Shown: positions 1 through 61,504 of the stretch, one piece after another
How the letters are laid out: each line of letters opens with the position of its first letter
Numbering within the stretch: position 1 is the first letter of the stretch
Assembly (NCBI GenBank): GCA_027451745.1
Contig: DAIDIP010000005.1
Coordinates: forward strand, 1 to 61,504
Direction of reading: 5' to 3'
Length of the DNA: 61,504 nt
From: Candidatus Melainabacteria bacterium
GTDB taxonomy: Bacteria; Cyanobacteriota; Vampirovibrionia; Obscuribacterales; Obscuribacteraceae
Program-made: the position numbers and the translations under genes
The notes under the pieces: model-generated
The model's input: the letters and a program-made list of their open reading frames with translations, nothing else
Database searches by the model: none
Told to the model about the DNA's origin: nothing

Positions 1-2
1 TA

Positions 3-596
3 CAGTTGCCATCGGGCAAATTTGACACAGCCGAAGCCTTTGCCCAGTCTTTGTCTAAAGAAGATTTCAAACCAATAGAAGTAGAAACAAGACTTGGAGT
101 TAAGCGGACCTATTGGGTCTTTGCAAAAAACGTCAAGATCAAGTTTTGGAAAAAACTTCGCATGGTGATTACTTATGACAACCCTGAACAAGAAGGAGAA
201 CCAAAATATTTTCTATCTAACAAACTGAATTGGGTTCAAGCACAAAAAATTCTACAACTCTATATGTTACGTGATCCTATTGAGCATTTATTTAGGGACG
301 AAAAGCAAGAGCTTGGTCTAGAAGACTGTCAGCAGCGGAAGAAACAAGCAGTTCTTAAGTTTTGGGAGCTGTCCTTTGTAGCGCACACTTTTCTAGAAAT
401 GAGTCTTAAAGTCGATTATCCAGAAGGAATGCCAGTGCCTAAAAATGAAACAATCGGACAAAAAACCCGGTTTATGGAAATGAAGCTACTGCAGTCATTC
501 ACCAATCTTATTAAAGGACTGGTTCTCAAAAAACAGGATACAGAGGAGCTTTTAGCAAAAATTACACGTAAGCGACTCAACCGGCTCGCTTGCTAA
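3..596 (+). mobile_element. IS4-superfamily (IS701-like) transposase, 5'-truncated by window edge
   Basis: This is the C-terminal part of a DDE transposase; the frame is open to the first bases of the window, so the start lies upstream. The stretch YMLRDPIEHLFRDEK, around residues 83-97 of the visible part, fits the Y-(2)-R-(3)-E-(6)-K signature of IS4-superfamily transposases exactly, with E as the third catalytic acid. It is followed by LGLED and a helical, Lys/Arg-rich tail, as in IS701-like proteins. The stop is at 594-596. Only the right end of the element can be inside the window, so terminal inverted repeats cannot be tested. Whether the copy is intact is unknown. Family assignment is from motif and general resemblance; the exact IS subgroup is uncertain. 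Confidence 0.8.
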
Positions 597-867
597 TACT
601 ACAAATCAGTCTCCAACAAATGCCGAACCCGGTCGGCTATATTTCATCCTGCCTCATCAACTCCAAGTTGCTGAGCCAGCTCCATTTAAACCGCGATTTT
701 CCTGCCTGTTTATTTGCCTAAGTCCAGTAATTTATACTGGCATGAGCGTAACAATTTCAGCTGCTGCTCCGCACGCCCTCCATGCTGGTAAATCCAGCAT
801 GGTTGTTGCAGGTACAAATGTCACAGCCACCTGTCCTGCTATTGCAGGCTATCTTGGTGGATCCTAA
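556..867 (+). pseudogene. possible gene remnant next to the IS end (open frame, 103 codons)
   Basis: A frame different from the transposase frame is open from just after the stop at 553-555 to TAA at 865-867. Its first ATG is at 742, which would leave only 41 residues; no ATG, GTG or TTG precedes it. The translation looks protein-like (Ala/Ser/Thr/Pro-rich, with a hydrophobic stretch CLFICLSPVIY), and by counting bases G+C is about 48% between 601 and 840, higher than in the neighbouring genes. One reading is the 3' end of a gene separated from its 5' part by the insertion sequence; another is chance. I do not recognise the product. Confidence 0.25.
781..801. repeat. perfect 8-bp inverted repeat
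   Basis: CATGCTGG, a 5-nt loop TAAAT, then CCAGCATG. No T-tract follows, so it is not a typical terminator. It lies between the transposase and the next gene, inside the GC-richer open frame. The rest of 597-996 holds no other gene that I can support. Confidence 0.4.
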
Positions 868-996
868 CAAATCTATATTTATTTCAGAATAAAATGCTTA
901 CCCTTGCCATCAAAACAGAATCACTATAAAGTTAATTCTTAGAATGTTATCATTGTTTTTACTACAGGCTTACTCTCTATAGAAAACGTTGGGCAG

Positions 997-2136
997 ATGA
1001 TAAATCAGGTGCAATTCCGAATATTATTTGGCTCAGCTTTTGCTTTATTACTGTGTTTTCCTCTTGCTGCACGTTCCCAAGCAGTTCATGTGCCCGAGCC
1101 TACTATTCTGGCACCTATCGAATTGCCCCAAGCCACTCCTGTATTACCAAGCTTATATCCAACAGATATAACTCCAGTCAATATTGGACGAGAACAACAA
1201 TTACTAAAGCCAGGTCGTACATTTTATTTATTTCAAAATTTGCCCAGTCGCCTGTGGTTCAACGTTTCTGCTGAAACATCTCAACGTTATGAGTCCAATG
1301 TTTTCTTTTCTAGAACACGTTATGTATCAGACTACGTTTATCGTATTTTACCGAACGTAACTCTTGGTTATGAACTCTTCAAGAAGATTAGTATCTACAC
1401 TAATTACTTCATGATTAAAGACGTGTTCGTTGGGCACCACCAATTAACATTCCCGACTACTCAATCATTATCCTTAGGTTTTAGACGAGATTTTACTATT
1501 AGTCCATTTACTAATTTACAACTCGATTTTCAATCCAGAGAATTATGGCAAACAAGTCATTTGCATCAAGCTGACTTACTTCCTGGTTTAACGATTACAC
1601 GCTTTCTGACTCCTCATGCAATTGTTTATGCAAACGCCATTTTGCAGATGCGAGGACGGTATTATTTTGTTGCCCCAACCCGTGAGATAGATCCCTTTTA
1701 TACAATCGGTGCTCTCTATACGCGAGGCTCTTGGATGTTCTCTGCAGTAGGAACCTTAGTAACAAATTTTCGTCACCCTCCATTTAATGATGCCATTCCT
1801 AATCAAAGCAATAATTCCATTATCTGCGATTTTGAAGTATCACACCCAATGCCTAAACTTCCTTATTTAGTAGGCTTTGTCCGTGCAGAACCTATTTGGA
1901 ACTGGAATGGCAATGGAGTTCAAGGAATAAGCGGTATGGACTTCCGTTTATTCGGTGGCGTGAGAATGACTTTGGCTAAACCAACTTACAACAGCTCTAT
2001 TAGTAAATTAAAACAGCAACTAAAAGAACTAAATTTAGGACCAGCTGGACAATATCCTGATATGAATACCAATACACCGCCTGCTCCTAATCCACCTGTA
2101 GATATTGAAGTTCCAGCCGGTGATGCTCCTCGATAA
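997..2136 (+). CDS. predicted outer-membrane beta-barrel protein, unknown function
   Basis: The 379-residue product starts with a signal peptide (hydrophobic core about residues 8-24, likely cleavage after AARSQA). A Pro-rich segment (about 30-60) is followed by about 270 residues of alternating hydrophobic/polar strands rich in Tyr, Phe, Thr and Arg, typical of an outer-membrane barrel (for example strands around LWFNVSAETSQRYESNVFFS and MDFRLFGGVRMTLA). The tail after about residue 325 is a short helix, then a Pro/Asn-rich end (NTPPAPNPPVD), and it does not end in the usual barrel Phe. I do not recognise a named family. It lies upstream of the OmpH-like chaperone gene, which fits an envelope role. 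The ATG has only a weak Shine-Dalgarno (GGGC). Confidence 0.6.
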   Translation: MINQVQFRILFGSAFALLLCFPLAARSQAVHVPEPTILAPIELPQATPVLPSLYPTDITPVNIGREQQLLKPGRTFYLFQNLPSRLWFNVSAETSQRYESNVFFSRTRYVSDYVYRILPNVTLGYELFKKISIYTNYFMIKDVFVGHHQLTFPTTQSLSLGFRRDFTISPFTNLQLDFQSRELWQTSHLHQADLLPGLTITRFLTPHAIVYANAILQMRGRYYFVAPTREIDPFYTIGALYTRGSWMFSAVGTLVTNFRHPPFNDAIPNQSNNSIICDFEVSHPMPKLPYLVGFVRAEPIWNWNGNGVQGISGMDFRLFGGVRMTLAKPTYNSSISKLKQQLKELNLGPAGQYPDMNTNTPPAPNPPVDIEVPAGDAPR

Positions 2137-2143
2137 TTAACTC

Positions 2144-2157
2144 AGTACTATAGTACT
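2144..2157. repeat. perfect 14-bp palindrome AGTACTATAGTACT
   Basis: The palindrome lies 8 bp after the stop of the barrel-protein gene and about 140 bp before the ompH-like start. It may be a protein-binding site or part of the 3' end of the upstream transcript. No T-run follows it. Confidence 0.35.
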
Positions 2158-2293
2158 AATCGTGGTATTATCAATTTCTTCGCTTAAGTATCATTATCTT
2201 TATAATGACAACCGAAAAGTCGTGAGCTATTGTATATAATAATTAGTCATTAGCGCAATGTTTGGTCAAAACTAATTAGAGGTTATTTGCATC

Positions 2294-2827
2294 ATGAAGA
2301 AACTGCTCTCTCGTTCACTCAGCTTACTAGCCATTCCTTTGATTGCAGCAGTGCCTGCATTTGCTCAAAAGCCAGCTTCATCCGTATCTGTTAAAATCGG
2401 ATACTTTAACGAAGCCTTGGTAAAAGCTTCTTTCCCTGAAGCTGCTGGTTCTGAAACTTTGAAAGCTCAAGCTGAAAGCCAATTGAGAAAAGATTTGGAT
2501 GACGCCAACAAAGTAATTGCAACTATGCAAGAACAGAAAAAACCATCCGAAGAAATTCAAAAAGCTATTCGCGATGCTCAAGTTTCTATCAATGCTAAAC
2601 AACAAGCATTAGCGGAATTGGTACAAAGTCAAAATGCTGTTGTTAGAGACAAAATCGTACAAGCAGTAAATACTGTCGGTAAAGAAAAAGGCTTAGACCT
2701 AGTCATTAATGGCGAAGGTTTATTCATGGGTGGTAAAACAGTACTAGACAACGGTACTGATATTACTAACGATGTTGTTAAGAAGTTAATCCCTCAAACA
2801 CTTCGTCCACAAACCGCTCAGAAATAA
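2294..2827 (+). CDS. OmpH/Skp-family periplasmic chaperone
   Basis: The 177-residue protein has a clear signal peptide (MKKLLSRSLSLLAIPLIAA, cleavage near AFAQ). The mature part has the OmpH/Skp layout: a first strand KIGYFNEALVKASFPEA (the family's G-x-V-D/N start), a long charged coiled-coil arm (about residues 60-125), then the returning strands GLDLVINGEGLFMGGKTVLDNGTDIT. Skp-like proteins hold unfolded outer-membrane proteins in the periplasm. The barrel-protein gene upstream is on the same strand. The ATG has a Shine-Dalgarno-like GAGG at 2279-2282 (spacing 11). A TATAAT -10-like hexamer sits at 2235-2240, but no good -35 is seen. A hairpin at 2852-2885 probably ends the transcript. Confidence 0.85.
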   Translation: MKKLLSRSLSLLAIPLIAAVPAFAQKPASSVSVKIGYFNEALVKASFPEAAGSETLKAQAESQLRKDLDDANKVIATMQEQKKPSEEIQKAIRDAQVSINAKQQALAELVQSQNAVVRDKIVQAVNTVGKEKGLDLVINGEGLFMGGKTVLDNGTDITNDVVKKLIPQTLRPQTAQK

Positions 2828-2848
2828 CTGCTAGTTATTATATAAGTC

Positions 2849-3757
2849 CTAAGAGCAGGCATCCGTTTGACAGGATGCCTGTTCTATTTGAATAGTAGTG
2901 TGCTTGAGATCAAACTCTTGCTGTAAAACAATCGTCACTGCATCTAATACCTTATCGACATCAGAAGCTCTGTCAGCAGTCACATGAGCAGACATAGCAT
3001 ATAATCCAGAAGTAATTGTCCAAACATGAATATCATGTACATCAATAACTCCAGCCACAGATAATATTGCCTTCCTCATCAATCCCATATCGATATGTTC
3101 TGGAGTGCCTTCCATGAGAATATTGGTGCATTCTTTTAATAATGACCACGTACGAATCAAAATAAATCCACCGATAACAAGACTAGTTAAAGCGTCTATT
3201 TGATACCAGCGAAAAAATAAAATAATCAAGCTAGACACCATTACGCCGATAGACATCAAGGCGTCGCCGTAAACCTCTAGATATGCGGCTTTTACATTCA
3301 ACGATTTTTCTGATTCATTATGTCCAGTGTGCTTTAATAGTCGCATACAGAACAAATTTACCAATAAACCAACAAATGCCACACCAAGCACTGGTAATGG
3401 TTCGATTACCGGGGCATCTTTTAGTCGCTCCCAGGCATGAACAATAATGAAAAATGAAATGGCTACTAATACAAAGCCATTGATAAAACCCGCCAGTATT
3501 TCACTTCTATAATAGCCATATGTTTTTCCAGGCGTAGCTGGCTTACTAGCGAACCAAAAAGCAATTAGTCCAAGTGAAATAGCACCTACATCAGTTAGCA
3601 TATGTCCAGCATCAGCAAGCAATGCCAAGCTTTTACTCAATATGCCAACTATTACTTCTACAATCATAAATAAAACAGTAATAGCAAGTACCTGCAGCAT
3701 GCGCTTTTGACTGCGACTGCGAATATCAACTATGTGCTCAATCGATGGACCAACCAT
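2849..3757 (-). CDS. cation diffusion facilitator (CzcD/ZitB-type) metal efflux transporter
   Basis: The 302-residue inner-membrane protein has about six membrane segments and a soluble C-terminal domain of about 85 residues, the CDF plan. CDF proteins export Zn2+, Co2+, Cd2+ or Mn2+ in exchange for protons. In TM2 the metal site is H52-x3-D56 (GHMLTD). In TM5 the matching motif is E161-x3-D165 (EVYGD), where many Zn-specific members have His; a Glu here could alter selectivity. The C-terminal domain contains the typical DIHVWTITSG. It starts 3 bp after the stop of the metalloprotease gene, so it is the last gene of the pgk operon. The metal cannot be fixed from sequence. Confidence 0.9.
   Translation of the reverse strand: MVGPSIEHIVDIRSRSQKRMLQVLAITVLFMIVEVIVGILSKSLALLADAGHMLTDVGAISLGLIAFWFASKPATPGKTYGYYRSEILAGFINGFVLVAISFFIIVHAWERLKDAPVIEPLPVLGVAFVGLLVNLFCMRLLKHTGHNESEKSLNVKAAYLEVYGDALMSIGVMVSSLIILFFRWYQIDALTSLVIGGFILIRTWSLLKECTNILMEGTPEHIDMGLMRKAILSVAGVIDVHDIHVWTITSGLYAMSAHVTADRASDVDKVLDAVTIVLQQEFDLKHTTIQIEQASCQTDACS
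2852..2885 (+). terminator. hairpin terminator of ompH embedded in the end of the convergent gene
   Basis: AGAGCAGGCATCC, loop GTTTGACA, GGATGCCTGTTCT: a 13-bp stem with one G-U pair, 24 nt after the ompH stop. The following T-tract is weak (TATTTG). The stem also encodes the last codons of the convergent cation-efflux gene, so both functions share the same bases. Confidence 0.55.
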
Positions 3758-3760
3758 AAT

Positions 3761-4870
3761 TTATTGTTCGTTACTAGAGTAAAGATGAATGAGCGTATTC
3801 TTGTCTCGATCTGACAGATCCACCCAGGAATCTTTTAAGGTGGCTGAAATATACATTACGTCATTCGGATTTGTTGAATGACCAGTCAGTCCAAGAATAT
3901 GGCCAACCTCATGCAGGCATGTTGCCCTCAGAGGATTATCACTAATTGGCTTATTGTTTTGCACAGACACAGTTAAAATATCCATCTCGCCTTTATCCAA
4001 ACTAGTCTTATAGCCATAAATTCTAGTATTAGCTGCCTCATTACTATTTTTAAACTTGGATAAATCTTTGCTCCATGAACATACAACGCTAGCTTTACTG
4101 GCTTCTTTAACAAAATCCAGACTAATCATGCCCTTGCTAGCCGCAGCCCAATCGCTGAATGCATCTTTTAAAATATTTATGTATTGTGGCAAAGCACCGT
4201 TAGTCGCATTGGGCGGATCAATATAAACCGTGAGTGGTAATTTATCCTTGGGCCATAGCCAAAGGCCTTTTTCCACAATTTTATTATAGTAGTCGTCATT
4301 TACTTTCGAGACACTATCCACTGCCTGCACATTTCCAGTGCTCATATCAGCCTTATCCAAAACCGCAATAAGACTCTTGATTTTGACAACATCTTTATCT
4401 TGTGGAAATCGATTAATAAATTCTTGATAGGTATTTTTAGCCTGGTCAATTTTCCCAGTGCTTTGATACACAGCAGCCAGATTTAACCAACTTGCAGCTA
4501 AATTAGGATCAAGCTTTGTGGCCTGCAAAAACTCATTTGCTGCTTCATCGTTTTCGCCCAGTTTGGCCAGAGCTATTCCTAATTGGTGATGAGCCTGAGG
4601 CAAATCAGGTGCAATTGCACAAGCACTACTAAGTTTTGATTTAGCCAACTGGTTTTGGTTGCTATGCAAACAATCTGTGCCTTCAATAAGAAGTTGTCGT
4701 GCTTTCAATAGCTTTTGACTACTGCTCTGGCTTTGCACGTTCTGATCTTCTTCCTCACCTTGGGCCAAGACCCAGTTACTCTTAGAATTTAGAGTCACAC
4801 AAAAAACAAAGACCAATAAACACAATTGGCAAATATATCGCTTATTTAAAACCAGTTCTATCCTGAACAA
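3761..4870 (-). CDS. exported TPR-domain matrixin-like zinc metalloprotease
   Basis: The 369-residue protein has an N-terminal hydrophobic segment (residues 11-30: signal peptide or anchor), a low-complexity Gln/Ser linker, three TPR-like helix pairs (about 55-170), then a metzincin catalytic domain. The zinc motif is H320-E-V-G-H324-x6-H331 (HExxHxxGxxGH), followed by a Met-turn (DVMY, Met339). These are the hallmarks of peptidase family M10/matrixin. It should act outside the cytoplasmic membrane; the substrate is unknown. No inhibitory cysteine-switch motif is obvious. Its ATG overlaps the 3' end of pgk by 13 bp, so translation is probably coupled to pgk, an odd pairing of glycolysis with secreted proteolysis. 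Confidence 0.8.
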   Translation of the reverse strand: MFRIELVLNKRYICQLCLLVFVFCVTLNSKSNWVLAQGEEEDQNVQSQSSSQKLLKARQLLIEGTDCLHSNQNQLAKSKLSSACAIAPDLPQAHHQLGIALAKLGENDEAANEFLQATKLDPNLAASWLNLAAVYQSTGKIDQAKNTYQEFINRFPQDKDVVKIKSLIAVLDKADMSTGNVQAVDSVSKVNDDYYNKIVEKGLWLWPKDKLPLTVYIDPPNATNGALPQYINILKDAFSDWAAASKGMISLDFVKEASKASVVCSWSKDLSKFKNSNEAANTRIYGYKTSLDKGEMDILTVSVQNNKPISDNPLRATCLHEVGHILGLTGHSTNPNDVMYISATLKDSWVDLSDRDKNTLIHLYSSNEQ

Positions 4871-6090
4871 GCCTCAGCCATCTCCGCTTCATCTAAACAA
4901 GTTACACCAGGTAATTTTTTGCCTTCTAAAAGCTCTAGGCTAGCACCACCACCAGTACTAACGTGAGTCAATTGTTTTTCTTCTATACCAGCCACACTTA
5001 ATGCAGCCACAGAATCACCGCCACCAACAATTACTTTTGCCCCTTTTTTGCTTAAGGCGACAAGATCATCAATTAATGTAAATGTGCCCTTTTCAAAGCC
5101 GCTCATTTCAAACACGCCTAAAGGTCCATTCCATAAAATAGTTTTGCACGGAGCTAAAGCTGCTTTTATTTCATTACTTGTTGCTGGACCCACATCTAGT
5201 CCCATTGCATCATCAGGAATTTTGTCTACAGTAACAATCCAAGCTTTTGCACCTGCTTTCATTTCATTGGCGCAAATTACATCCACTGGCAAAATAATTT
5301 CTACTCCATTTTCTTTGGCCTTTCTCATTACCTCACTACAGTAGGTCAATTGTCCTTCTTCGACTAATGATTTACCGACGTGTAATCCCTTCGCTTTTAG
5401 AAAAGTAAATGCCATTGCCCCACCAATAACAATGGTATTTGCTTTTGCCAGAAGTTGATCAAGCACTCCAATTTTAGAAGATACTTTTGATCCGCCAATA
5501 ATAGTAGCCATTGGACGCTCTGGATTATCGAGTGTCTGCGTCAACATGTTGACTTCTTTGTCTAAAAGAAAACCAGCTAATGCCGGACGTAAATAATGTG
5601 ATACTCCTTCAGTGCTAGCGTGTGCTCTATGAGCAGTGCCAAAGGCATCATTGACATACATATCACCTAATAAAGCTAATTTTTTTGCAAACTCAGGATC
5701 GTTTTTTTCTTCTTCAGGATAGAACCTAACATTCTCTAACACACACACATCACCAGGCTTCAATTGATCAACTACTTTTTGTGCGGATTCACCTACGCAA
5801 TCCTCAGCAAATAGTACATCTCCTTGCCCCTTAAGCAGGCTTTTCAGCCTTTCTGCTGTGGGCTTAAGGCTATATTTTGGTGTCTTTCCCTTCGGTCGTC
5901 CAAGGTGAGACATAAGAATGACTCTAGCACCGGCTGCTTGCAAATATTCTATTGATGGCAAAGCTGCTTGAATTCTTGTATCGTCTGTAATTACGCCGTT
6001 TTCATCTTGCGGTACATTAAAATCTACCCGCATCAATACACGCTTATTAGCAAAACACTGCTTATCAACTTGCCCAATGGTCTTTTTCAT
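4858..6090 (-). CDS. pgk: phosphoglycerate kinase
   Basis: The 410-residue enzyme transfers phosphate from 1,3-bisphosphoglycerate to ADP in glycolysis, or the reverse in gluconeogenesis. Diagnostic stretches are RVDFNVPQD near the start, SHLGRPKG (substrate-binding basic patch), NDAFGTAHRAHAS, GGSKVSSKI, the hinge and nucleotide region WNGPLGVFE, and the glycine-rich C-terminal VSTGGGASLELLEG. Length is normal. It is the first gene of a three-gene minus-strand operon (pgk, metalloprotease, CDF transporter). The divergent gene at 6183 leaves only 92 bp for both promoters. Confidence 0.98.
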   Translation of the reverse strand: MKKTIGQVDKQCFANKRVLMRVDFNVPQDENGVITDDTRIQAALPSIEYLQAAGARVILMSHLGRPKGKTPKYSLKPTAERLKSLLKGQGDVLFAEDCVGESAQKVVDQLKPGDVCVLENVRFYPEEEKNDPEFAKKLALLGDMYVNDAFGTAHRAHASTEGVSHYLRPALAGFLLDKEVNMLTQTLDNPERPMATIIGGSKVSSKIGVLDQLLAKANTIVIGGAMAFTFLKAKGLHVGKSLVEEGQLTYCSEVMRKAKENGVEIILPVDVICANEMKAGAKAWIVTVDKIPDDAMGLDVGPATSNEIKAALAPCKTILWNGPLGVFEMSGFEKGTFTLIDDLVALSKKGAKVIVGGGDSVAALSVAGIEEKQLTHVSTGGGASLELLEGKKLPGVTCLDEAEMAEACSG

Positions 6091-6182
6091 TCTTTACTCC
6101 ATCATTTGTGTCCCATAATTTTACTACTAACATGTAAAGATAAATCATCCCTGTTAAAATTCAGACATTTGAAAAGGAGAGA

Positions 6183-6716
6183 ATGAGCTTGAAAAGCTTT
6201 TTTAATAACTTAGTTTTTGCATTAACATCGATACTCTTTCTAACAACTGCTGCTTATGCTGAATGGGTAGAAACAATAACGTTACCATTTGGTCTCGACA
6301 ACAAAGAATGGGATTTAGGCTGGCAAAATAAAACGGATACTACCCGTATAGTTGAATTCATACCCAAAGGTCAAGCTGTAGAAAACTGGAAAGAACTAGT
6401 AACCCTGCAATTTTATCCCGGGCTTCAATCATACGCACCCGGTGACTATTTATCGGCTTTTCTTGGTCACCTTCAGTCCACTGACTCGCAAGTCACATCC
6501 AAAATAATATCAACATCTGCTGATGATGCTTTAGCTGAGTGGCATATTCTAAATTCAAATAAAAACCCCAACCAATTTGAAGTTGATCGAGTAGTAAAAG
6601 GAACAGAAGGATTACATATGATCCATTACGCAATAAAAACAAGTAACTGGTCTGATGACGAACGTACTAAATGGTTAAACTTCTTATGCTCTGCAAAACT
6701 AAAGAAAACCAGTTAG
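6183..6716 (+). CDS. secreted hypothetical protein
   Basis: The 177-residue protein has a signal peptide (residues 1-26, cleavage near AYAE) and a mature alpha/beta domain. Visible features are an N-terminal strand motif (WVETITLPFG), an aromatic middle (LVTLQFYPGLQSYAP) and a segment DALAEWHILNSNKNPNQFEVDRVVKG that resembles small periplasmic proteins seen in several Gram-negative bacteria. I cannot name the family. A good Shine-Dalgarno (AAGGAGAG) ends 2 nt before the ATG. It is a single gene, divergent from pgk and convergent with the BMP-family gene downstream. Confidence 0.6.
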   Translation: MSLKSFFNNLVFALTSILFLTTAAYAEWVETITLPFGLDNKEWDLGWQNKTDTTRIVEFIPKGQAVENWKELVTLQFYPGLQSYAPGDYLSAFLGHLQSTDSQVTSKIISTSADDALAEWHILNSNKNPNQFEVDRVVKGTEGLHMIHYAIKTSNWSDDERTKWLNFLCSAKLKKTS

Positions 6717-6758
6717 TGTTTCTCTGTTCACCTTCAACACCAAAGATAAACTTACTGA

Positions 6759-7862
6759 TTATTTAGCCGAATATCCTTCCAGTCCAGGCACTACCCAGTT
6801 CATTTGTTCAATACAATGATTATCTGCTGTTTTTCCAGCGGGTATTCTTAGTTTCCCTGTACTATCTTTAATTGGTCCACTAAATACAATTATTTTTTCT
6901 TGGTTGATTTTCTGCAAAGCATTCAAAGCTTCTTTTTGAACTTTAGAGGGCACTATAGATCCAAAACTTGCTAAACGAGCATAGCCATCTTTGCTTGCAT
7001 AATAGTTTGTTCCTGATCTCCATGAACCATCAATTATTTCTTGAACTATTCGTACATAAAGTGGCCCATAATTCCATGAGGCTCCAGTTAACCACGACTT
7101 AGGAATTTGTTTTTTAAGATCAAAATGAGTACCAATGCAATAGATTTTTGCTTTTTCTGCTGCTAAGCATACAGTCAACGAACTATCTAGATTAGACGCC
7201 ACAACGTCTACACCACTTTCTGCCAAAGCTTTGGTTGCTTCTGATTCTGTGACTGGATCATTCCAGCTGTTGGTACAAACAAGATGAACTTTAACCTTGG
7301 GATTTACAGATTGAGCACCCAAAGTAAAAGAATTAACTACAGCAAGAACATTTGATACAGCATGTCCAACTATAAAACCAATTTTGTTAGTTTTGGTCAT
7401 TTTGCCAGCTACCACGCCAGCAGCATACATTGGTTCAAAATAATAAGGAAAATAGACACCAACGTTTGCTCTTTTCTGCTCGCTATATCTATTGATTTGC
7501 ATAAACACAACATCTGGGTGGCGTGCTGCAGCCTGTAGAGCCGGTTCAAAGAAACCATAACTGGTAGTAAAAATAATCTTTACTCCTTGAGCAATCATCT
7601 TTTCTATGACTCTACCTGCCTCAGAATTTTCTGGCACAGACTCAGCAAAGATTGTTTGAACTTTGCTGCCCATAGTTTTTTCTAAGTACAGACGACCATC
7701 ATTGTGAGATTGATTCCAACCATTATCAGTGATTGGACCACACAAAACAAACCCTACTTTTAAAGGTTGTGGATTAGTTTGAGATTCAGCCGATGCAAAA
7801 TTGGCGCCCAGAAAAGTTAAAAGAACAAGTACCAAACAGACGATAGTTTTATTAAGTCTCAC
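6759..7862 (-). CDS. BMP-family ABC transporter substrate-binding protein (second paralogue)
   Basis: The 367-residue product has a signal peptide (MRLNKTIVCLVLVLLTFLGA..FASA) and the Bmp/Med fold: KVGFVLCGPITDNGWNQSHNDG at the start of the mature part, then IEKMIAQGVKIIFTTSYGF, HPDVVFMQ and TNKIGFIVGH. Proteins of this family bind nucleosides (BmpA, PnrA, Med-like) for import. There is no Cys directly after the signal peptide, so it is probably a soluble periplasmic protein rather than a lipoprotein. It is clearly paralogous to the product of 8655-9749. Its start is GTG at 7862, only 3 nt after the higA stop, with AAGG inside the higA end as Shine-Dalgarno, so it is translated downstream of the toxin-antitoxin pair. 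Confidence 0.85.
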   Translation of the reverse strand: MRLNKTIVCLVLVLLTFLGANFASAESQTNPQPLKVGFVLCGPITDNGWNQSHNDGRLYLEKTMGSKVQTIFAESVPENSEAGRVIEKMIAQGVKIIFTTSYGFFEPALQAAARHPDVVFMQINRYSEQKRANVGVYFPYYFEPMYAAGVVAGKMTKTNKIGFIVGHAVSNVLAVVNSFTLGAQSVNPKVKVHLVCTNSWNDPVTESEATKALAESGVDVVASNLDSSLTVCLAAEKAKIYCIGTHFDLKKQIPKSWLTGASWNYGPLYVRIVQEIIDGSWRSGTNYYASKDGYARLASFGSIVPSKVQKEALNALQKINQEKIIVFSGPIKDSTGKLRIPAGKTADNHCIEQMNWVVPGLEGYSAK

Positions 7863-7865
7863 TTT

Positions 7866-8306
7866 TTACCTTCTAGAATTGGTTGGAATTACTTGCAGTG
7901 GTGGCAAAAACAATCTTGGATCTATATTGAATCTTTCCCCAAGTTCAATTGCAGCAGCTTTACTAAGGTTACGTTTTCCTGCTAGAAATGCAGACAAGTT
8001 AGATTTATGTCCAATCAATGGTACTAAGTCTGCTTGTTTACAATTGTGCTCCTTCATAAGATAGCGCAAAATTTCCTGAGGACTAGAAGGCTTCCTAGAT
8101 AATACTTTGGTTTCCTCATAGTCTTTAACCAAGTTTGAGAGAACTTGATAATAATCACGTTCATCACGATTCATAGAATGATCTTTAATACCAAGCTCAA
8201 TCAATACATCAATCGCTCGTTTATGTTGATCTATAGTAGTTATTGGACGCAGTGGCATGCGCCTTACTAACTTCATATAAATATCGTCAATTCTCTGCAT
8301 ACTCAT
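7866..8306 (-). CDS. higA: HigA-type antitoxin (XRE-family HTH)
   Basis: This is the antitoxin and likely autorepressor of the type II pair with the gene just upstream. The N-terminal half is helical, and the C-terminal half is a helix-turn-helix (QEILRYLMKEHNCKQADLVPLIGHKSNLSAFLAGKRNLSKAAAIELGERF), the arrangement of HigA proteins paired with HigB2-like toxins. I place the start at ATG 8306: it overlaps the toxin stop as ATGA and has AGGTGG 5 nt upstream; an ATG 9 nt earlier (8315) is also in frame. Product is about 146 residues. The stop is 3 nt before the next binding-protein gene, so the pair is embedded in the transporter operon. Confidence 0.85.
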   Translation of the reverse strand: MSMQRIDDIYMKLVRRMPLRPITTIDQHKRAIDVLIELGIKDHSMNRDERDYYQVLSNLVKDYEETKVLSRKPSSPQEILRYLMKEHNCKQADLVPLIGHKSNLSAFLAGKRNLSKAAAIELGERFNIDPRLFLPPLQVIPTNSRR

Positions 8307-8584
8307 GGTTTCCACCTATCATATTCTGCATGGGTCATAATTTTTACTATTGTCAGCTCTTTTTGAGAAAATACCACCACCGTAATTAATCTAAAATTAT
8401 TACCTCCCAAATTGAATACAATATAAGGCGCTACATAATCAGCTGTTGGAAATGTGGCTCTTAACTCAGGTAAATTATTCCACTTACTTGACTTTATAAT
8501 ATCCACCCAATTATTCAGCAATTTACGCGAGTTAGGATGCTTCCTCTTGAACTCCTCAATTGTTATTTCATTTAATATGCGCAT
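8303..8584 (-). CDS. higB: HigB-type mRNA interferase toxin
   Basis: The 93-residue protein matches the HigB_toxin family: MRILNEITIEEFKRKHPNSRKLLNNWVDII at the start, KWNNLPELRATFPTAD in the middle, NLGGNNFRLITVVVF and a final IMTHAEYDRWKP. Toxins of this group cut mRNA in association with the ribosome. The toxin-first order (higB then higA, 4-bp overlap) is typical of hig loci. It has its own candidate promoter and operator at 8608-8636, and sits between two binding-protein genes of one ABC importer, which suggests later insertion of the pair. Confidence 0.88.
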   Translation of the reverse strand: MRILNEITIEEFKRKHPNSRKLLNNWVDIIKSSKWNNLPELRATFPTADYVAPYIVFNLGGNNFRLITVVVFSQKELTIVKIMTHAEYDRWKP

Positions 8585-8607
8585 CCTGCTGCACCCAATC
8601 CTTAATT

Positions 8608-8636
8608 AGGTTATCAAGAATGACAACTTTTGTCAA
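8608..8636 (-). promoter_or_regulatory. candidate higBA promoter with overlapping operator
   Basis: On the minus strand a perfect -35 TTGACA (8636-8631) is followed after 17 nt by TAACCT (8613-8608). The -35 overlaps an inverted repeat TGACAA-CTT-TTGTCA (8621-8635 on the plus strand), a plausible binding site for HigA autoregulation. It lies 24 nt before the higB start. Confidence 0.55.
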
Positions 8637-8654
8637 CCGCGTAATGGCAAATTG

Positions 8655-9749
8655 TTAATTCTTTGGCAAATTACCGTCTATTCCCTGCACAAAGAAATTC
8701 ATCTTAGAAATCCACTGTATATCAGGCTTTTGACCCGCTGACAATCGCTCCGCGCCTTGAGAGTCTTTTATTGGTCCAGCAAATATAACGAGCTTCCCAC
8801 TTTTTATTTTTTCTTTCAATGCCAAAACTTCTTTGCGTACTGGCTCTGGTACCGATGCGCCAAATGGGGCCAATTCCAAAACGCCACTCCCCATATCGCA
8901 AATACAAACACCATTTTTCCAATTATGATCCATAACCGCCTGGCATGTTTTCACATAAAATGGTCCCCAGTTTAAATTTGGTCCGGTTAGCCATTGTTTA
9001 GGAGCAAATTGGTGAACATCTGCATAACAACCAGAGACTTTTATACCTTTGCTTTCTGCAGCTTTCACTATTGGTAATGAATCACTTTGATCAAAAGCTA
9101 AGGTATCAATACCTGTATCAATTAAACCTTTAGCTGCTTCCACTTCAAGTACAGGATCAATCCATGTTTCTGTCCAAACCACTTTGACTTTTGCTTTTGG
9201 ATTAACTGAATGCACACCCAAAGTATAAGCATTGATAGCCCAAAGAGTTGACGGCACAGGATGCGATCCCACAAAACCTAATTTATTAGTTTTGGTCATT
9301 CGTCCAGCTGTTACACCAGCCAAATAAAAACCTTCTCCTGTTAGACCAAAATAAGTACCAATATTGTTCTTATCAGCAAATCTACTCAATTGCATAAAAG
9401 TAACATCGGGGTGCCGCGCGCTCACCCTTAATACCGGTTCCAAATAACCATATGATGCAGCAAAAATGAGCTTGCATCCCTGCGCAATCATTTTTTCCAT
9501 TACTCGCTCTGCTTCAGCACTTTCATGAACCGATTCCGCAAAAACTGTTTCTACTTTTCCAGCCAGTGTTTTTTCCAAATAAACTTTGCCTTGCTGTTCA
9601 GTATAGTTCCAACCCATATCACTCACCGGTCCCACACAAAGAAATCCAACTTTAAGTGCAGGCAACGAGTTAGTAGCCGCTTGGCTCGAGAGCAAACCAA
9701 ATCCCAGAAAAAAAACTCCAAGAAGCACAATCATAAGTTTGTTTTTCAC
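8655..9749 (-). CDS. BMP-family ABC transporter substrate-binding protein (first paralogue)
   Basis: The 364-residue product has a signal peptide (MKNKLMIVLLGVFFLGFGLLSSQA) and the Bmp/Med fold: KVGFLCVGPVSDMGWNYTEQQG, VMEKMIAQGCKLIFAASYGY, HPDVTFMQLSRF and TNKLGFVGSHPVPST. It is the periplasmic receptor of the importer encoded just upstream (permease stop at 9759, this start at 9749), presumably for nucleosides or purines. It shares most motifs with the protein at 6759-7862 but differs in ligand-side segments, so the two may bind different molecules. No lipobox Cys is seen. Confidence 0.88.
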   Translation of the reverse strand: MKNKLMIVLLGVFFLGFGLLSSQAATNSLPALKVGFLCVGPVSDMGWNYTEQQGKVYLEKTLAGKVETVFAESVHESAEAERVMEKMIAQGCKLIFAASYGYLEPVLRVSARHPDVTFMQLSRFADKNNIGTYFGLTGEGFYLAGVTAGRMTKTNKLGFVGSHPVPSTLWAINAYTLGVHSVNPKAKVKVVWTETWIDPVLEVEAAKGLIDTGIDTLAFDQSDSLPIVKAAESKGIKVSGCYADVHQFAPKQWLTGPNLNWGPFYVKTCQAVMDHNWKNGVCICDMGSGVLELAPFGASVPEPVRKEVLALKEKIKSGKLVIFAGPIKDSQGAERLSAGQKPDIQWISKMNFFVQGIDGNLPKN

Positions 9750-9758
9750 TTTATTCTC

Positions 9759-10694
9759 CTAAACTTGCGGAATATAAGGCAGTCCTAAAGCAGTTGGAAC
9801 ACTTGATGGTGCATTTTTGCGCCGCCATGTACTTATGCTTAAAACAACAATAACTAGAACATATGGCAGCATACCTAATAGGTATGGTGAAACATCCAGT
9901 CCTGCTGCTTGCAAACGTAACTGTAAGGATATTGCGCCGCCAAATAAATAAGCGCCAATCAAAGCTCTAAAGGGACTCCAAGAAGCAAACAAGACTAAGC
10001 CTACCGCAATCCATCCCCGACCAGCAGCTATATTTTCCGACCATCCTTGGGCATAAGCTAAAGACAAATAAGCTCCTCCCAATCCAGCTAAAGCTGCACC
10101 AATAGCTGTAGCCAAATAGCGAGTTTGCACAACATTCACACCAGCTGCTGCTGCAGCGCGTGGTTCTTCGCCCACTGCACGCAAAGTTAGTCCTATGCGA
10201 GTGCGATTGATAATAAATGCCATAAGGGGCACTAATAAGTAAGTAAGATAAACAAGAACATCATGTGAGAAAAATATTGGACCAATAACTGGTAAATCGC
10301 TTAGCACCGGTATTTTACAAGCACCCAATGCATTGATTTGCTTACCAACATAATCCATACCAAGATATGCCGACAAACCTGTACCAAAAATACTCATGGC
10401 TATCCCGGTGCCCACTTGATTGGCATTAAAATGTACGCACAGTAGAGCATGAAACAGTCCCATCAGCAAACCTACTAACATGGCAGCTAGCAAACCTAAT
10501 ACAATCGAATGTATATTATAAGTAACTGCTACACCGGTAAATGCACCAACAAGCATTATGCCTTCTAATCCAACATTGAGAATGCCAGAACGTTCAGTAA
10601 TGATTTCTCCTAAAGTTGCATATAGAACTGGCGTAGCACTGCGCACCATACCAGCAGAAACAGCAATTAGAAATTCACCTATTTCTATATTCAA
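9759..10694 (-). CDS. nupQ: nucleoside-type ABC transporter permease (NupQ/YufQ-like)
   Basis: The 311-residue integral membrane protein has about eight to ten hydrophobic segments. It carries the family stretches YATLGEIITERSGILNVGLEGIMLVGAF, LRAVGEEPRAAAAAGVNV (cytoplasmic coupling loop contacting the ATPase) and GRGWIAVGLVLFASWSP. These mark the second permease of BMP-type nucleoside importers. Its ATG overlaps the stop of the first permease by 4 bp, and the receptor gene follows 9 bp later. Confidence 0.9.
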   Translation of the reverse strand: MNIEIGEFLIAVSAGMVRSATPVLYATLGEIITERSGILNVGLEGIMLVGAFTGVAVTYNIHSIVLGLLAAMLVGLLMGLFHALLCVHFNANQVGTGIAMSIFGTGLSAYLGMDYVGKQINALGACKIPVLSDLPVIGPIFFSHDVLVYLTYLLVPLMAFIINRTRIGLTLRAVGEEPRAAAAAGVNVVQTRYLATAIGAALAGLGGAYLSLAYAQGWSENIAAGRGWIAVGLVLFASWSPFRALIGAYLFGGAISLQLRLQAAGLDVSPYLLGMLPYVLVIVVLSISTWRRKNAPSSVPTALGLPYIPQV

Positions 10695-11824
10695 GCTTCA
10701 CCTCTTACAGTACTGGGTGGATCTTTTTTATTTTCTATTTTCAAATCTTTCACTACTATATGACTATTTGCCAACCTATTAATAAACTGTTCCGAAGCTA
10801 AAAGACAAAAGAAAATCATACCTTGCAAAATATTTACTGTAGCAAATGGCAATTTGGCACTGAGCTGAAGACTATCTGCACCTGAAAGAAGTCCACCTAT
10901 TAATAGAGAAACTATAATTACAGCAATAGGATTATGTCTGGCTAACCAACAAGCCAGAAAGCCAGTATAACCATAACCAGGCGAAAGTCCTGAGCGCAAT
11001 CTTCCTTCAATAGCAGATACTTGGCTAAAACCAGCTAGAGCTGCGACAGCACCAGAAATAATCATTGCCCATAATTGATAGCGCTTTACTTTGTAATGAG
11101 CATATTCAGCTGCATCCGGATTGCTACCAATCACTCTTGAAATAAAGCCTATTTTTGTAGTCGGTAAAAGAAAAGCAAACAGCAAAGCAATAATAATTGC
11201 AAAAACAATACCTAAATGCACCCGTGTACCAAATAAGTGCGGCAATTCAGCACAAGCAGGAAAAGCTGCTGTTTGCGGCCAGGATACATTATTTGGATCT
11301 TCCCAAGGACCGTGAATAAGGAATTCTACAAGTAACAACGCCACATAATTCATAAGCAAAGTACTTATCACTTCACTTACACCTATAGTAACTTTCAATA
11401 ACCCAGGAATAAAACTCCAAAAAGCTCCACACACTGCTGCCGCCACAAGCATCAAAGGCAACATTTGCCAGCTTTGTGAAAAAGGACAGTGCAAAGCAAC
11501 ATAAGTAGCTCCTATGGCGCCCAAATATAATTGCCCCTCCACCCCAACATTCATCATGCCGAGCCATTGGGCAATTGCTACTCCTAAACCACAAAGCATA
11601 ATTGGCGTAGCCGCAACAAGTGTTTCTGATAAAGAAAAGCTATCACCAAAAGCACCTTGATAAATGCCTGTATAAACAGCAACCGGGTCTCTACCAACCA
11701 GAAGTAAAAAGACTGCGGTAATTGCAAAAGCCAAAATCACCGCAAAAAGTGATCCCAGAGCATACAAACCAGCTCGTCTCAATTTTTGCCAATGACCAGA
11801 AAGCATGTAATTGACCTTATGCAA
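10691..11824 (-). CDS. nupP: nucleoside-type ABC transporter permease (NupP/YufP-like)
   Basis: The 377-residue membrane protein has the plan of the first permease in BMP-type importers: the segment ETLVAATPIMLCGLGVAIAQWLGMMNVGVEGQL, the TLLMNYVALLLVEFLIHGPW region, and the coupling loop VIGSNPDAAEYAHYKV. It pairs with the permease encoded by the overlapping downstream gene to form the membrane channel. The ATPase gene is 30 bp upstream. Confidence 0.9.
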   Translation of the reverse strand: MHKVNYMLSGHWQKLRRAGLYALGSLFAVILAFAITAVFLLLVGRDPVAVYTGIYQGAFGDSFSLSETLVAATPIMLCGLGVAIAQWLGMMNVGVEGQLYLGAIGATYVALHCPFSQSWQMLPLMLVAAAVCGAFWSFIPGLLKVTIGVSEVISTLLMNYVALLLVEFLIHGPWEDPNNVSWPQTAAFPACAELPHLFGTRVHLGIVFAIIIALLFAFLLPTTKIGFISRVIGSNPDAAEYAHYKVKRYQLWAMIISGAVAALAGFSQVSAIEGRLRSGLSPGYGYTGFLACWLARHNPIAVIIVSLLIGGLLSGADSLQLSAKLPFATVNILQGMIFFCLLASEQFINRLANSHIVVKDLKIENKKDPPSTVRGEA

Positions 11825-11854
11825 AACCCAGGAGAAATCTAGAATTTAATCATT

Positions 11855-13450
11855 CTAAGACTGTACGGCTGCTCGGTCATTACCACCCATTAATAAACCA
11901 AGTGATTCGGCATTTAGATTACTGACATGCTCTGTGCCTACAACACGGCCGCCAAACATAACCGAAATACGGTCGCAAGTCTTCAAGAGCTCATCAAGAT
12001 CAGGCGAAATAAGTAATACGCTTTTTCCATCCGCAGCGTATTTGCGGAAGTCTTTTCTAATTCTCAACGACATTGCCAAATCAAGACTAGCTGTTGGATT
12101 GACCGCCACCATAAGTGGTGCCGACTTAGCAAATTCACGAGCCAAAATAAGCCTTTGCAGGTTGCCACCCGAAAGACTGCCACCAAGCGCAAAAGTATGC
12201 TTTGGACGTACATCGAATGTTTCAATACGTTCTTTTGTCATTCGTTCAGCTTCTTTTTGTTTGATGAAGGGTCCAAACAATAATTCTTGCTTGTGGATAC
12301 CTCTCAAAAGCATGTTTTCTAATAAGGTTAAATTAGGCAAAGAACCTCGCTTAGCATCAGCTGGTATATGAGAAACACTCTTATGTGGTGTAGACAAATC
12401 TTTCCAAGCTGACCGTTGTCCTTTGATAAATACTTCACCTTTTTCTGGAAGCAAATGCCCAGATAGTACTGCCGTTAATTCATCTTGACCGCTGCCCATT
12501 ACACCAGCAATACCATGCACTTCTCCGGATTTAATTTCTATATTTAGATCTTTCAATGCTTTATTTGTAGGAGAACTTTTGACATTTACTCCTCTCAACT
12601 CCAAATTCGCCACATTGTTTTCTGTTTCAAAAGAATAAATCTTGCCATCGATTTCTGCATTGAAACTTTCTCCTATCATTAGACGCGCTAATTCTTCTGC
12701 TTGCACTGATTCAGCAGAAAAATTAGCCACAAGCTTCCCTTGTCTTAGCACACTAATCATTTTGGCAAATTTCAATAATTCTTCAATGTGATGAGTTATA
12801 AGAATCACGATTTTGCCTGACATAGAAAGACGTGCCATTGTAGACAGAATTTCCGCAGACTCTAAAGGAGCTAAGTGTGATGTAGGTTCATCTAAAATCA
12901 ATATACGAGCATTACGCCACAATAGCTTAAGGATTTCCACCTTTTGTTTCTCAGCCATATTGAGGCGCGATACAGGCGCATGCAAATCCAAATTAATGCC
13001 GTATTGAGCTGCTTTTTCTGCTATCGCCGCTGCTTGCTTTTTCGGACGCAAAATCATCGGTGTATCGGCTTGACCAAGCAAAATATTTTCTAAAACTGTC
13101 AATGAAGGTACAAGGGTAAACTGTTGATGTACCATGCCAATGCCAAGACGTCTTGCATCTGCAGGCGATTTAAGACTAACTGGTTCACCATTGATATGAA
13201 TAGATCCTGCATCTGGTTGATAATAGCCAGACAAGATTTTCATCAGTGTGGATTTACCGGCTCCATTCTCTCCCAGAAAAGCATGTATCCCACCTGATTC
13301 AATGGTGCAACTCACACTGTCATTAGCTATAACAGGACCAAAGTGTTTAGTTATATGGTCACAACAAATGGTCAGTTCTTCCAACTGAGCTTTGTTCCCA
13401 ACCCTAGATTGAGAGCTGCGTGAAATTAAAGCTGCTGAACTCATTTCTGG
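11855..13450 (-). CDS. nupO: nucleoside-type ABC transporter ATP-binding protein (two NBDs)
   Basis: One chain carries two ATPase domains, as usual for sugar/nucleoside importers of this class. Domain 1 has Walker A GENGAGKST, signature LNMAEKQKVEIL and Walker B LILDEPTSHL. Domain 2 has a degenerate Walker A (GVMGSGQDEL), signature SGGNLQRLILARE and a Walker B without the catalytic Glu (AVNPTASLD), so domain 1 is likely the main hydrolysis site. The frame extends to a TTG at 13483 that would add a hydrophobic stretch atypical of an ATPase; I prefer ATG 13450 or 13441, neither with a strong ribosome site. The gene follows gap by about 130 bp on the same strand. Confidence 0.9.
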   Translation of the reverse strand, partial: PEMSSAALISRSSQSRVGNKAQLEELTICCDHITKHFGPVIANDSVSCTIESGGIHAFLGENGAGKSTLMKILSGYYQPDAGSIHINGEPVSLKSPADARRLGIGMVHQQFTLVPSLTVLENILLGQADTPMILRPKKQAAAIAEKAAQYGINLDLHAPVSRLNMAEKQKVEILKLLWRNARILILDEPTSHLAPLESAEILSTMARLSMSGKIVILITHHIEELLKFAKMISVLRQGKLVANFSAESVQAEELARLMIGESFNAEIDGKIYSFETENNVANLELRGVNVKSSPTNKALKDLNIEIKSGEVHGIAGVMGSGQDELTAVLSGHLLPEKGEVFIKGQRSAWKDLSTPHKSVSHIPADAKRGSLPNLTLLENMLLRGIHKQELLFGPFIKQKEAERMTKERIETFDVRPKHTFALGGSLSGGNLQRLILAREFAKSAPLMVAVNPTASLDLAMSLRIRKDFRKYAADGKSVLLISPDLDELLKTCDRISVMFGGRVVGTEHVSNLNAESLGLLMGGNDRAAVQS

Positions 13451-13583
13451 CATGATCAATGACACTAATACAAATAAAGCCAATAATTACACAGACATGA
13501 GTACCAATCAATGGGAAGACCACGTCTTGATGCCAACAAATAACGTTAAAACTGATTAATTTTACAACAATCCGGTATTAGTT

Positions 13584-14624
13584 CTACTTAACCGACATAG
13601 CTTTGACTGTAGCACTCATTTTGCTTGCTACCATTCCAGCCAATTCGACTAAGCGATTGCTGTAGCCCCATTCATTGTCGTACCAAGCCAACACTTTAAG
13701 CATGCGGTTATTTACACACATTGTAAGCTCAGCATCAACAATAGACGAAAGTTTATTACCCTTGAAGTCAATTGAAACAAGAGGTGTTTCACAATAACCA
13801 AGAATATTTTTCATCTTGCCGTTGGCTGCTTCTTTAAGAGCTTGATTAGCAGCTTCAATTGAAACTTCTTTCTTTGTTGTTACCACCAAATCAACTACCG
13901 AAACATTTGGGGTAGGTACACGCATAGCAAAACCATTTAGTTTGCCCTTCAATGTAGGACATACTAAACCAATAGCTTTAGCAGCACCTGTGCTTGATGG
14001 AATCATAGATTGTCCAGCAGCTCTAGCACGTCTAAAATCTTTATGACTTGTGTCCAAAAGTCTTTGATCCAATGTATAAGCATGTATTGTAGTCATCAAG
14101 CCGCTTTCAATACCAAATGTGTCATCAATAACTTTAGCTACGGGAGCTAAGCAATTAGTGGTACAGCTGGCATTAGAAATAATATTGTGTTTTTCTGAAT
14201 CGTACTTATCGTCATTTACGCCCAATACTATGGTGATATCTTCGTCCTTGGCAGGGGCAGAAATAATCACTTTACGAGCACCCGCTTTAATATGACCTTT
14301 GGCTTTTTCTGCTTCAGTAAAAACACCACTGCATTCAAGCACAATGTCTACATTAAGTTTGCTCCAAGGGCAATTAGCTGGCTCTTTTTCTCTAAAAAAT
14401 TGTATTGACTTACCACCTACAACCAACGAATCTTGTGTGTGGCTTACTTCTTGCGGCAATTCTCCTAAAATAGAGTCATATTTGAGCAAATGAGCCGATT
14501 GCTCCAAATCTTGCATAGGATCATTTATTGCTACAACCTCAATATCTTTGCCAGCTCCGGCTAAGTATGCCCGAAGCGCATTGCGTCCAATTCTGCCAAA
14601 ACCATTAATAGCGACTCTTGCCAT
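13584..14624 (-). CDS. gap: glyceraldehyde-3-phosphate dehydrogenase
   Basis: The enzyme oxidises glyceraldehyde 3-phosphate with phosphate and NAD(P)+. It has the Rossmann start MARVAINGFGRIGRN, the catalytic SNASCTTNCLAPV (nucleophile Cys), the partner His in the strand TTIHAYT, the phosphate-site RRARAAGQSMIPSSTGAAKAIG and the end WYDNEWGYSNRLVEL. Asp after AIN (NDPM) suggests NAD preference, an inference. The start at 14624 gives the standard N-terminus and has AGAGG upstream; a longer frame begins at 14681 but adds a non-homologous leader. The other adjacent glycolytic step, pgk, is about 8 kb away in the same orientation. Confidence 0.97.
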   Translation of the reverse strand: MARVAINGFGRIGRNALRAYLAGAGKDIEVVAINDPMQDLEQSAHLLKYDSILGELPQEVSHTQDSLVVGGKSIQFFREKEPANCPWSKLNVDIVLECSGVFTEAEKAKGHIKAGARKVIISAPAKDEDITIVLGVNDDKYDSEKHNIISNASCTTNCLAPVAKVIDDTFGIESGLMTTIHAYTLDQRLLDTSHKDFRRARAAGQSMIPSSTGAAKAIGLVCPTLKGKLNGFAMRVPTPNVSVVDLVVTTKKEVSIEAANQALKEAANGKMKNILGYCETPLVSIDFKGNKLSSIVDAELTMCVNNRMLKVLAWYDNEWGYSNRLVELAGMVASKMSATVKAMSVK

Positions 14625-14723
14625 AAGAAACCTCTTATAAACCTTTAAAAAACCTGCGCACAAGCCAAAATGATAACCCATTAGTATGTTATAAATAAAG
14701 GGTATATAACGAAATTATTCGCA

Positions 14724-14738
14724 GTCAGCTGGGCTGAC
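14724..14738. promoter_or_regulatory. inverted repeat in the divergent gap / NifU-domain promoter region
   Basis: GTCAGC-TGG-GCTGAC is centred about midway between the divergent starts at 14624 and 14799. It may be an operator or a short hairpin. No regulator can be named. Confidence 0.3.
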
Positions 14739-14798
14739 ATTGCCTTGATTATTATTTTTTTGATAAGCTGAATACTGTAATTTATTTAAGGAGCCACT

Positions 14799-15017
14799 AT
14801 GAAAGAGCAAGTAGAACAAGTTCTAGACAAAATCCGCCCTATGTTGATGATGGACGGCGGCAACATTGAACTTGTTGATGTCAAAGACGACCAAGTTTTT
14901 GTTCACTTGGTAGGCGCTTGTGGTACATGCCCCAGCTCAATGATGACCTTAAAAATGGGCGTAGAAAGAGCTCTAAAAGAAGCTATTCCAACGATAAAAG
15001 AAGTGGTCGCAGTTTAA
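14799..15017 (+). CDS. NifU C-terminal-domain (Nfu-type) iron-sulfur scaffold protein
   Basis: The 72-residue protein is a stand-alone Nfu domain: [49 protein letters not shown]. The C-x2-C pair (CGTC) binds a [4Fe-4S] cluster bridged between two subunits, for transfer to target proteins. The window has several possible clients (the hydrogenase-related small subunit and ferredoxin, possibly PurF). A strong Shine-Dalgarno (AAGGAG) precedes the ATG. A bidirectional terminator follows 22 bp after the stop. Confidence 0.93.
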
Positions 15018-15039
15018 GTCTTCAATTAGAATTCAATTA

Positions 15040-15080
15040 AATAATGGTGCCAATTCTCTCTAGATGTTGGCACCATTATT
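15040..15080. terminator. bidirectional hairpin terminator
   Basis: AATAATGGTGCCAA, a 13-nt loop, then TTGGCACCATTATT: a perfect 14-bp stem between the convergent NifU-domain gene (stop 15017) and the DUF192 gene (stop at 15085). The A/T-rich stem ends provide a U-tract in both directions. Confidence 0.85.
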
Positions 15081-15084
15081 GATA

Positions 15085-15546
15085 CTACTGTTTTATATCA
15101 AGCTCGTATGTTACCTTGTCGCCTTCTTTGATCCCATGGCTTTTAGCGTAGCCCCCTGCAACTTCTATCACTTCAGTAACATTAATGCCGGGATCTTCTT
15201 GAGGATAAGTAGGACATTGTCGTGGATCTTCGCTGTGGCACGGTTGAACATTTTCAAAGATTTTCACTATGCGCCCTTGATAAACAAAACACATGTCCAA
15301 TGGAATAAGTGTGTGATACATCCAAAATTTAACTGGTCTAGCAGGATGAAAAATAAATACCATACCTGAATCAGGAGCTAAAGAAGTTCGGTACATCAAA
15401 CCTCTTTCTATTTGCTCAGGTGTAGTTGCTACTTCTAGTTTAACAAGGTTATTACCAATTCTCGCGCTAGGCATAGTCGACCAGACAGGTGTCACTAAGA
15501 TCAGCATCAAAAGAATCGTCTGCAAAACAAATTGTCGCAATACCAT
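15085..15546 (-). CDS. DUF192 family exported protein
   Basis: The 153-residue product has a signal peptide (residues 1-24) and the DUF192 domain: ARIGNNLVKLEVATTPEQIERGLMYRTSLAPDSGMVFIF, then KFWMYHTLIPLDMCFVYQGRIVKI and EVAGGYAKSHGIKEGD. The molecular function of the family is unknown. The stop is next to the shared terminator. It is 22 bp downstream of the lnt-like gene and probably co-transcribed with it. Confidence 0.85.
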   Translation of the reverse strand: MVLRQFVLQTILLMLILVTPVWSTMPSARIGNNLVKLEVATTPEQIERGLMYRTSLAPDSGMVFIFHPARPVKFWMYHTLIPLDMCFVYQGRIVKIFENVQPCHSEDPRQCPTYPQEDPGINVTEVIEVAGGYAKSHGIKEGDKVTYELDIKQ

Positions 15547-15568
15547 TTTTACCTCACTACAAACTATT

Positions 15569-17254
15569 CTATAGCCACCACATTTTTGTGAACGGCGTTT
15601 TTGACCAACGAAATTGCACGGCTCCCAAAAGAATTGCTTGATCTTCCTTACCTAATTGTTTTTGTCTTTGATGAGCAAAAGACAAACTTTGAATGATGCC
15701 GCTTGGTTCAATTATAGACAATACTCCATTATTAGTTGAAAGAACAATATACCGATTATTTTCGATTGCTCTAAATACCGCCGCTGCCAGTATTTGTTTG
15801 TTTAAAAATTTACTGTGCGTCCACGACAAATCAGTTGAACTAATAAGCAACGACGCACCACGCCTGACTTCATTGGCAACTAACCTGCTATCGCTTATAT
15901 CGCTGCCACCTAAAAGTCCTAATCTGCCCCAACTGACTTTCGGTAAAGGCAAAGAATACCAAGAAGAAGGATCTTCTTTATTGAGTGCAAACAACCATTC
16001 TTTCATAGGTTCTGGTAAGACTTTTAACAGGTCGTCATCATTAACTATACTTGCATCATCTTCCAGAAATATTTGCTTTGAATAGAATATATTTTGCTTT
16101 GTACTCAAACTATTTGCAGGCGAAAACATCAAGTTGTTGCGAATAAGTCCATTTTTTTCTGATGATAATAAATTGACAAGCAATAAATTCTTTTCCCTCC
16201 TTGCTGAATTTTTCATTGCCTTAAGAATATCGCTAGACTCATTAATTTCATTAGTTTTTTCTGGAAAAACAACCAGAGCCAATTCTTTTGCAGTTGAAGT
16301 GCTTTCGCTGGGAAGAGCAAGACGACCAGCAACTATGCCTACGGATAAAACTGGCTGACCAATTTCTGTTTTAGCATCAAGTCCACAACTGACGTCTTTG
16401 AGATAGTGCATTTGTTCGTAAATCTGGTTTTGTCCAAAGCCATAAATTACGCCAACAGTTAATATAGCCACAAATAAGTCTACTGTTGCTCCAAATCTTG
16501 GCGAAAGCAAATCAACTCTTTCCACAGGTCTTTCTTGCGTTCTAGCCATCTCGAGTATCAATGCTGCAATGGCCGCATTGAACAATAACAATATAAATTC
16601 TAGACCCGCTGGACCCATATATCGTACAACCTGCAACATATCCAGCAAACAGTACTGTGAATAGACTAATGGATCGATCATGACTGGAGGCAAAGGAATG
16701 AACTGCCAAACTTTAGCTAATGGTCTAGCAATTGTTAGTCCCCAATGCAAAAATATCCATAATAAAGGCACCGTCAATAGATATGAAAAAAATGGCCGCT
16801 TAAAATATGGGGCATATCCCGGTCTAAGCGGCAATGAACAAATAAGCCAGGCAAACACCGCTGTGGGTAAGGAAAGAGTTAATGCTTGCAAAATCCAAAC
16901 TGCTGCAGGTATTTGCCAGCCTAAATGATTTTCCTGGTTAGAAAGTGACAGTGCAACATAATAATGCAAACCAACCAAGTTATAACCAAGTCCAAAGCAA
17001 AGTCCAGAAAGAATTGCCTCAATATTCTTATGGCAAAAATTGAGTAATACTAAAAATGGTGCCACCATTAGCCATGCCAGCCACCATTGATCAAATCCAG
17101 GACCAGATAAAGCTAATAATCCACCTGTTAGTATAGATATAGAACATTTTGCCAAAATGCTCAAACCCGTCCTAGGTTTGACAGCTCTTTTAGCGCTAAG
17201 CCCATCCAAGCTAAATTTATTAGTTCGCTTAATTTTTTCTGACACGAAAACCAT
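15569..17254 (-). CDS. lnt: apolipoprotein N-acyltransferase (Lnt)-like protein lacking the catalytic Cys
   Basis: The 561-residue protein has the Lnt plan: eight or so membrane segments in the N-terminal half (about residues 35-270), then a carbon-nitrogen hydrolase domain. Lnt adds the third acyl chain to lipoproteins and uses a Glu-Lys-Cys triad. Here Glu is present (VVFPEKTN, Glu332) and Lys probably (YSKQIF, Lys393), but the nucleophile region, normally ICYE, reads LLGGSDISD (448-455) with Gly or Ser instead of Cys. The domain end (NEVRRGASLLISSTDLSW, RAIENNRYIVLSTNNGVLSIIEPSG) is conserved. It may be a divergent or inactive Lnt; the name follows fold, not proven activity. Confidence 0.75.
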   Translation of the reverse strand: MVFVSEKIKRTNKFSLDGLSAKRAVKPRTGLSILAKCSISILTGGLLALSGPGFDQWWLAWLMVAPFLVLLNFCHKNIEAILSGLCFGLGYNLVGLHYYVALSLSNQENHLGWQIPAAVWILQALTLSLPTAVFAWLICSLPLRPGYAPYFKRPFFSYLLTVPLLWIFLHWGLTIARPLAKVWQFIPLPPVMIDPLVYSQYCLLDMLQVVRYMGPAGLEFILLLFNAAIAALILEMARTQERPVERVDLLSPRFGATVDLFVAILTVGVIYGFGQNQIYEQMHYLKDVSCGLDAKTEIGQPVLSVGIVAGRLALPSESTSTAKELALVVFPEKTNEINESSDILKAMKNSARREKNLLLVNLLSSEKNGLIRNNLMFSPANSLSTKQNIFYSKQIFLEDDASIVNDDDLLKVLPEPMKEWLFALNKEDPSSWYSLPLPKVSWGRLGLLGGSDISDSRLVANEVRRGASLLISSTDLSWTHSKFLNKQILAAAVFRAIENNRYIVLSTNNGVLSIIEPSGIIQSLSFAHQRQKQLGKEDQAILLGAVQFRWSKTPFTKMWWL

Positions 17255-17293
17255 GTTACACTGAAACCGTTTTACAAATCTAGAAAGTAGAGT

Positions 17294-17812
17294 TTGACTA
17301 TTTTCTCACAACGCATACTTGGTATTGACCCTGGCACCGCCACCGTTGGCTACGGAGCATTGCTTCATAGCACCAGCAATGATTTAACTTATCTAGGTTC
17401 TGGCACTATTCAAACTCCTAAACATTTGGAGGCCGGTAAACGCCTTTGTATGATTCGTAGCGACCTCATTCAGATTATTCAAGAATTTAATCCAGATATT
17501 TTAGCTGTAGAAACAATTTTCTTCTTTAAAAATGCCAAAACTGCTATGGCTGTTGCTCAAGCCAGGGGCGTCATTTTAGAAGCAGCAGAAGCTTGCTCAA
17601 TACCGGTGGCAGAATATACCCCGATGCAGGTAAAGCAACAGCTAACTGGCTATGGTAAGGCAGATAAGCGCCTCGTGCAAGAGATGATTGCGAGCCTATT
17701 AGGACTGCCTTCAATCATAAAACCCGATGATGCTTCGGACGCCTTAGCATTAGCAGTTTGTCATGTGCGCCTTAAATATCTTCTTTCTTCTGCTTTAGAA
17801 CCTGCCAGCTAA
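17294..17812 (+). CDS. ruvC: crossover junction endodeoxyribonuclease RuvC
   Basis: RuvC cuts Holliday junctions together with RuvAB. The 172-residue product has the RNase-H-like fold with all four acidic residues in place: GIDPGTATVGYG (Asp), LAVETIFF (Glu), and DDASDALALAVCH (two Asp). KQQLTGYGKADKRLVQEM is the typical helix before them. The start is TTG at 17294 with GAAAGTAGAG just upstream; no ATG precedes the conserved N-terminus. It is divergent from the lnt-like gene (40 bp between starts) and ends before a strong terminator. Confidence 0.96.
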   Translation: MTIFSQRILGIDPGTATVGYGALLHSTSNDLTYLGSGTIQTPKHLEAGKRLCMIRSDLIQIIQEFNPDILAVETIFFFKNAKTAMAVAQARGVILEAAEACSIPVAEYTPMQVKQQLTGYGKADKRLVQEMIASLLGLPSIIKPDDASDALALAVCHVRLKYLLSSALEPAS

Positions 17813-17856
17813 ATCTATTTTCGGACATCAGACACTTTTAACTTGTCGACTAAACA

Positions 17857-17884
17857 AGAAAGGGGACCTTACGATCCCCTTTCT
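17857..17884. terminator. bidirectional hairpin terminator between ruvC and groEL
   Basis: AGAAAGGGGA, loop CCTTACGA, TCCCCTTTCT: a perfect 10-bp stem with A-rich and T-rich flanks, lying between the convergent ruvC (stop 17812) and groEL (stop at 17907). Confidence 0.85.
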
Positions 17885-17906
17885 ATTTATATGCTTATTC
17901 AGTTGA

Positions 17907-19547
<1,641 letters not shown>

Positions 19548-19594
19548 TTAAAATTATCTCCTTAAGATAGACAATTGATGATGCTTTAAACGGA

Positions 19595-19906
19595 TTAACC
19601 AATTACAGCAAGAATGTCACGTTCAGCCAAAATCAGATATTCAGTACCTTCGATTTTGACTTCAGTGCCTGAGTATTTGGCAAACAGAATCTTGTCTCCC
19701 ACTTTAACTTCCATAGGTTGTCTGTTTCCCTTTTCGTCCAATTTTCCAGGACCCGCAGCTAGAACTTCGCCTTGTTGTGGCTTTTCTTTGGCTGTATCAG
19801 GCAAAACAATACCACCGGCCGTTTTTTCTTCGGCGTCAAGTTTTTTTACTACCACCCGGTCGGCCAGGGGTTTCAATTGCAGCTTAGTCACAGATGCAGT
19901 AGCCAA
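19595..19906 (-). CDS. groES: co-chaperonin GroES (Hsp10)
   Basis: The 103-residue cap of the GroEL chamber has the conserved [26 protein letters not shown] (mobile loop included), GEVLAAGPG and [26 protein letters not shown]. The correct start is a TTG at 19906 (M-A-T-A-S-V-T-K...), because AAGGAGG lies 9 nt upstream and the conserved N-terminus begins there. An in-frame upstream codon at 19957 would place the ribosome site inside the gene. Confidence 0.97.
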
Positions 19907-19968
19907 TGTTCTATCCTCCTTATAACGAATAGATACGTAACTGATTATGCGGACCACTCCCTACCTGA

Positions 19969-19998
19969 AATATAACTCATAAGACAGGGGCGTCCCAA
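19969..19998 (-). promoter_or_regulatory. candidate groESL promoter
   Basis: On the minus strand TTGGGA (19998-19993) and TATATT (19974-19969) are 18 nt apart, about 63 nt upstream of the groES start. No CIRCE or other palindrome overlaps it. Confidence 0.35.
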
Positions 19999-20132
19999 CA
20001 TTCAAGAGTTTAAAGGAAGAAAAGCATCACAGCGCCTTCTTTCCTAATTTTCTTAATCATTTTTTGGATAGAAAGCCCTCAAGCAACCACTTTGATACTA
20101 GATCTGCACTAACTAAAAATTAGCTGCGTTGC

Positions 20133-21824
20133 TTAGGGCAGAGGAACCTGGTCTTTTTTAACTATATTCTTTTTGGAACTATTTTTCATTTTTAGCAACC
20201 AATTGGCATAATCAGCGCTACTGCTTAAATGACTTTTTGCTCTTTCTCTTCGTTCTGCCGACACCGCTTGTTTTGCATATTTTGCTAATTCTATCCATGT
20301 ATTTGTATCGCCACCAACAGTTGGAATTGGTGCCTCAATCACTCTGTCTCGCCCTTGATATTTAGCTAAATACAAAGCTAGTTCTGCCAAGTCTTCCAGC
20401 TCCTTAGCATCTCTGCTGTGATCTGGATAAGTACTCACTCCCATCGAAACAGAAATTGTTCCTATGTCCGATACTGCTAACTTGTTTATCTTCTCTCTCA
20501 ATCTTTCAAGGACTATGCCTATATCTTTGCGGGGAGTTTCAGGCAGAACTACTGCAAATTCTTCTCCACCAAATCGATAGACTAAATCAATTTCACGCAA
20601 AGTGCTTTGAATAACTTTAGCAATTTTTGCAATTACTTCATCTCCCTTTTCTTCGCCAAATCGATCATTCACACGACTTAAATAGTCTATATCTATTAGC
20701 AAAAGGGACAGCTGATGATTATGTCTATTTGAACGCTCTATCTCCGCCTTTAACGCTGACTGAAAATAGAAGCGATTCAATAATCCGGTATGTGGATCAT
20801 GCTTCATTTGCGCAATAGCTGTTTCATGTTTTTGAGATAAGGCAACAGCACTGCTGGCTTCTACAACAAGTGCTTCCAATAATTCTAATTGCTCGCTCTG
20901 AAATGCTCCATCATCAATAGAAAACACTTCCAGTACGCCAATTTTTTTACCCTCACCAATTAACGGTAACGCCACCGCTGAACGAAATGTTTCTCCGCCC
21001 ATAGCCTTTGGCAATACAGAAACATTTTGTTCATTTTTTCCTAGTTGCTTTGTTTTCCCCTCTGCTAATGCACACCCAGCTAAAGTATTCGACACGCTCA
21101 AGTCAAAATTAATCAAACTAGATCCATCAAAACCTTTAAACGCCGCAAGTGATAAATCCGGTTTATCTTTTTCACATAACAAAATAGCACAATAAGGAGT
21201 ATTCGCTAGAACTAGTGCAGCATCAGCTGTTTTCTGAAGTACTTGATTAAGATTAAGAGCACTCACCTGGAAGGCCGACAATATTTTATAGAGTGTATTA
21301 AGCCGTTCTCTCTCATATTCACTTCTACCAAAAATAATGGCATTAGCTATTGCTATTGCTGATAGATTTGTTGTCAAACGCCATATCTCAATATCATCTA
21401 AAAGAATAAGTCCATTACTATCAATAAGAATTGCTCCAATCAAAAGATCTGCCGTTGCCAAAGGAAGAGCAGCTTGATTCACACTATGCTCTCTTTCAAA
21501 CACAGCCTTATTGAAACCATTAATATGACTGCCAAGTTTAAGGACAGTAGGTTTGCGATCATTTACAACATCAGCTAATATTCCGTCGCCGTTAAAAGGT
21601 ACTAGTTTCATTTGTTGCAAAGAAAGTTCACTATATCCTTTCGAGGCCATAAGGCGAAAGTTTTTGCTCTGATTATCAGCAAGAAAAACTGCTACTTTGT
21701 TGGCTTGGCTCAATTGAGCAAATTGAACAACTGCTGCATCCAAAACATCTTTTAAACGTAACGATGACATGATTTCAGCCAAAGCGTTTAAATGTTTCGT
21801 TTGTATAGCCTGCTCGGTTGTCAT
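20133..21824 (-). CDS. diguanylate cyclase with two GAF domains
   Basis: The 563-residue cytoplasmic protein has GAF-like domains at about residues 10-160 and 180-335, and a GGDEF domain at about 345-505. The catalytic loop reads RFGGEEF, and an intact inhibitory I-site R-E-I-D lies exactly 5 residues before GGEEF, so it should make c-di-GMP with product inhibition. The domain also has DPHTGLLNRFYF and LLIDIDYLSRVND (metal site). The GAF ligands are unknown. No transmembrane segment is seen. The gene stands alone, divergent from the HIT gene. No c-di-GMP effector is recognisable in the window. Confidence 0.92.
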   Translation of the reverse strand: MTTEQAIQTKHLNALAEIMSSLRLKDVLDAAVVQFAQLSQANKVAVFLADNQSKNFRLMASKGYSELSLQQMKLVPFNGDGILADVVNDRKPTVLKLGSHINGFNKAVFEREHSVNQAALPLATADLLIGAILIDSNGLILLDDIEIWRLTTNLSAIAIANAIIFGRSEYERERLNTLYKILSAFQVSALNLNQVLQKTADAALVLANTPYCAILLCEKDKPDLSLAAFKGFDGSSLINFDLSVSNTLAGCALAEGKTKQLGKNEQNVSVLPKAMGGETFRSAVALPLIGEGKKIGVLEVFSIDDGAFQSEQLELLEALVVEASSAVALSQKHETAIAQMKHDPHTGLLNRFYFQSALKAEIERSNRHNHQLSLLLIDIDYLSRVNDRFGEEKGDEVIAKIAKVIQSTLREIDLVYRFGGEEFAVVLPETPRKDIGIVLERLREKINKLAVSDIGTISVSMGVSTYPDHSRDAKELEDLAELALYLAKYQGRDRVIEAPIPTVGGDTNTWIELAKYAKQAVSAERRERAKSHLSSSADYANWLLKMKNSSKKNIVKKDQVPLP

Positions 21825-21888
21825 TTGTATTTGGCCTCGTGTTATTTTAGGCTAGATCAAAGTTAGGATAGCAAAGAGGACAGGCACA

Positions 21889-22230
21889 ATGGCAAAGCAA
21901 AACTGTATTTTCTGCCAGATTATAGCTGGTGAACTGAAAGCGACTATCCTTTGGGAAGACGATTCAGCTATTGCTATACGCGATTTATACCCACAAGCAC
22001 CGACGCATTTACTCATTATTCCCAAAGAACATTACACTGACATTACAGAATGCAAAGATGGGCTCTTAATTGGCAATATGTTAAAGCAAGCTGCTTCACT
22101 AGCCTCTCAAGAAGATTTATCCAATGGTTTTAGACTAATCATTAATACAGGACCGCAAGCCGGTCAAACTGTTGCCCATTTACATATTCATCTTTTAGGT
22201 GGCCGAAACATGCAATGGCCGCCGGGTTAA
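21889..22230 (+). CDS. HIT-family (HINT-type) nucleotide hydrolase
   Basis: The 113-residue protein has the histidine-triad motif HLHIHLL (residues 98-104) after GQTVA, and the N-terminal zinc-type CIFCQIIAGE typical of HINT proteins. These hydrolyse nucleoside phosphoramidates, such as AMP-lysine. Length and the end GGRNMQWPPG are normal for the group. AGAGGAC lies upstream of the ATG. Confidence 0.95.
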   Translation: MAKQNCIFCQIIAGELKATILWEDDSAIAIRDLYPQAPTHLLIIPKEHYTDITECKDGLLIGNMLKQAASLASQEDLSNGFRLIINTGPQAGQTVAHLHIHLLGGRNMQWPPG

Positions 22231-22323
22231 TCTACATGCCCCTTTAAATTAATTCAATATTGAACTATCAAGTTTTGACCTTTCGTCGGCAGGGTATTAA
22301 CTAAATAGGTATTCAAGAGCTTA

Positions 22324-22385
22324 GCGGGCTGGCGGCTGAAAGGCCTCACCAGATTTAAAAAGGCGTTTTCCCGCATACGGCGAGG
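22324..22385 (+). promoter_or_regulatory. structured 5' leader of the 68-residue gene
   Basis: Nested pairings can be drawn: GCGGG (22324-22328) with CCCGC (22370-22374), CTGG (22329-22332) with CCAG (22349-22352), and GGC (22334-22336) with GCC (22343-22345). A competing hairpin, CCG-CATA-CGG (22371-22380), would break the outer stem and lies 1 nt before the Shine-Dalgarno GAGG (22382-22385). This could be a regulatory RNA element; I recognise no known riboswitch family. Confidence 0.3.
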
Positions 22386-22392
22386 TAAAAAT

Positions 22393-22599
22393 ATGGCAAG
22401 TACAAATACCACTGATAAAGTGCTGTGGATAGCCGATTGCTATTCTCTTGCCAAACGCTTTCCAGATCCTCTAACCTGGCTCGCTTTATTGCAGCCGCGC
22501 CTGAAGCGTAAAGGCAAGGACATCAATCCTTTTTATTACTGGTTATGGATGGAAATTTGGGAAGCCGCTCAAAGTAGTGAGCCGGCAACCGTCAAATAA
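22393..22599 (+). CDS. small hypothetical protein (68 aa)
   Basis: The product is Trp/Tyr-rich and globular-looking (VLWIADCYSLAKRFPDPLTWLALLQPRL, then INPFYYWLWMEIWEAAQ), with no signal peptide and no recognised motif. GAGG lies 7 nt before the ATG. A leader with possible RNA structure precedes it. Coding status rests on the ribosome site and protein-like composition; the function is unknown. Confidence 0.5.
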   Translation: MASTNTTDKVLWIADCYSLAKRFPDPLTWLALLQPRLKRKGKDINPFYYWLWMEIWEAAQSSEPATVK

Positions 22600-22621
22600 C
22601 CCTCTTCCCTAAAAACCAATC

Positions 22622-23686
22622 CTATTTAAGAACAGCCGTATTGGTCTTCTGTTCAGTCACAAATGCTGTGTTATTTAAAGTCTGATTCACTCCAATATTA
22701 GAACCACAACCTAAAACGCTATCTTTAACTTTTGCGTCTTGGGATATATGGCTACCTGACCAAATAACAGAATTCTCGATCATGACACCACTTTCGATAA
22801 TGCAATCGTCTCCAATAATGACGTATCCGGATAAGTGTGCCCCACTAGCAATTTTTGTATTATTTCCTGCTAGAACTTTGCCCTTTATAATACAACCTGG
22901 CTCTATATGCGCATTTTCGCCAAGCCAAATTTCATAGTCGCTGGTTTTTTCGTGGCGATCAGGAAGATTCGTTTTTAATTTACGGTCTAACGCATCAAAA
23001 TTTGCTTGTCTATACTGCTCGAATGTTCCTACATCAGACCAATAGCTATCTATTTCAATACCTAGTACAGGCAAATTTTTACTCACTAAGTCCGGAAATA
23101 ACTGCTTGCCAAAACCATAGCTTCCTGTTTTCGGCATATAATCAAAAACTTTGGGCTCCAATACATAAATACCTGTAGATACCAGGTTGGAACGAGCTTC
23201 GCTTGGTTTTGGCTTTTCCTGAAATTCTTTAATCCATCCGTCTTTATCTAAAACTGCTACACCAAAGTGTTGAACATTCTCTACTGCCTTTAAAGCAATA
23301 GTGGCTAGAGCTCCTTTAGCTTTATGTTGAGCAATTATTTGACTAAGATCAGCATTGGTAATTAAATCTCCCATAACTACCAAAAATGTGGCATCAGAAA
23401 GCTCTCTAGAACAAGCTCTTACTCCACCTGCGTCTCCAGTTAGTTGTTCTTCTAATAAATAATTGATTTCAATATTTGGAATTTGATGATTTTCAAAATA
23501 ATTTTGTATAGAAGTAGGTAAATAATGCAAATTTGCCCACATGTGTTTAATATCGTGCTCACTAAGTAAATGCAAAATATGATCCATTACTGGCCGATTA
23601 GCAACTGGAACCAATGGTTTTGGCAATTGCAAAGTTAATGGATCTAGTCTTGTGCCCACACCGGCAGCCAAAATCATCGCCTTCAT
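22622..23686 (-). CDS. sugar-phosphate nucleotidyltransferase with left-handed beta-helix domain
   Basis: The protein (354 residues from ATG 23686) joins an NTP-transferase domain (about 1-235) to hexapeptide repeats (about 255-345). MKAMILAAGVGTRLDPLTLQLPKPLVPVANRP is the nucleotide and sugar-phosphate signature, VVMGDLIT carries the metal-binding Asp, and the C-terminal repeats (IIGDDCIIESGVMIENSVIWSG) form the helix. Closest in style are mannose-1-phosphate guanylyl- and glucose-1-phosphate nucleotidyltransferases; the substrate is not settled. The start at 23686 gives the family N-terminus and has GGAG 5 nt upstream. Longer frames begin at ATG 23728 and TTG 23752. The leader contains a mini-ORF and two hairpins. 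Confidence 0.85.
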   Translation of the reverse strand: MKAMILAAGVGTRLDPLTLQLPKPLVPVANRPVMDHILHLLSEHDIKHMWANLHYLPTSIQNYFENHQIPNIEINYLLEEQLTGDAGGVRACSRELSDATFLVVMGDLITNADLSQIIAQHKAKGALATIALKAVENVQHFGVAVLDKDGWIKEFQEKPKPSEARSNLVSTGIYVLEPKVFDYMPKTGSYGFGKQLFPDLVSKNLPVLGIEIDSYWSDVGTFEQYRQANFDALDRKLKTNLPDRHEKTSDYEIWLGENAHIEPGCIIKGKVLAGNNTKIASGAHLSGYVIIGDDCIIESGVMIENSVIWSGSHISQDAKVKDSVLGCGSNIGVNQTLNNTAFVTEQKTNTAVLK

Positions 23687-23703
23687 ATTGCTCCGACTTG
23701 CAT
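23683..23703 (-). other. 6-codon leader ORF overlapping the nucleotidyltransferase start
   Basis: A strong Shine-Dalgarno AAGGAGG (23719-23713) is followed after 9 nt by ATG and six codons (MQVGAI). Its TGA stop overlaps the proposed ATG at 23686 as ATGA. It could couple or limit translation of the main gene. Confidence 0.3.
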
Positions 23704-23726
23704 GAAGCAAGTCCTCCTTATCGTAC

Positions 23727-23756
23727 ATATTTGCCCCTTTCTGTAAGGGCAAATAT
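23727..23756 (-). repeat. leader hairpin 1 (10-bp perfect stem)
   Basis: ATATTTGCCC, a 10-nt loop, GGGCAAATAT. On the minus strand it lies between leader hairpin 2 and the strong Shine-Dalgarno at 23719-23713. Confidence 0.5.
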
Positions 23757-23784
23757 ATTATAACTTCTTCGCAAGTTATAATAT
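23755..23784 (-). repeat. leader hairpin 2 (12-bp perfect stem)
   Basis: ATATTATAACTT, loop CTTCGC, AAGTTATAATAT. It touches hairpin 1, sharing two bases. The stem contains TATAAT on the minus strand, so it may instead be a promoter-operator palindrome. Confidence 0.5.
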
Positions 23785-23882
23785 CGGATTTCTACTTCAA
23801 GTAAAAGCTAAAATACAAGCCTTTACCTCAGCAATACAGAACCCATTTGAAGCACATATCATGCCTCTTCATATAAATCAAG

Positions 23883-24071
23883 CTAGGCAGCTTGATTATC
23901 CCGGGAGGATGGGCGCTTAGTTTTATTAATTTGCTCTTGATACTTTATAAGTTCTTTGTGATAACGCTGTTGAACACTTTGTTCTTCAACTTGCTGTCCT
24001 ATAGCATTAATATTTTTACTTTCATGTTTAGAGCAATTTGTACTTAAATTGCAATTATTACTCTTCTTCAT
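23883..24071 (-). CDS. small hypothetical protein (about 62 aa)
   Basis: The frame from ATG 24071 gives a hydrophilic, Lys/Gln/Asn-rich protein with a helical second half (EEQSVQQRYHKELIKYQEQINKTKR). The frame is open to 24149, but the first 26 codons look non-coding. A weak GAG ribosome site is present. There is no recognised motif; it may not be a real gene. Confidence 0.3.
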   Translation of the reverse strand: MKKSNNCNLSTNCSKHESKNINAIGQQVEEQSVQQRYHKELIKYQEQINKTKRPSSRDNQAA

Positions 24072-24211
24072 TAATACATCTCTTTCTGAGTACAGATGCC
24101 AATTTCGCTTAGTCTCATGACTATTCTGCACCTTAGTAGTCCATATCATCTATGGCTTCAAATATGATACTACTATAAAGATTAATTTACCAGTATTGAC
24201 TCAGGCTCGCT

Positions 24212-25552
24212 TCATACTTTCGATTGCTCGTTGACTTTGGGCAGAACAAAGCTCAAAGCAAATGCCACCATCATTACTACCGCTCCAATATAATAAGGGC
24301 TGCCTGTGCCCAAATATTGAAAAGCGGCTGCACCTATAATTGGTCCTAATATTCTGCCAAATGTCGAAAGAGACTGTCCAACTCCTAAAATTCCACCCAT
24401 TTTATCAACAGGAGCCAATTTGGAAAGCAGGCTCTGATTAGAAGGATTATTTATCCCTGAACCAAAGGCTAAAAAAGCTAGTGCTAGAGCCAGTAACATT
24501 AGATTGTGAGAAATTGGGGTAAATGGAATTAGTAATAAACCTAGTCCCACAAGAGTTGTTCCGATAGCAATCAAATGTTTCTCGCCGTATTTTTTTGCCA
24601 AACGGTGAATCATTCCTCCCTGAACAAACACAATAAGCAAGCCAATATAAGTGAACATCAAGCTATTCTCAAAAGGCGAGAACTTAAACTTTTGCTGAGT
24701 AAAAAGTACAATTGTCGCCTCCATATTGGCAAAAGCAAATGTAGACAAAAAGAATATTAGTAGCGACACTTGCAATTTCTGATTATTCAAAGTTTCCAAA
24801 TAAAATGTTGGATTCAACGAAAACCGCTCGCTACCTGCACTGCTTCTCTTGTCTGGTTCAGGCAACAGAAAAAATGTCAATACTAAATCAATCAGACTTA
24901 TTCCAGCTGCCACAAATCCTATCATCTGTAAGCCAGCCAGATGACCAGATTGGCTAAAGCCCGGTATTAGGGCTGAAAGTCCGCTTTGGCATACAGGACT
25001 AATCAAAAATCCGCCTAATGCCGGTCCCAGTACAAAACCCAAGCCAAACGCAGCCCCTATTAAACCCATACCTTTAGCGCGGTTTTCTGCCGTTGTGATA
25101 TCAGCAACATATGCCTGCGCTACCGGTATATTAGCGTTGCCTGCCCCTTGTACCAAGCGTGAAAGGAAAAGTGCAGTTAAAGACCCCGACATGCCCCAGA
25201 TTAAATAGCCCAAGCTAGAAGCAGCTAAGCTGAAAAGCAAAATTGGTCTTCTGCCCACATGATCTGAGAGCCTCCCCCAAAAAGGGGCAAATAAAAGCTG
25301 CATAAGTGAGTAAGCGGCAATCAATAGACCTACAGCAAAGTCGCTGGCATGCAATTCTTTTGCATAAGAAGGCATCACCGGAATAATCAAACCAAAACCT
25401 ATAAGGTCAATGAAAACCGTCAAAAATATCAACCCGAGAGCCTTTTTGCTCACCCGGATCTCTTGATTTTTCCCTGAAAACTTCTCTTCTTGCCCTGGTT
25501 TATCAGACAAATCTCTTTTGACTGCTTCTGGTTCCATTATTTTTTTACTCAC
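24212..25552 (-). CDS. MFS transporter, DHA1/TetA-like drug:H+ antiporter
   Basis: The 446-residue protein has a charged N-terminal tail of about 35 residues and twelve membrane segments. It has the MFS motif A loop GRLSDHVGRRPILL between TM2 and TM3 and a motif-C-like glycine-rich TM5 (GAAFGLGFVLGPALGG), the mark of antiporters. FLTVFIDLIGFGLIIPVMP is typical of the TetA/multidrug branch. The substrate is unknown. No local TetR-type regulator is present. Confidence 0.9.
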   Translation of the reverse strand: MSKKIMEPEAVKRDLSDKPGQEEKFSGKNQEIRVSKKALGLIFLTVFIDLIGFGLIIPVMPSYAKELHASDFAVGLLIAAYSLMQLLFAPFWGRLSDHVGRRPILLFSLAASSLGYLIWGMSGSLTALFLSRLVQGAGNANIPVAQAYVADITTAENRAKGMGLIGAAFGLGFVLGPALGGFLISPVCQSGLSALIPGFSQSGHLAGLQMIGFVAAGISLIDLVLTFFLLPEPDKRSSAGSERFSLNPTFYLETLNNQKLQVSLLIFFLSTFAFANMEATIVLFTQQKFKFSPFENSLMFTYIGLLIVFVQGGMIHRLAKKYGEKHLIAIGTTLVGLGLLLIPFTPISHNLMLLALALAFLAFGSGINNPSNQSLLSKLAPVDKMGGILGVGQSLSTFGRILGPIIGAAAFQYLGTGSPYYIGAVVMMVAFALSFVLPKVNEQSKV

Positions 25553-25808
25553 GACTCAAATACCTTGAAAACATTTATCAGCAGCTATTGTCCAACATTT
25601 TTAGAACAAGTTCGGCTGATATTAAGCTCAATAACTACAGTCGTCAAAATTGACCGCTTTTATCAAGCCATTTCCTATATTAAATATGCTTTGAGAGTGC
25701 TAACGTATGAAAAAATGATTATGGAACGAATAGTTGTGGTAATTAAATTGTAGTCAAGGCGGGATCAATCATAGGTTTCACCAATCAAATCAAAAAGCAT
25801 GGTCAATT

Positions 25809-27464
25809 ATGAAGCTTTGTCTGATCTGTAATTTTCAGACCGCTTCTGATGAACAGGGGTCTTGTCCGCACGACGGTTCCCCCATGGTCACAGTAGGCGA
25901 TGACCCTTTACTAGGAATTTTAGTTGAGGACCGTTACCGTATTCAATCTTTGATCGGTCAAGGCTCTGCTGGATCTGTCTATAGAGCAAGACAAGAATTA
26001 ATTGGTCGCGATGTAGCCATTAAAGTTTTGCACGATTATTTAGTCTCTGACGAAGAATTTGTCAAACGATTCAAACAAGAGGCAAAAGCCGCTAGCAGGC
26101 TTAATCATCCAAATATTATTACAATTTACGATTTTGGCATTATTCCGCTCGGACGCCGCCCTTATATTGCCATGGATCTCTTAAATGGAACACCTCTTTC
26201 CGAACTAATCTCTCAATCCGATCATATTCCCGTCGATATTGTCATTCCAATTTTCAAAATGGTCTGTCAGGCCCTGTCCGAAGCTCATAACCAAGGTGTT
26301 GTGCACCGAGACATAAAACCAGAAAATATCGTTCTTATAGAACGCGGCGGCAAAAAGTTTTTTCCAATGGTTGTAGACTTTGGCATTGCTCGTTTAGTTC
26401 AAGAAGAATCTGACGCAGCAAAAATCACCCGTACTGGTACTGTTTGCGGAAGCCCAACCTATATGAGCCCCGAACAGTGCACAAGCAGTAAAGTAGATCA
26501 CAGAAGCGATATTTATTCCTTAGGCATAGTTCTTTTTGAAACACTAACGGGAACCGTGCCTTTCACAGCTGAAGAACTAGTGAAAGTAATGACTATGCAT
26601 CTTTTGGAGCCGGCCCCAACATTGTCCGCTACTAGACCAGACTTGCAATTTCCAGAAAAACTAGAAACTGTCGTTGCAAAGGCTTTGAGCAAACATCCAG
26701 AAGATCGTTTTCAAAACATGGAAGAATTTGCCTACGTTCTTGAAGAATCAATTAAAGCGCCCCAGAAAACTTTGGTGGCAATGCCTTCTATATCATCAAT
26801 GCCTGCGCTATCAGTACCTACAGCTCTACCACAAAGAGAATTGACTAATAGGTTAATGGCCGATAAAACAAACAGTACAAGAATTCCTGCAAAAGATAAT
26901 CATGCCATGTTGGCACCTCCACAAGATCTGCGCGATCTTGCTCATCAAACCTTGACTGAAATGATGGCCCGGGCAAAAGTCAGCAATACCACCATGCCAG
27001 CGTATAGCAATGCTGCCTCTACCAGTCATATCGCCGCTTCGCGTGTAAGACAAGCAAACACAAGGGCAAGTTCCGGGGCTTGGCAATTAATTGCTCGCCA
27101 AGTTTTACCCATGATTTTTACTGCCTGTGCTTTGTTGGCAGTAATTACCTTTGTAATGAGTGAAGTGCGACAAATGAAATTGTACCCGCAAAGACATACA
27201 ACAGAATATGCAGAAAATCTTGTTAAACAAGGTCGATATGAAGAAGCACTACCAGTTCTGCAAGACCTAAAACAAAAAGGACAATTAGATAAGTCCCAAA
27301 ACGAAAACCTCAACAAAGTAAGAGTTTCTGTAGCTAGAATTTACGCTCATAAAAAACGCTTTCCCGATGCAATTTCTCTTCTGCAACAGATCCCACCCCA
27401 ATCAAAACAAGCAAGTAAAGCTCAGCAGTTACTGCGTAAGTACAAAAGCGGTAAGAGTTATTGA
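25809..27464 (+). CDS. membrane Ser/Thr protein kinase with zinc-ribbon-like N-terminus and TPR-like tail
   Basis: The 551-residue protein begins with a short Cys-rich module (C4-x2-C7, then SCPHDG), followed by a PknB-type kinase domain (about 40-315). That domain has GQGSAGSVY (P-loop), VAIKVL (ATP Lys), HRDIKPENIVL (catalytic loop), DFGIARL (metal) and a GSPTYMSPEQC activation segment. All catalytic residues are present, so it should be active. A Ser/Thr/Pro-rich linker leads to one membrane segment (about 433-452, PMIFTACALLAVITFVM) and an outer helical part that looks TPR-like (YEEALPVLQDLKQKGQ, FPDAISLLQQIPP). The signal it senses is unknown; targets could be FHA proteins, one of which starts at 61025. 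Confidence 0.92.
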   Translation: MKLCLICNFQTASDEQGSCPHDGSPMVTVGDDPLLGILVEDRYRIQSLIGQGSAGSVYRARQELIGRDVAIKVLHDYLVSDEEFVKRFKQEAKAASRLNHPNIITIYDFGIIPLGRRPYIAMDLLNGTPLSELISQSDHIPVDIVIPIFKMVCQALSEAHNQGVVHRDIKPENIVLIERGGKKFFPMVVDFGIARLVQEESDAAKITRTGTVCGSPTYMSPEQCTSSKVDHRSDIYSLGIVLFETLTGTVPFTAEELVKVMTMHLLEPAPTLSATRPDLQFPEKLETVVAKALSKHPEDRFQNMEEFAYVLEESIKAPQKTLVAMPSISSMPALSVPTALPQRELTNRLMADKTNSTRIPAKDNHAMLAPPQDLRDLAHQTLTEMMARAKVSNTTMPAYSNAASTSHIAASRVRQANTRASSGAWQLIARQVLPMIFTACALLAVITFVMSEVRQMKLYPQRHTTEYAENLVKQGRYEEALPVLQDLKQKGQLDKSQNENLNKVRVSVARIYAHKKRFPDAISLLQQIPPQSKQASKAQQLLRKYKSGKSY

Positions 27465-27475
27465 TATTGATCCTA

Positions 27476-27607
27476 TTTAAGCGCTGCCTGACCTGCGCTC
27501 CGCTTGCCAGACGCGCTTACACACGCTTCACTACGCACGCCGAAATAGGCGCGCTGCGTTACGCTAAAATTCAATCTGGCTATTAAGTTTAAGCGCTGCC
27601 TGACCTG
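27476..27607. repeat. 20-bp direct repeat flanking a GC-rich spacer
   Basis: TTTAAGCGCTGCCTGACCTG occurs at 27476-27495 and again at 27588-27607, with a GC-rich 92-bp spacer full of short CGC motifs. It lies between the convergent kinase and accA genes. A degenerate third copy (AACGCTGCCTGATGCG) lies at 35595-35610 after obgE, also at a convergent 3' junction. It is REP/MITE-like. Confidence 0.55.
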
Positions 27608-27615
27608 AACCAGAA

Positions 27616-28584
27616 TTATTCAACAGTAACGCCTATTTTTCTATATTTTTCGAGACGGTCTTGTTTAATTTGTTTAGGCGACATTTTAGTTAGTTTATCT
27701 AATTGTTTTATCAAAGACTTTTGTAATGTATGGGCCATCAAATCATAGTTTTGATGTGCGCCACCCAGTGGCTCATCAACAACTTCATCCACTACACTAA
27801 TTTTATGTATTTCAGCAGCGGTCATTTTCATAGCTTCGCAGGCAGTTGCTACTTTATCCGCTGATCGCCAAAGAATCGAAGCACATCCTTCTGGGGAAAT
27901 TACAGAATAAACTGCATGTTCCAACATTAATATACGATTGGCCAAACCAATTGCCAGTGCGCCACCAGAACCGCCCTCCCCTGTCACTACAGCAATTACT
28001 GGCACCGTCAAACTTGCTAGTACCATTAAGTTGCGAGCTATAGCTTCAGCTTGATTATGTTCTTCAGCAGCCATACCTGGATAAGCACCAGGGGTATCGA
28101 TAAGTGTAATAATTGGCAAATGAAATTTTTCAGCATGTTCAAACATGCGCATAGCTTTGCGATAACCTTCTGGTTGAGGCATACCAAAATTACAGATTTG
28201 TTTTTGTCGCAGATTTCTACCTTTATCAGTACCTATTGCAACAACCTTATATGGTCCAATTGTCACTAAGCCGCTTATTATGGCCGGATCGTCTGCCATT
28301 TTTCGATCACCGTGCAATTCCATCCATGTATTATCAAAACGATCAAAGTAATCGCGAGCATAGGGTCTTTGTGCGTGTCTAGCCAAAGCAAGATGATCAA
28401 TAGGACGCAAATTACTATATATTGATCTGCGCAAAATCTCATATTGATCTCGCAAGTGTGTTACATCAGGCTCCAATTCTGGTTGACTCTGCAATTGCGC
28501 TTCTAACAATTCAATTTGTTGAGCAAGTACCGTTAAAGGCTGCTCAAAGTCAAGAGGTACTGTTTTCGTTTCGTTATTGACCAT
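27616..28584 (-). CDS. accA: acetyl-CoA carboxylase carboxyltransferase subunit alpha
   Basis: With AccD it transfers carboxyl from carboxybiotin to acetyl-CoA, the first step of fatty-acid synthesis. It has LDFEQPLTVLAQQIELLEAQL at the N-terminus, FDNTWMELHGDRKMADDPAIISGL, NFGMPQPEGYRKAMRMFEHAEKFHLPIITLIDTPGAYPG, GEGGSGGALAIGLANRILMLEHAVYSVISPEGCASILWR. The start at 28584 directly follows the accD stop and has GAGAG upstream; a longer frame to 28650 overlaps accD and adds no conserved sequence. Confidence 0.97.
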   Translation of the reverse strand: MVNNETKTVPLDFEQPLTVLAQQIELLEAQLQSQPELEPDVTHLRDQYEILRRSIYSNLRPIDHLALARHAQRPYARDYFDRFDNTWMELHGDRKMADDPAIISGLVTIGPYKVVAIGTDKGRNLRQKQICNFGMPQPEGYRKAMRMFEHAEKFHLPIITLIDTPGAYPGMAAEEHNQAEAIARNLMVLASLTVPVIAVVTGEGGSGGALAIGLANRILMLEHAVYSVISPEGCASILWRSADKVATACEAMKMTAAEIHKISVVDEVVDEPLGGAHQNYDLMAHTLQKSLIKQLDKLTKMSPKQIKQDRLEKYRKIGVTVE

Positions 28585-28585
28585 A

Positions 28586-29512
28586 TTATTGCTCTCTATG
28601 AGTTGATGTCGCTTCAACTTTTGTTTTAGCGACACGTGGACGGAATTCAATTACTTGATGAAAGTCAATCATGCGAGCAAGCGTCTCAGCTAATTTAGGT
28701 CTTTCCACAACCATATCTATTTGCCCATGCTTAAGTAAATATTCGGCTGTTTGAAAATCATTGGGTAATTTTTGTCTTATTGTTTGCTCAATTACTCTTC
28801 GCCCAGCAAAACCGATTCTTGCTCCCGGCTCAGCAATAATGATGTCACCCAGAAAAGCAAAACTGGCCGTAACGCCACCATAAGTGGGCTCGGTTAGCAC
28901 CGAAATATACATCAACCCTGCCTCATGTAAACTTTCAAGAGCAGCGCTCGTTTTAGCCATTTGCATGAGGCTGAAAATTCCCTCTTGCATTCTCGCTCCT
29001 CCTGAGCTTGACACAATAATCACAGGTAAGTGATTCTCAATCCCTGCTTCAACCAATCGAGCCACTTTTTCACCCACAACCGATCCCATAGAACCACCAA
29101 AATGGGCAAAATCCATAGCTCCTAAAGCTACTTCTTTACCCTGAATGGAGGCGATACCAGTAATGATGGCGTCTCTTAGTCCGGATTTTTTGCTTGCTTC
29201 TTCTAGCCTATTAGAATATGAAGCAGTATCAAAAAACTTTAATGGGTCCGTTGAACTTAAAGAGCTATCTAATTCTTTAAACGACCCCTCGTCTGTCAAT
29301 TGTTCTATACGTTCCTGAGCACCAATCCTAAAATGATATTGGCATTTTGGACAAACAGATAAATTACTATGTAAGTCTCGTGTATAAATAAGCTCACGGC
29401 ATTGAAAACATTGTTTCCAAAGCGCACAATACTCTTCAGTCGTTAGAGGCTGCTTAATTTCCAGATTTTCTTGGCGCTTGCGGCGATTAGCAAACCACTC
29501 TTTTAAATCCAT
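28586..29512 (-). CDS. accD: acetyl-CoA carboxylase carboxyltransferase subunit beta
   Basis: The 308-residue partner of AccA has the N-terminal zinc ribbon CFQCRELIYTRDLHSNL..CPKC (C-x2-C-x15-C-x2-C), then the crotonase-like carboxyltransferase core: ALGAMDFAHFGGSMGSVVGEK, IIVSSSGGARMQEG, LTEPTYGGVTASFAFLGDIIIAEPGARIGFAG. The accDA order with near-adjacent ends suggests equal expression of the heterotetramer. accB and accC are not in the window. Confidence 0.97.
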   Translation of the reverse strand: MDLKEWFANRRKRQENLEIKQPLTTEEYCALWKQCFQCRELIYTRDLHSNLSVCPKCQYHFRIGAQERIEQLTDEGSFKELDSSLSSTDPLKFFDTASYSNRLEEASKKSGLRDAIITGIASIQGKEVALGAMDFAHFGGSMGSVVGEKVARLVEAGIENHLPVIIVSSSGGARMQEGIFSLMQMAKTSAALESLHEAGLMYISVLTEPTYGGVTASFAFLGDIIIAEPGARIGFAGRRVIEQTIRQKLPNDFQTAEYLLKHGQIDMVVERPKLAETLARMIDFHQVIEFRPRVAKTKVEATSTHREQ

Positions 29513-29647
29513 TTTTCTACTTATGTCTCTTTACCGTTATATATTGCCTACAGACTACCGTTAGACAAGCATTAAGAGCCTTAAAATTGCCTTGGCGCTT
29601 TCTTAGTCTAGCAAAGCTCTTGATTATATCATTGCTCCAAACCATAT

Positions 29648-30499
29648 ATGAACATACCTAGATTTTTTATTGAAGCTAAATACATAAATAAGCAGCAAAA
29701 AACGGTCTTTTGCCAAGATGCAAAGTTGACTAAACAAATTCGCAAAGTATTACGTCTTGGAAACGGCAGCAAAATTGATGTGCTAGACGGTAATGGCAAT
29801 ATTTACCACTGCCTTCTCCAAATCATTCCTGGACAATCTCCAGAAGACTTCCAAGCTCAAATCGACAGCCATGAAAAATTACCAAGCTTAAGTAACACTA
29901 GTATTACAGTTGGCTTACCTCTAATTAAGCCCAATCGATTTGACTGGGCGCTAGAAAAAGTTACAGAACTGGGTGCAGACACTATCATTCCCATAGCTTT
30001 ACACAGAAGCATCATTAAAATATCACCTCAAAACAACAGTAACCGAGATTCAGACCCAGAGAATAAGTCCAAATTTATTCGCTGGCAAAAGATTATCCAG
30101 GAAGCTTCTGAGCAATGTGAACGGCCAATGCCACCACGCCTGGTTCCCCCATTAACCTTTCAAGAATGGCTAGAAAAATATTTTGCCAAAGACACCAAAC
30201 ATGAGGACAACAAGCACAGTGTTACTAATAACCTGCGCCTTATCTGTGCTGAGAGGCAAAACGCAGAAACTCTCGAAACGGTTCTTTACAACCAAAAGAT
30301 TCCTCCCAATGCTTGCGCCATTGCTCTTGGTGCCGAAGGTGGTTTTATTGAAGAAGAAATTAAACTGGCTTTATCCTACGAATTCATTCCTGTATCTTTA
30401 GGTCCGCTAATACTCCGCTCAGAAACAGCAGCGGTATATACACTTGCAGTAATAAACGCTGTGCTTAGATTAAACAAAAGAGATATCACTCTGCAGTAG
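29648..30499 (+). CDS. rsmE: 16S rRNA m3U1498 methyltransferase RsmE
   Basis: The 283-residue protein has an N-terminal PUA-like part (IPRFFIEA, QIRKVLRLGNGSKIDVLDGNG) and a SPOUT methyltransferase knot: RFDWALEKVTELGADTIIPIA, QKIIQEASEQCERPMPPRL, IALGAEGGFIEEEI and LGPLILRSETAAVYTLAVINA (SAM-binding trefoil loop). Length is slightly above the usual 240-250 residues, because of low-complexity insertions near residues 125 and 180. It is divergent from accD. Confidence 0.95.
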   Translation: MNIPRFFIEAKYINKQQKTVFCQDAKLTKQIRKVLRLGNGSKIDVLDGNGNIYHCLLQIIPGQSPEDFQAQIDSHEKLPSLSNTSITVGLPLIKPNRFDWALEKVTELGADTIIPIALHRSIIKISPQNNSNRDSDPENKSKFIRWQKIIQEASEQCERPMPPRLVPPLTFQEWLEKYFAKDTKHEDNKHSVTNNLRLICAERQNAETLETVLYNQKIPPNACAIALGAEGGFIEEEIKLALSYEFIPVSLGPLILRSETAAVYTLAVINAVLRLNKRDITLQ

Positions 30500-30588
30500 G
30501 CACCACCTGAGCCATCATGCATTTTCATTTTCAAATCCTTCCTCAACAAAAACACTCAAAAATTACTAAACAAAATCATTGCTCAGGC

Positions 30589-30619
30589 TTGACAAATTCC
30601 TCGTTTCCGGGTCTTATAT
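30589..30619 (+). promoter_or_regulatory. candidate promoter of yggS-sepF
   Basis: TTGACA at 30589-30594 and TTATAT at 30614-30619 (19-nt spacer, longer than optimal). The -10 region lies in a short inverted repeat GTCTT-N7-AAGAC (30611-30627). Confidence 0.35.
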
Positions 30620-30670
30620 TACAAGACTGTGTAGTCACTGCCGGTGATGCACTTAGTTAACTAGAAAGGC

Positions 30671-31330
30671 ATGAGTGTAACTAAAAACATAGCTCGCATA
30701 CGAGAAAGTTTTGGTTCGCACCCAGTCAGGTTAATTGCTGTGACAAAAAACGCCCGTCCTAAGCAAATTGAAGAAGCTTTCAATAGCGGTGTCACCGAAT
30801 TTGGTGAAAGTCGCGTTCAAGATGCTCTTCAAAAAATGGACAGCATGCCACCATGGCTTATGGAAAAGGCCAGTTGGCACTTTATCGGTCACTTGCAGAC
30901 CAATAAAGCCAAACAGGCTGTGGGCAAATTTTCACTGATTCATTCAGTCGATTCTCTACGTTTAGCTGAAGAAATCTCGCGCGTCGCCCAAATTAAACAA
31001 ATTCACCAGCCAATTCTCTTGCAAGTCAAAATGGTGCCTGACGAAAACAAGTCCGGCTTTACTCCAGAAGAATTAAAGTCTCAAATTCAGGAAATTATCA
31101 ATTTGCCCAGCATTGAGTGCAAAGGACTTATGACAATCACCCCCCAAAATGCCAGTGGCGAAATTAGACAAAAATGTTTTACCGGTCTCAAACAATTACG
31201 AGATGAATTGTCTAAAGCGACCGGTCTTCCGTTGCCAGAACTTTCGATGGGAATGAGCGATGACTGGCGAGAAGCCCTCTCTTCTGGTTCAACAATGTTA
31301 CGTGTCGGTACAGCAATATTCCATGTCTAG
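30671..31330 (+). CDS. YggS-family pyridoxal phosphate homeostasis protein
   Basis: The 219-residue protein has the alanine-racemase-like barrel of the YggS/PLPBP family: RLIAVTKNARPKQIEEAF (PLP Lys in TK), FGESRVQDAL, WHFIGHLQTNKAK, LIHSVDSLRLAEEI, LLQVKMVPDENKSGF, LSMGMSDDWREAL and MLRVGTAIF. It carries PLP without known catalysis and keeps B6 and amino-acid pools balanced. It lies 98 bp before sepF on the same strand, the order also seen in Firmicutes and Cyanobacteria. Confidence 0.95.
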   Translation: MSVTKNIARIRESFGSHPVRLIAVTKNARPKQIEEAFNSGVTEFGESRVQDALQKMDSMPPWLMEKASWHFIGHLQTNKAKQAVGKFSLIHSVDSLRLAEEISRVAQIKQIHQPILLQVKMVPDENKSGFTPEELKSQIQEIINLPSIECKGLMTITPQNASGEIRQKCFTGLKQLRDELSKATGLPLPELSMGMSDDWREALSSGSTMLRVGTAIFHV

Positions 31331-31428
31331 ACAGGTAAAAATTTTAAACGGAAAAATTGGTGATTGGAAATAAGGAAATTAAAGTCTCTTTAGTGATAAA
31401 CTTGCAAAAAACGGGTTAGGAGGAAATT

Positions 31429-31935
31429 GTGAGCATAGTTCAAAAATTCAAGAGTTTCTGGTTCGGACCATCCGACAATTACGATCGTGAAGACTTCGAA
31501 GATCTATTCGAAACTTCTGATGACGTTTACGCCACTAATGGCCAGCTTGCTCTGGATACTAAATCAACTGCTGACATAAGCAAACGTAGCACCATACTCC
31601 CTACAACTGGTTCAAAAATACTCGACCACCCAAGCGCTCAACCAGCTAGCGAAGTTTTAGTAATCGAACCAAGAGCATTCGAAGAATCATTGGAAATCGT
31701 TGAACATTTACGTGATCGCAAATCGGTCCTTCTCAATTTGCACATGGTAGACAAAGAGGGCTCTCAACGCATCGTTGATTTCCTTTCTGGTGCTTGCCAC
31801 GCTATTGATGGCCATCAACAAAAAATTGGTGATGGAGTATTTCTCTTCGCTCCGGCTACCGTTGTGATTAGTTCTGAATCAAGCTCCTCTAAAGCTATTA
31901 AAGACGCCTTCTGGAACAAGGCTCAGGTTCTATAA
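31429..31935 (+). CDS. sepF: cell-division protein SepF
   Basis: The 168-residue protein starts with a short amphipathic membrane-targeting helix (SIVQKFKSFWFG). A variable acidic linker follows, then the SepF core (about 75-160): EVLVIEPRAFEESLEIVEHLRDRKSVLLNLHMVDKEGSQRIVDFLSGACHAIDGHQQKIGDGVFLFAP. SepF tethers FtsZ to the membrane and aligns the ring. The start is GTG at 31429 with an excellent ribosome site (TTAGGAGG). A strong terminator follows 32 bp after the stop. Its presence fits a cyanobacterial-lineage or Firmicute-type divisome in a double-membraned cell. Confidence 0.95.
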   Translation: MSIVQKFKSFWFGPSDNYDREDFEDLFETSDDVYATNGQLALDTKSTADISKRSTILPTTGSKILDHPSAQPASEVLVIEPRAFEESLEIVEHLRDRKSVLLNLHMVDKEGSQRIVDFLSGACHAIDGHQQKIGDGVFLFAPATVVISSESSSSKAIKDAFWNKAQVL

Positions 31936-31967
31936 AACCTACAGTAATTAAAAACTCCAACAGTTTC

Positions 31968-31995
31968 AAGGGCGAATGCAAACATTCGCCCTTTT
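31968..31995 (+). terminator. rho-independent terminator of sepF
   Basis: AAGGGCGAATG, loop CAAA, CATTCGCCCTT, then TT: a perfect 11-bp stem 32 nt after the sepF stop. The following 31996-32196 shows no gene I can support, only a weak GTGCAT-N7-ATGCAC repeat at 32076-32094. Confidence 0.9.
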
Positions 31996-32196
31996 GCATA
32001 ACTGAGCTAGTAGTTTGATCTTTGTCACCATACTCTCGCGTGTGATGGACCTCTATTGATGGCGGCATAGTATCAGTGCATTATCTGCATGCACCCAGTA
32101 TATACCCTGCCGATAGAATGCTGATAAATTTGTTTAATCTTTTCCAAATTCCTTGAAGCGCACAGTCAGATATCTTGTTTGATGGTCTATGAACTT

Positions 32197-33036
32197 CTAA
32201 AACGTCTTGCTGAACCATGGCATCGGGTTGGTGGCTACTTTGTTTACATAAAGACTAAGGTGAAGATGCGGACCATTAGCTCGTCCTGTAGCACCCACGT
32301 TTCCTATTTGTTCACCTGCTTTAACGATTTCACCTTCTTGGACTTTGATTTTTTGCATATGGATATAAATAGTAATTACGCCTTGCCCATGATCAATAGC
32401 AACTACATTGCCGTGCAATTTAAAGTTTTTATGCGCAAGTATTACTTTGCCATCGGCACAAGCATATATTGGCTGCCCAAGAGAACCTGCAAAATCAAGT
32501 CCTGAATGATAATAGTCTTTCAATAACTTGCCATTTACTATTCGCTTCAAACCAAACTTTGCCGATGTTCTCGCCTCACAGGGTTTTTTAAATACTCCTT
32601 CCCACAAACGTGTGTCAGAAAGAACCGACTTGGCAGCATCCATTGCTTCTTCTTCACCTGGAGACATAATAAAGTTATCTTTGCTTTTTGGCAGAGTCAG
32701 GCGCTGAATCGGGAATTGTCCCTCTTTAACTGTAATAGCATTACTCTCGGTGCCAATATTAATCGGGTATTTCCCCGGCCGAAGATCCGCTGGTATTGCT
32801 AGCAAACAATGAAAAGAGTCGTCTTCATTTAGGGGAAACATTTTAAAAGTGTGCTCGTTAAATACAAGCACATCAGGTTCTTTTTCTGCATCAATATTTT
32901 TAGCTTTATGTTTATAGGTTATTTCTATTGTCTCTCCCTGCGCTGGAGCAGAGTTAGACAGAAAAATACTTGCCCACGCAGGAGTGAGCAGCATGCTTGC
33001 AAGTATACCTGGAAGCAAGAGTCCTGATAATTTCAT
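32197..33036 (-). CDS. secreted M23-family (LytM-like) peptidoglycan endopeptidase
   Basis: The product has a signal peptide (about residues 1-23, ending AWAS), an N-terminal beta domain of about 130 residues, and the M23 domain near the C-terminus: HSGLDFAGSLGQPIYACADGKVI (zinc His and Asp), GVITIYIHMQKI and GPHLHLSLYVN (HxH zinc/catalytic site). All metal ligands are visible, so it should be an active zinc endopeptidase of cross-linked peptidoglycan. The GTG at 33039 shares one base with the stop of the upstream gene (TAGTG); the ATG at 33036 is equally likely as the start. It is translationally coupled to the PC4-like gene. Confidence 0.9.
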   Translation of the reverse strand: MKLSGLLLPGILASMLLTPAWASIFLSNSAPAQGETIEITYKHKAKNIDAEKEPDVLVFNEHTFKMFPLNEDDSFHCLLAIPADLRPGKYPINIGTESNAITVKEGQFPIQRLTLPKSKDNFIMSPGEEEAMDAAKSVLSDTRLWEGVFKKPCEARTSAKFGLKRIVNGKLLKDYYHSGLDFAGSLGQPIYACADGKVILAHKNFKLHGNVVAIDHGQGVITIYIHMQKIKVQEGEIVKAGEQIGNVGATGRANGPHLHLSLYVNKVATNPMPWFSKTF

Positions 33037-33038
33037 CA

Positions 33039-33263
33039 CTATGCTTTGTCCGTTTCTTCTTTAGCCATCAGTTGATCTATGGCTTCACGTAAAGCAGGAA
33101 CTTTATCGAGGGGAAGAGTAACTCCCTTTTTTGTTGGCTTCTCTTCATTATTGTCTAGATACCATTCACGGACATGCAAATATTTGGTGCCTTTAAACTC
33201 ACTTATGTAAGCATATACTTTTTCGCCACGAGGTTTATCGTGCACACTAATTTTTTCTTCCAC
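33039..33263 (-). CDS. PC4/YdbC-like ssDNA-binding protein
   Basis: The 74-residue protein matches the transcriptional coactivator p15 (PC4) fold as in bacterial YdbC: EKVYAYISEFKGTKYLHVREWYLD (curved strands), KPTKKGVTLPLDKVPALREAIDQL (the T-K-K-G-L turn and the dimer helix). Bacterial members bind single-stranded DNA or RNA; their biological role is unclear. The start is GTG at 33263 with GGAGG 6 nt upstream. It shares a transcript with the M23 peptidase gene, an unexplained pairing. Confidence 0.75.
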   Translation of the reverse strand: MEEKISVHDKPRGEKVYAYISEFKGTKYLHVREWYLDNNEEKPTKKGVTLPLDKVPALREAIDQLMAKEETDKA

Positions 33264-33288
33264 TTGAGACCTCCAAAGAGAATCAATT

Positions 33289-33338
33289 TGATAAATGATA
33301 CCTCTGAATAATTTATCAGCAATTAGCTAATAAGCCAA
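33289..33338 (-). promoter_or_regulatory. candidate promoter and operator of the PC4-M23 operon
   Basis: On the minus strand TTGGCT (33338-33333) and TAAATT (33315-33310) are 17 nt apart. An inverted repeat TGATAAAT-N14-ATTTATCA (33289-33318) overlaps the -10 and the predicted start point, consistent with an operator. Confidence 0.4.
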
Positions 33339-33352
33339 TTGGTATATTCGAA

Positions 33353-34168
33353 TCAAATACCTTTAATAGCCAAAATCTCTCTACTTTTAGTCCTGTCGCC
33401 GGTACAACTAATCATTCGGGGGGCATCAAAAAACTCTATTTTGAAACCTAGCTTTTCGTATAAAGAAATTATCCTTTCTGTAGCTTGATTCGATAAAACT
33501 GTTGGACCTGAGTGTCCAGCTAACCATTCAGCTAACCTTTCTTGATCTTGCCAACTAAATCCTTCCTTAGCATATTGTCTAAATTGCACATCATATGGAG
33601 GGTCAGCATAAATAAAATCGCTCTTTTCAATATTCAATTGTCCAAAATCGCCGCTTATAAATTGCCAGTTTTTCAAAACTTCTTTATATCGAGAGAAATC
33701 AGCTAAATAATTGATCGATTTATAACGACCAAAGGGTACATTGAATTTGCCCTCTTTATTAAAACGACAAAGTCCGTTATAGCCTGTTCGATTCAAATAA
33801 TAAAAAAGTGCGGCCGCTTCTTCATTATTTTCCTCACCACATTCGATTAACTGATTGAAACGATCACGATTGGCATAGTAAAAAGCTTCTTCATTGCGCA
33901 TTTCAGTATTGATACACAGTCCATTTTGTAGCCATTTATAGAAATTTATAGCATGCACATTTATATCGCTTAGGAGCGCTAGCTCTGGAGCAAGCCCAAG
34001 TGTGACAGCTAAACCACCGCAAAATGGCTCAACCAAACGCAAATGTTTATAGCTTCCCCATATTTTCCGCAAGTGTGGCAGAAGCCATCGTTTACCACCA
34101 GCCCATTTAAGTGGTGGCTTATTAGCTGCTTTCGTTAAGCTATCTTTCTGTTTTGACGCTACTGCCAT
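33353..34168 (-). CDS. dam: orphan DNA adenine methyltransferase (Dam-like)
   Basis: The 271-residue enzyme is an alpha-class N6-adenine methyltransferase: PLKWAGGKRWLLPHL and VEPFCGGLAVTLGL (SAM-binding FxGxG-type motif), YYLNRTGYNGLCRFN, FNVPFG and the catalytic YADPPY. Members with this layout, such as Dam and DpnM, mainly methylate GATC; the site here is inferred. AGGAAG precedes the ATG. No restriction enzyme is encoded nearby, so roles in replication, repair or gene control are likelier than restriction. It is divergent from obgE with about 100 bp between. Confidence 0.92.
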   Translation of the reverse strand: MAVASKQKDSLTKAANKPPLKWAGGKRWLLPHLRKIWGSYKHLRLVEPFCGGLAVTLGLAPELALLSDINVHAINFYKWLQNGLCINTEMRNEEAFYYANRDRFNQLIECGEENNEEAAALFYYLNRTGYNGLCRFNKEGKFNVPFGRYKSINYLADFSRYKEVLKNWQFISGDFGQLNIEKSDFIYADPPYDVQFRQYAKEGFSWQDQERLAEWLAGHSGPTVLSNQATERIISLYEKLGFKIEFFDAPRMISCTGDRTKSREILAIKGI

Positions 34169-34271
34169 TAACTTTGCTTCCTAATTAGCATCAAAATATC
34201 ACATACTGATGCCATATCATCATATATAAGTTCAACATGGTATATTAGCTCGACATTAATTCGCGAGTTTT

Positions 34272-35594
34272 ATGACCCAATTTATTGATTACGCTGAAAT
34301 TGACATTGCTTCTGGTGACGGGGGTAACGGCGCTATTGCGTGGCGTAGAGAAAAATATGAACCGTTGGGTGGACCTGCCGGTGGCACTGGTGGACACGGC
34401 GGCAGTATCTATATAGAAGCAACTAATGATTTAACAACCCTATCCGAATTTAAATACCGCAAAGAATTTTTTGCTCAACATGGCGAAAGAGGCGGTACTA
34501 CAAAAAAGGACGGCAAACGCGGCAAAGACATGACCATCAAAGTACCAATCGGTACCGTCATTAAAGATGCGGAGTCGGATATGGTAATTGCTGATTTGGA
34601 ACATGATCACGATCGTGTTCTTGTGGCTGCCGGCGGTCGTGGTGGCCGTGGCAATGCAGTTTTCGCCACACCAACAATGCGCGCTCCTTATTTTTGTGAG
34701 CCTGGAGAATCAGGAATTAAGCGCCATTTAATACTTGAGCTGAAATTGCTTGCCGATGTTGGTTTGATTGGTTTACCTAATGCAGGCAAATCAACACTTT
34801 TAGCCGCTTTAACAAGAGCCAAACCAAAAATCGCTGATTACCCATTTTCTACACTTGAGCCTAATTTAGGTACAGTAAATAATCCTGATGGCCCATCTTT
34901 TGTTATAGCCGACATTCCTGGACTCATATCTGGAGCCAGTCAAGGTATTGGTTTAGGTCATGATTTTCTTCGTCACGTAGAGAGAACTTCTATATTAGTA
35001 CATATGGTGGATGCCACCAGTGAAAATATTTTGGCCGACATCAAAACCATTGATACAGAGCTAGAAGAATTTAGCGAAGACCTAGTAAAAAAAGAACAGA
35101 TTATCGCTCTCAATAAAACTGATCTTTTGCCTAAAGACGAAATTGAAAAAATTACTGCCAAAATAAAAAAAGCCCACAAAGATCGAACTATAGTTCCTAT
35201 TTCAGGGCTCACGCGAGTTGGCACTAAAGACTTGCTTACTCTATTGCAACAACACATTTCAACCATCAGAAAATCTTCTCAACTAGAAAAACACCCCGGG
35301 GAGACAGAAGCAAAAAAAGCAGCCCGTGCCTGGACAGCAGACGAAAAAGCCTTAGCCCATCCAGATGACGGATTTCGCGTATCAAAACACAAAAATACCT
35401 TCTATATTGAAGGACACCGCATTATAAAACACGCTCAGGTTGTTGACTACAGAAGCCCCGAATCAATTCACCACTTTTGCCATATATTGCGTTCGATGGG
35501 TATTATCGATGAATTAAACAAACAAAACATCAAGATTGGCGATGACGTTCAAATAGGTGATATGGTCTTTTCTTACGGTGAAGATCTATATTAG
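34272..35594 (+). CDS. obgE: GTPase ObgE/CgtA
   Basis: The 440-residue ribosome-associated GTPase has three domains. The glycine-rich Obg domain (1-160) has repeated GG motifs such as GGPAGGTGGHGGSIY. The G domain has GLPNAGKST (P-loop), YPFSTLEPNLG (switch I), DIPGLISGASQG (switch II) and NKTDLL (base specificity). The C-terminal OCT domain ends EDLY (about 375-440, with FYIEGHRIIKHAQVVDY). Obg acts in 50S maturation and the stringent response. The ATG at 34272 has a weak ribosome site (GCGAG). Confidence 0.97.
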   Translation: MTQFIDYAEIDIASGDGGNGAIAWRREKYEPLGGPAGGTGGHGGSIYIEATNDLTTLSEFKYRKEFFAQHGERGGTTKKDGKRGKDMTIKVPIGTVIKDAESDMVIADLEHDHDRVLVAAGGRGGRGNAVFATPTMRAPYFCEPGESGIKRHLILELKLLADVGLIGLPNAGKSTLLAALTRAKPKIADYPFSTLEPNLGTVNNPDGPSFVIADIPGLISGASQGIGLGHDFLRHVERTSILVHMVDATSENILADIKTIDTELEEFSEDLVKKEQIIALNKTDLLPKDEIEKITAKIKKAHKDRTIVPISGLTRVGTKDLLTLLQQHISTIRKSSQLEKHPGETEAKKAARAWTADEKALAHPDDGFRVSKHKNTFYIEGHRIIKHAQVVDYRSPESIHHFCHILRSMGIIDELNKQNIKIGDDVQIGDMVFSYGEDLY

Positions 35595-35612
35595 AACGCT
35601 GCCTGATGCGCA

Positions 35613-35756
35613 CTATTCTTTTGATTTTTCTTCTTTTTCAGCCAATTCTGCTTGTCGTACAACGCGACGAGCTTGAGCAACTTTAGCTTGGATTTTTGCT
35701 TTTTTCTTGCGAACAGCTACTTTGACTGCTCGCTTCATACCTTTTTGTTGTGGCAT
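35613..35756 (-). CDS. 47-residue very basic small protein
   Basis: A short gene with GAAGGA 7 nt before the ATG. The product is almost entirely Lys, Arg, Ala, Val, Gln and Glu: MPQQKGMKRAVKVAVRKKKA at the start, a predicted single helix in the middle (AKVAQARRVVRQAELAEK) and an acidic/Lys tail. About one third of the residues are Lys or Arg. It resembles small ribosome- or nucleic-acid-associated proteins in composition, but I recognise no family. It lies just downstream of, and convergent with, obgE. Confidence 0.6.
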   Translation of the reverse strand: MPQQKGMKRAVKVAVRKKKAKIQAKVAQARRVVRQAELAEKEEKSKE

Positions 35757-35830
35757 TTTATTTTCCTTCAATATTTAACTAATCTATTGTACAAACCCAT
35801 TTTGGTAAAAGAAATTGACTTAAAGAACCC

Positions 35831-36337
35831 CTAAGCCCACAAATTGCCAAGATATAACATTCCTGCTTGTCCTTTTTTATGGTTGTTTTCTAAAAAGGAT
35901 TCTTTAATTATTTTGCCAATAGGCGGGAATAAAGTTACGTCTTCTATAAGCTCTAAAGGAATAAAATCAACTCCAGCCAAAACTGGCTCGTTACCTAGTT
36001 GTAATTTGCCACCTACTATTTTTGCTTTGACGTAGATATTGACAATATGCCTTGAACGATCAGGAGCAATAGCTTCAGACAAAAATATGAACCTTTCTAC
36101 CTCGATCTCAAGTCCAGTCTCTTCTTTGAGTTCACGTACCGCACAATCCACAAAGGTTTCACCATATTCAAGTCTGCCTCCAGGCAAAACCCAATATTGC
36201 TGACTACCCTTGCGATGTTTAACCAATAAAATTTTGCTGTCTTCTACTGCAACTACCGAAACACGTATAGTTGGAATGTTTCGTGCGCGTCGATTTGGTG
36301 ATTTAGTTCTAGTCAATTGAATTCTCGGCTCATCCAA
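35831..36337 (-). CDS. Nudix hydrolase
   Basis: The 168-residue protein has a complete Nudix box GGRLEYGETFVDCAVRELKEETGLEI (G-x5-E-x7-REUxEExGU, residues about 73-95), which binds Mg2+ and hydrolyses nucleoside diphosphates linked to another group. The preceding strand SVVAVEDSKILLVKHRKG and PGG are typical of the ADP-ribose/MutT-like branch; the substrate is not predictable. The N-terminal 25 residues are basic and extra to the domain. It is divergent from pheS. Confidence 0.92.
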   Translation of the reverse strand: MDEPRIQLTRTKSPNRRARNIPTIRVSVVAVEDSKILLVKHRKGSQQYWVLPGGRLEYGETFVDCAVRELKEETGLEIEVERFIFLSEAIAPDRSRHIVNIYVKAKIVGGKLQLGNEPVLAGVDFIPLELIEDVTLFPPIGKIIKESFLENNHKKGQAGMLYLGNLWA

Positions 36338-36490
36338 AATTAGATTTTATCAACAAGAAATGTATTAATTGATTGTTTTAAAGGCAGCTATACAAAAATC
36401 AAGGCTCTCTGCAAAGTTATAGTTAATCTGTTAATCTAAGATAGCCTATCCAGGTTATGGGATAGAGCATAAAGGATAGCACTTAGACAG

Positions 36491-37534
36491 ATGACTGAAG
36501 TAGCAAAGCTTGAGCAGCAATTACTTGAATTTGAGCAAGCGGCAAGTAAATCACTTGCTGAGGCCAAAACGCAAGGAGAAATAGAATCTTCTCGCCAAGA
36601 ATTCCTTGGACAAAAGGGCATACTTACTAATATTTTGCGCAGCTTGCCTCAACTGAGTAAAGAAGATAGACCACGCTTGGGTCAATTTGCTAATACTGTC
36701 AAACAAAAAATCGAATTGCTTTATTTAGAACGCAAGAAAACTCTTGACGGCCAAGAATTAGAAGAAAAGCTAAAGACTGAAAAAATTGATATTACTCTTC
36801 CCGGTCGGGGTAAGAAACTCGGACATCTGCATCCACTTACCCAGATTCTGACAGAGATTGAAAATATTTTTCTTACTATGGGCTTTACACCGGTTGAAGG
36901 TCCAGAGGTAGAAACTGAGTATTACAATTTCGATGCTCTCAATTTTCCACCCGATCATCCTTCTCGGGATGAACAAGATACTTTCTATACAAACCTAGGA
37001 TCAAATATAGTTTTGCGCTGTCATACTTCAAGCGTGCAGGCACGGGCGATGGAGAAATTCAAACCACCACTTCGAGTTACTTGTGCTGGTCGAGTCTATC
37101 GCAACGAAGAAATAAATGCCCGCAAATATCCTGTTTTTCATCAAGTAGAGGGTTTGCTTATTGATCGCAATGTTGGCTTTGGCCAATTAAAAGGTACGCT
37201 TAACGAATTTATTCGCCTACTCTTTGGTAAGCCCTTAAAAACTCGTTTTCGTCCTGACTTTTTCCCATTCACCGAACCAAGTGCCGAATTAGATAGTGAA
37301 TGTCCATTTTGTGATGGCGCAGGCTGTCGCACTTGTGGAAATAAAGGTTGGTTGGAATTATTGGGTTGCGGTATGGTAGATCCCAATGTTCTTAAAGCAG
37401 TAAATATCGATCCTGAAGAATGGAATGGTTTTGCTTTCGGGATGGGTGTAGAAAGATTGGCTATGCTTAAATATGGCATCACTGATATTCGTCATTTTTA
37501 CAATAATGATATGCGCTTCCTCGAACAATTTTAA
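36491..37534 (+). CDS. pheS: phenylalanyl-tRNA synthetase subunit alpha
   Basis: The 347-residue catalytic subunit has an N-terminal coiled coil (1-85) and the class II core: GHLHPLTQILTEIENIFLTMGF (motif 1), RDEQDTFYTN, LRCHTSSVQARAM, AGRVYRNEEINARKYPVFHQVEGLLID (motif 2), RFRPDFFPFTEPSAELDSECPFCDG, and AFGMGVERLAMLKYGI (motif 3). Cysteines in CPFCDGAGCRTCGNKGW form the usual loop. pheT follows 13 bp later. Confidence 0.98.
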   Translation: MTEVAKLEQQLLEFEQAASKSLAEAKTQGEIESSRQEFLGQKGILTNILRSLPQLSKEDRPRLGQFANTVKQKIELLYLERKKTLDGQELEEKLKTEKIDITLPGRGKKLGHLHPLTQILTEIENIFLTMGFTPVEGPEVETEYYNFDALNFPPDHPSRDEQDTFYTNLGSNIVLRCHTSSVQARAMEKFKPPLRVTCAGRVYRNEEINARKYPVFHQVEGLLIDRNVGFGQLKGTLNEFIRLLFGKPLKTRFRPDFFPFTEPSAELDSECPFCDGAGCRTCGNKGWLELLGCGMVDPNVLKAVNIDPEEWNGFAFGMGVERLAMLKYGITDIRHFYNNDMRFLEQF

Positions 37535-37547
37535 GGTATTCAATTAA

Positions 37548-40082
37548 ATGAAACTATCACTAAATTGGTTAGCTGATTATGTGGACTTATCGGGTCTTAC
37601 ACCAGATATGATTGCCGAAAAATTGACTATGAATGCCTTTGAAGTAGAAGGCGTCCATACATTTGGATCCGACCTAACTGGTCCAATTGTTGTTGGAGAA
37701 ATTCTCGATATTCAACCGCATCCAGATCCAAAAGTAACAAAAATGCGGGTAACCAAAACAAGAGTTGCTGAAGGACAAGAACCCTTACAAATAGTTTGTG
37801 GTGCAACTAATATTGCTGTGGGCCAGCGTATTCCTGTTGCTTTACCAGGCTCCATTGTAATTAACCGCCATGACGGCAGTGCTTTCCCTATTACAGTTAC
37901 AGACAAACGAGGCGTTCAGTCTAATGGCATGTTATGCGCTGCTACCGAGCTCGGTATTACAGACGGTGACAGTGAAGGAATACTTATTTTAGATCCCCCT
38001 CTTACCCTACGGCTTGGCGCCGATATTGAAGACCTATTATGTCTTACAAAAGATTATGTCTTAACTGTAGCTAGCCGCTCTAATAGAGGCGACGCTGTCT
38101 GTGTTCGCGGCTTAGCTCGCGAAGTAGCAGCTTTATTCAAACGGCCAATGCGCGAGCCAGAATGGCAATTAAAAGAAAATCCAGACAAATCCAAATATAA
38201 TTTTTCCATACAAATAGACGATGTAAAAGACTGCGAATCTTTTACTATCCGCACCATAGGGAATCTAAAGGTTGCCAGCTCACCGCCCTTCATCGCTAGA
38301 CGCTTGGCAGCTGTTGGAACACGCTCTATAAATAATTTGGTCGACATCACTAATTACGTTATGCATGAATGGGGACAGCCAATGCATGCTTATGATGCCG
38401 CCGCTGTTAAGGATGGCAAATTCCATGTGCGTCGCGGAAAATCTGGTGAAAAATATACCACTCTCGATGGCAAAGAAAGAATCTTAAGTCCGGAAATGCT
38501 TATAATTTCCGACACTGAAAAAGTTATTGGCATGCCCATTATGGGCGGAGCCAATAGTGAGATAAATGACAAAACAACAGATATTGCTCTTGAAGCAGCA
38601 AGTTTTTCACCTGCCATTGTAAGAAGATCCAGTCGCTTATTGGGACTGAGCAGTGAATCAGCTTTGCGCTTTGAACGTGGCATTGATGCTGCAACTACAA
38701 AACAAGCATCTGATCGTGCAGCTTATTTAATTAGCAAATATTGTACAGGCGATGGACCAGTCAAAATCGGAACCTTTGTAGCGAGCGGTAAAGGCGAATG
38801 CACTCCCGTACACATTGAGCTTAGGAAAAAAGAAATCGTTCGTCATTTAAATTTGGATCTTCCGACAAATGAAGTTAAAGACTTGCTTAACCGTTTAGAA
38901 TTTACCCCTATTGATTCCAAAAGCACGCAAGATAAATTGGTTTTTTCAATTCCATCCTTTAGACAAAGTGATGTGCGACGAGAAATCGATCTTATAGAAG
39001 AAATTGCACGTGTATATGGTTATGACAATATAGAAGAAGAGTCGCCTGCTTTTTTCACATTGGCTAATATGCCAGAAAATATAAACACTGCTATTCGAAA
39101 AGTGCTGATCGGTGAAGGTCTATGTGAAGCCTATATAACCAGTTTAATTCCAGATCAAACCACATCTAATGGCAATGCGGCTTCTTTAACAGAAAAAGGC
39201 AAATATCTCAGTTCTCACGATAATAGCAGATCCGTCAAAGTGCTAAATCCGCTTTCTCCAGAGCATCAAACATTACGACAAACTCTTTTACCTGGGCTTA
39301 TAAATGCTCTGAAATATAATTTTGATCGCGGAGAAGAAAATGTTTGGCTTTTCGAACTTGGCTTCACCTATTTAACTCATTCAACTAAAGAAAAGTGTTC
39401 CGAACCAGCCTTGGAAGAAGGCAAGGTAGCCGGCATTTTATCTGGCAATAGACAACTTAGCTTATGGAAAGATGCGAGCGACAATTCTTCCAATAACAAA
39501 TCAAACACAAACAAGCTCAATTTTTATGATGCCAAAGGTATGTTAGAAAATCTATTTCAGTCTTTACACATTTGTGCTTCGGCTATCACATACGCCAAAG
39601 AAGAACAATCACCTGCCTTAATGCATCCTGGTCAATCCGCCCATATCATTTGCGCCACAGACAATGGGGCTATTGAAATTGGCTGGCTGGGTCAGCTACA
39701 TCCCGCCTCTGTACAAGATCTGGGATTGGACTCTCAAACATATCTATTTGAACTAAACATTGACACGCTCAAAGCCCTACGAAAAAAACCTTCTTTTGAG
39801 GCTATCTCTACATTGCCAGCTATTTCTCGTGATTTAACTGTCGATTTATCAAACAACACCGAGAATGCCTCTGTTATTACCTGCGTAGAACAAGCTGCTA
39901 TTAATCTAAAAAATATAGATTTAGTCAGTATTTTTCCATTAGATTCCGGGAAAAGGAGCCTTTCTTACCGCCTCACTTTTCAAAGCAATACCGAAACACT
40001 CAAAAGCGAAGACATTGAACAAACAATGAATACAATCCGCAGCAAGCTAACAGAAAAACTTAACGCCTCTTTCCGCGTCTAA
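37548..40082 (+). CDS. pheT: phenylalanyl-tRNA synthetase subunit beta
   Basis: The 844-residue subunit has the tRNA-binding EMAP-like domain near residues 40-155 (ILDIQPHPDPKVTKMRV, LQIVCGATNIAVGQRIPVALPG), the B3/B4 editing region (NLVDITNYVMHEWGQPMHAYDAAAV, IMGGANSEI), the B5 domain (LIEEIARVYGYDNIEEESP) and a C-terminal ferredoxin-fold anticodon domain (ISRDLTVDLSNNTENASVI). It forms the alpha2-beta2 enzyme with PheS. Length is slightly long, with an insertion around residues 640-660 (SDNSSNNKSN). It converges with the DoxX-like gene 8 bp later. Confidence 0.98.
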   Translation: MKLSLNWLADYVDLSGLTPDMIAEKLTMNAFEVEGVHTFGSDLTGPIVVGEILDIQPHPDPKVTKMRVTKTRVAEGQEPLQIVCGATNIAVGQRIPVALPGSIVINRHDGSAFPITVTDKRGVQSNGMLCAATELGITDGDSEGILILDPPLTLRLGADIEDLLCLTKDYVLTVASRSNRGDAVCVRGLAREVAALFKRPMREPEWQLKENPDKSKYNFSIQIDDVKDCESFTIRTIGNLKVASSPPFIARRLAAVGTRSINNLVDITNYVMHEWGQPMHAYDAAAVKDGKFHVRRGKSGEKYTTLDGKERILSPEMLIISDTEKVIGMPIMGGANSEINDKTTDIALEAASFSPAIVRRSSRLLGLSSESALRFERGIDAATTKQASDRAAYLISKYCTGDGPVKIGTFVASGKGECTPVHIELRKKEIVRHLNLDLPTNEVKDLLNRLEFTPIDSKSTQDKLVFSIPSFRQSDVRREIDLIEEIARVYGYDNIEEESPAFFTLANMPENINTAIRKVLIGEGLCEAYITSLIPDQTTSNGNAASLTEKGKYLSSHDNSRSVKVLNPLSPEHQTLRQTLLPGLINALKYNFDRGEENVWLFELGFTYLTHSTKEKCSEPALEEGKVAGILSGNRQLSLWKDASDNSSNNKSNTNKLNFYDAKGMLENLFQSLHICASAITYAKEEQSPALMHPGQSAHIICATDNGAIEIGWLGQLHPASVQDLGLDSQTYLFELNIDTLKALRKKPSFEAISTLPAISRDLTVDLSNNTENASVITCVEQAAINLKNIDLVSIFPLDSGKRSLSYRLTFQSNTETLKSEDIEQTMNTIRSKLTEKLNASFRV

Positions 40083-40090
40083 TATAATCA

Positions 40091-41152
40091 TTAACTTATA
40101 TCTGCAATTTGTCTACTGTGGTCTGAACACAAACAACAGTGTCTTAAGACTGCAGTCAAATCGAGTACATTAACTTTTAAACCATTGCCCCAGTATAATA
40201 TAGAACAAATTATTCCATAGCAAGAAGCATGTCCAAAAAACTCTTCAACACCAAATACTAGTGTTGTTGCTGAAAAAATTACTAGCAAAAGAACAACCGC
40301 AAGCCTAGGAAAATATCCCAGAAAAATACATATGCCTAGAAATAACTCAGCCAGTCCCGAGACTAAGACAAACATTTCATTACTACAGCCCACAATACGC
40401 AATAAGTTTAACGACGGTACATACTGTAATAAATTCATAGCCAATTGTGGGTTAAGTAATTTTTCGTCCAAAGCCAATATAATTAATCCTAAACCCATTG
40501 TCCATCGCACTATAGAATGAGCCATAGGTATTGCTGGTAACATGCTAAACCTATCAATTGAATAGAAATAATCGAGTGAATACTTATTGCGTCCAGCAAT
40601 TATAAAATAAAGAGCCAAACCCACTAAAGGCAAGGCGTCTAAACATTCAAGCATCCCATGTTTGCAAACAGCCATATACATAAGTGCTAAGACCGCCACA
40701 CCACTCAGTCGACTAAATAGTCCTAAAATTAACAGTGCGCCAACAATAATCTCTGCTGCGGGTAACCATTGGGGACAATGGGAACAAATTACAAAATTTG
40801 GCACTAATAATGTACGTGTTATTCCACAGTAAATTAAAGACACACCTAAACCGATAGCCATAAATAAATTTATACTGGCTTCTTTTTTCTTTGCCCAAAA
40901 CACTAATTTTCTATGAATAACCGAATTACTAAACTTTTCATTGAGCAAATGAATAAAAAACAGCAAGGACATAGTCATACTTATTGGTAATATATTGCCA
41001 ACACTCAAATGCGTAAACAAATTCGGCTTTGCTTGCTTCAATAATTCGCTTTCAGGTCGATTGAAGAACCATTTAACATGTGCTGATGCCGGGCTTATCG
41101 CAAAAAGCCACGCACTTAAGACAAGCTTATTTATAATTGCAAAAGTACGCAT
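40091..41152 (-). CDS. DoxX-like integral membrane protein with signal peptide
   Basis: The 353-residue protein starts with a signal-like segment ending SPASAHVKWFF and then has about eight membrane helices in two similar halves. GLGLIILALDEKLLNP and GLAELFLGICIFLGYFPRLAVVLLLVIFSATTLVFG match the DoxX/SURF4-type pattern, and SRLSGVAVLALMYMAVCKHG is the corresponding first-half segment. The function is unknown; DoxX-like proteins are found with respiratory or redox systems. It is the next gene after the hydrogenase-related operon on the same strand (82-bp gap), possibly co-transcribed. The ATG at 41152 has GGA 8 nt upstream, inside a hairpin (41157-41188). Confidence 0.65.
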   Translation of the reverse strand: MRTFAIINKLVLSAWLFAISPASAHVKWFFNRPESELLKQAKPNLFTHLSVGNILPISMTMSLLFFIHLLNEKFSNSVIHRKLVFWAKKKEASINLFMAIGLGVSLIYCGITRTLLVPNFVICSHCPQWLPAAEIIVGALLILGLFSRLSGVAVLALMYMAVCKHGMLECLDALPLVGLALYFIIAGRNKYSLDYFYSIDRFSMLPAIPMAHSIVRWTMGLGLIILALDEKLLNPQLAMNLLQYVPSLNLLRIVGCSNEMFVLVSGLAELFLGICIFLGYFPRLAVVLLLVIFSATTLVFGVEEFFGHASCYGIICSILYWGNGLKVNVLDLTAVLRHCCLCSDHSRQIADIS

Positions 41153-41156
41153 GATC

Positions 41157-41188
41157 AAATTCCAATTTCATCCTATGAAATCGAATTT
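41157..41188 (-). promoter_or_regulatory. hairpin over the ribosome site of the DoxX-like gene
   Basis: AAATTC-CA-ATTTCAT-CCT-ATGAAAT-C-GAATTT: 7-bp and 6-bp stems separated by a small internal loop, ending 4 nt before the start codon on the minus strand. The outer stem (GAATTT on the minus strand) overlaps the likely ribosome site and could limit translation. Confidence 0.4.
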
Positions 41189-41233
41189 ATAAGACAATCG
41201 TGCAATTTTTGTGGATCAATAATCGAGCCTAAA

Positions 41234-42025
41234 TTAACTTTGTACTTTACCCATGCCGAGTAAAATACCATGGATAATGCTCCAGGGATGCGGTGGACAA
41301 CCAGGTATATAAACGGATACCGGTAAAATTTTATCTACACCATTAGCCTCTGCATAACCATTTTTATGTACGCCGCCTGTAATTGAACAGGAGCCTGCAG
41401 CCACAACAATTTTTGGTTCAGGCATAGCTGCATAACAGCGTAAAAGCGAGTCGCGCATACCTTTACCAACTGGTCCGGTTACAAGCAATACATCTGCAAA
41501 GCGTGGGGAGGCAACTATATGTACACCAAAACGCTCCAAATCAAAAACAGGATTACCGCATGCGCCTATTTCTAAGTCACAAGCGCTACACCCAGTCGAG
41601 ACTACTCGAACATGCAACGATCTACCAAATATATTTCTGATCTTATTTTTCACATCAGCTTCATAGCTACGTTTTAACGAATTAGCTAAAACACTTTCAT
41701 GATTAGTCAAGATCAAATCGTCACGTTGCTTCTTAGCCAATCTAGTTGAACGATTACGAACAATAGTGCCAGTTGGACAAATATCAATACATAGCTGACA
41801 ACCAATACATGCCCCTAAATCCAGACTTACTCGCCCCACGCCATCTTCATTGCTTACTTCAATGGCATCCGTTGGACATGCAGTTGCACATTCGTTACAA
41901 CCAGTGCCAGAACAAGAGTTTTCAGTCAACGCAGGCATGCCGTCAGCATCTTCTTCTAGCGGCGGACATGGATTAGCCACCGTTGCAATACCATTTCGAA
42001 AAATGTAAGAGAGAATTTTAAGCAT
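41234..42025 (-). CDS. hyfI: ferredoxin-fused small subunit of a hydrogenase-related (Hyf/Ehr-type) complex
   Basis: The 263-residue protein fuses two modules that are separate subunits in E. coli Hyf/Hyc. Residues about 30-95 are a two-cluster ferredoxin: C-x4-C-x2-C-x3-CP (CSGTGCNECATACP) and a standard C-x2-C-x2-C-x3-CP (CIGCQLCIDICP). Residues about 130-263 are the NuoB/HyfI-like small subunit with STGCSACDLEIGAC, AAGSCSITGGV and YIPGCPPHPW, which supply the four Cys of the proximal [4Fe-4S] cluster (N2 equivalent). It would pass electrons to the large subunit at the membrane interface. It is the last gene of the operon, 8 bp after the large subunit. Confidence 0.85.
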   Translation of the reverse strand: MLKILSYIFRNGIATVANPCPPLEEDADGMPALTENSCSGTGCNECATACPTDAIEVSNEDGVGRVSLDLGACIGCQLCIDICPTGTIVRNRSTRLAKKQRDDLILTNHESVLANSLKRSYEADVKNKIRNIFGRSLHVRVVSTGCSACDLEIGACGNPVFDLERFGVHIVASPRFADVLLVTGPVGKGMRDSLLRCYAAMPEPKIVVAAGSCSITGGVHKNGYAEANGVDKILPVSVYIPGCPPHPWSIIHGILLGMGKVQS

Positions 42026-42033
42026 ATTATTCC

Positions 42034-43587
42034 TTACAAATCATTGCCGCTGTATGAAAGTGCCAGACTTTTATTGCAAAGCGGAAAATCAGCAATCAAA
42101 TTATTGCGAATAGCAATTGATATCGCTGTCCAATTATTGAAACTAGGATCTTTTATTGCATACCTTTTAATAGCACCTTTGCCATCAGTAAATAGTAGAT
42201 GAATTAGTTCTCCTCTGAATGCCTCTACAACAGCTAATCCAGTCTGATTTGCTGGTAAATCATTAGACAACTTAATAATATGCTCAGAACCAGTAATGCT
42301 TTGCAAAACACTTTCAATAACATCAGTACTTCTTCTAATTTCAGCAATTCTTACTCGTGTGCGCGCTAGGATATCACCACCCTTCTGCAAAGCAATAGGT
42401 GGAGCAATTTTTGGATATAGTCCATGAGGGAAATGTTGTCTGCAATCGTAGCTTATGCCACACGCACGCGCTGTCACACCAACAACACCGAACTCCTCGG
42501 CCAAAGATTTGCTTATAACGCCTATCTTTTCAGCACGCTCACGTGCTGCCTGATTTTCTGCCAACAATTCGAACAATTCATCCAATTCTTTTCGTAAATC
42601 TTGCATATTTTTTTGCATACTAGCAATGTGCTGATGAGCAAATTTACGCACCCCACCTGGCAAGATGAATCCTCGCATAAATCGTGAGCCTGTAAGCATT
42701 TGTCCCATTCTAAGCGCTTTGCCTCTGAGACACCCGGCTGCTGCTGCTCCTGCCGAAAAGCCAATATCTCCACAAAGTCCACCCACATCAATAATATGCA
42801 TGGCTAACCTTTCGATTTCTAACGCAACTGTACGTAGAGCTTGGGCAACTGCTGGTATTTCCAAATCAAATAAAGATTCAATAGCTATAGCATGTGCCAA
42901 TGCATTTGCACAGGCAGTATCAGTACTTGCCGCTTCCGCCACAAAACTCGCTTTTCGCCAGTGAATTTCTGTTAGACGTTTTTCTACTCCCCTATGTGTA
43001 TACCCTAAACGGATTTCCAGATTCAAAATAGTCTCGCCAAAACAATTGAAGCGAAAATGTCCTGGCTCTATAACACCTGCATGAATTGGCCCGACGGGCA
43101 ATTCATAAATTCCCTCCCCACGTACTTGCAAAAATTTGTATTCTCTTTTAGCGCCAGTAGAAACAAATTTTTCTTGCGAAAGAGTTTCGCTCAATATCGG
43201 AGTTTTCTTTCTATTATCAGTTTTATCCCCCACTTTCCCCATTTCTTGCCAATTAAGGGGGTGAAAAGTCGGCTCATATTCGTCGTGCAATAAAATATGC
43301 TTCAAGCGTGGATGTTGGTCAGGCACAATTCCAAACAAGTCATAGATTGATCTTTCAAACCAATGACTTTGAGGAATTAAAGTCGTCAGAGTTTTATATG
43401 TATTGTCACTAACTTCGCTTATCCAACACTCCGCTGCACTTGCTTTTGGATCAAGAACCAATGTGACAAGCTGCTTTCCATCTATCGATGTCAGCAGACC
43501 GAAACGTGCCCCTGTCCTGGCATGTAGCCAATCTTTAATTGTGTTAGCCAAGCCCAATATGTTCACGTCTTTTACTACTGGTTTCAT
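42034..43587 (-). CDS. hyfG: large subunit (NuoC-NuoD fusion) of a hydrogenase-related complex, Ni-Fe site lost
   Basis: The protein (517 residues from ATG 43587) joins a NuoC-like domain (WFERSIYDLFGIVPDQHPRL) to a NuoD/HycE-like domain (GPIHAGVIEPGHFRFNCFGE, RLGYTHRGVEKRL). In group-4 [NiFe] hydrogenases the metal is held by CGIC and DPCxxC. Here the aligned positions read STDT (about residues 221-224) and DPSFNN (about 480-485), so all four Cys ligands are missing and it cannot hold Ni-Fe. The ending FPLCNKSLALSYSGNDL is typical of hydrogenase-related (Ehr-type) complexes. The ATG overlaps the hyfF stop (ATGA) with GGAG 9 nt upstream. Confidence 0.85.
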   Translation of the reverse strand: MKPVVKDVNILGLANTIKDWLHARTGARFGLLTSIDGKQLVTLVLDPKASAAECWISEVSDNTYKTLTTLIPQSHWFERSIYDLFGIVPDQHPRLKHILLHDEYEPTFHPLNWQEMGKVGDKTDNRKKTPILSETLSQEKFVSTGAKREYKFLQVRGEGIYELPVGPIHAGVIEPGHFRFNCFGETILNLEIRLGYTHRGVEKRLTEIHWRKASFVAEAASTDTACANALAHAIAIESLFDLEIPAVAQALRTVALEIERLAMHIIDVGGLCGDIGFSAGAAAAGCLRGKALRMGQMLTGSRFMRGFILPGGVRKFAHQHIASMQKNMQDLRKELDELFELLAENQAARERAEKIGVISKSLAEEFGVVGVTARACGISYDCRQHFPHGLYPKIAPPIALQKGGDILARTRVRIAEIRRSTDVIESVLQSITGSEHIIKLSNDLPANQTGLAVVEAFRGELIHLLFTDGKGAIKRYAIKDPSFNNWTAISIAIRNNLIADFPLCNKSLALSYSGNDL

Positions 43588-45041
43588 TTGATAAAACTCC
43601 AATAGCTAGGGAATATAACCAGACCAAGAATAACTGAGCAGCATAATAAAATAATCGGCACCACACTTGTTTGAAATACTTTGAATGCCTGAAAGTCTGT
43701 CTTCGCTCCGCCAAACAACACTCGTCCTACATGTACGCTAAGGGACATAAAGGCCAGCGAAGTAGCAAACAATAAAATACCAATTAAGATCCAACTGCCA
43801 CGATCAGCAAGCACAGCCAATATAGATATTTTACTTAAAAAAGTACCAAAGGGCGGAGCCCCAGTTATGGCAAAGAGTCCCAGTGTGAGCAAACATCCCC
43901 AAGCCGGACACGACTTCAATATGCCATGCAAGTTATATAGCTTTTTAGAGCCACCTGCATGAACAATATTTCCACTCAGTAAGAACAAAGCTACTTTGAC
44001 TATACTGTGATTAATAGCCTGAAGAAAGAACAATGCTGCTGAACCCAAACCTATTGCCACTAGCATAATGCCAACATTTTCAATACTAGAATAAGCCCAC
44101 ATTCTCTTAAATCCATGCTGCCGAATAAGAAATAGTGCAGCAGCCAACACAGTAATAGCGCCCATACCCAAGAGTATCTGCATAATTTGGTTGTGAAAAT
44201 GTGAGCCCATAATAATCTGTGTTATTCGCCAGATCCCAAATAAAGCCCCATTCAGTAATGCGCCAGAAAGTATTGCTGAAGCAGGAGCTGGTGCTTCTGA
44301 ATGGGCATCAGGCAACCAGCTATGCAACGGAAAGATCCCTGCTTTCGTTCCATAGCCCAAAAGGCAAAGAATAAAACCAAAACGCATCAAAGGATAATCT
44401 AATTTATCTGCTTGCGAAATGAGATCAGTTATTATTAAAGTCCCTTGCTCGAGATGTCCATGCTGGCTAGCAGCAAAAATAAATACCGTTCCCAGCAACG
44501 CTAAAGCAATACCGACACTGCATACAATTAGATATTTCCAAGTTGCTTCCAAAGCATTTTTGGTACGCTCAAAATAAACCAGCGGCGCCGAAGATAAAGT
44601 CGTTGCTTCAATACTCATCCATAAACAACCTAGATTATTTGATACAAAAATCGAACACATCGAAAGAAAAAAAAGATTAATGCACAAATAAAAAGTCTTC
44701 AGTCGTACACTCTTTAAGGTTCCATGCTCGTCAGTTTCTTCTTGTCCAAATAAAAAATCGGCATGTGTCAAAGCAGCAGCAAAAACAAAAGCGGTTAACA
44801 ATAAAAAGCAAACTGCTAACCTATCTATCCTAAAATTTTCATTAATAACTAATCCCTGTGTTTGTCCCATTAATATCGGCCAAAAAATACAACCTATTAT
44901 TAGGGCTTCTACCCAATAAGCAGCAGCAGTAATTTTGCGAGTAAACGCAATAATAGGATTGACGTAACTGAATATCGCCAAAATTACTGGCAAGCTAACA
45001 ATCGAAACAAGGTCTAGAAAAATATCTGCTGATACTGCCAT
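43584..45041 (-). CDS. hyfF: antiporter-like membrane subunit HyfF (NuoN/M-type)
   Basis: The 485-residue membrane protein has about 14 helices and resembles Mrp/NuoL-M-N antiporter-like subunits: WMSIEATTLSSAPLVYF (conserved TM5 Glu), LCLLGYGTKAGIFPLHSWLPDAHSEAPAPASAILSG (TM7 Lys region), KRMWAYSSIENVGIMLVAIG and NHSIVKVALFLLSGNIVH. These Glu/Lys/His residues form the proton path in complex I relatives. It is one of two antiporter-like subunits in this operon. It lies 2 bp after hyfE. Confidence 0.9.
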   Translation of the reverse strand: MAVSADIFLDLVSIVSLPVILAIFSYVNPIIAFTRKITAAAYWVEALIIGCIFWPILMGQTQGLVINENFRIDRLAVCFLLLTAFVFAAALTHADFLFGQEETDEHGTLKSVRLKTFYLCINLFFLSMCSIFVSNNLGCLWMSIEATTLSSAPLVYFERTKNALEATWKYLIVCSVGIALALLGTVFIFAASQHGHLEQGTLIITDLISQADKLDYPLMRFGFILCLLGYGTKAGIFPLHSWLPDAHSEAPAPASAILSGALLNGALFGIWRITQIIMGSHFHNQIMQILLGMGAITVLAAALFLIRQHGFKRMWAYSSIENVGIMLVAIGLGSAALFFLQAINHSIVKVALFLLSGNIVHAGGSKKLYNLHGILKSCPAWGCLLTLGLFAITGAPPFGTFLSKISILAVLADRGSWILIGILLFATSLAFMSLSVHVGRVLFGGAKTDFQAFKVFQTSVVPIILLCCSVILGLVIFPSYWSFIK

Positions 45042-45043
45042 TT

Positions 45044-45694
45044 TTACTCCCGTAGATTAGTTAGCCGGGAAACATCTATATGCTCAAAGCTCTTCTTAAT
45101 TCTAAAGACAACTAGTCCGAAGATCATAACCACTACCAATACTTCAAGCAATAATCCCATTTCTATAATGAGTGGCATACCATGAGTTTGCGTAAGAGCA
45201 AAAAGATAGATTCCATTTTCTAGAACAAGAAAACCAATAATTTGTCCAATAGCAATTTTTCGCGACAACATTAGAAGTACACCAGTAAAAAATACTGACA
45301 TAGCTGCCATAGCCCCGATTCTACTATCAATATCACCCCATAAGCTCGAAAGCTGCACAGACAATAAATAGCTTGCACCCAACATACCAATACCTGTCAG
45401 CATGGCAACCGGAGCAGGTATAAAGGACCCTGAATCTGACTCAACATCAATATTTCGTATAACCCACGCTAAATACCGTGGAATAATTACTACTTTTAGC
45501 AAAGCAATAAAAAATGCAACCCAATAAAGATGTTCGTCATGAATTTTTTGCGCCATCCATGCTGTCTCCATTGCTATAGCCAGCGTGTGCAGGGCATAAA
45601 AATTCAAATTAGCACGCAAATACATAGTGCCTAGCATCAATATTGCTAACACCGCTGATGAAATAGCCAGGATTGAAAATGTATCCAGAATCAT
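45044..45694 (-). CDS. hyfE: membrane subunit HyfE (NuoK-related)
   Basis: The 216-residue protein has six or seven membrane segments: an N-terminal part with its own helices (residues 1-75) and a NuoK-like C-terminal part, IGQIIGFLVLENGIYLFALTQTHGMPLIIEMGLLLEVLVVVMIFGLVVFRI, with buried Glu residues as in HyfE. It is thought to form part of the membrane arm linking the antiporter subunits. It lies 7 bp after hyfC. Confidence 0.88.
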   Translation of the reverse strand: MILDTFSILAISSAVLAILMLGTMYLRANLNFYALHTLAIAMETAWMAQKIHDEHLYWVAFFIALLKVVIIPRYLAWVIRNIDVESDSGSFIPAPVAMLTGIGMLGASYLLSVQLSSLWGDIDSRIGAMAAMSVFFTGVLLMLSRKIAIGQIIGFLVLENGIYLFALTQTHGMPLIIEMGLLLEVLVVVMIFGLVVFRIKKSFEHIDVSRLTNLRE

Positions 45695-45701
45695 GATTTT
45701 C

Positions 45702-46640
45702 TCAGCCTCTCATCACTGCTATCAATACACAAAAAAGTCCCATCGCTACGGCAAAAGCAATAAATTGCGGCAATTTAGTCCAGCGCAATTTTACTAACGT
45801 ACCTTCAATTATTGCCACAATAACTCCCATGCAAAAAAGCGCCCCAAGACTTAGCGCGCCTTGAATTAGAGGACCTACCGTCCAAAAGTATGATATTGAG
45901 CGGAGAAAACACTGTGCTGCAATGCCCCATAATATGCACATTTTTAAATAGTGCGTAAATAACACTAGAGCTAAATTAGGTCCCGAATTTTCCAGAATCA
46001 TAGCTTCATGAACCATAGTAAGTTCTAAGTGCGTTGTTGGATCATCTACTGGCATACGTGACAATTCAACCAAACTAGACAAAAACAAGCCAAGCCCAGC
46101 CATCAGCCAAAGAGCATTATTGTGGCTCAGACTAAAATTATCACAAGAAAAAATCACGCTAAGATCGCTGGTTCTTGCCACACAAGCAAGCGAAGCAAAA
46201 CAAAATATTACTGCTGGCTCCACTAGCATAGCCATTGTCACTTCGCGACTAGCACCAAAACCACTAAAAGCTGAACCAGCATCAAGTGCTGCCAATACAG
46301 TAAAAAATCTAGTTAAAGCAAACATATAAATGACTAGTATTAGGTCTGCGCCCACAAAAGCTGGTTTAAAAGTTAGCCAGGGCACAAGTAAGGCAACCAC
46401 TATCACTACTGCAAAGTTTATTGCAGCAGCATTCCTAAATATCCAACTTGTTACTTCGCTAACTGTTTCACCTTTACTAAACAACTTATACAAATCGAAA
46501 TAAGGTTGAAAAATAGAAGCTCCAATTCTATTTTGCAAGCGTGCTTTTGTTTTACACAAAACACCGAGTACCAGTGGCGGCAAAATAAACACCACCGCCA
46601 CAAAAGAAATCCATTCAAAAATAGCCATGCTAATTTTCAC
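45702..46640 (-). CDS. hyfC: membrane anchor subunit HyfC (NuoH-like)
   Basis: The 312-residue protein has about eight helices and the NuoH/HyfC signature: LLRKAR-type loop replaced by CKTKARLQNRIGASIFQPYFDLYKLFSKGE (contacts the small and large subunits), DAGSAFSGFGASREVTMAMLVEPAVIF (conserved acidic helix) and MPVDDPTTHLELTMVHEAMIL. This subunit joins the redox module to the proton-pumping arm. The GTG at 46640 shares a base with the hyfB stop (TAGTG); the ATG at 46628 is an alternative. Confidence 0.9.
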   Translation of the reverse strand: MKISMAIFEWISFVAVVFILPPLVLGVLCKTKARLQNRIGASIFQPYFDLYKLFSKGETVSEVTSWIFRNAAAINFAVVIVVALLVPWLTFKPAFVGADLILVIYMFALTRFFTVLAALDAGSAFSGFGASREVTMAMLVEPAVIFCFASLACVARTSDLSVIFSCDNFSLSHNNALWLMAGLGLFLSSLVELSRMPVDDPTTHLELTMVHEAMILENSGPNLALVLFTHYLKMCILWGIAAQCFLRSISYFWTVGPLIQGALSLGALFCMGVIVAIIEGTLVKLRWTKLPQFIAFAVAMGLFCVLIAVMRG

Positions 46641-48643
46641 TATAATCTGATACCTATCCCAATCAAAACTAGTAATGTCATAAACACATACAATAGGTAC
46701 AAATGAATGCTGCCTGTTTGAAGTTTTGCTATTGCTCTGCTGAGAATCAATATTACTCTCATAGATGGTCTATAAATCAGCCCCTCTAGCAAAGGTGATG
46801 TTATGCTCTCAAATTTGATTATCTCTGGAAAATGTCTGCGATCTTTTCCTTGTATCTCCGTAATCATGCGATACCGCAAAATTGGCGCAAATATCCGGGC
46901 TATAGACTCCGAAAAACTAGTACCTGTTTCTTCTGCTCTAGCTGGTAAATTTCCATAACCACAATCCCATGTAACATACTTCTTCAAGCCAGTATCCGGA
47001 CGTTTGGCTAAATAAAATAAGAACCAAACAGCAAAGCACGTAATTGCCACAGCTATACAAGTTACCGTTTGCAAAGGAACAGGAAATAGATTGTGGACTT
47101 GCTCAACCTTTGGTAATACTTCACAGCAAGCAGGCCATAGTAATGATGCTACATAAGGCACTGTCAATCCCATAGCCAAACAAATAACAACAAAAAATAT
47201 TTGCACGACCACAGCTGAATGCGATAGTTCATTAGCTTGATTGATCATTTCTGACCGAGGACGTCCCAGGAAACATATGCCAATAGCTTTGGTATAACAA
47301 GCAAGCGATAATGTTCCTACTAAAGACAAAATACCGACTATACTGAGACCCGATATCCGATCAATAACTTGCGCGTCAGACATGGTTAATTTAAATAGAC
47401 TTTGATATACCATCCATTTACTAGCAAAGCCATTAAATGGTGGTAGCGCCGTTATGGCCAAACTATTAGCCAAAAAGCATGCCGCAGTCCAAGGCATTCT
47501 TCTAGCCAGTCCGCCTAAAAATGCTAAATCACGCGTATGCGTTACTGCTTCAATACAACCTGCCCCCACAAACAATCCGGCCTTACAAAGACTGTGGTTA
47601 ATTGTATGGAATAGAGCAGCAACTAAAGCTAAATAAGCGAGGTCAATTTGTTTGTCGTGTCTCGCTACCAAGCATACACCTAAAGCTATAAGGATAATGC
47701 CAATATTCTCTACACTGCTATAAGAAAGCAATCTTTTTAAATCTCGCTCTAATAAAGCAAATAATGATCCCCAAATAATAGAAACTGTCCCTAATGTAAT
47801 AGCTATATAGCCAAGAACGAGTCCATCATTATTATCTAAAATGAGCAAACGAATAAAAGTATATAGACCAACTACTTTCATCACTGTACTCATAAAAGCA
47901 GTCACCGGAGAAGGTGCTTCCGCTTGAGCATAAGACATCCAAATATGGAAAGGCCAAACCCCTGCTTTTACTGCTAAACCAAAAAACAAGAGCAGGGCCG
48001 GAAAAGTAATCGATCCAGCAGCATGCCAATCAGCAAAATACCAGCTATGAAAGTGTCGATAATACCAAAGGAAAGAAGCAAATATTAAAACAGTCGAAAT
48101 AGTAGTGATCCCCATATATATAAGGGCCGCATGCCGCGCTTTTTGTCTTATGTGATCTGAAGCAATTAGAGCCATCGCAGCTAAAGACATTGTTTCCCAA
48201 AATATCAAAAAGCAAATAGCATTAGTACTCAATAAAGTTAGGGTCAAAGCCAACATAAACATAAAAATGCAATGCCAATAAATACCCGGATGCAATCTAT
48301 CTTTATAAGCTTTTAGATAGGCCGGCGAAAAAATAGCAAGAGCACAAACAACTAGAGCAACTATAGTAAGGAAAAAACAAGCCAAAGTGTCGATGCGTAT
48401 AGTTAATGGTGCAATCGCAAAGTAACAACAGGGTAAAAGATTGAATGAAATAGCCTTCTGCTGGTAAGAAAAAAATGCCCCTATGCCAATAAAAAAGCTG
48501 CCCATGAAGAGTAAAAACGAAAAGAAAGTATGTTTTGCTCTTTCCGCTGTTAAAAAAACAACTAACGCTGCCGCTACCCACACACCTAGACCATAGCCAA
48601 TTGCTAGGGTGCAAGGAGGAACCATTTCTGGATTAAACGACAT
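46640..48643 (-). CDS. hyfB: antiporter-like membrane subunit HyfB (NuoL-type)
   Basis: The 667-residue protein is the first gene of the operon. It has about 16 helices with FLIFWETMSLAAMALIA (TM5 Glu), FFGLAVKAGVWPFHIWMSYAQAEAPSPVTAFMSTVMKVVGLY (TM7 Lys and the broken helix), ERDLKRLLSYSSVENIGIIL and FHTINHSLCKAGLFVGAGCIEAVTHTRDLAFLGGLARRMP. The longer C-terminal part is as in HyfB/HycC. With HyfF it gives two proton-translocating units; a HyfD homologue is absent. The upstream 411 bp hold the divergent promoter region and a 14-bp palindrome. Confidence 0.92.
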   Translation of the reverse strand: MSFNPEMVPPCTLAIGYGLGVWVAAALVVFLTAERAKHTFFSFLLFMGSFFIGIGAFFSYQQKAISFNLLPCCYFAIAPLTIRIDTLACFFLTIVALVVCALAIFSPAYLKAYKDRLHPGIYWHCIFMFMLALTLTLLSTNAICFLIFWETMSLAAMALIASDHIRQKARHAALIYMGITTISTVLIFASFLWYYRHFHSWYFADWHAAGSITFPALLLFFGLAVKAGVWPFHIWMSYAQAEAPSPVTAFMSTVMKVVGLYTFIRLLILDNNDGLVLGYIAITLGTVSIIWGSLFALLERDLKRLLSYSSVENIGIILIALGVCLVARHDKQIDLAYLALVAALFHTINHSLCKAGLFVGAGCIEAVTHTRDLAFLGGLARRMPWTAACFLANSLAITALPPFNGFASKWMVYQSLFKLTMSDAQVIDRISGLSIVGILSLVGTLSLACYTKAIGICFLGRPRSEMINQANELSHSAVVVQIFFVVICLAMGLTVPYVASLLWPACCEVLPKVEQVHNLFPVPLQTVTCIAVAITCFAVWFLFYLAKRPDTGLKKYVTWDCGYGNLPARAEETGTSFSESIARIFAPILRYRMITEIQGKDRRHFPEIIKFESITSPLLEGLIYRPSMRVILILSRAIAKLQTGSIHLYLLYVFMTLLVLIGIGIRL

Positions 48644-48792
48644 ATGGTTAGATAACTATTTTTTTGCTAGATGCAAAAATTATGTGCCTATTTTTGGAAA
48701 AAGCATTGAATGCTAATCACATGTATCATTAAAAGAGTTAAACGAGTTAGTTTAAAGAGCCTATTTAAGACACATAGGGTAGCAAACAAGGT

Positions 48793-48806
48793 TCACAATA
48801 TTGTGA
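48793..48806. promoter_or_regulatory. perfect 14-bp palindrome TCACAATATTGTGA in the hyf/pur divergent region
   Basis: It lies 150 bp upstream of hyfB and 249 bp upstream of purF. It looks like a dimeric regulator site. It differs from Rex (TTGTGA-N6-TCACAA) and CRP/FNR sites in half-site order or spacing, so no regulator can be named. The remaining sequence of 48644-49054 shows no gene except two short leader-like frames near purF. Confidence 0.5.
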
Positions 48807-49014
48807 TCTTATAGGGCTTGCCCGCAACAATTGTCACTTATATCCACTTCCCTAATCGACCCCACAGATAAATAAGGCAACTATATACTGCCAAAAACGC
48901 CCATTCAACGGCAATAAAACTTATCAGCGCTTTACATTTAAAGAACTTAGTTTCTTACGGAGCTATTACCAATAAGAATGTCTGGATTTTTTTCCACTAC
49001 AGGTGAATAATTAT

Positions 49015-49044
49015 ATGGTGCAACCGATTAACGTCACTTGGTGA
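49015..49044 (+). other. 9-codon leader-like ORF before purF
   Basis: ATG GTG CAA CCG... gives MVQPINVTW and ends in TGA, 10 nt before the purF ATG. AGGTG lies 9 nt upstream. It may couple translation to purF, or be chance. Confidence 0.2.
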
Positions 49045-49054
49045 ACTCCTAATT

Positions 49055-50503
49055 ATGTGCGGTCTAATTGCCATTTCCGGTTCTGTAAATTCAGCCTATG
49101 AAGTATTCTTTGGACTGATGAACTTGCAACACCGTGGACAGGATGGGGCTGGCATTCTATCTATTGAAGAGAATGGCGAACAAAGCTTCAACATTCAAAA
49201 AGGGAGTGGGCTGGTAAGCAATATCTTTTCTGAGCACAGCTTGCGCAATGTCAACTCTAAAGCAGCCCTTGGACACACACGCTATTCAACCGTTGGTCAA
49301 AATGATCCAAATCTTCTTCAGCCATTTCTTGATTATGAAACAGGCATAGGCATTGCTCATAATGGCAACATTGTCAACTATTACTCACTTCTTGATACTC
49401 ACCAATTAAATAGTCTCACCAAAATAGAATCAGACTCAGCACTAATTCTTGCTTTAATGACAAATCATCTCAGCAATAAAGAGATCAATCGTGACAATAT
49501 ATTTTCAGCTATCAAAGAATGCACAACCAAATTAATTGGCAGCTATTCAGTGCTTGGCATAAGCAAAGAAGGTGACATTTTTGGTTTTCGCGATCCAAAT
49601 GGCATCCGCCCGCTTGTACTTGGCAAACGCCAAGACAAACACGGTGAAGTTGTTTATGGAATGGCCAGCGAAACAATTGCTTTAAGTTTTCTTGGCTTTA
49701 ATGATTTGGAAGATGTGAAGCCAGGTGAAGCTATTTATATTGACAGCAAAGGCCAATTAGCCCGCAAAATAATCCATCAAGAAAGTTTTTCCCCCTGTAT
49801 GTTTGAATGGGTTTATTTTTCGAGAGTCGAATCTAAGTGGGAAAATCAATGTGTATATGCCGCCCGATTTAAACTCGGTAAAATTCTTGCTGATCAACTA
49901 AAAGCCAATGGCATATCCGCCGACCTCATAATTCCCATTCCAGAAACAAGCCGAGTAGCAGCAATTGCTTTAGCTGAAGTTCTCGATAAACCTTTTAGAG
50001 AGTTATTAATCAAAAACCGCTATATCAATCGCACTTTTATTTTAGACAATCAAACAAACAGACAAGAAGCTATTAGGCGAAAGCTATTTCCTATTGGGGA
50101 CGAAATTCGCGGCAAAGATTGCTTATTAGTAGATGATAGTATCGTCAGAGGTAATACCGCTGCTCAAATCGTTAAGTTGCTAAGACAATCAGGGGCTGGC
50201 AAAATTACCATCGTTTCAACTTGTCCGCCCATAGTTAGCCCATGCTATTACGGCATTGATTTTCCTAGTCCCAGTGAGCTGATTTCCTATAACCGTACCC
50301 CACAGCAGGTAGCTGAGGAAACTGGCGCAGATGCCGTTATCTTTCAAAGTTTAGATGGCTTGAAAAAAGCAATTGGTAAAGATACCCTCTGCTTAGGCTG
50401 TTTAACAGGAGAATATCCGACTGATATTACCAGTGCTAGTGATTTTGAATCCAAACGACTTGAAGATAGAGCCATATCTACCCAAGTTAAGAATAAGTGC
50501 TGA
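49055..50503 (+). CDS. purF: amidophosphoribosyltransferase
   Basis: The first enzyme of purine synthesis makes phosphoribosylamine from PRPP and glutamine. The 482-residue protein starts MCGLIAISG, so Cys2 is the N-terminal nucleophile of the glutaminase domain with no propeptide. NLQHRGQDGAGI, LGHTRYSTVGQND and AHNGNIVNY follow. The synthase domain has the PRPP loop DCLLVDDSIVRGNTAAQIV. C-terminal Cys residues (CLGCLTGEYPTDI) suggest a structural [4Fe-4S] cluster as in B. subtilis PurF. It is the first gene of an eight-gene operon and has a weak ribosome site. Confidence 0.98.
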   Translation: MCGLIAISGSVNSAYEVFFGLMNLQHRGQDGAGILSIEENGEQSFNIQKGSGLVSNIFSEHSLRNVNSKAALGHTRYSTVGQNDPNLLQPFLDYETGIGIAHNGNIVNYYSLLDTHQLNSLTKIESDSALILALMTNHLSNKEINRDNIFSAIKECTTKLIGSYSVLGISKEGDIFGFRDPNGIRPLVLGKRQDKHGEVVYGMASETIALSFLGFNDLEDVKPGEAIYIDSKGQLARKIIHQESFSPCMFEWVYFSRVESKWENQCVYAARFKLGKILADQLKANGISADLIIPIPETSRVAAIALAEVLDKPFRELLIKNRYINRTFILDNQTNRQEAIRRKLFPIGDEIRGKDCLLVDDSIVRGNTAAQIVKLLRQSGAGKITIVSTCPPIVSPCYYGIDFPSPSELISYNRTPQQVAEETGADAVIFQSLDGLKKAIGKDTLCLGCLTGEYPTDITSASDFESKRLEDRAISTQVKNKC

Positions 50504-50518
50504 CGGAGGAGGCGAAGA

Positions 50519-51829
50519 ATGAAGTCGACGGGGCACTTAGATATTGACGCTTCCAGTTTAGAACTCAAATATGCAGGCTCAGTCAAAAATGTTTTTGCTA
50601 GTTCTGCTGATATCGATTCTCTTTGGTTCTCTTTTACAGATCAATACTCTGTTTTTGATTGGGGCAAAATGCCTGACTTAATTGCCAATAAAGGCAGCGC
50701 TTTAGCCATTATTGGTGCATTTGTTTTTCAGAAATTAGCTGACCCAAAATTCTGGCAAAAATTACCAGCATCTCAATATCTTAAAAAATTTGACTCTCAG
50801 TATCTAGAAAAACGTTTCAGTCATCCTATCTTTAGAGGCAAGCTCCAAAAACAAGGGCTTTCCTCTCATTTTTTAGAGCTGGACAAAGGCATAATCACAA
50901 ATGGTAATGAAACACAAAAAATCTGGAAAGAACTAGAGTCTTTATTCTCACTACAAAAAGATTTCCACAACCAAAAATACCTGCAAGCACCAGACCCCAA
51001 TAGCCATTTACTCATGCGAGTTTTCAAAGCTCAGGTCGATTGGCCAAAGCTCGACTTAGAAACGAACAAGTATATCTATTCTGCTGTAGACACCAGCCAC
51101 AAACGTCGACTCGTACCACTAGAAGTAGTGTTTCGTTTTGGCATGGTCGAAGGTAGTTCACTTAAGCGTAAACTGGACGAAACCCCCAACTATGCTTCTG
51201 TGCTTGGACTAAAGACTTTACCAAAAATAAATGAATGGTTCTCTCAACCAGTAATAGAATTTTTTACTAAGCTTGAGTCTAAAGATAGACTTTTAACAAA
51301 TGACGAAGCCGTTCGCCTTGCCCAACTACCAGAGACTCAATTTGAGTCTCTGCTTGAACTTGCCAAAGATATAGCTCTTGCATTACATGTACTATTTGCC
51401 GAACAACATTTAGAGTTGTGGGATGGCAAACTTGAATTTATTTTTGATAATCAATCCGGCGAACTGCTATTAGCAGACAGTATTGGTCCTGATGAGCTAC
51501 GTGTGCTCTATAAAGGTGTTCATTTTTCAAAAGAATTACTTAGGCAGTATTACCGTCCCTCAGCTTGGTATCAATCCTTGTCCAAAGCCCAAAAGCTTGC
51601 TGCCCAAAAAGGCAAAGAAGGATGGCAAGATATTTGTCGAGATGAATTAAATCAATCCCCAGAAAAACTTTCGCCAACAGTAAAAAAAATTGCTGATCAA
51701 TTATATGGCGTACTCGCCAATAAACTAACTGGTTGCTCCGTGTTCTCAAATCACCCTTCTCTAGAAGAATTTATTGAAGCAGTTAATCAAAACTTTTCCG
51801 ATTTTAAGAAAGAACAAGTAAATGCTTAG
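50519..51829 (+). CDS. purC: SAICAR synthetase, extended form
   Basis: It joins aspartate to CAIR with ATP. Core motifs are YAGSVKNVFA (usual GKVRD region), WFSFTDQYSVFDWGKMPDLIANKGSALA, RRLVPLEVVFRFGMVEGSSLKRK and DGKLEFIFDNQSGELLLADSIGPDELRV. At 436 residues it is far longer than the usual 235-300; extra sequence lies between the first and second motif groups (about 85-190) and in the C-terminal third. An excellent ribosome site (GGAGGAGG) precedes the ATG. It overlaps purD by 8 bp. Confidence 0.9.
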   Translation: MKSTGHLDIDASSLELKYAGSVKNVFASSADIDSLWFSFTDQYSVFDWGKMPDLIANKGSALAIIGAFVFQKLADPKFWQKLPASQYLKKFDSQYLEKRFSHPIFRGKLQKQGLSSHFLELDKGIITNGNETQKIWKELESLFSLQKDFHNQKYLQAPDPNSHLLMRVFKAQVDWPKLDLETNKYIYSAVDTSHKRRLVPLEVVFRFGMVEGSSLKRKLDETPNYASVLGLKTLPKINEWFSQPVIEFFTKLESKDRLLTNDEAVRLAQLPETQFESLLELAKDIALALHVLFAEQHLELWDGKLEFIFDNQSGELLLADSIGPDELRVLYKGVHFSKELLRQYYRPSAWYQSLSKAQKLAAQKGKEGWQDICRDELNQSPEKLSPTVKKIADQLYGVLANKLTGCSVFSNHPSLEEFIEAVNQNFSDFKKEQVNA

Positions 51830-53135
51830 TATTCCCAAACATTCCTTAAAAATCCTTGTAATCGGCGGTGGTGGTCGCGAACATGCTTTAGTGTGGAAAT
51901 TAGCCCAAAGCCCATTAGTTGAAAAAGTATTTTGTGCTCCAGGCAATGGTGGAACTGCAACTGAAAATAAAAGTGAAAACGTTGATATCAAAATTGATGA
52001 ATTCGCCAAATTAAGTCAATTTTGTCTTGATCAAAAAATTGATTTAACTGTGGTTGGTCCAGACAATGCTTTGGCAGCTGGCATTGTCGATTATTTCAAA
52101 GAAAAAAGTTTGCGGATATTTGGACCATCAAAAGCAGCAGCCCGATTAGAATGGAGCAAATCTTATGCCAAACAATTCATGGCTAAATATAATTTGCCAA
52201 CCGCTAAATTTCTCACCTGTAATTCTTACAATGATGCATTGAGAATAGCAAAGGCCAATGCTTGGGCCCAAGTAATAAAAGTCGATGGACTTGCGCTTGG
52301 AAAAGGAGTTTATGTCTGCAACAACAAAGACTCTGTAGAAAATTCTCTCAAAGAAATTTTTGAAGAAAATAAATTCGGACATGCAGCCGAAACCGTTTTA
52401 TTCGAAGAAAAACTAAATGGCGAAGAAATGTCTCTCTTCCTTTTATGTGATGGAAAAGATATTCTCCCTCTTGCTCCAAGTCAAGATTTTAAACGGCGTT
52501 TTGATGATGATTGCGGACCCAATACAGGCGGTATGGGGGCAATTTCTCCTCCAGCCAACTATGACAAGTTTAAAGATATTTTTTTTGAATCAATATTCAA
52601 ACCACTGCAAACCGCTTTGCGTTCAGAAGCTATAAATTATCAGGGACTGCTGTATACAGGTGTACTTTTGCACCAAGATCAAGCAAGTGGACAAATTCAG
52701 CCAAAAATTTTGGAATTCAATGCTCGTTTTGGCGATCCTGAGACTCAAGCTGTTTTGTTACGTCTTAAGTCTGATCTATTACCGGCCCTCTGGGCATGCA
52801 CAGAAGGAAAACTAGCCGAAATAAATTTGGAGTGGTCAGAAGAAAAAAGTTGCTGCGTAATCGCTGTCAATAGCGACTATCCAGAAAAAAGTTCGAACGA
52901 CAAAACAATAACTATTCCTTCTCAGTCTCCTGAAAAGATTATTGTTTTTCACGCTGGCACTAAGCTCAAGGACAAAAATCTTGTCACCGCTGGAGGACGC
53001 GTTCTCGCTGTTGTTGCTTTGGACGCTCATTTAGAACAAGCAGCAAAAAAAACTTATGACTATCTAGCAAATTTAAACTTTGAATCGATGGATTACCGCA
53101 AAGATATAGGACGCTTAAAAAGTAAAATACACTAA
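51822..53135 (+). CDS. purD: phosphoribosylamine-glycine ligase (GARS)
   Basis: The 437-residue ATP-grasp enzyme joins glycine to phosphoribosylamine. It has ILVIGGGGREHALVWKLAQSP at the N-terminus, VVGPDNALAAGIVDYF, VIKVDGLALGKGVYVC (ATP-grasp), SQDFKRRFDDDCGPNTGGMGAISPP and LEFNARFGDPETQAVLLRL (Mg2+ site). The last 100 residues form the C-terminal beta domain. Its start overlaps purC by 8 bp, so translation is likely coupled. Confidence 0.98.
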   Translation: MLSIPKHSLKILVIGGGGREHALVWKLAQSPLVEKVFCAPGNGGTATENKSENVDIKIDEFAKLSQFCLDQKIDLTVVGPDNALAAGIVDYFKEKSLRIFGPSKAAARLEWSKSYAKQFMAKYNLPTAKFLTCNSYNDALRIAKANAWAQVIKVDGLALGKGVYVCNNKDSVENSLKEIFEENKFGHAAETVLFEEKLNGEEMSLFLLCDGKDILPLAPSQDFKRRFDDDCGPNTGGMGAISPPANYDKFKDIFFESIFKPLQTALRSEAINYQGLLYTGVLLHQDQASGQIQPKILEFNARFGDPETQAVLLRLKSDLLPALWACTEGKLAEINLEWSEEKSCCVIAVNSDYPEKSSNDKTITIPSQSPEKIIVFHAGTKLKDKNLVTAGGRVLAVVALDAHLEQAAKKTYDYLANLNFESMDYRKDIGRLKSKIH

Positions 53136-53136
53136 T

Positions 53137-56100
53137 ATGCCACGACAAATCACTAACGAAACTAGAACTCGAATTGTTGCCCTTAGCAAAGAAGATATTA
53201 GCAAATTGTCTTTGCCACTCCTTGCCGTCGTCACACCTAAAGAGCTAAAGAAGCAAGAATTACTTGCTCTTCCAGCTTACTGGTTACAACTGGTTGATCC
53301 AACCACATCAGCCTTAGAACAAAACCTCACACCCATCATAGATATCTTAACGGAGGTATTAACAGAATCTTTACTCGAAGACCTCTGGGTATCTTTTACT
53401 GAAAATTTAGCACCCTGGGAAGAGAAATGGAAAAAAGCTGGATTTATACAATGGTCCGAAAAACAGTTTTTACCTGGCGTGACTGACAGTTCTGCCCATG
53501 TTGTCGAAGAAGCTTTAAGTCTACAAAATATGCCTTTGCAGTTTAGAGTTGCTTCGGGCACGATTTATTTAACTAGCGAAACCAAGGCGTTCATCAATTC
53601 TGAATACAGACTTTATCATCCCGTGGTAGAGCGCTTTCAAACTCATGATTTACTATCACCGCAAGTTAACTATTTTCATTTTCCAACCGTGCTATTAGAT
53701 AGAACTCCTGCACCGGAAACTGTAGATCTCAATGTCAGCGATGAAGAGCTGCTATCTATAAGTAGAACACGTATATTAGCATTGACTCTTGATGAAATGC
53801 GGGCAATCAAAGCTTATTATGTTAATTCAAAGACCATATCCGAAAGAACAAAAACAAAGCTCACCCAATGGCCAACAGACGCTGAATTAGAAGTCATTGC
53901 CCAAACTTGGAGTGAGCATTGCAAACACAAAATATTTAACGCCGATATATCAATGCAAGAAATTGGCAGCGACAATAACATAAAGAATAGTAATATCAAG
54001 AGTCTTTACAAGTCTTATATCCAAAAAGCCACTAAAGAACTAGGGAACAAACGCAAAGATTTACTTTCGGTCTTCAAAGATAATTCTGGAGTAGTGAAAT
54101 GGAATGACAAATTTGCCATTTGTTTTAAAGTAGAAACACATAATTCTCCCTCTGCTCTTGAACCTTATGGTGGTGCACTAACCGGTATTTTGGGCGTCAA
54201 TCGTGACATTTTAGGTACTGGGCTGGGAGCAAAACCTATATTCAATACAGATATCCTTTGTTTTGCGTACCCTTCTGAAGATTTGCCAAAACGACCCAAA
54301 CTCCTTCCACCACAAAGCATTATTGAAGGCGTTCGACAAGGCATTCAAGATGGTGGCAACAATAGTGGTATTCCAACTGTAAATGGTGCTATTGTTTTCG
54401 ATCCAAAGTATCGGGCTAAACCTTTAGTATTTTGCGGCACAGGTGGAATTATGCCTTTGTACGTAGCAGGCGTGTGCGCTTATGAAAAACATACTCACCC
54501 TGGTGACACTATAGTAATGGCTGGTGGACGAGTAGGGAAAGACGGAATTCATGGAGCAACTTTTTCTTCTGAAGCATTGCATGAAGGCTCTCCGGTTACA
54601 GCTGTACAAATAGGTGATCCCTTTACTCAAAAAAGACTGATCGATTTTATATTGGCAGCACGAGATGCTGGTCTTATTACAGGACTAACAGATAATGGGG
54701 CTGGTGGATTATCTTCTTCTGTGGGCGAAATGGCTACTATTACAAATGGTGCTTCAATTAATCTCGATCATGTCCCCACTAAATATCCTGGGCTCGCTGC
54801 TTGGGAAATGATTATTTCTGAATCTCAAGAACGAATGACTTTATCAACAAACAATTTCTCATCTTTGCAAACTTTGGCAAAAAAATACAATGTTGAAATA
54901 AGTGCAATTGGTGAATTTAATACATCAGGCAAATTTACAGTTAAGCATCTTGATAAAACTATAGTTTCTTTGGATCTCGATTTTCTGCATAATGGTGTGC
55001 CGTCCTTGCAATTGGAAGCTGTTTGGAAAAAAGATAAACCGTCAATTAAAACCAAACCGTCTGAAAAAGCGATGAATATCTCTGCTCTATTACTTGAATT
55101 GCTAGCTCATCCTAATATTTGCAATCGCGAACAAGTCATTCGTCAATACGATCATGAGGTTCAAGGCGCTAGCGTTATTAAGCCTCTCATGGGTAAAAAT
55201 CAATTAGCTGCTTGCGATGCCGCAGTGATAACTCCGGTGCTAGGAGAACCAACTGGTTTAGCCATTTCAAATGGAATTTGTCCTCAATTAAGTAGCTACG
55301 ATCCTTATTTCATGGCTCAGGCTGCATTGGATGAAGCAATCCGCAATGCTGTTTGTGTGGGCGCTGATCCGAAAACTATTTCAGTTCTGGATAATTTTTG
55401 TTGGCCAGATCCTGTTACTTCATCAAATAATCCTGATGGAGCAAAATATCTTGGGGCTCTAGTTAGAACGTGCCAAGGACTTTACGATTCTGCACTGATT
55501 ATGGAAACCCCATTAATTTCAGGCAAAGACAGCATGAAAAATGATTTTGATGATGGTGAAATTCGCTTATCCATTCCCCCAACCCTTTTAATTTCTGCAA
55601 TTGGTAAAGTGCCAGATATAAATTATTGTCTAAGCTCTGAATTTAAAAAAGAAGAAGATTATATCTTCTTATTATCTGCTGGCACATTAGGTTTAAATGG
55701 TTCTGTTTTATCAAACATATTGGACTGTCCTGATTTATTGGCTTCTATCGATTTGCAAAAAGCCAACATTCTATACCAAAAACTTTTTGAATCTATAAAT
55801 AACAAACTAGTTAATTCAGCTCACGATATTAGCGATGGAGGGCTGCTCGTGAACATCAGTGAATCGATTATTGGAAGTGGTTTAGGCGCGAATATCAATT
55901 TGTCAGCGCTACTAGAAAACTCATCGCCTTACAACCGCATAGCAACTTATTTTGCCTCACAACTAGCACTTACAAAGACTCTTCCTGCCTTTTTACTCTT
56001 TGCTGAAGGACCCGGTCAAATCGTTGTTACAGTTTCTGCAAAAAGCAAAGAACAGTTTTTACACCATATGAAAGGACAAAACGTCCTATTAATTGGTGAA

Positions 56101-56211
56101 GTAACCAATACTAATGAATTGACAATTAGCACCATAGATAATAAGGCGCTATATAAATGGCCAACAACCGCACTTTTAAAAGCTTGGACCACACCTTTAG
56201 CACTCAGTTGA
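53137..56211 (+). CDS. purL: phosphoribosylformylglycinamidine synthase, PurL with N-terminal extension, no glutaminase domain
   Basis: The 1,024-residue protein converts FGAR to FGAM with ATP and ammonia from PurQ. Small PurL is about 740 residues; this one has about 230 extra N-terminal residues in the place of the PurS-like domain of large E. coli PurL, then the linker ([21 protein letters not shown], with the conserved His) and two AIRS-like halves: [85 protein letters not shown], and a second half ending [11 protein letters not shown]. It ends without a glutaminase domain; purQ follows as a separate gene. It starts 1 bp after purD. No separate purS is seen. Confidence 0.95.
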   Translation: [1024 protein letters not shown]

Positions 56212-56218
56212 GGAAATT

Positions 56219-56968
56219 ATGCAACCTAAGGCATTAGTATTATTTGGAGATGGAATAAATTGTGAGGATGAAACTATCTTCGCTCTTATAGAAGTTGGTT
56301 TTTCAGCTTCTTTAGTACATGTAACTGATTTATTGAACAATAGTAAATGTCTAGATACCTGTCAATTATTCATTGTTCCAGGCGGATTCTCTTTTGCTGA
56401 TGAAATAAGAAGCGGAAAAGTATTGGCCTTAAAACTCAAAGATAAATTACTTAGTCAACTTACTCAATTTATAGATCAAGGAAAATTTCTTTTCGGTATT
56501 TGCAATGGCTTTCAGGTTCTCACATCTCTTGGACTGCTTCCTGATTTATCATTCGGTCCACATACAACTGCTCTCGCTCGTAATCAAACCGGTAAATTTT
56601 CTAACCATTGGGTAAAAATGCTCGTTAACGAAAATATAAAAAGTCCTTTCCTAAAAGACTTAAAAACCATGACGCTTCCAACACGCCATGGAGAAGGACG
56701 ATTGGTGGTCGCTCCTGAAATTGTCTCTTCTGTTAAGCAATTAGCTTGCTTGCGTTACGAAAATAATTTCAATGGCAGCTTCGATAGTATTGCCGCCCTA
56801 ACAAATAAAAAAGGAAATGTTTTTGGAATCATGCCCCATCCAGAAGCTTTTATTCGTTGGTCACAACATCCTGCTTGGACTAGTTTATATAAAGATGATA
56901 ATGATCTACTAAATAAATCTCCAGACGGCCTCGTTTTTTTTCGCAATGCCTTTAACGCTCTTCAATAG
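56219..56968 (+). CDS. purQ: phosphoribosylformylglycinamidine synthase, glutaminase subunit
   Basis: The 249-residue class I glutaminase supplies ammonia to PurL. The catalytic triad is visible: Cys in FGICNGFQVLTSLGLLP, and His-x-Glu in MPHPEAFIRWSQHP. The oxyanion strand is IVPGGFSFADEIRSGKVLA. A ribosome site GAGGAAATT overlaps the end of purL. The length is close to the usual 220-230 residues. Confidence 0.95.
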   Translation: MQPKALVLFGDGINCEDETIFALIEVGFSASLVHVTDLLNNSKCLDTCQLFIVPGGFSFADEIRSGKVLALKLKDKLLSQLTQFIDQGKFLFGICNGFQVLTSLGLLPDLSFGPHTTALARNQTGKFSNHWVKMLVNENIKSPFLKDLKTMTLPTRHGEGRLVVAPEIVSSVKQLACLRYENNFNGSFDSIAALTNKKGNVFGIMPHPEAFIRWSQHPAWTSLYKDDNDLLNKSPDGLVFFRNAFNALQ

Positions 56969-57021
56969 ATGCTAAATCAAAAATGCTAAAATGTACCCTC
57001 TAATTATGGAAGACAATAAAA

Positions 57022-58593
57022 ATGACAATTGCCCTCGTTAGTGTTTATGACAAAACTGGTTTAATAGACTTTCTCAAGCAAGTTAAAAGTGCTGCTGACT
57101 TACACTTAATTGCTACGACAAGCACAGCTAAATATTTACAAGAAAATGGCTTTGAATGTAGAAAGGTAGAAGATCTAACTGGCTTTCCCGAAATTTTAGG
57201 TGGACGCGTAAAAACTTTGCACCCCAATGTTTTTGCTGGCATTCTTGCCCGCGATATTGCCGAAGATAAAAAATGTTTGGCTGAATTTAAAATTCCAGAA
57301 ATCGACATGGTTATTGTCAATCTCTATCCATTTGAAGACAAGCTCAAAATAAAACTTTCGCAAAAGGAAATGCTTGAGTATATCGATATTGGCGGGGTCA
57401 GCCTATTAAGAGCAGCTGCAAAAAATTTCCCTCGCGTTTCCGTTTTGAGCAAACCCGAACAATACGAAGGGATAGCACAAGCTCTAATTAAAGGCAAAGG
57501 AAAAATTGACGAATCCACTCGACGTAAACTAGCTCGTCAAGCTTTTGAACGCACTGCTGCTTACGACCAAGCAATCTCGTCTTATATTTATGGTCAAAGT
57601 AGTGAAGATGAAAATATTGAAAAACAGCCTCTACCAGTTTCAACAGTAATAAATCTAGCTCAGTATCAAGCTTTACGATACGGTGAAAATCCTCACCAAG
57701 CAGCCATTTGGTACGCCAATGGTTACAATGGCATATTTCCACCCTTTGGACAAATACAAGGCAAGGACTTGTCTTCAAACAATATTATCGACACTTATTG
57801 CTTAGTTAAGATTCTCAGAGAAATTGGTCAGGCTCTAAAAAAACCTGCCGCCTGCATTATTAAACACAACAATCCGTGCGGTGTTGCAGTAGGAAAAAGC
57901 ATAGAAGACGCTTATAACAAAGCTTACAATACTGATCCACTATCAGCCTTTGGTGGGGTATATGGTTTTAATGAAAAAGTAACGGCCAATCTGGCTAAAA
58001 AAATCTGCGAAGGTTTTGTTGAAATTGTTGCTGCTCCAGATTTTGAGCCAGAAGCTATAAGCATCTTTGCTGCTAAGAAAAATATGCGCATTCTTAAACT
58101 AACCGGCTCTTTATTTGATGATCCTACTTATGGATCGTGGAAAGCTCGTGATTTACAAGACTTTGGTTGGATACTGGAAAAAGAAATTGAAACACCAGTA
58201 GAAGTATCCCAATTCCAATCCGCTACTGGTGGCGAATTACCTGCTCAGCATACAGAAGACATTGCCTTTGCTTGGGCGGTTGTAAAACATCTCACTTCCA
58301 ATGCTATTTTTGTAGTAAAGAATGGCGTGTCATTAGGGTTTGGCATAGGTCAAACAAGTCGCATAGCTAGTGTTGACCACGCTTTAAAGCAAGCCGGAGA
58401 AGCGGCACGAGGAGCGGTATTGGCTAGCGATGCTTTTTTCCCAGCTACAGACAATATTGAAAGCGCTGCTAAAGCTGGTATCTCCGTAATTGTTCAACCA
58501 GGCGGTAGTGTAAAAGATAAAGACGTAATTAAAGCCTGCGAAGAAGCTGGAATCAAAATGCTGTTTACTGGGCAACGCTGCTTCAAACACTAA
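57022..58593 (+). CDS. purH: bifunctional AICAR transformylase / IMP cyclohydrolase
   Basis: The 523-residue enzyme does the last two steps to IMP. The cyclohydrolase (MGS-like) domain at residues 1-145 has ALVSVYDKTGLIDFLKQV, ATTSTAKYLQENGF, GGRVKTLHPNVFAGILAR and VNLYPF. The transformylase domain has LRYGENPHQAAIWY, GKDLSSNNIIDTYCLVKI, IIKHNNPCGVAVG and GIGQTSRIASVDHALKQAGEAA, ending FTGQRCFKH. It is in the operon after a 53-bp gap containing no terminator. Confidence 0.98.
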   Translation: MTIALVSVYDKTGLIDFLKQVKSAADLHLIATTSTAKYLQENGFECRKVEDLTGFPEILGGRVKTLHPNVFAGILARDIAEDKKCLAEFKIPEIDMVIVNLYPFEDKLKIKLSQKEMLEYIDIGGVSLLRAAAKNFPRVSVLSKPEQYEGIAQALIKGKGKIDESTRRKLARQAFERTAAYDQAISSYIYGQSSEDENIEKQPLPVSTVINLAQYQALRYGENPHQAAIWYANGYNGIFPPFGQIQGKDLSSNNIIDTYCLVKILREIGQALKKPAACIIKHNNPCGVAVGKSIEDAYNKAYNTDPLSAFGGVYGFNEKVTANLAKKICEGFVEIVAAPDFEPEAISIFAAKKNMRILKLTGSLFDDPTYGSWKARDLQDFGWILEKEIETPVEVSQFQSATGGELPAQHTEDIAFAWAVVKHLTSNAIFVVKNGVSLGFGIGQTSRIASVDHALKQAGEAARGAVLASDAFFPATDNIESAAKAGISVIVQPGGSVKDKDVIKACEEAGIKMLFTGQRCFKH

Positions 58594-58613
58594 TCACAAC
58601 AGAGGATCTAAAT

Positions 58614-59159
58614 ATGTCAAAGCTCAATGGCAATGTTTCAAATAGAAAAAAGCCATCGGTAAGCATAGTAATGGGTAGTCAATCAGACTATGAAATTTTA
58701 CAGCATGCTGAGCAGATAATGGTAGATTTTTCGATCCCTTATGAAATCCAGGTAGTCAGCGCTCATCGCACACCAGATCTAATGTACACATTTGCTCAAG
58801 GGGCTCACGACAAAGGAATCAAAGTAATCATCGCTGGTGCGGGAGGTTCTGCTCATTTACCAGGAATGATCTCCGCGCTCACTACATTACCAGTTTTGGG
58901 CATTCCCGTGGAAAGTAAAGCACTAAAGGGTTTAGACAGTTTACTTTCTATTGTTCAAATGCCCGCCGGCATCCCTACTGCTTCTTTTGCCATAGGTAAA
59001 TCTGGTGCTACTAATGCAGGGCTTTTTGCTGTACAAATTCTTGCTCTAGAAGATGGGTCTTTAGCTAAAAAGCTGACAACATTTCGCTCTCAAAATAACA
59101 AAAAGGCGTTGGCTGGCAATAAAATTGTCCAACAACGCCATAGAGAAAAAAGAAAATGA
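58614..59159 (+). CDS. purE: N5-CAIR mutase (class I PurE)
   Basis: The 181-residue protein has the octamer fold with SIVMGSQSDYEILQHAEQI (ligand loop), YEIQVVSAHRTPDLMYTFA (catalytic His), VIIAGAGGSAHLPGMISALTTLPVLGIPV and VQMPAGIPTASFAIGKSGATNAGLFAVQILAL. With PurK encoded next, it must be the class I mutase that uses N5-CAIR. The last 20 residues are basic and extra. It shares ATGA with purK. Confidence 0.97.
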   Translation: MSKLNGNVSNRKKPSVSIVMGSQSDYEILQHAEQIMVDFSIPYEIQVVSAHRTPDLMYTFAQGAHDKGIKVIIAGAGGSAHLPGMISALTTLPVLGIPVESKALKGLDSLLSIVQMPAGIPTASFAIGKSGATNAGLFAVQILALEDGSLAKKLTTFRSQNNKKALAGNKIVQQRHREKRK

Positions 59160-60367
59160 AAAAAATAGGCATACTTGGGGGCGGACAATTAGGTATGCTT
59201 CTCGCTCAGAGTATCGTTCGGCATGGCGCCGAGGCATTGATATATGATCCAGATCCTCAAGCTCCTGCGTGTCGCTCTGTTAGAACATCGATTAATTCAA
59301 ACTGGCAAGATAAGCATGCTCTATCAGCATTTTTATCCCAATGCGATGCTGCAACCTATGAATTTGAGAACATCCCCCATGAAAGCCTGGCCGAGTTAAA
59401 TCATACCACCCCAATCTACCCTTCGTTGGATGTTCTAAAAATTACTCAGAATCGAGCTAATGAAAAAGCATTTTTGAAAAACAATAGTCTTCCTCATGTC
59501 CCTTATATCGAATCAGAAAATATTTCCCAATTAGAAGAAAAAATCAACTCATTGATTTTTCCCATAATAATCAAAAGCACCACAGGTGGTTATGATGGTA
59601 AATCACAGCTTTTGGTTAAGACTAAAGAAAATTTAATAGAACTTCTTTCACCATCTAAAAGCAAAAAATTACCTTCTTTTCCTATAATTGCTGAACATGC
59701 CATCAACCTATATATGGAAGCAAGCTGTATAACTGCTCTATCAAAGAATGGGGAAAAATCTGTTTTTCCTGTATTCGAAAATGTCCACACTAATCACATT
59801 CTTGATACAACAACAGTTCCTGCCAACATTCCCCCTGAAATTACAGCTGCTATACAAAAATTGGCTTTACAAGCATCAGTTCGCTTAGGTGTTACAGGTA
59901 TTCTCTGCACTGAGTTCTTTATAACCCGCAAGGAAAGCGTTGTTAAATCTGCTCATACAATCGACGAATACAACTTATATATAAATGAATTTGCTCCTCG
60001 TCCTCATAACTCTGGACATGTCACCATCTCTAGTTGTAATTTGAGTCAATTTGACGCTTTGTCCAGAATATTGCTCGATATTCCTATAGGCAATCCTGTG
60101 ATCCATGAGAACAAGTATTTTTGCATGGCTAACTTGCTTGGCGATATTTGGTTAGACCAAAGCACCGAAGTCGGTGCCAACATTAATTTATCTAGTCTCA
60201 ATAGATACAAGGATGAGGCAGTCGAAATAATTTTGTATGGCAAAGAACAAGCGCGTTCTGGAAGAAAGATGGGACATTTAGTAACTTGTGGACCAACTCT
60301 ACAACAAGCAAAGGTCCTTGCTTTGCAAATTAGAGATGCGCTAAACAACAGCTCAGCCTTAAAATAA
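59156..60367 (+). CDS. purK: N5-carboxyaminoimidazole ribonucleotide synthase
   Basis: The 403-residue ATP-grasp enzyme carboxylates AIR with bicarbonate and ATP. It has IGILGGGQLGMLLAQSIVRHGAEALIYDPDPQAPA, DAATYEFENIPHESL, IIIKSTTGGYDGKSQLLV, VTGILCTEFFITR and NEFAPRPHNSGHVTISSCNLSQFDALSRILLDIPIG. The start overlaps the purE stop by 4 bp. It is the last gene of the operon. purM, purN, purB and purA are not in the window. Confidence 0.97.
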   Translation: MKKIGILGGGQLGMLLAQSIVRHGAEALIYDPDPQAPACRSVRTSINSNWQDKHALSAFLSQCDAATYEFENIPHESLAELNHTTPIYPSLDVLKITQNRANEKAFLKNNSLPHVPYIESENISQLEEKINSLIFPIIIKSTTGGYDGKSQLLVKTKENLIELLSPSKSKKLPSFPIIAEHAINLYMEASCITALSKNGEKSVFPVFENVHTNHILDTTTVPANIPPEITAAIQKLALQASVRLGVTGILCTEFFITRKESVVKSAHTIDEYNLYINEFAPRPHNSGHVTISSCNLSQFDALSRILLDIPIGNPVIHENKYFCMANLLGDIWLDQSTEVGANINLSSLNRYKDEAVEIILYGKEQARSGRKMGHLVTCGPTLQQAKVLALQIRDALNNSSALK

Positions 60368-60377
60368 CTGCTGATCT

Positions 60378-60833
60378 TTATAATTTAGGTACTGTCACAG
60401 GACAAATTTTGGTTGTTTTAAGATGTTTTTTGAAGCAATTTTCTGCCTTTTCACCTAATTCATCTGTAAGAATAAAAACAGCCTCTCTCTCATATGCTTC
60501 TCCAGCAGGATTATTCCATGTATCATAAGGAAAATCACCGCTCTTATGAGTACGAAAGGAAATTTCCAGACCATCTTCTTTCCAAACCAATAACAATGGC
60601 ACTGGCTCGCCTTCTTTAAACTTACTTTCTAACATATGCAAGGTTGACTTAGTCATTTTAATAATCATGCTTCCCGGATAAACCTTAACGTCATGATGTT
60701 TAATCATCTCGATCATTTCCGGAGCAAAGCTGTGAACCGCAACCAAAGTGTTGTCGCCCTGCTTGCACCAAGGTAATTTATCTAAATAATTCAAAAATTG
60801 CTCACAACCGACAGGCTCACTTTGATAGTGCAT
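60378..60833 (-). CDS. hypothetical protein (151 aa)
   Basis: The product is a soluble alpha/beta protein without signal peptide. It has LNYLDKLPWCKQGDNTLVAVHSFAPEMIEMIKHH, the hydrophobic strands VPLLLVWKEDGLEISFRTH, an aromatic loop DFPYDTWNNPAGEAYERE, and a helical end with KAENCFKKHLKTTKICP. I recognise no family or catalytic motif. It converges with purK (10 bp between) and is divergent from the FHA gene. Composition and length support a real gene. Confidence 0.55.
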   Translation of the reverse strand: MHYQSEPVGCEQFLNYLDKLPWCKQGDNTLVAVHSFAPEMIEMIKHHDVKVYPGSMIIKMTKSTLHMLESKFKEGEPVPLLLVWKEDGLEISFRTHKSGDFPYDTWNNPAGEAYEREAVFILTDELGEKAENCFKKHLKTTKICPVTVPKL

Positions 60834-61024
60834 ATTAAAGGCGTGCCTCCAGTTTTTTAACCTTAATACTTCTAGATTAGGGCATCTAAATCATTATGCT
60901 AACCGCTATATTCCCTCTAACCACTAACTCTTTCCTTTGCTTGCGTTAAATATATCGATCGCATGGCGTTTATATTATTGTATACGTGGAACATAGGTTC
61001 CAGAACTTGGCATGGACGGAATTT

Positions 61025-61504
61025 ATGGTAACTAAACAAAAGCATTTTTTGGATTCACTTCGTCAAATGGTATCCAAACCAGGAAGTAGTACTTGCCCAA
61101 CTTGTCAGAAAGAATATGAAGACGACATTTGTCCTGACTGTCAGATGACTGGTACCCCCTCCGAACATAATTCAGACCCAAAGACCACTACTGCATATTT
61201 AGTTGATCTTGTCTCTAATCATAAAATTAGGGTTCCCAGCCCTTTATGTAAAGTTGGCAGGGATGAGTCAAACGATATTGTCGTAAGTGGTGATCAATCT
61301 ATTTCTCGTCACCACCTTAGTATTACATATGATGGCAATCAATATCATCTAGAAGATGGCAACAGTCGCCATGGTACTTTTTTAAATGGTACTCAAATAA
61401 AAACTAAAGAAGCAATAAGCGATGGTGACGTCGTAAAAATTGGTGTTTCACTCTTTTGGTTCGTCATTGAAAATAGTATAGGCAAAGGCGATTCAGATAG
61501 CAGC
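61025..61504 (+). CDS. FHA-domain protein with zinc-ribbon N-terminus, 3'-truncated by window edge
   Basis: The frame from ATG 61025 stays open for 160 codons to the window end. The N-terminus has a zinc-ribbon-like pair C24-x2-C27 and C36-x2-C39 (CPTC, CPDC). An FHA domain follows at about 70-150, with the phospho-Thr-binding residues in VGRDESNDIVV (Gly-Arg), SISRHHLSI (Ser and His) and GNSRHGTFLNGTQI (Asn). FHA domains bind phosphothreonine peptides, so this may be a partner of Ser/Thr kinases such as the one at 25809-27464, an inference. GGACGGA upstream is a weak ribosome site. Domains beyond residue 160 are unknown. Confidence 0.85.
   Translation, partial: MVTKQKHFLDSLRQMVSKPGSSTCPTCQKEYEDDICPDCQMTGTPSEHNSDPKTTTAYLVDLVSNHKIRVPSPLCKVGRDESNDIVVSGDQSISRHHLSITYDGNQYHLEDGNSRHGTFLNGTQIKTKEAISDGDVVKIGVSLFWFVIENSIGKGDSDSS

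Follow-up and report, generated by a model that had tools for sequence, protein, structure and literature searches.

Six adjacent open reading frames (ORFs) on the minus strand, running from 48643 to 41234, form one tight operon in the ORF map of the window, which is the whole 61,504-nucleotide stretch of DNA that was analysed. According to Pfam and NCBIfam, their products are HyfB, HyfC/NuoH, HyfE, HyfF, a NuoCD/HyfG-like protein and a NuoB/HyfI-like protein. The first gene encodes a HyfB-like antiporter subunit of 667 aa (46640..48643; PF00361, 1.3e-47; NCBIfam hydrogenase 4 subunit B, 1e-141). It is followed by a HyfC/NuoH-like membrane subunit of 312 aa (45702..46640; PF00146, 1.8e-32), a HyfE-like membrane subunit of 216 aa (45044..45694; NCBIfam hydrogenase 4 membrane subunit, 7e-20) and a HyfF-like antiporter subunit of 485 aa (43584..45041; PF00361, 2.4e-50; hydrogenase 4 subunit F, 1.3e-90). 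The large subunit of 522 aa (42034..43602; PF00329 and PF00346) is a fusion of NuoC (30 kDa) and NuoD/HyfG (49 kDa) domains, and the small subunit of 263 aa (41234..42025; PF01058, 4.2e-29; Fer4_7, 2.1e-9) joins an N-terminal 2x[4Fe-4S] ferredoxin domain to a C-terminal NuoB/HyfI-like domain. A first-pass annotation of this DNA had described six tightly packed genes that supply all modules of a hydrogenase-like membrane complex, and the same-strand ORFs at these coordinates and their family assignments agree with it.

Since the HyfF stop codon overlaps a large-subunit ATG at 43587 (ATGA), the listed TTG start of the large subunit is probably five codons too early, and the protein would then have 517 aa. 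The intergenic region between hyfB and a divergent purF-like gene (48644..49054 in the ORF map) presumably holds the operon promoter; neither the promoter scan nor the terminator scan gave matches in excess of those in shuffled sequence.

Ni-Fe ligands, Fe-S clusters and pump residues

In the alignment of the large subunit to HycE and HyfG, the L1 site, CGIC in HycE, reads STDT (residues 226-229; 42916..42927, minus strand). The true L2 site is ALSYSGNDL at the exact C-terminus (residues 514-522; 42037..42063, minus strand), where HycE has DPCYSCTDR, so that SLDPCYSCTDR of HycE pairs with SLALSYSGNDL. The protein stops there, and the cleavable C-terminal tail of HycE and HyfG is missing. Because neither site retains any ligand cysteine, the large subunit as read from its sequence cannot bind Ni-Fe. 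The earlier claim of ligand loss thus stands for STDT at L1, and no CxxC pairs aligning with L1 and L2 were found in the subunit. Its placement of L2 at DPSFNN (residues 485-490; 42133..42150, minus strand) has to be corrected, as the alignment puts this motif upstream of L2, opposite AATYAN of HycE.

The replacement residues are themselves conserved. In the alignment of the large-subunit family, D228 of L1 is an invariant column, and D485, P486, S487, N490 and W491 form an invariant motif around DPSFNN. With 58 invariant columns across 28 sequences from several phyla, the subunit is strongly constrained. The position of the quinone-site Tyr of NuoD is occupied by Thr, Ser or Gly in these proteins. 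The best PDB match is HycE (7z0s_E, 1.7e-56), and the bit scores are 195 for HycE, 128 for MBH and 112 for the MBS subunit (6u8y_L). The predicted structure has a good overall fold (pTM 0.85) with the same HycE chain as top match; much of the pocket, above all the C-terminal L2 region, has pLDDT < 50, and we therefore propose no ligand from the model.

The ferredoxin domain of the small subunit has eight cysteines (38, 43, 46, 50, 73, 76, 79 and 83) for two [4Fe-4S] clusters, and the proximal-cluster cysteines are 146, 149, 213 and 243. Checked against 136 homologues, these residues are mostly conserved, and 12/12 are kept here; the Fe-S chain, to judge from these positions, is intact and not decayed. 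The small subunit carries the hydrogenase CxxC, and the vicinal CC of NuoB is not there. Among the roughly 90 homologues compared, the pump residues E150, K226 and K303 of HyfB are conserved in at least 99%, E145, K233 and K349 of HyfF in at least 97%, and E141, E206 and E212 of HyfC are invariant. Roughly 100 other loci, spread over several phyla, share the gene order and the altered motifs, so the pattern is not due to chance.

Relatives, distribution and genomic context

By its predicted proteins the complex is of the type known as energy-converting hydrogenase-related (Ehr), as the first-pass annotation had proposed. Ehr is a widespread, already described family, with members in Geobacter sulfurreducens (GSU0739-45; PMC7894505), comammox Nitrospira (PMC10284858), ammonia-oxidising archaea (PMC10432482) and Melainabacteria, Margulisbacteria and Saganbacteria (PMC6349859). 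The published complexes, like this one, have antiporter-like, HyfE-like, large and small subunits related to group 4 hydrogenases and lack the Ni-Fe ligands. Compared by description, the present case differs in the ferredoxin fused to the small subunit, in the lack of FdhA in the genome and in the anion permeases that recur beside homologous operons. E. coli hydrogenase-4 and formate hydrogenlyase (Hyf, Hyc; 7z0s) have the same types of subunits, and HycE is the best match in both sequence and fold; here, however, CGIC, DPCxxC and the C-terminal tail are missing, there are two antiporter-like subunits where Hyf has three, HyfA is absent and HyfH is fused to HyfI. Complex I and cyanobacterial NDH-1 share a homologous core with conserved pump residues, but Ehr has CxxC in place of the vicinal CC and lacks the quinone Tyr of NuoD, NuoA and the NADH module. 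Pyrococcus MBH and MBS/MBX belong to the superfamily, oxidise ferredoxin and pump ions, and MBS likewise has no Ni-Fe, but they are less similar to the Ehr large subunit, and their membrane module differs from that of Ehr/Hyf-type complexes. In a tree with HycE, HyfG and NuoD, which had few reference rows and long branches, Ehr branches with group 4 hydrogenases and outside complex I. Ehr complexes bear on the origin of complex I from hydrogenases.

Within the family Obscuribacteraceae, 33/36 genomes carry Ehr, and it was found in 0/182 photosynthetic genomes sampled from Cyanobacteriota. Obscuribacterales Ehr clusters with Armatimonadota/UBP13, Gastranaerophilales Ehr with Spirochaetota/Bacteroidota, and the Ehr of two further Cyanobacteriota families with Omnitrophota; a single Cyanobacteriota clade is rejected by the AU test (p 9.3e-61 and 6.4e-50). 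The three separate placements and the rejected single clade point to acquisition by horizontal transfer. The complex is thus not readable as an ancestral trait or unique relic of the ancestors of Cyanobacteriota, and the suggestion of an ancestral pump in the first-pass annotation has to be given up.

The first-pass annotation had also called for a search of the whole genome, naming a nearby hydrogenase maturation set as evidence against its reading. Both hyp genes and complex I genes are present, each on contigs other than that of the operon, and no such maturation set lies close to Ehr. Since hypF/C/D/E lie on contig 2 and adjoin hoxEFUYH, they are explained by a genuine Hox hydrogenase and were rejected as a sign of a hydrogenase at the Ehr locus. 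Furthermore, 20 Gastranaerophilales genomes (98-99% complete) have Ehr but no HypD, without which a Ni-Fe site cannot be assembled, and the Ehr family is independent of HypD. Complete Ni-Fe loss, a maturation-independent family and conserved, mutable replacement motifs place constraints on Ehr. Contig 10 carries a complex I without NuoEFG (nuoA-D, H, I, J, K). In the genome (96.5% complete), the search found neither NuoEFG nor a Mo-dependent module as donor to Ehr: the lone PF01512 match is HoxF, beside hoxH, and no molybdopterin oxidoreductase (PF00384), hence no FdhA, was detected. PF00384 was not found in G051 either, an Ehr carrier that is 99% complete. The genome has two POR-gamma matches, a sign that reduced ferredoxin is supplied. 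UbiA-family prenyltransferases, used as a proxy for quinones, discriminate little, as nearly all genomes have a member.

Anion transporters recur next to these operons. In raw counts, 8 Obscuribacterales loci have a SulP permease close to hyfB or to the operon, and a co-directional SulP-(HTH-EIIA2)-hyfB arrangement occurs in 10 loci of Ignavibacteria/Bacteroidota/Omnitrophota/Auribacterota. Among 17 Gastranaerophilales loci, most have a formate/nitrite transporter (FNT) gene that diverges from hyfB. In a sister group, the operon adjoins a gene for a GPR1/FUN34/YaaH protein. The three transporter families are unrelated, and none of them adjoins the Ehr operon within the window itself. Just downstream of the operon lies a DoxX/DoxD-like gene (40091-41158), which we set aside as an Ehr partner because no homologue was found near any other Ehr locus. 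Neighbouring ArsR regulators were likewise dismissed as persulfide sensors, having no conserved Cys pair.

Proposed mechanism and alternatives

We propose, with about an even chance of being right, that Ehr is a membrane-bound ion pump driven by redox chemistry, which arose from an ancestor of the hydrogenase-4/formate-hydrogenlyase type and no longer works as a hydrogenase. The donor would be soluble and of low potential, most likely reduced ferredoxin from 2-oxoacid:ferredoxin oxidoreductases. The first-pass annotation had also favoured ferredoxin, and the intact Fe-S chain, with the ferredoxin domain fused to the small subunit, makes this donor plausible. Electrons would enter at the two [4Fe-4S] clusters of that domain and move on to the small subunit's proximal [4Fe-4S] cluster. 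From there they would reduce a small acceptor other than the proton, quinone-like or not, in the former Ni-Fe pocket, which would now be lined by the conserved Asp of L1 and the CNKS-xLSYxGxDL C-terminus. HyfC and HyfE may relay the energy to HyfF and HyfB, the subunits that would translocate H+ or Na+. Some observations weigh against this ferredoxin:acceptor model. The quinone Tyr of NuoD is replaced by Thr, Ser or Gly. The complex I without NuoEFG could already transfer electrons from ferredoxin to quinone, so a second complex able to do the same job needs another reason, and the recurrent anion transporters are left unexplained.

These transporters, as a substrate hint for Ehr, underlie a rather unlikely alternative, in which a small anion (bicarbonate/CO2, formate, acetate or a sulfur oxyanion) is bound or converted in the pocket, or the pump energises uptake by a neighbouring permease. 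This would be somewhat like the coupling of NDH-1 variants to CO2 hydration in cyanobacteria. The recurrence of SulP, FNT and GPR1/FUN34/YaaH beside Ehr or sister-group operons favours such a role; however, the window has no adjacent transporter, the transporters come from three unrelated families, and the Fe-S chain, being intact, speaks for genuine redox chemistry. Its more specific form, in which these permeases feed an anion binding or reaction site in the emptied pocket and Ehr performs redox-energised anion handling instead of serving as an electron chain to quinone, seems less probable again. The FNT adjoining Ehr in Gastranaerophilales would also suit formate dehydrogenase as the electron donor. 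This association is in print (PMC6349859; PMC7894505): an FDH-Ehr model was proposed for Riflemargulisbacteria and Saganbacteria (PMC6349859), and Ehr protein is more abundant in Geobacter sulfurreducens grown on formate (PMC7894505). With PF00384 missing from this genome and from G051, we consider it very improbable and, for this organism, largely refuted; formate dehydrogenase is not required for Ehr here.

A sulfane-sulfur reductase resembling MBS/MBX, in which ferredoxin electrons reduce polysulfide at the proximal cluster, is quite unlikely. Pyrococcus MBS, from the same superfamily, has no Ni, and the DoxX/DoxD-like gene lies next to the operon, but that gene was not found near any other Ehr locus, the ArsR regulators lack the Cys pair, and the large subunit is far nearer HycE than the MBS subunit. 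That catalytic metal has been lost would also fit a decaying, non-functional hydrogenase relic, a reading that we find highly improbable, since all six frames are intact and the conservation of replacement motifs, pump residues and Fe-S cysteines over several phyla contradicts decay. A genuine group 4 [NiFe] hydrogenase with unusual ligands is scarcely credible: the genome does carry hyp genes, but these sit with hox, L1 and L2 have no cysteine, there is no C-terminal extension, and HypD is absent from at least 20 Ehr genomes.

Besides the recurrent anion permeases, a second new lead comes from the f7 group, seven genomes of the same class with the six-gene order of Ehr, placed by the tree as sister to all Ehr. 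Its large subunit retains four cysteines (CGMC ... LCYACVDR), the ferredoxin domain and the ligands of the proximal cluster have been lost from its small subunit, and HypD was not found in its genomes. In terms of predicted ligands, this is the mirror image of the loss in Ehr, with the Ni-Fe-type cysteines kept and the Fe-S ligands lost. If the anion reading were true, the f7 group would be its extreme form, in which the Fe-S wire is lost and a four-cysteine site is kept.

Operon structure and the former Ni-Fe site

The ORF map showed a minus-strand run of six ORFs from 48643 down to 41234 with gaps of at most 8 bases. Pfam and NCBIfam assigned them, in gene order, to HyfB-like, HyfC/NuoH-like, HyfE-like and HyfF-like proteins, a NuoC+NuoD/HyfG-like large subunit and a small subunit in which a two-[4Fe-4S] ferredoxin is fused to a NuoB/HyfI-like domain, in agreement with the six tightly packed hyf-like genes of the first-pass annotation. 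Since the large-subunit ATG overlaps the HyfF stop codon (ATGA, 43587-43584), the large subunit probably has 517 rather than 522 residues. A DoxX/DoxD-like membrane protein (40091-41158, minus strand) is encoded 75 bases beyond the 3' end of the operon, in the same orientation; no such gene was found near other energy-converting-hydrogenase-related (Ehr) loci.

In order to assess the Ni-Fe ligand sites, we aligned the large subunit to E. coli HycE and HyfG. At the first site (L1), CGIC is replaced by STDT, as first noted. The second (L2) had been read as DPSFNN, which pairs with HycE AATYAN upstream of the ligand site and was rejected; the true L2 is SLALSYSGNDL, opposite HycE SLDPCYSCTDR, where the protein stops exactly, lacking the cleavable tail. 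The claimed loss of the ligand motifs therefore holds in substance, both sites being replaced, although one of the two cited motifs was wrong. Invariant positions among 28 aligned relatives include D228 at L1, N510, K511, S512, L515, Y517, G519 and D521 in the L2 region, and the D485, P486, S487, N490, W491 motif that contains DPSFNN. Judged from these alignments, the replacement is non-random. The wider set has a few exceptions, such as the D228 position of one Gastranaerophilales sequence, and many Gastranaerophilales retain the first L1 Cys. An AlphaFold2 model of the subunit in isolation was confident overall (pTM 0.85) with poor pocket loops, and its best structural match was HycE of the formate hydrogenlyase structure.

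No HypD was found in 20 Ehr-carrying genomes of the Gastranaerophilales-like family (98-99% complete), nor in two Ehr carriers of the own family, G006 (91%) and G019 (93%). Because every known Ni-Fe(CN)2CO site requires HypD, Ehr lacks such a site. The hypF, hypC, hypD and hypE genes of the organism's own genome (3.0 Mb, 96.5% complete), a maturation set that would have counted against ligand loss had it been nearby, lie on contig 2 (L143, 1-20000), and their presence is explained by the adjoining hoxE-F-U-Y-H cluster with its maturation protease (names from sequence features, position and Pfam matches for HypD, HoxH and HoxF). HoxH is the sole other [NiFe]-type large subunit, and this bidirectional enzyme is apparently the only [NiFe] hydrogenase. 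One further NuoD-type protein belongs to a nuoA-B-C-D-H-I-J-K cluster on contig 10 (L144, 78001-98000) with no adjoining nuoEFG, like cyanobacterial NDH-1.

Predicted electron path and published relatives

The proximal-cluster Cys 146, 149, 213 and 243 are kept in about 125 of 137 small-subunit sequences, with a CxxC of hydrogenase type in contrast to the vicinal pair of NuoB. All eight ferredoxin Cys are present in the window protein and kept in most homologues, the first cluster being missing from part of the wider family. Across about 90 homologues, HyfB (E150, K226, K303), HyfF (E145, K233, K349) and HyfC (E141, E206, E212) keep the charged residues expected of ion-translocating subunits. 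The electron wire and pump residues are thus in place; donor, direction, acceptor and pumping are inferred. In the best-supported mechanism, reduced ferredoxin would pass electrons to the fused ferredoxin domain and on to the proximal cluster, which would reduce a small acceptor in the pocket that once held Ni-Fe; HyfC/HyfE would couple this reaction to the translocation of ions by HyfF and HyfB. Two POR-gamma matches indicate that ferredoxin-reducing enzymes are present in the own genome.

Earlier papers describe Ehr complexes without CxxC motifs from Geobacter (PMC7894505), comammox Nitrospira (PMC10284858), ammonia-oxidising archaea (PMC10432482) and the window organism's own lineage, Melainabacteria and relatives, with four representative genomes (PMC6349859). 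The window locus belongs to this published kind, as the first-pass annotation had proposed. The last study also proposed an FDH-Ehr complex, questionable in one of the four genomes according to its own authors. PF00384 (FdhA/NuoG) is absent from our 96.5% complete genome, and the single PF01512 (NuoF/HoxF) match lies inside the hox cluster. This analysis adds the correction of the L2 site, the conservation of the motifs that replace the ligands, the independence of Ehr from HypD, the absence of FdhA from the own genome, the finding that vertical descent within the phylum is rejected, the permeases neighbouring the operons and the variant of the sister group f7.

Distribution, descent and the sister group

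Ehr was present in 33 of 36 own-family genomes and in all three genomes from another family of the order. The family profile matched 66 of 386 genomes sampled from the phylum (7 of f7 included), and no matching genome was one of the 182 that carry photosystem reaction-centre genes. The six-gene order also occurs in Armatimonadota, Omnitrophota, Bacteroidota/Ignavibacteriota, Spirochaetota, Verrucomicrobiota, Lentisphaerota and Auribacterota. In the tree, Obscuribacterales Ehr clusters with Armatimonadota/UBP13, that of Gastranaerophilales with Spirochaetota and Bacteroidota, and that of families f11 and f27 with Omnitrophota. A single phylum-wide clade was rejected (AU p 9.3e-61), as was one clade for the two Melainabacteria orders with long branches removed (AU p 6.4e-50). 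Given this rejection, horizontal transfer is the best explanation for the presence of Ehr in these lineages, rather than inheritance of an ancestral cyanobacterial pump, a role for which the locus had been suggested as a candidate. Some Obscuribacterales (G032, G028) carry two operon copies per genome, and adjacent copies occur in Omnitrophota loci (L063, L067, L068).

The same six genes occur in the 7 genomes of f7 (G048, G372, G053, G058, G376, G403, G291; loci L184, L191, L192-L196), which are 94-98% complete and of the same class as the window organism. This group is sister to all Ehr in a tree whose hydrogenase and complex I references are few, outgroup branches long and deep root uncertain. 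All four Cys remain in its large subunit, as CGMC and as LCY[AS]C at the very end of the protein, set in an Ehr-like LVNKSFN frame. In the small subunit, the ferredoxin domain is absent and ligands of the proximal cluster are lost (NAEE vs NGCE, PG[ND]PP vs PGCPP). By sequence comparison the loss pattern is the mirror image of that in Ehr, ligand Cys being kept and Fe-S ligands lost. No HypD was found in the 7 genomes and no ORF with a CxxCxxCxxxC motif in the f7 loci analysed. The complex cannot be a normal hydrogenase, and its large subunit may bind another metal. We found no earlier description of this variant in the open-access literature.

Neighbouring genes

Anion permeases of three unrelated families are repeatedly found directly beside Ehr-type operons (L118, L119, L122, L136, L090, L095, L069, L072 and others). 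Eight Obscuribacterales loci have a SulP permease close to the operon, in several of them within about 240 bases of hyfB, and 10 loci from other phyla show a SulP-(HTH-EIIA2)-hyfB series. In Gastranaerophilales, most of 17 loci carry a formate/nitrite transporter divergent to hyfB (transporter loci within L060-L108), and f7 operons are flanked by a GPR1/FUN34/YaaH protein (L184, L192). ArsR-type regulators occur in 23 loci. The window has none of these four neighbours. The permeases are a lead, not proof, that a small anion matters for Ehr-type complexes. In Omnitrophota, Bacteroidota/Ignavibacteriota and Spirochaetota, a conserved fusion protein with an apparent HTH (excisionase-like) domain and a PTS EIIA-2 domain (L095:4174-4848 and homologues) is encoded directly upstream of hyfB and is probably a regulator of the Ehr operon.
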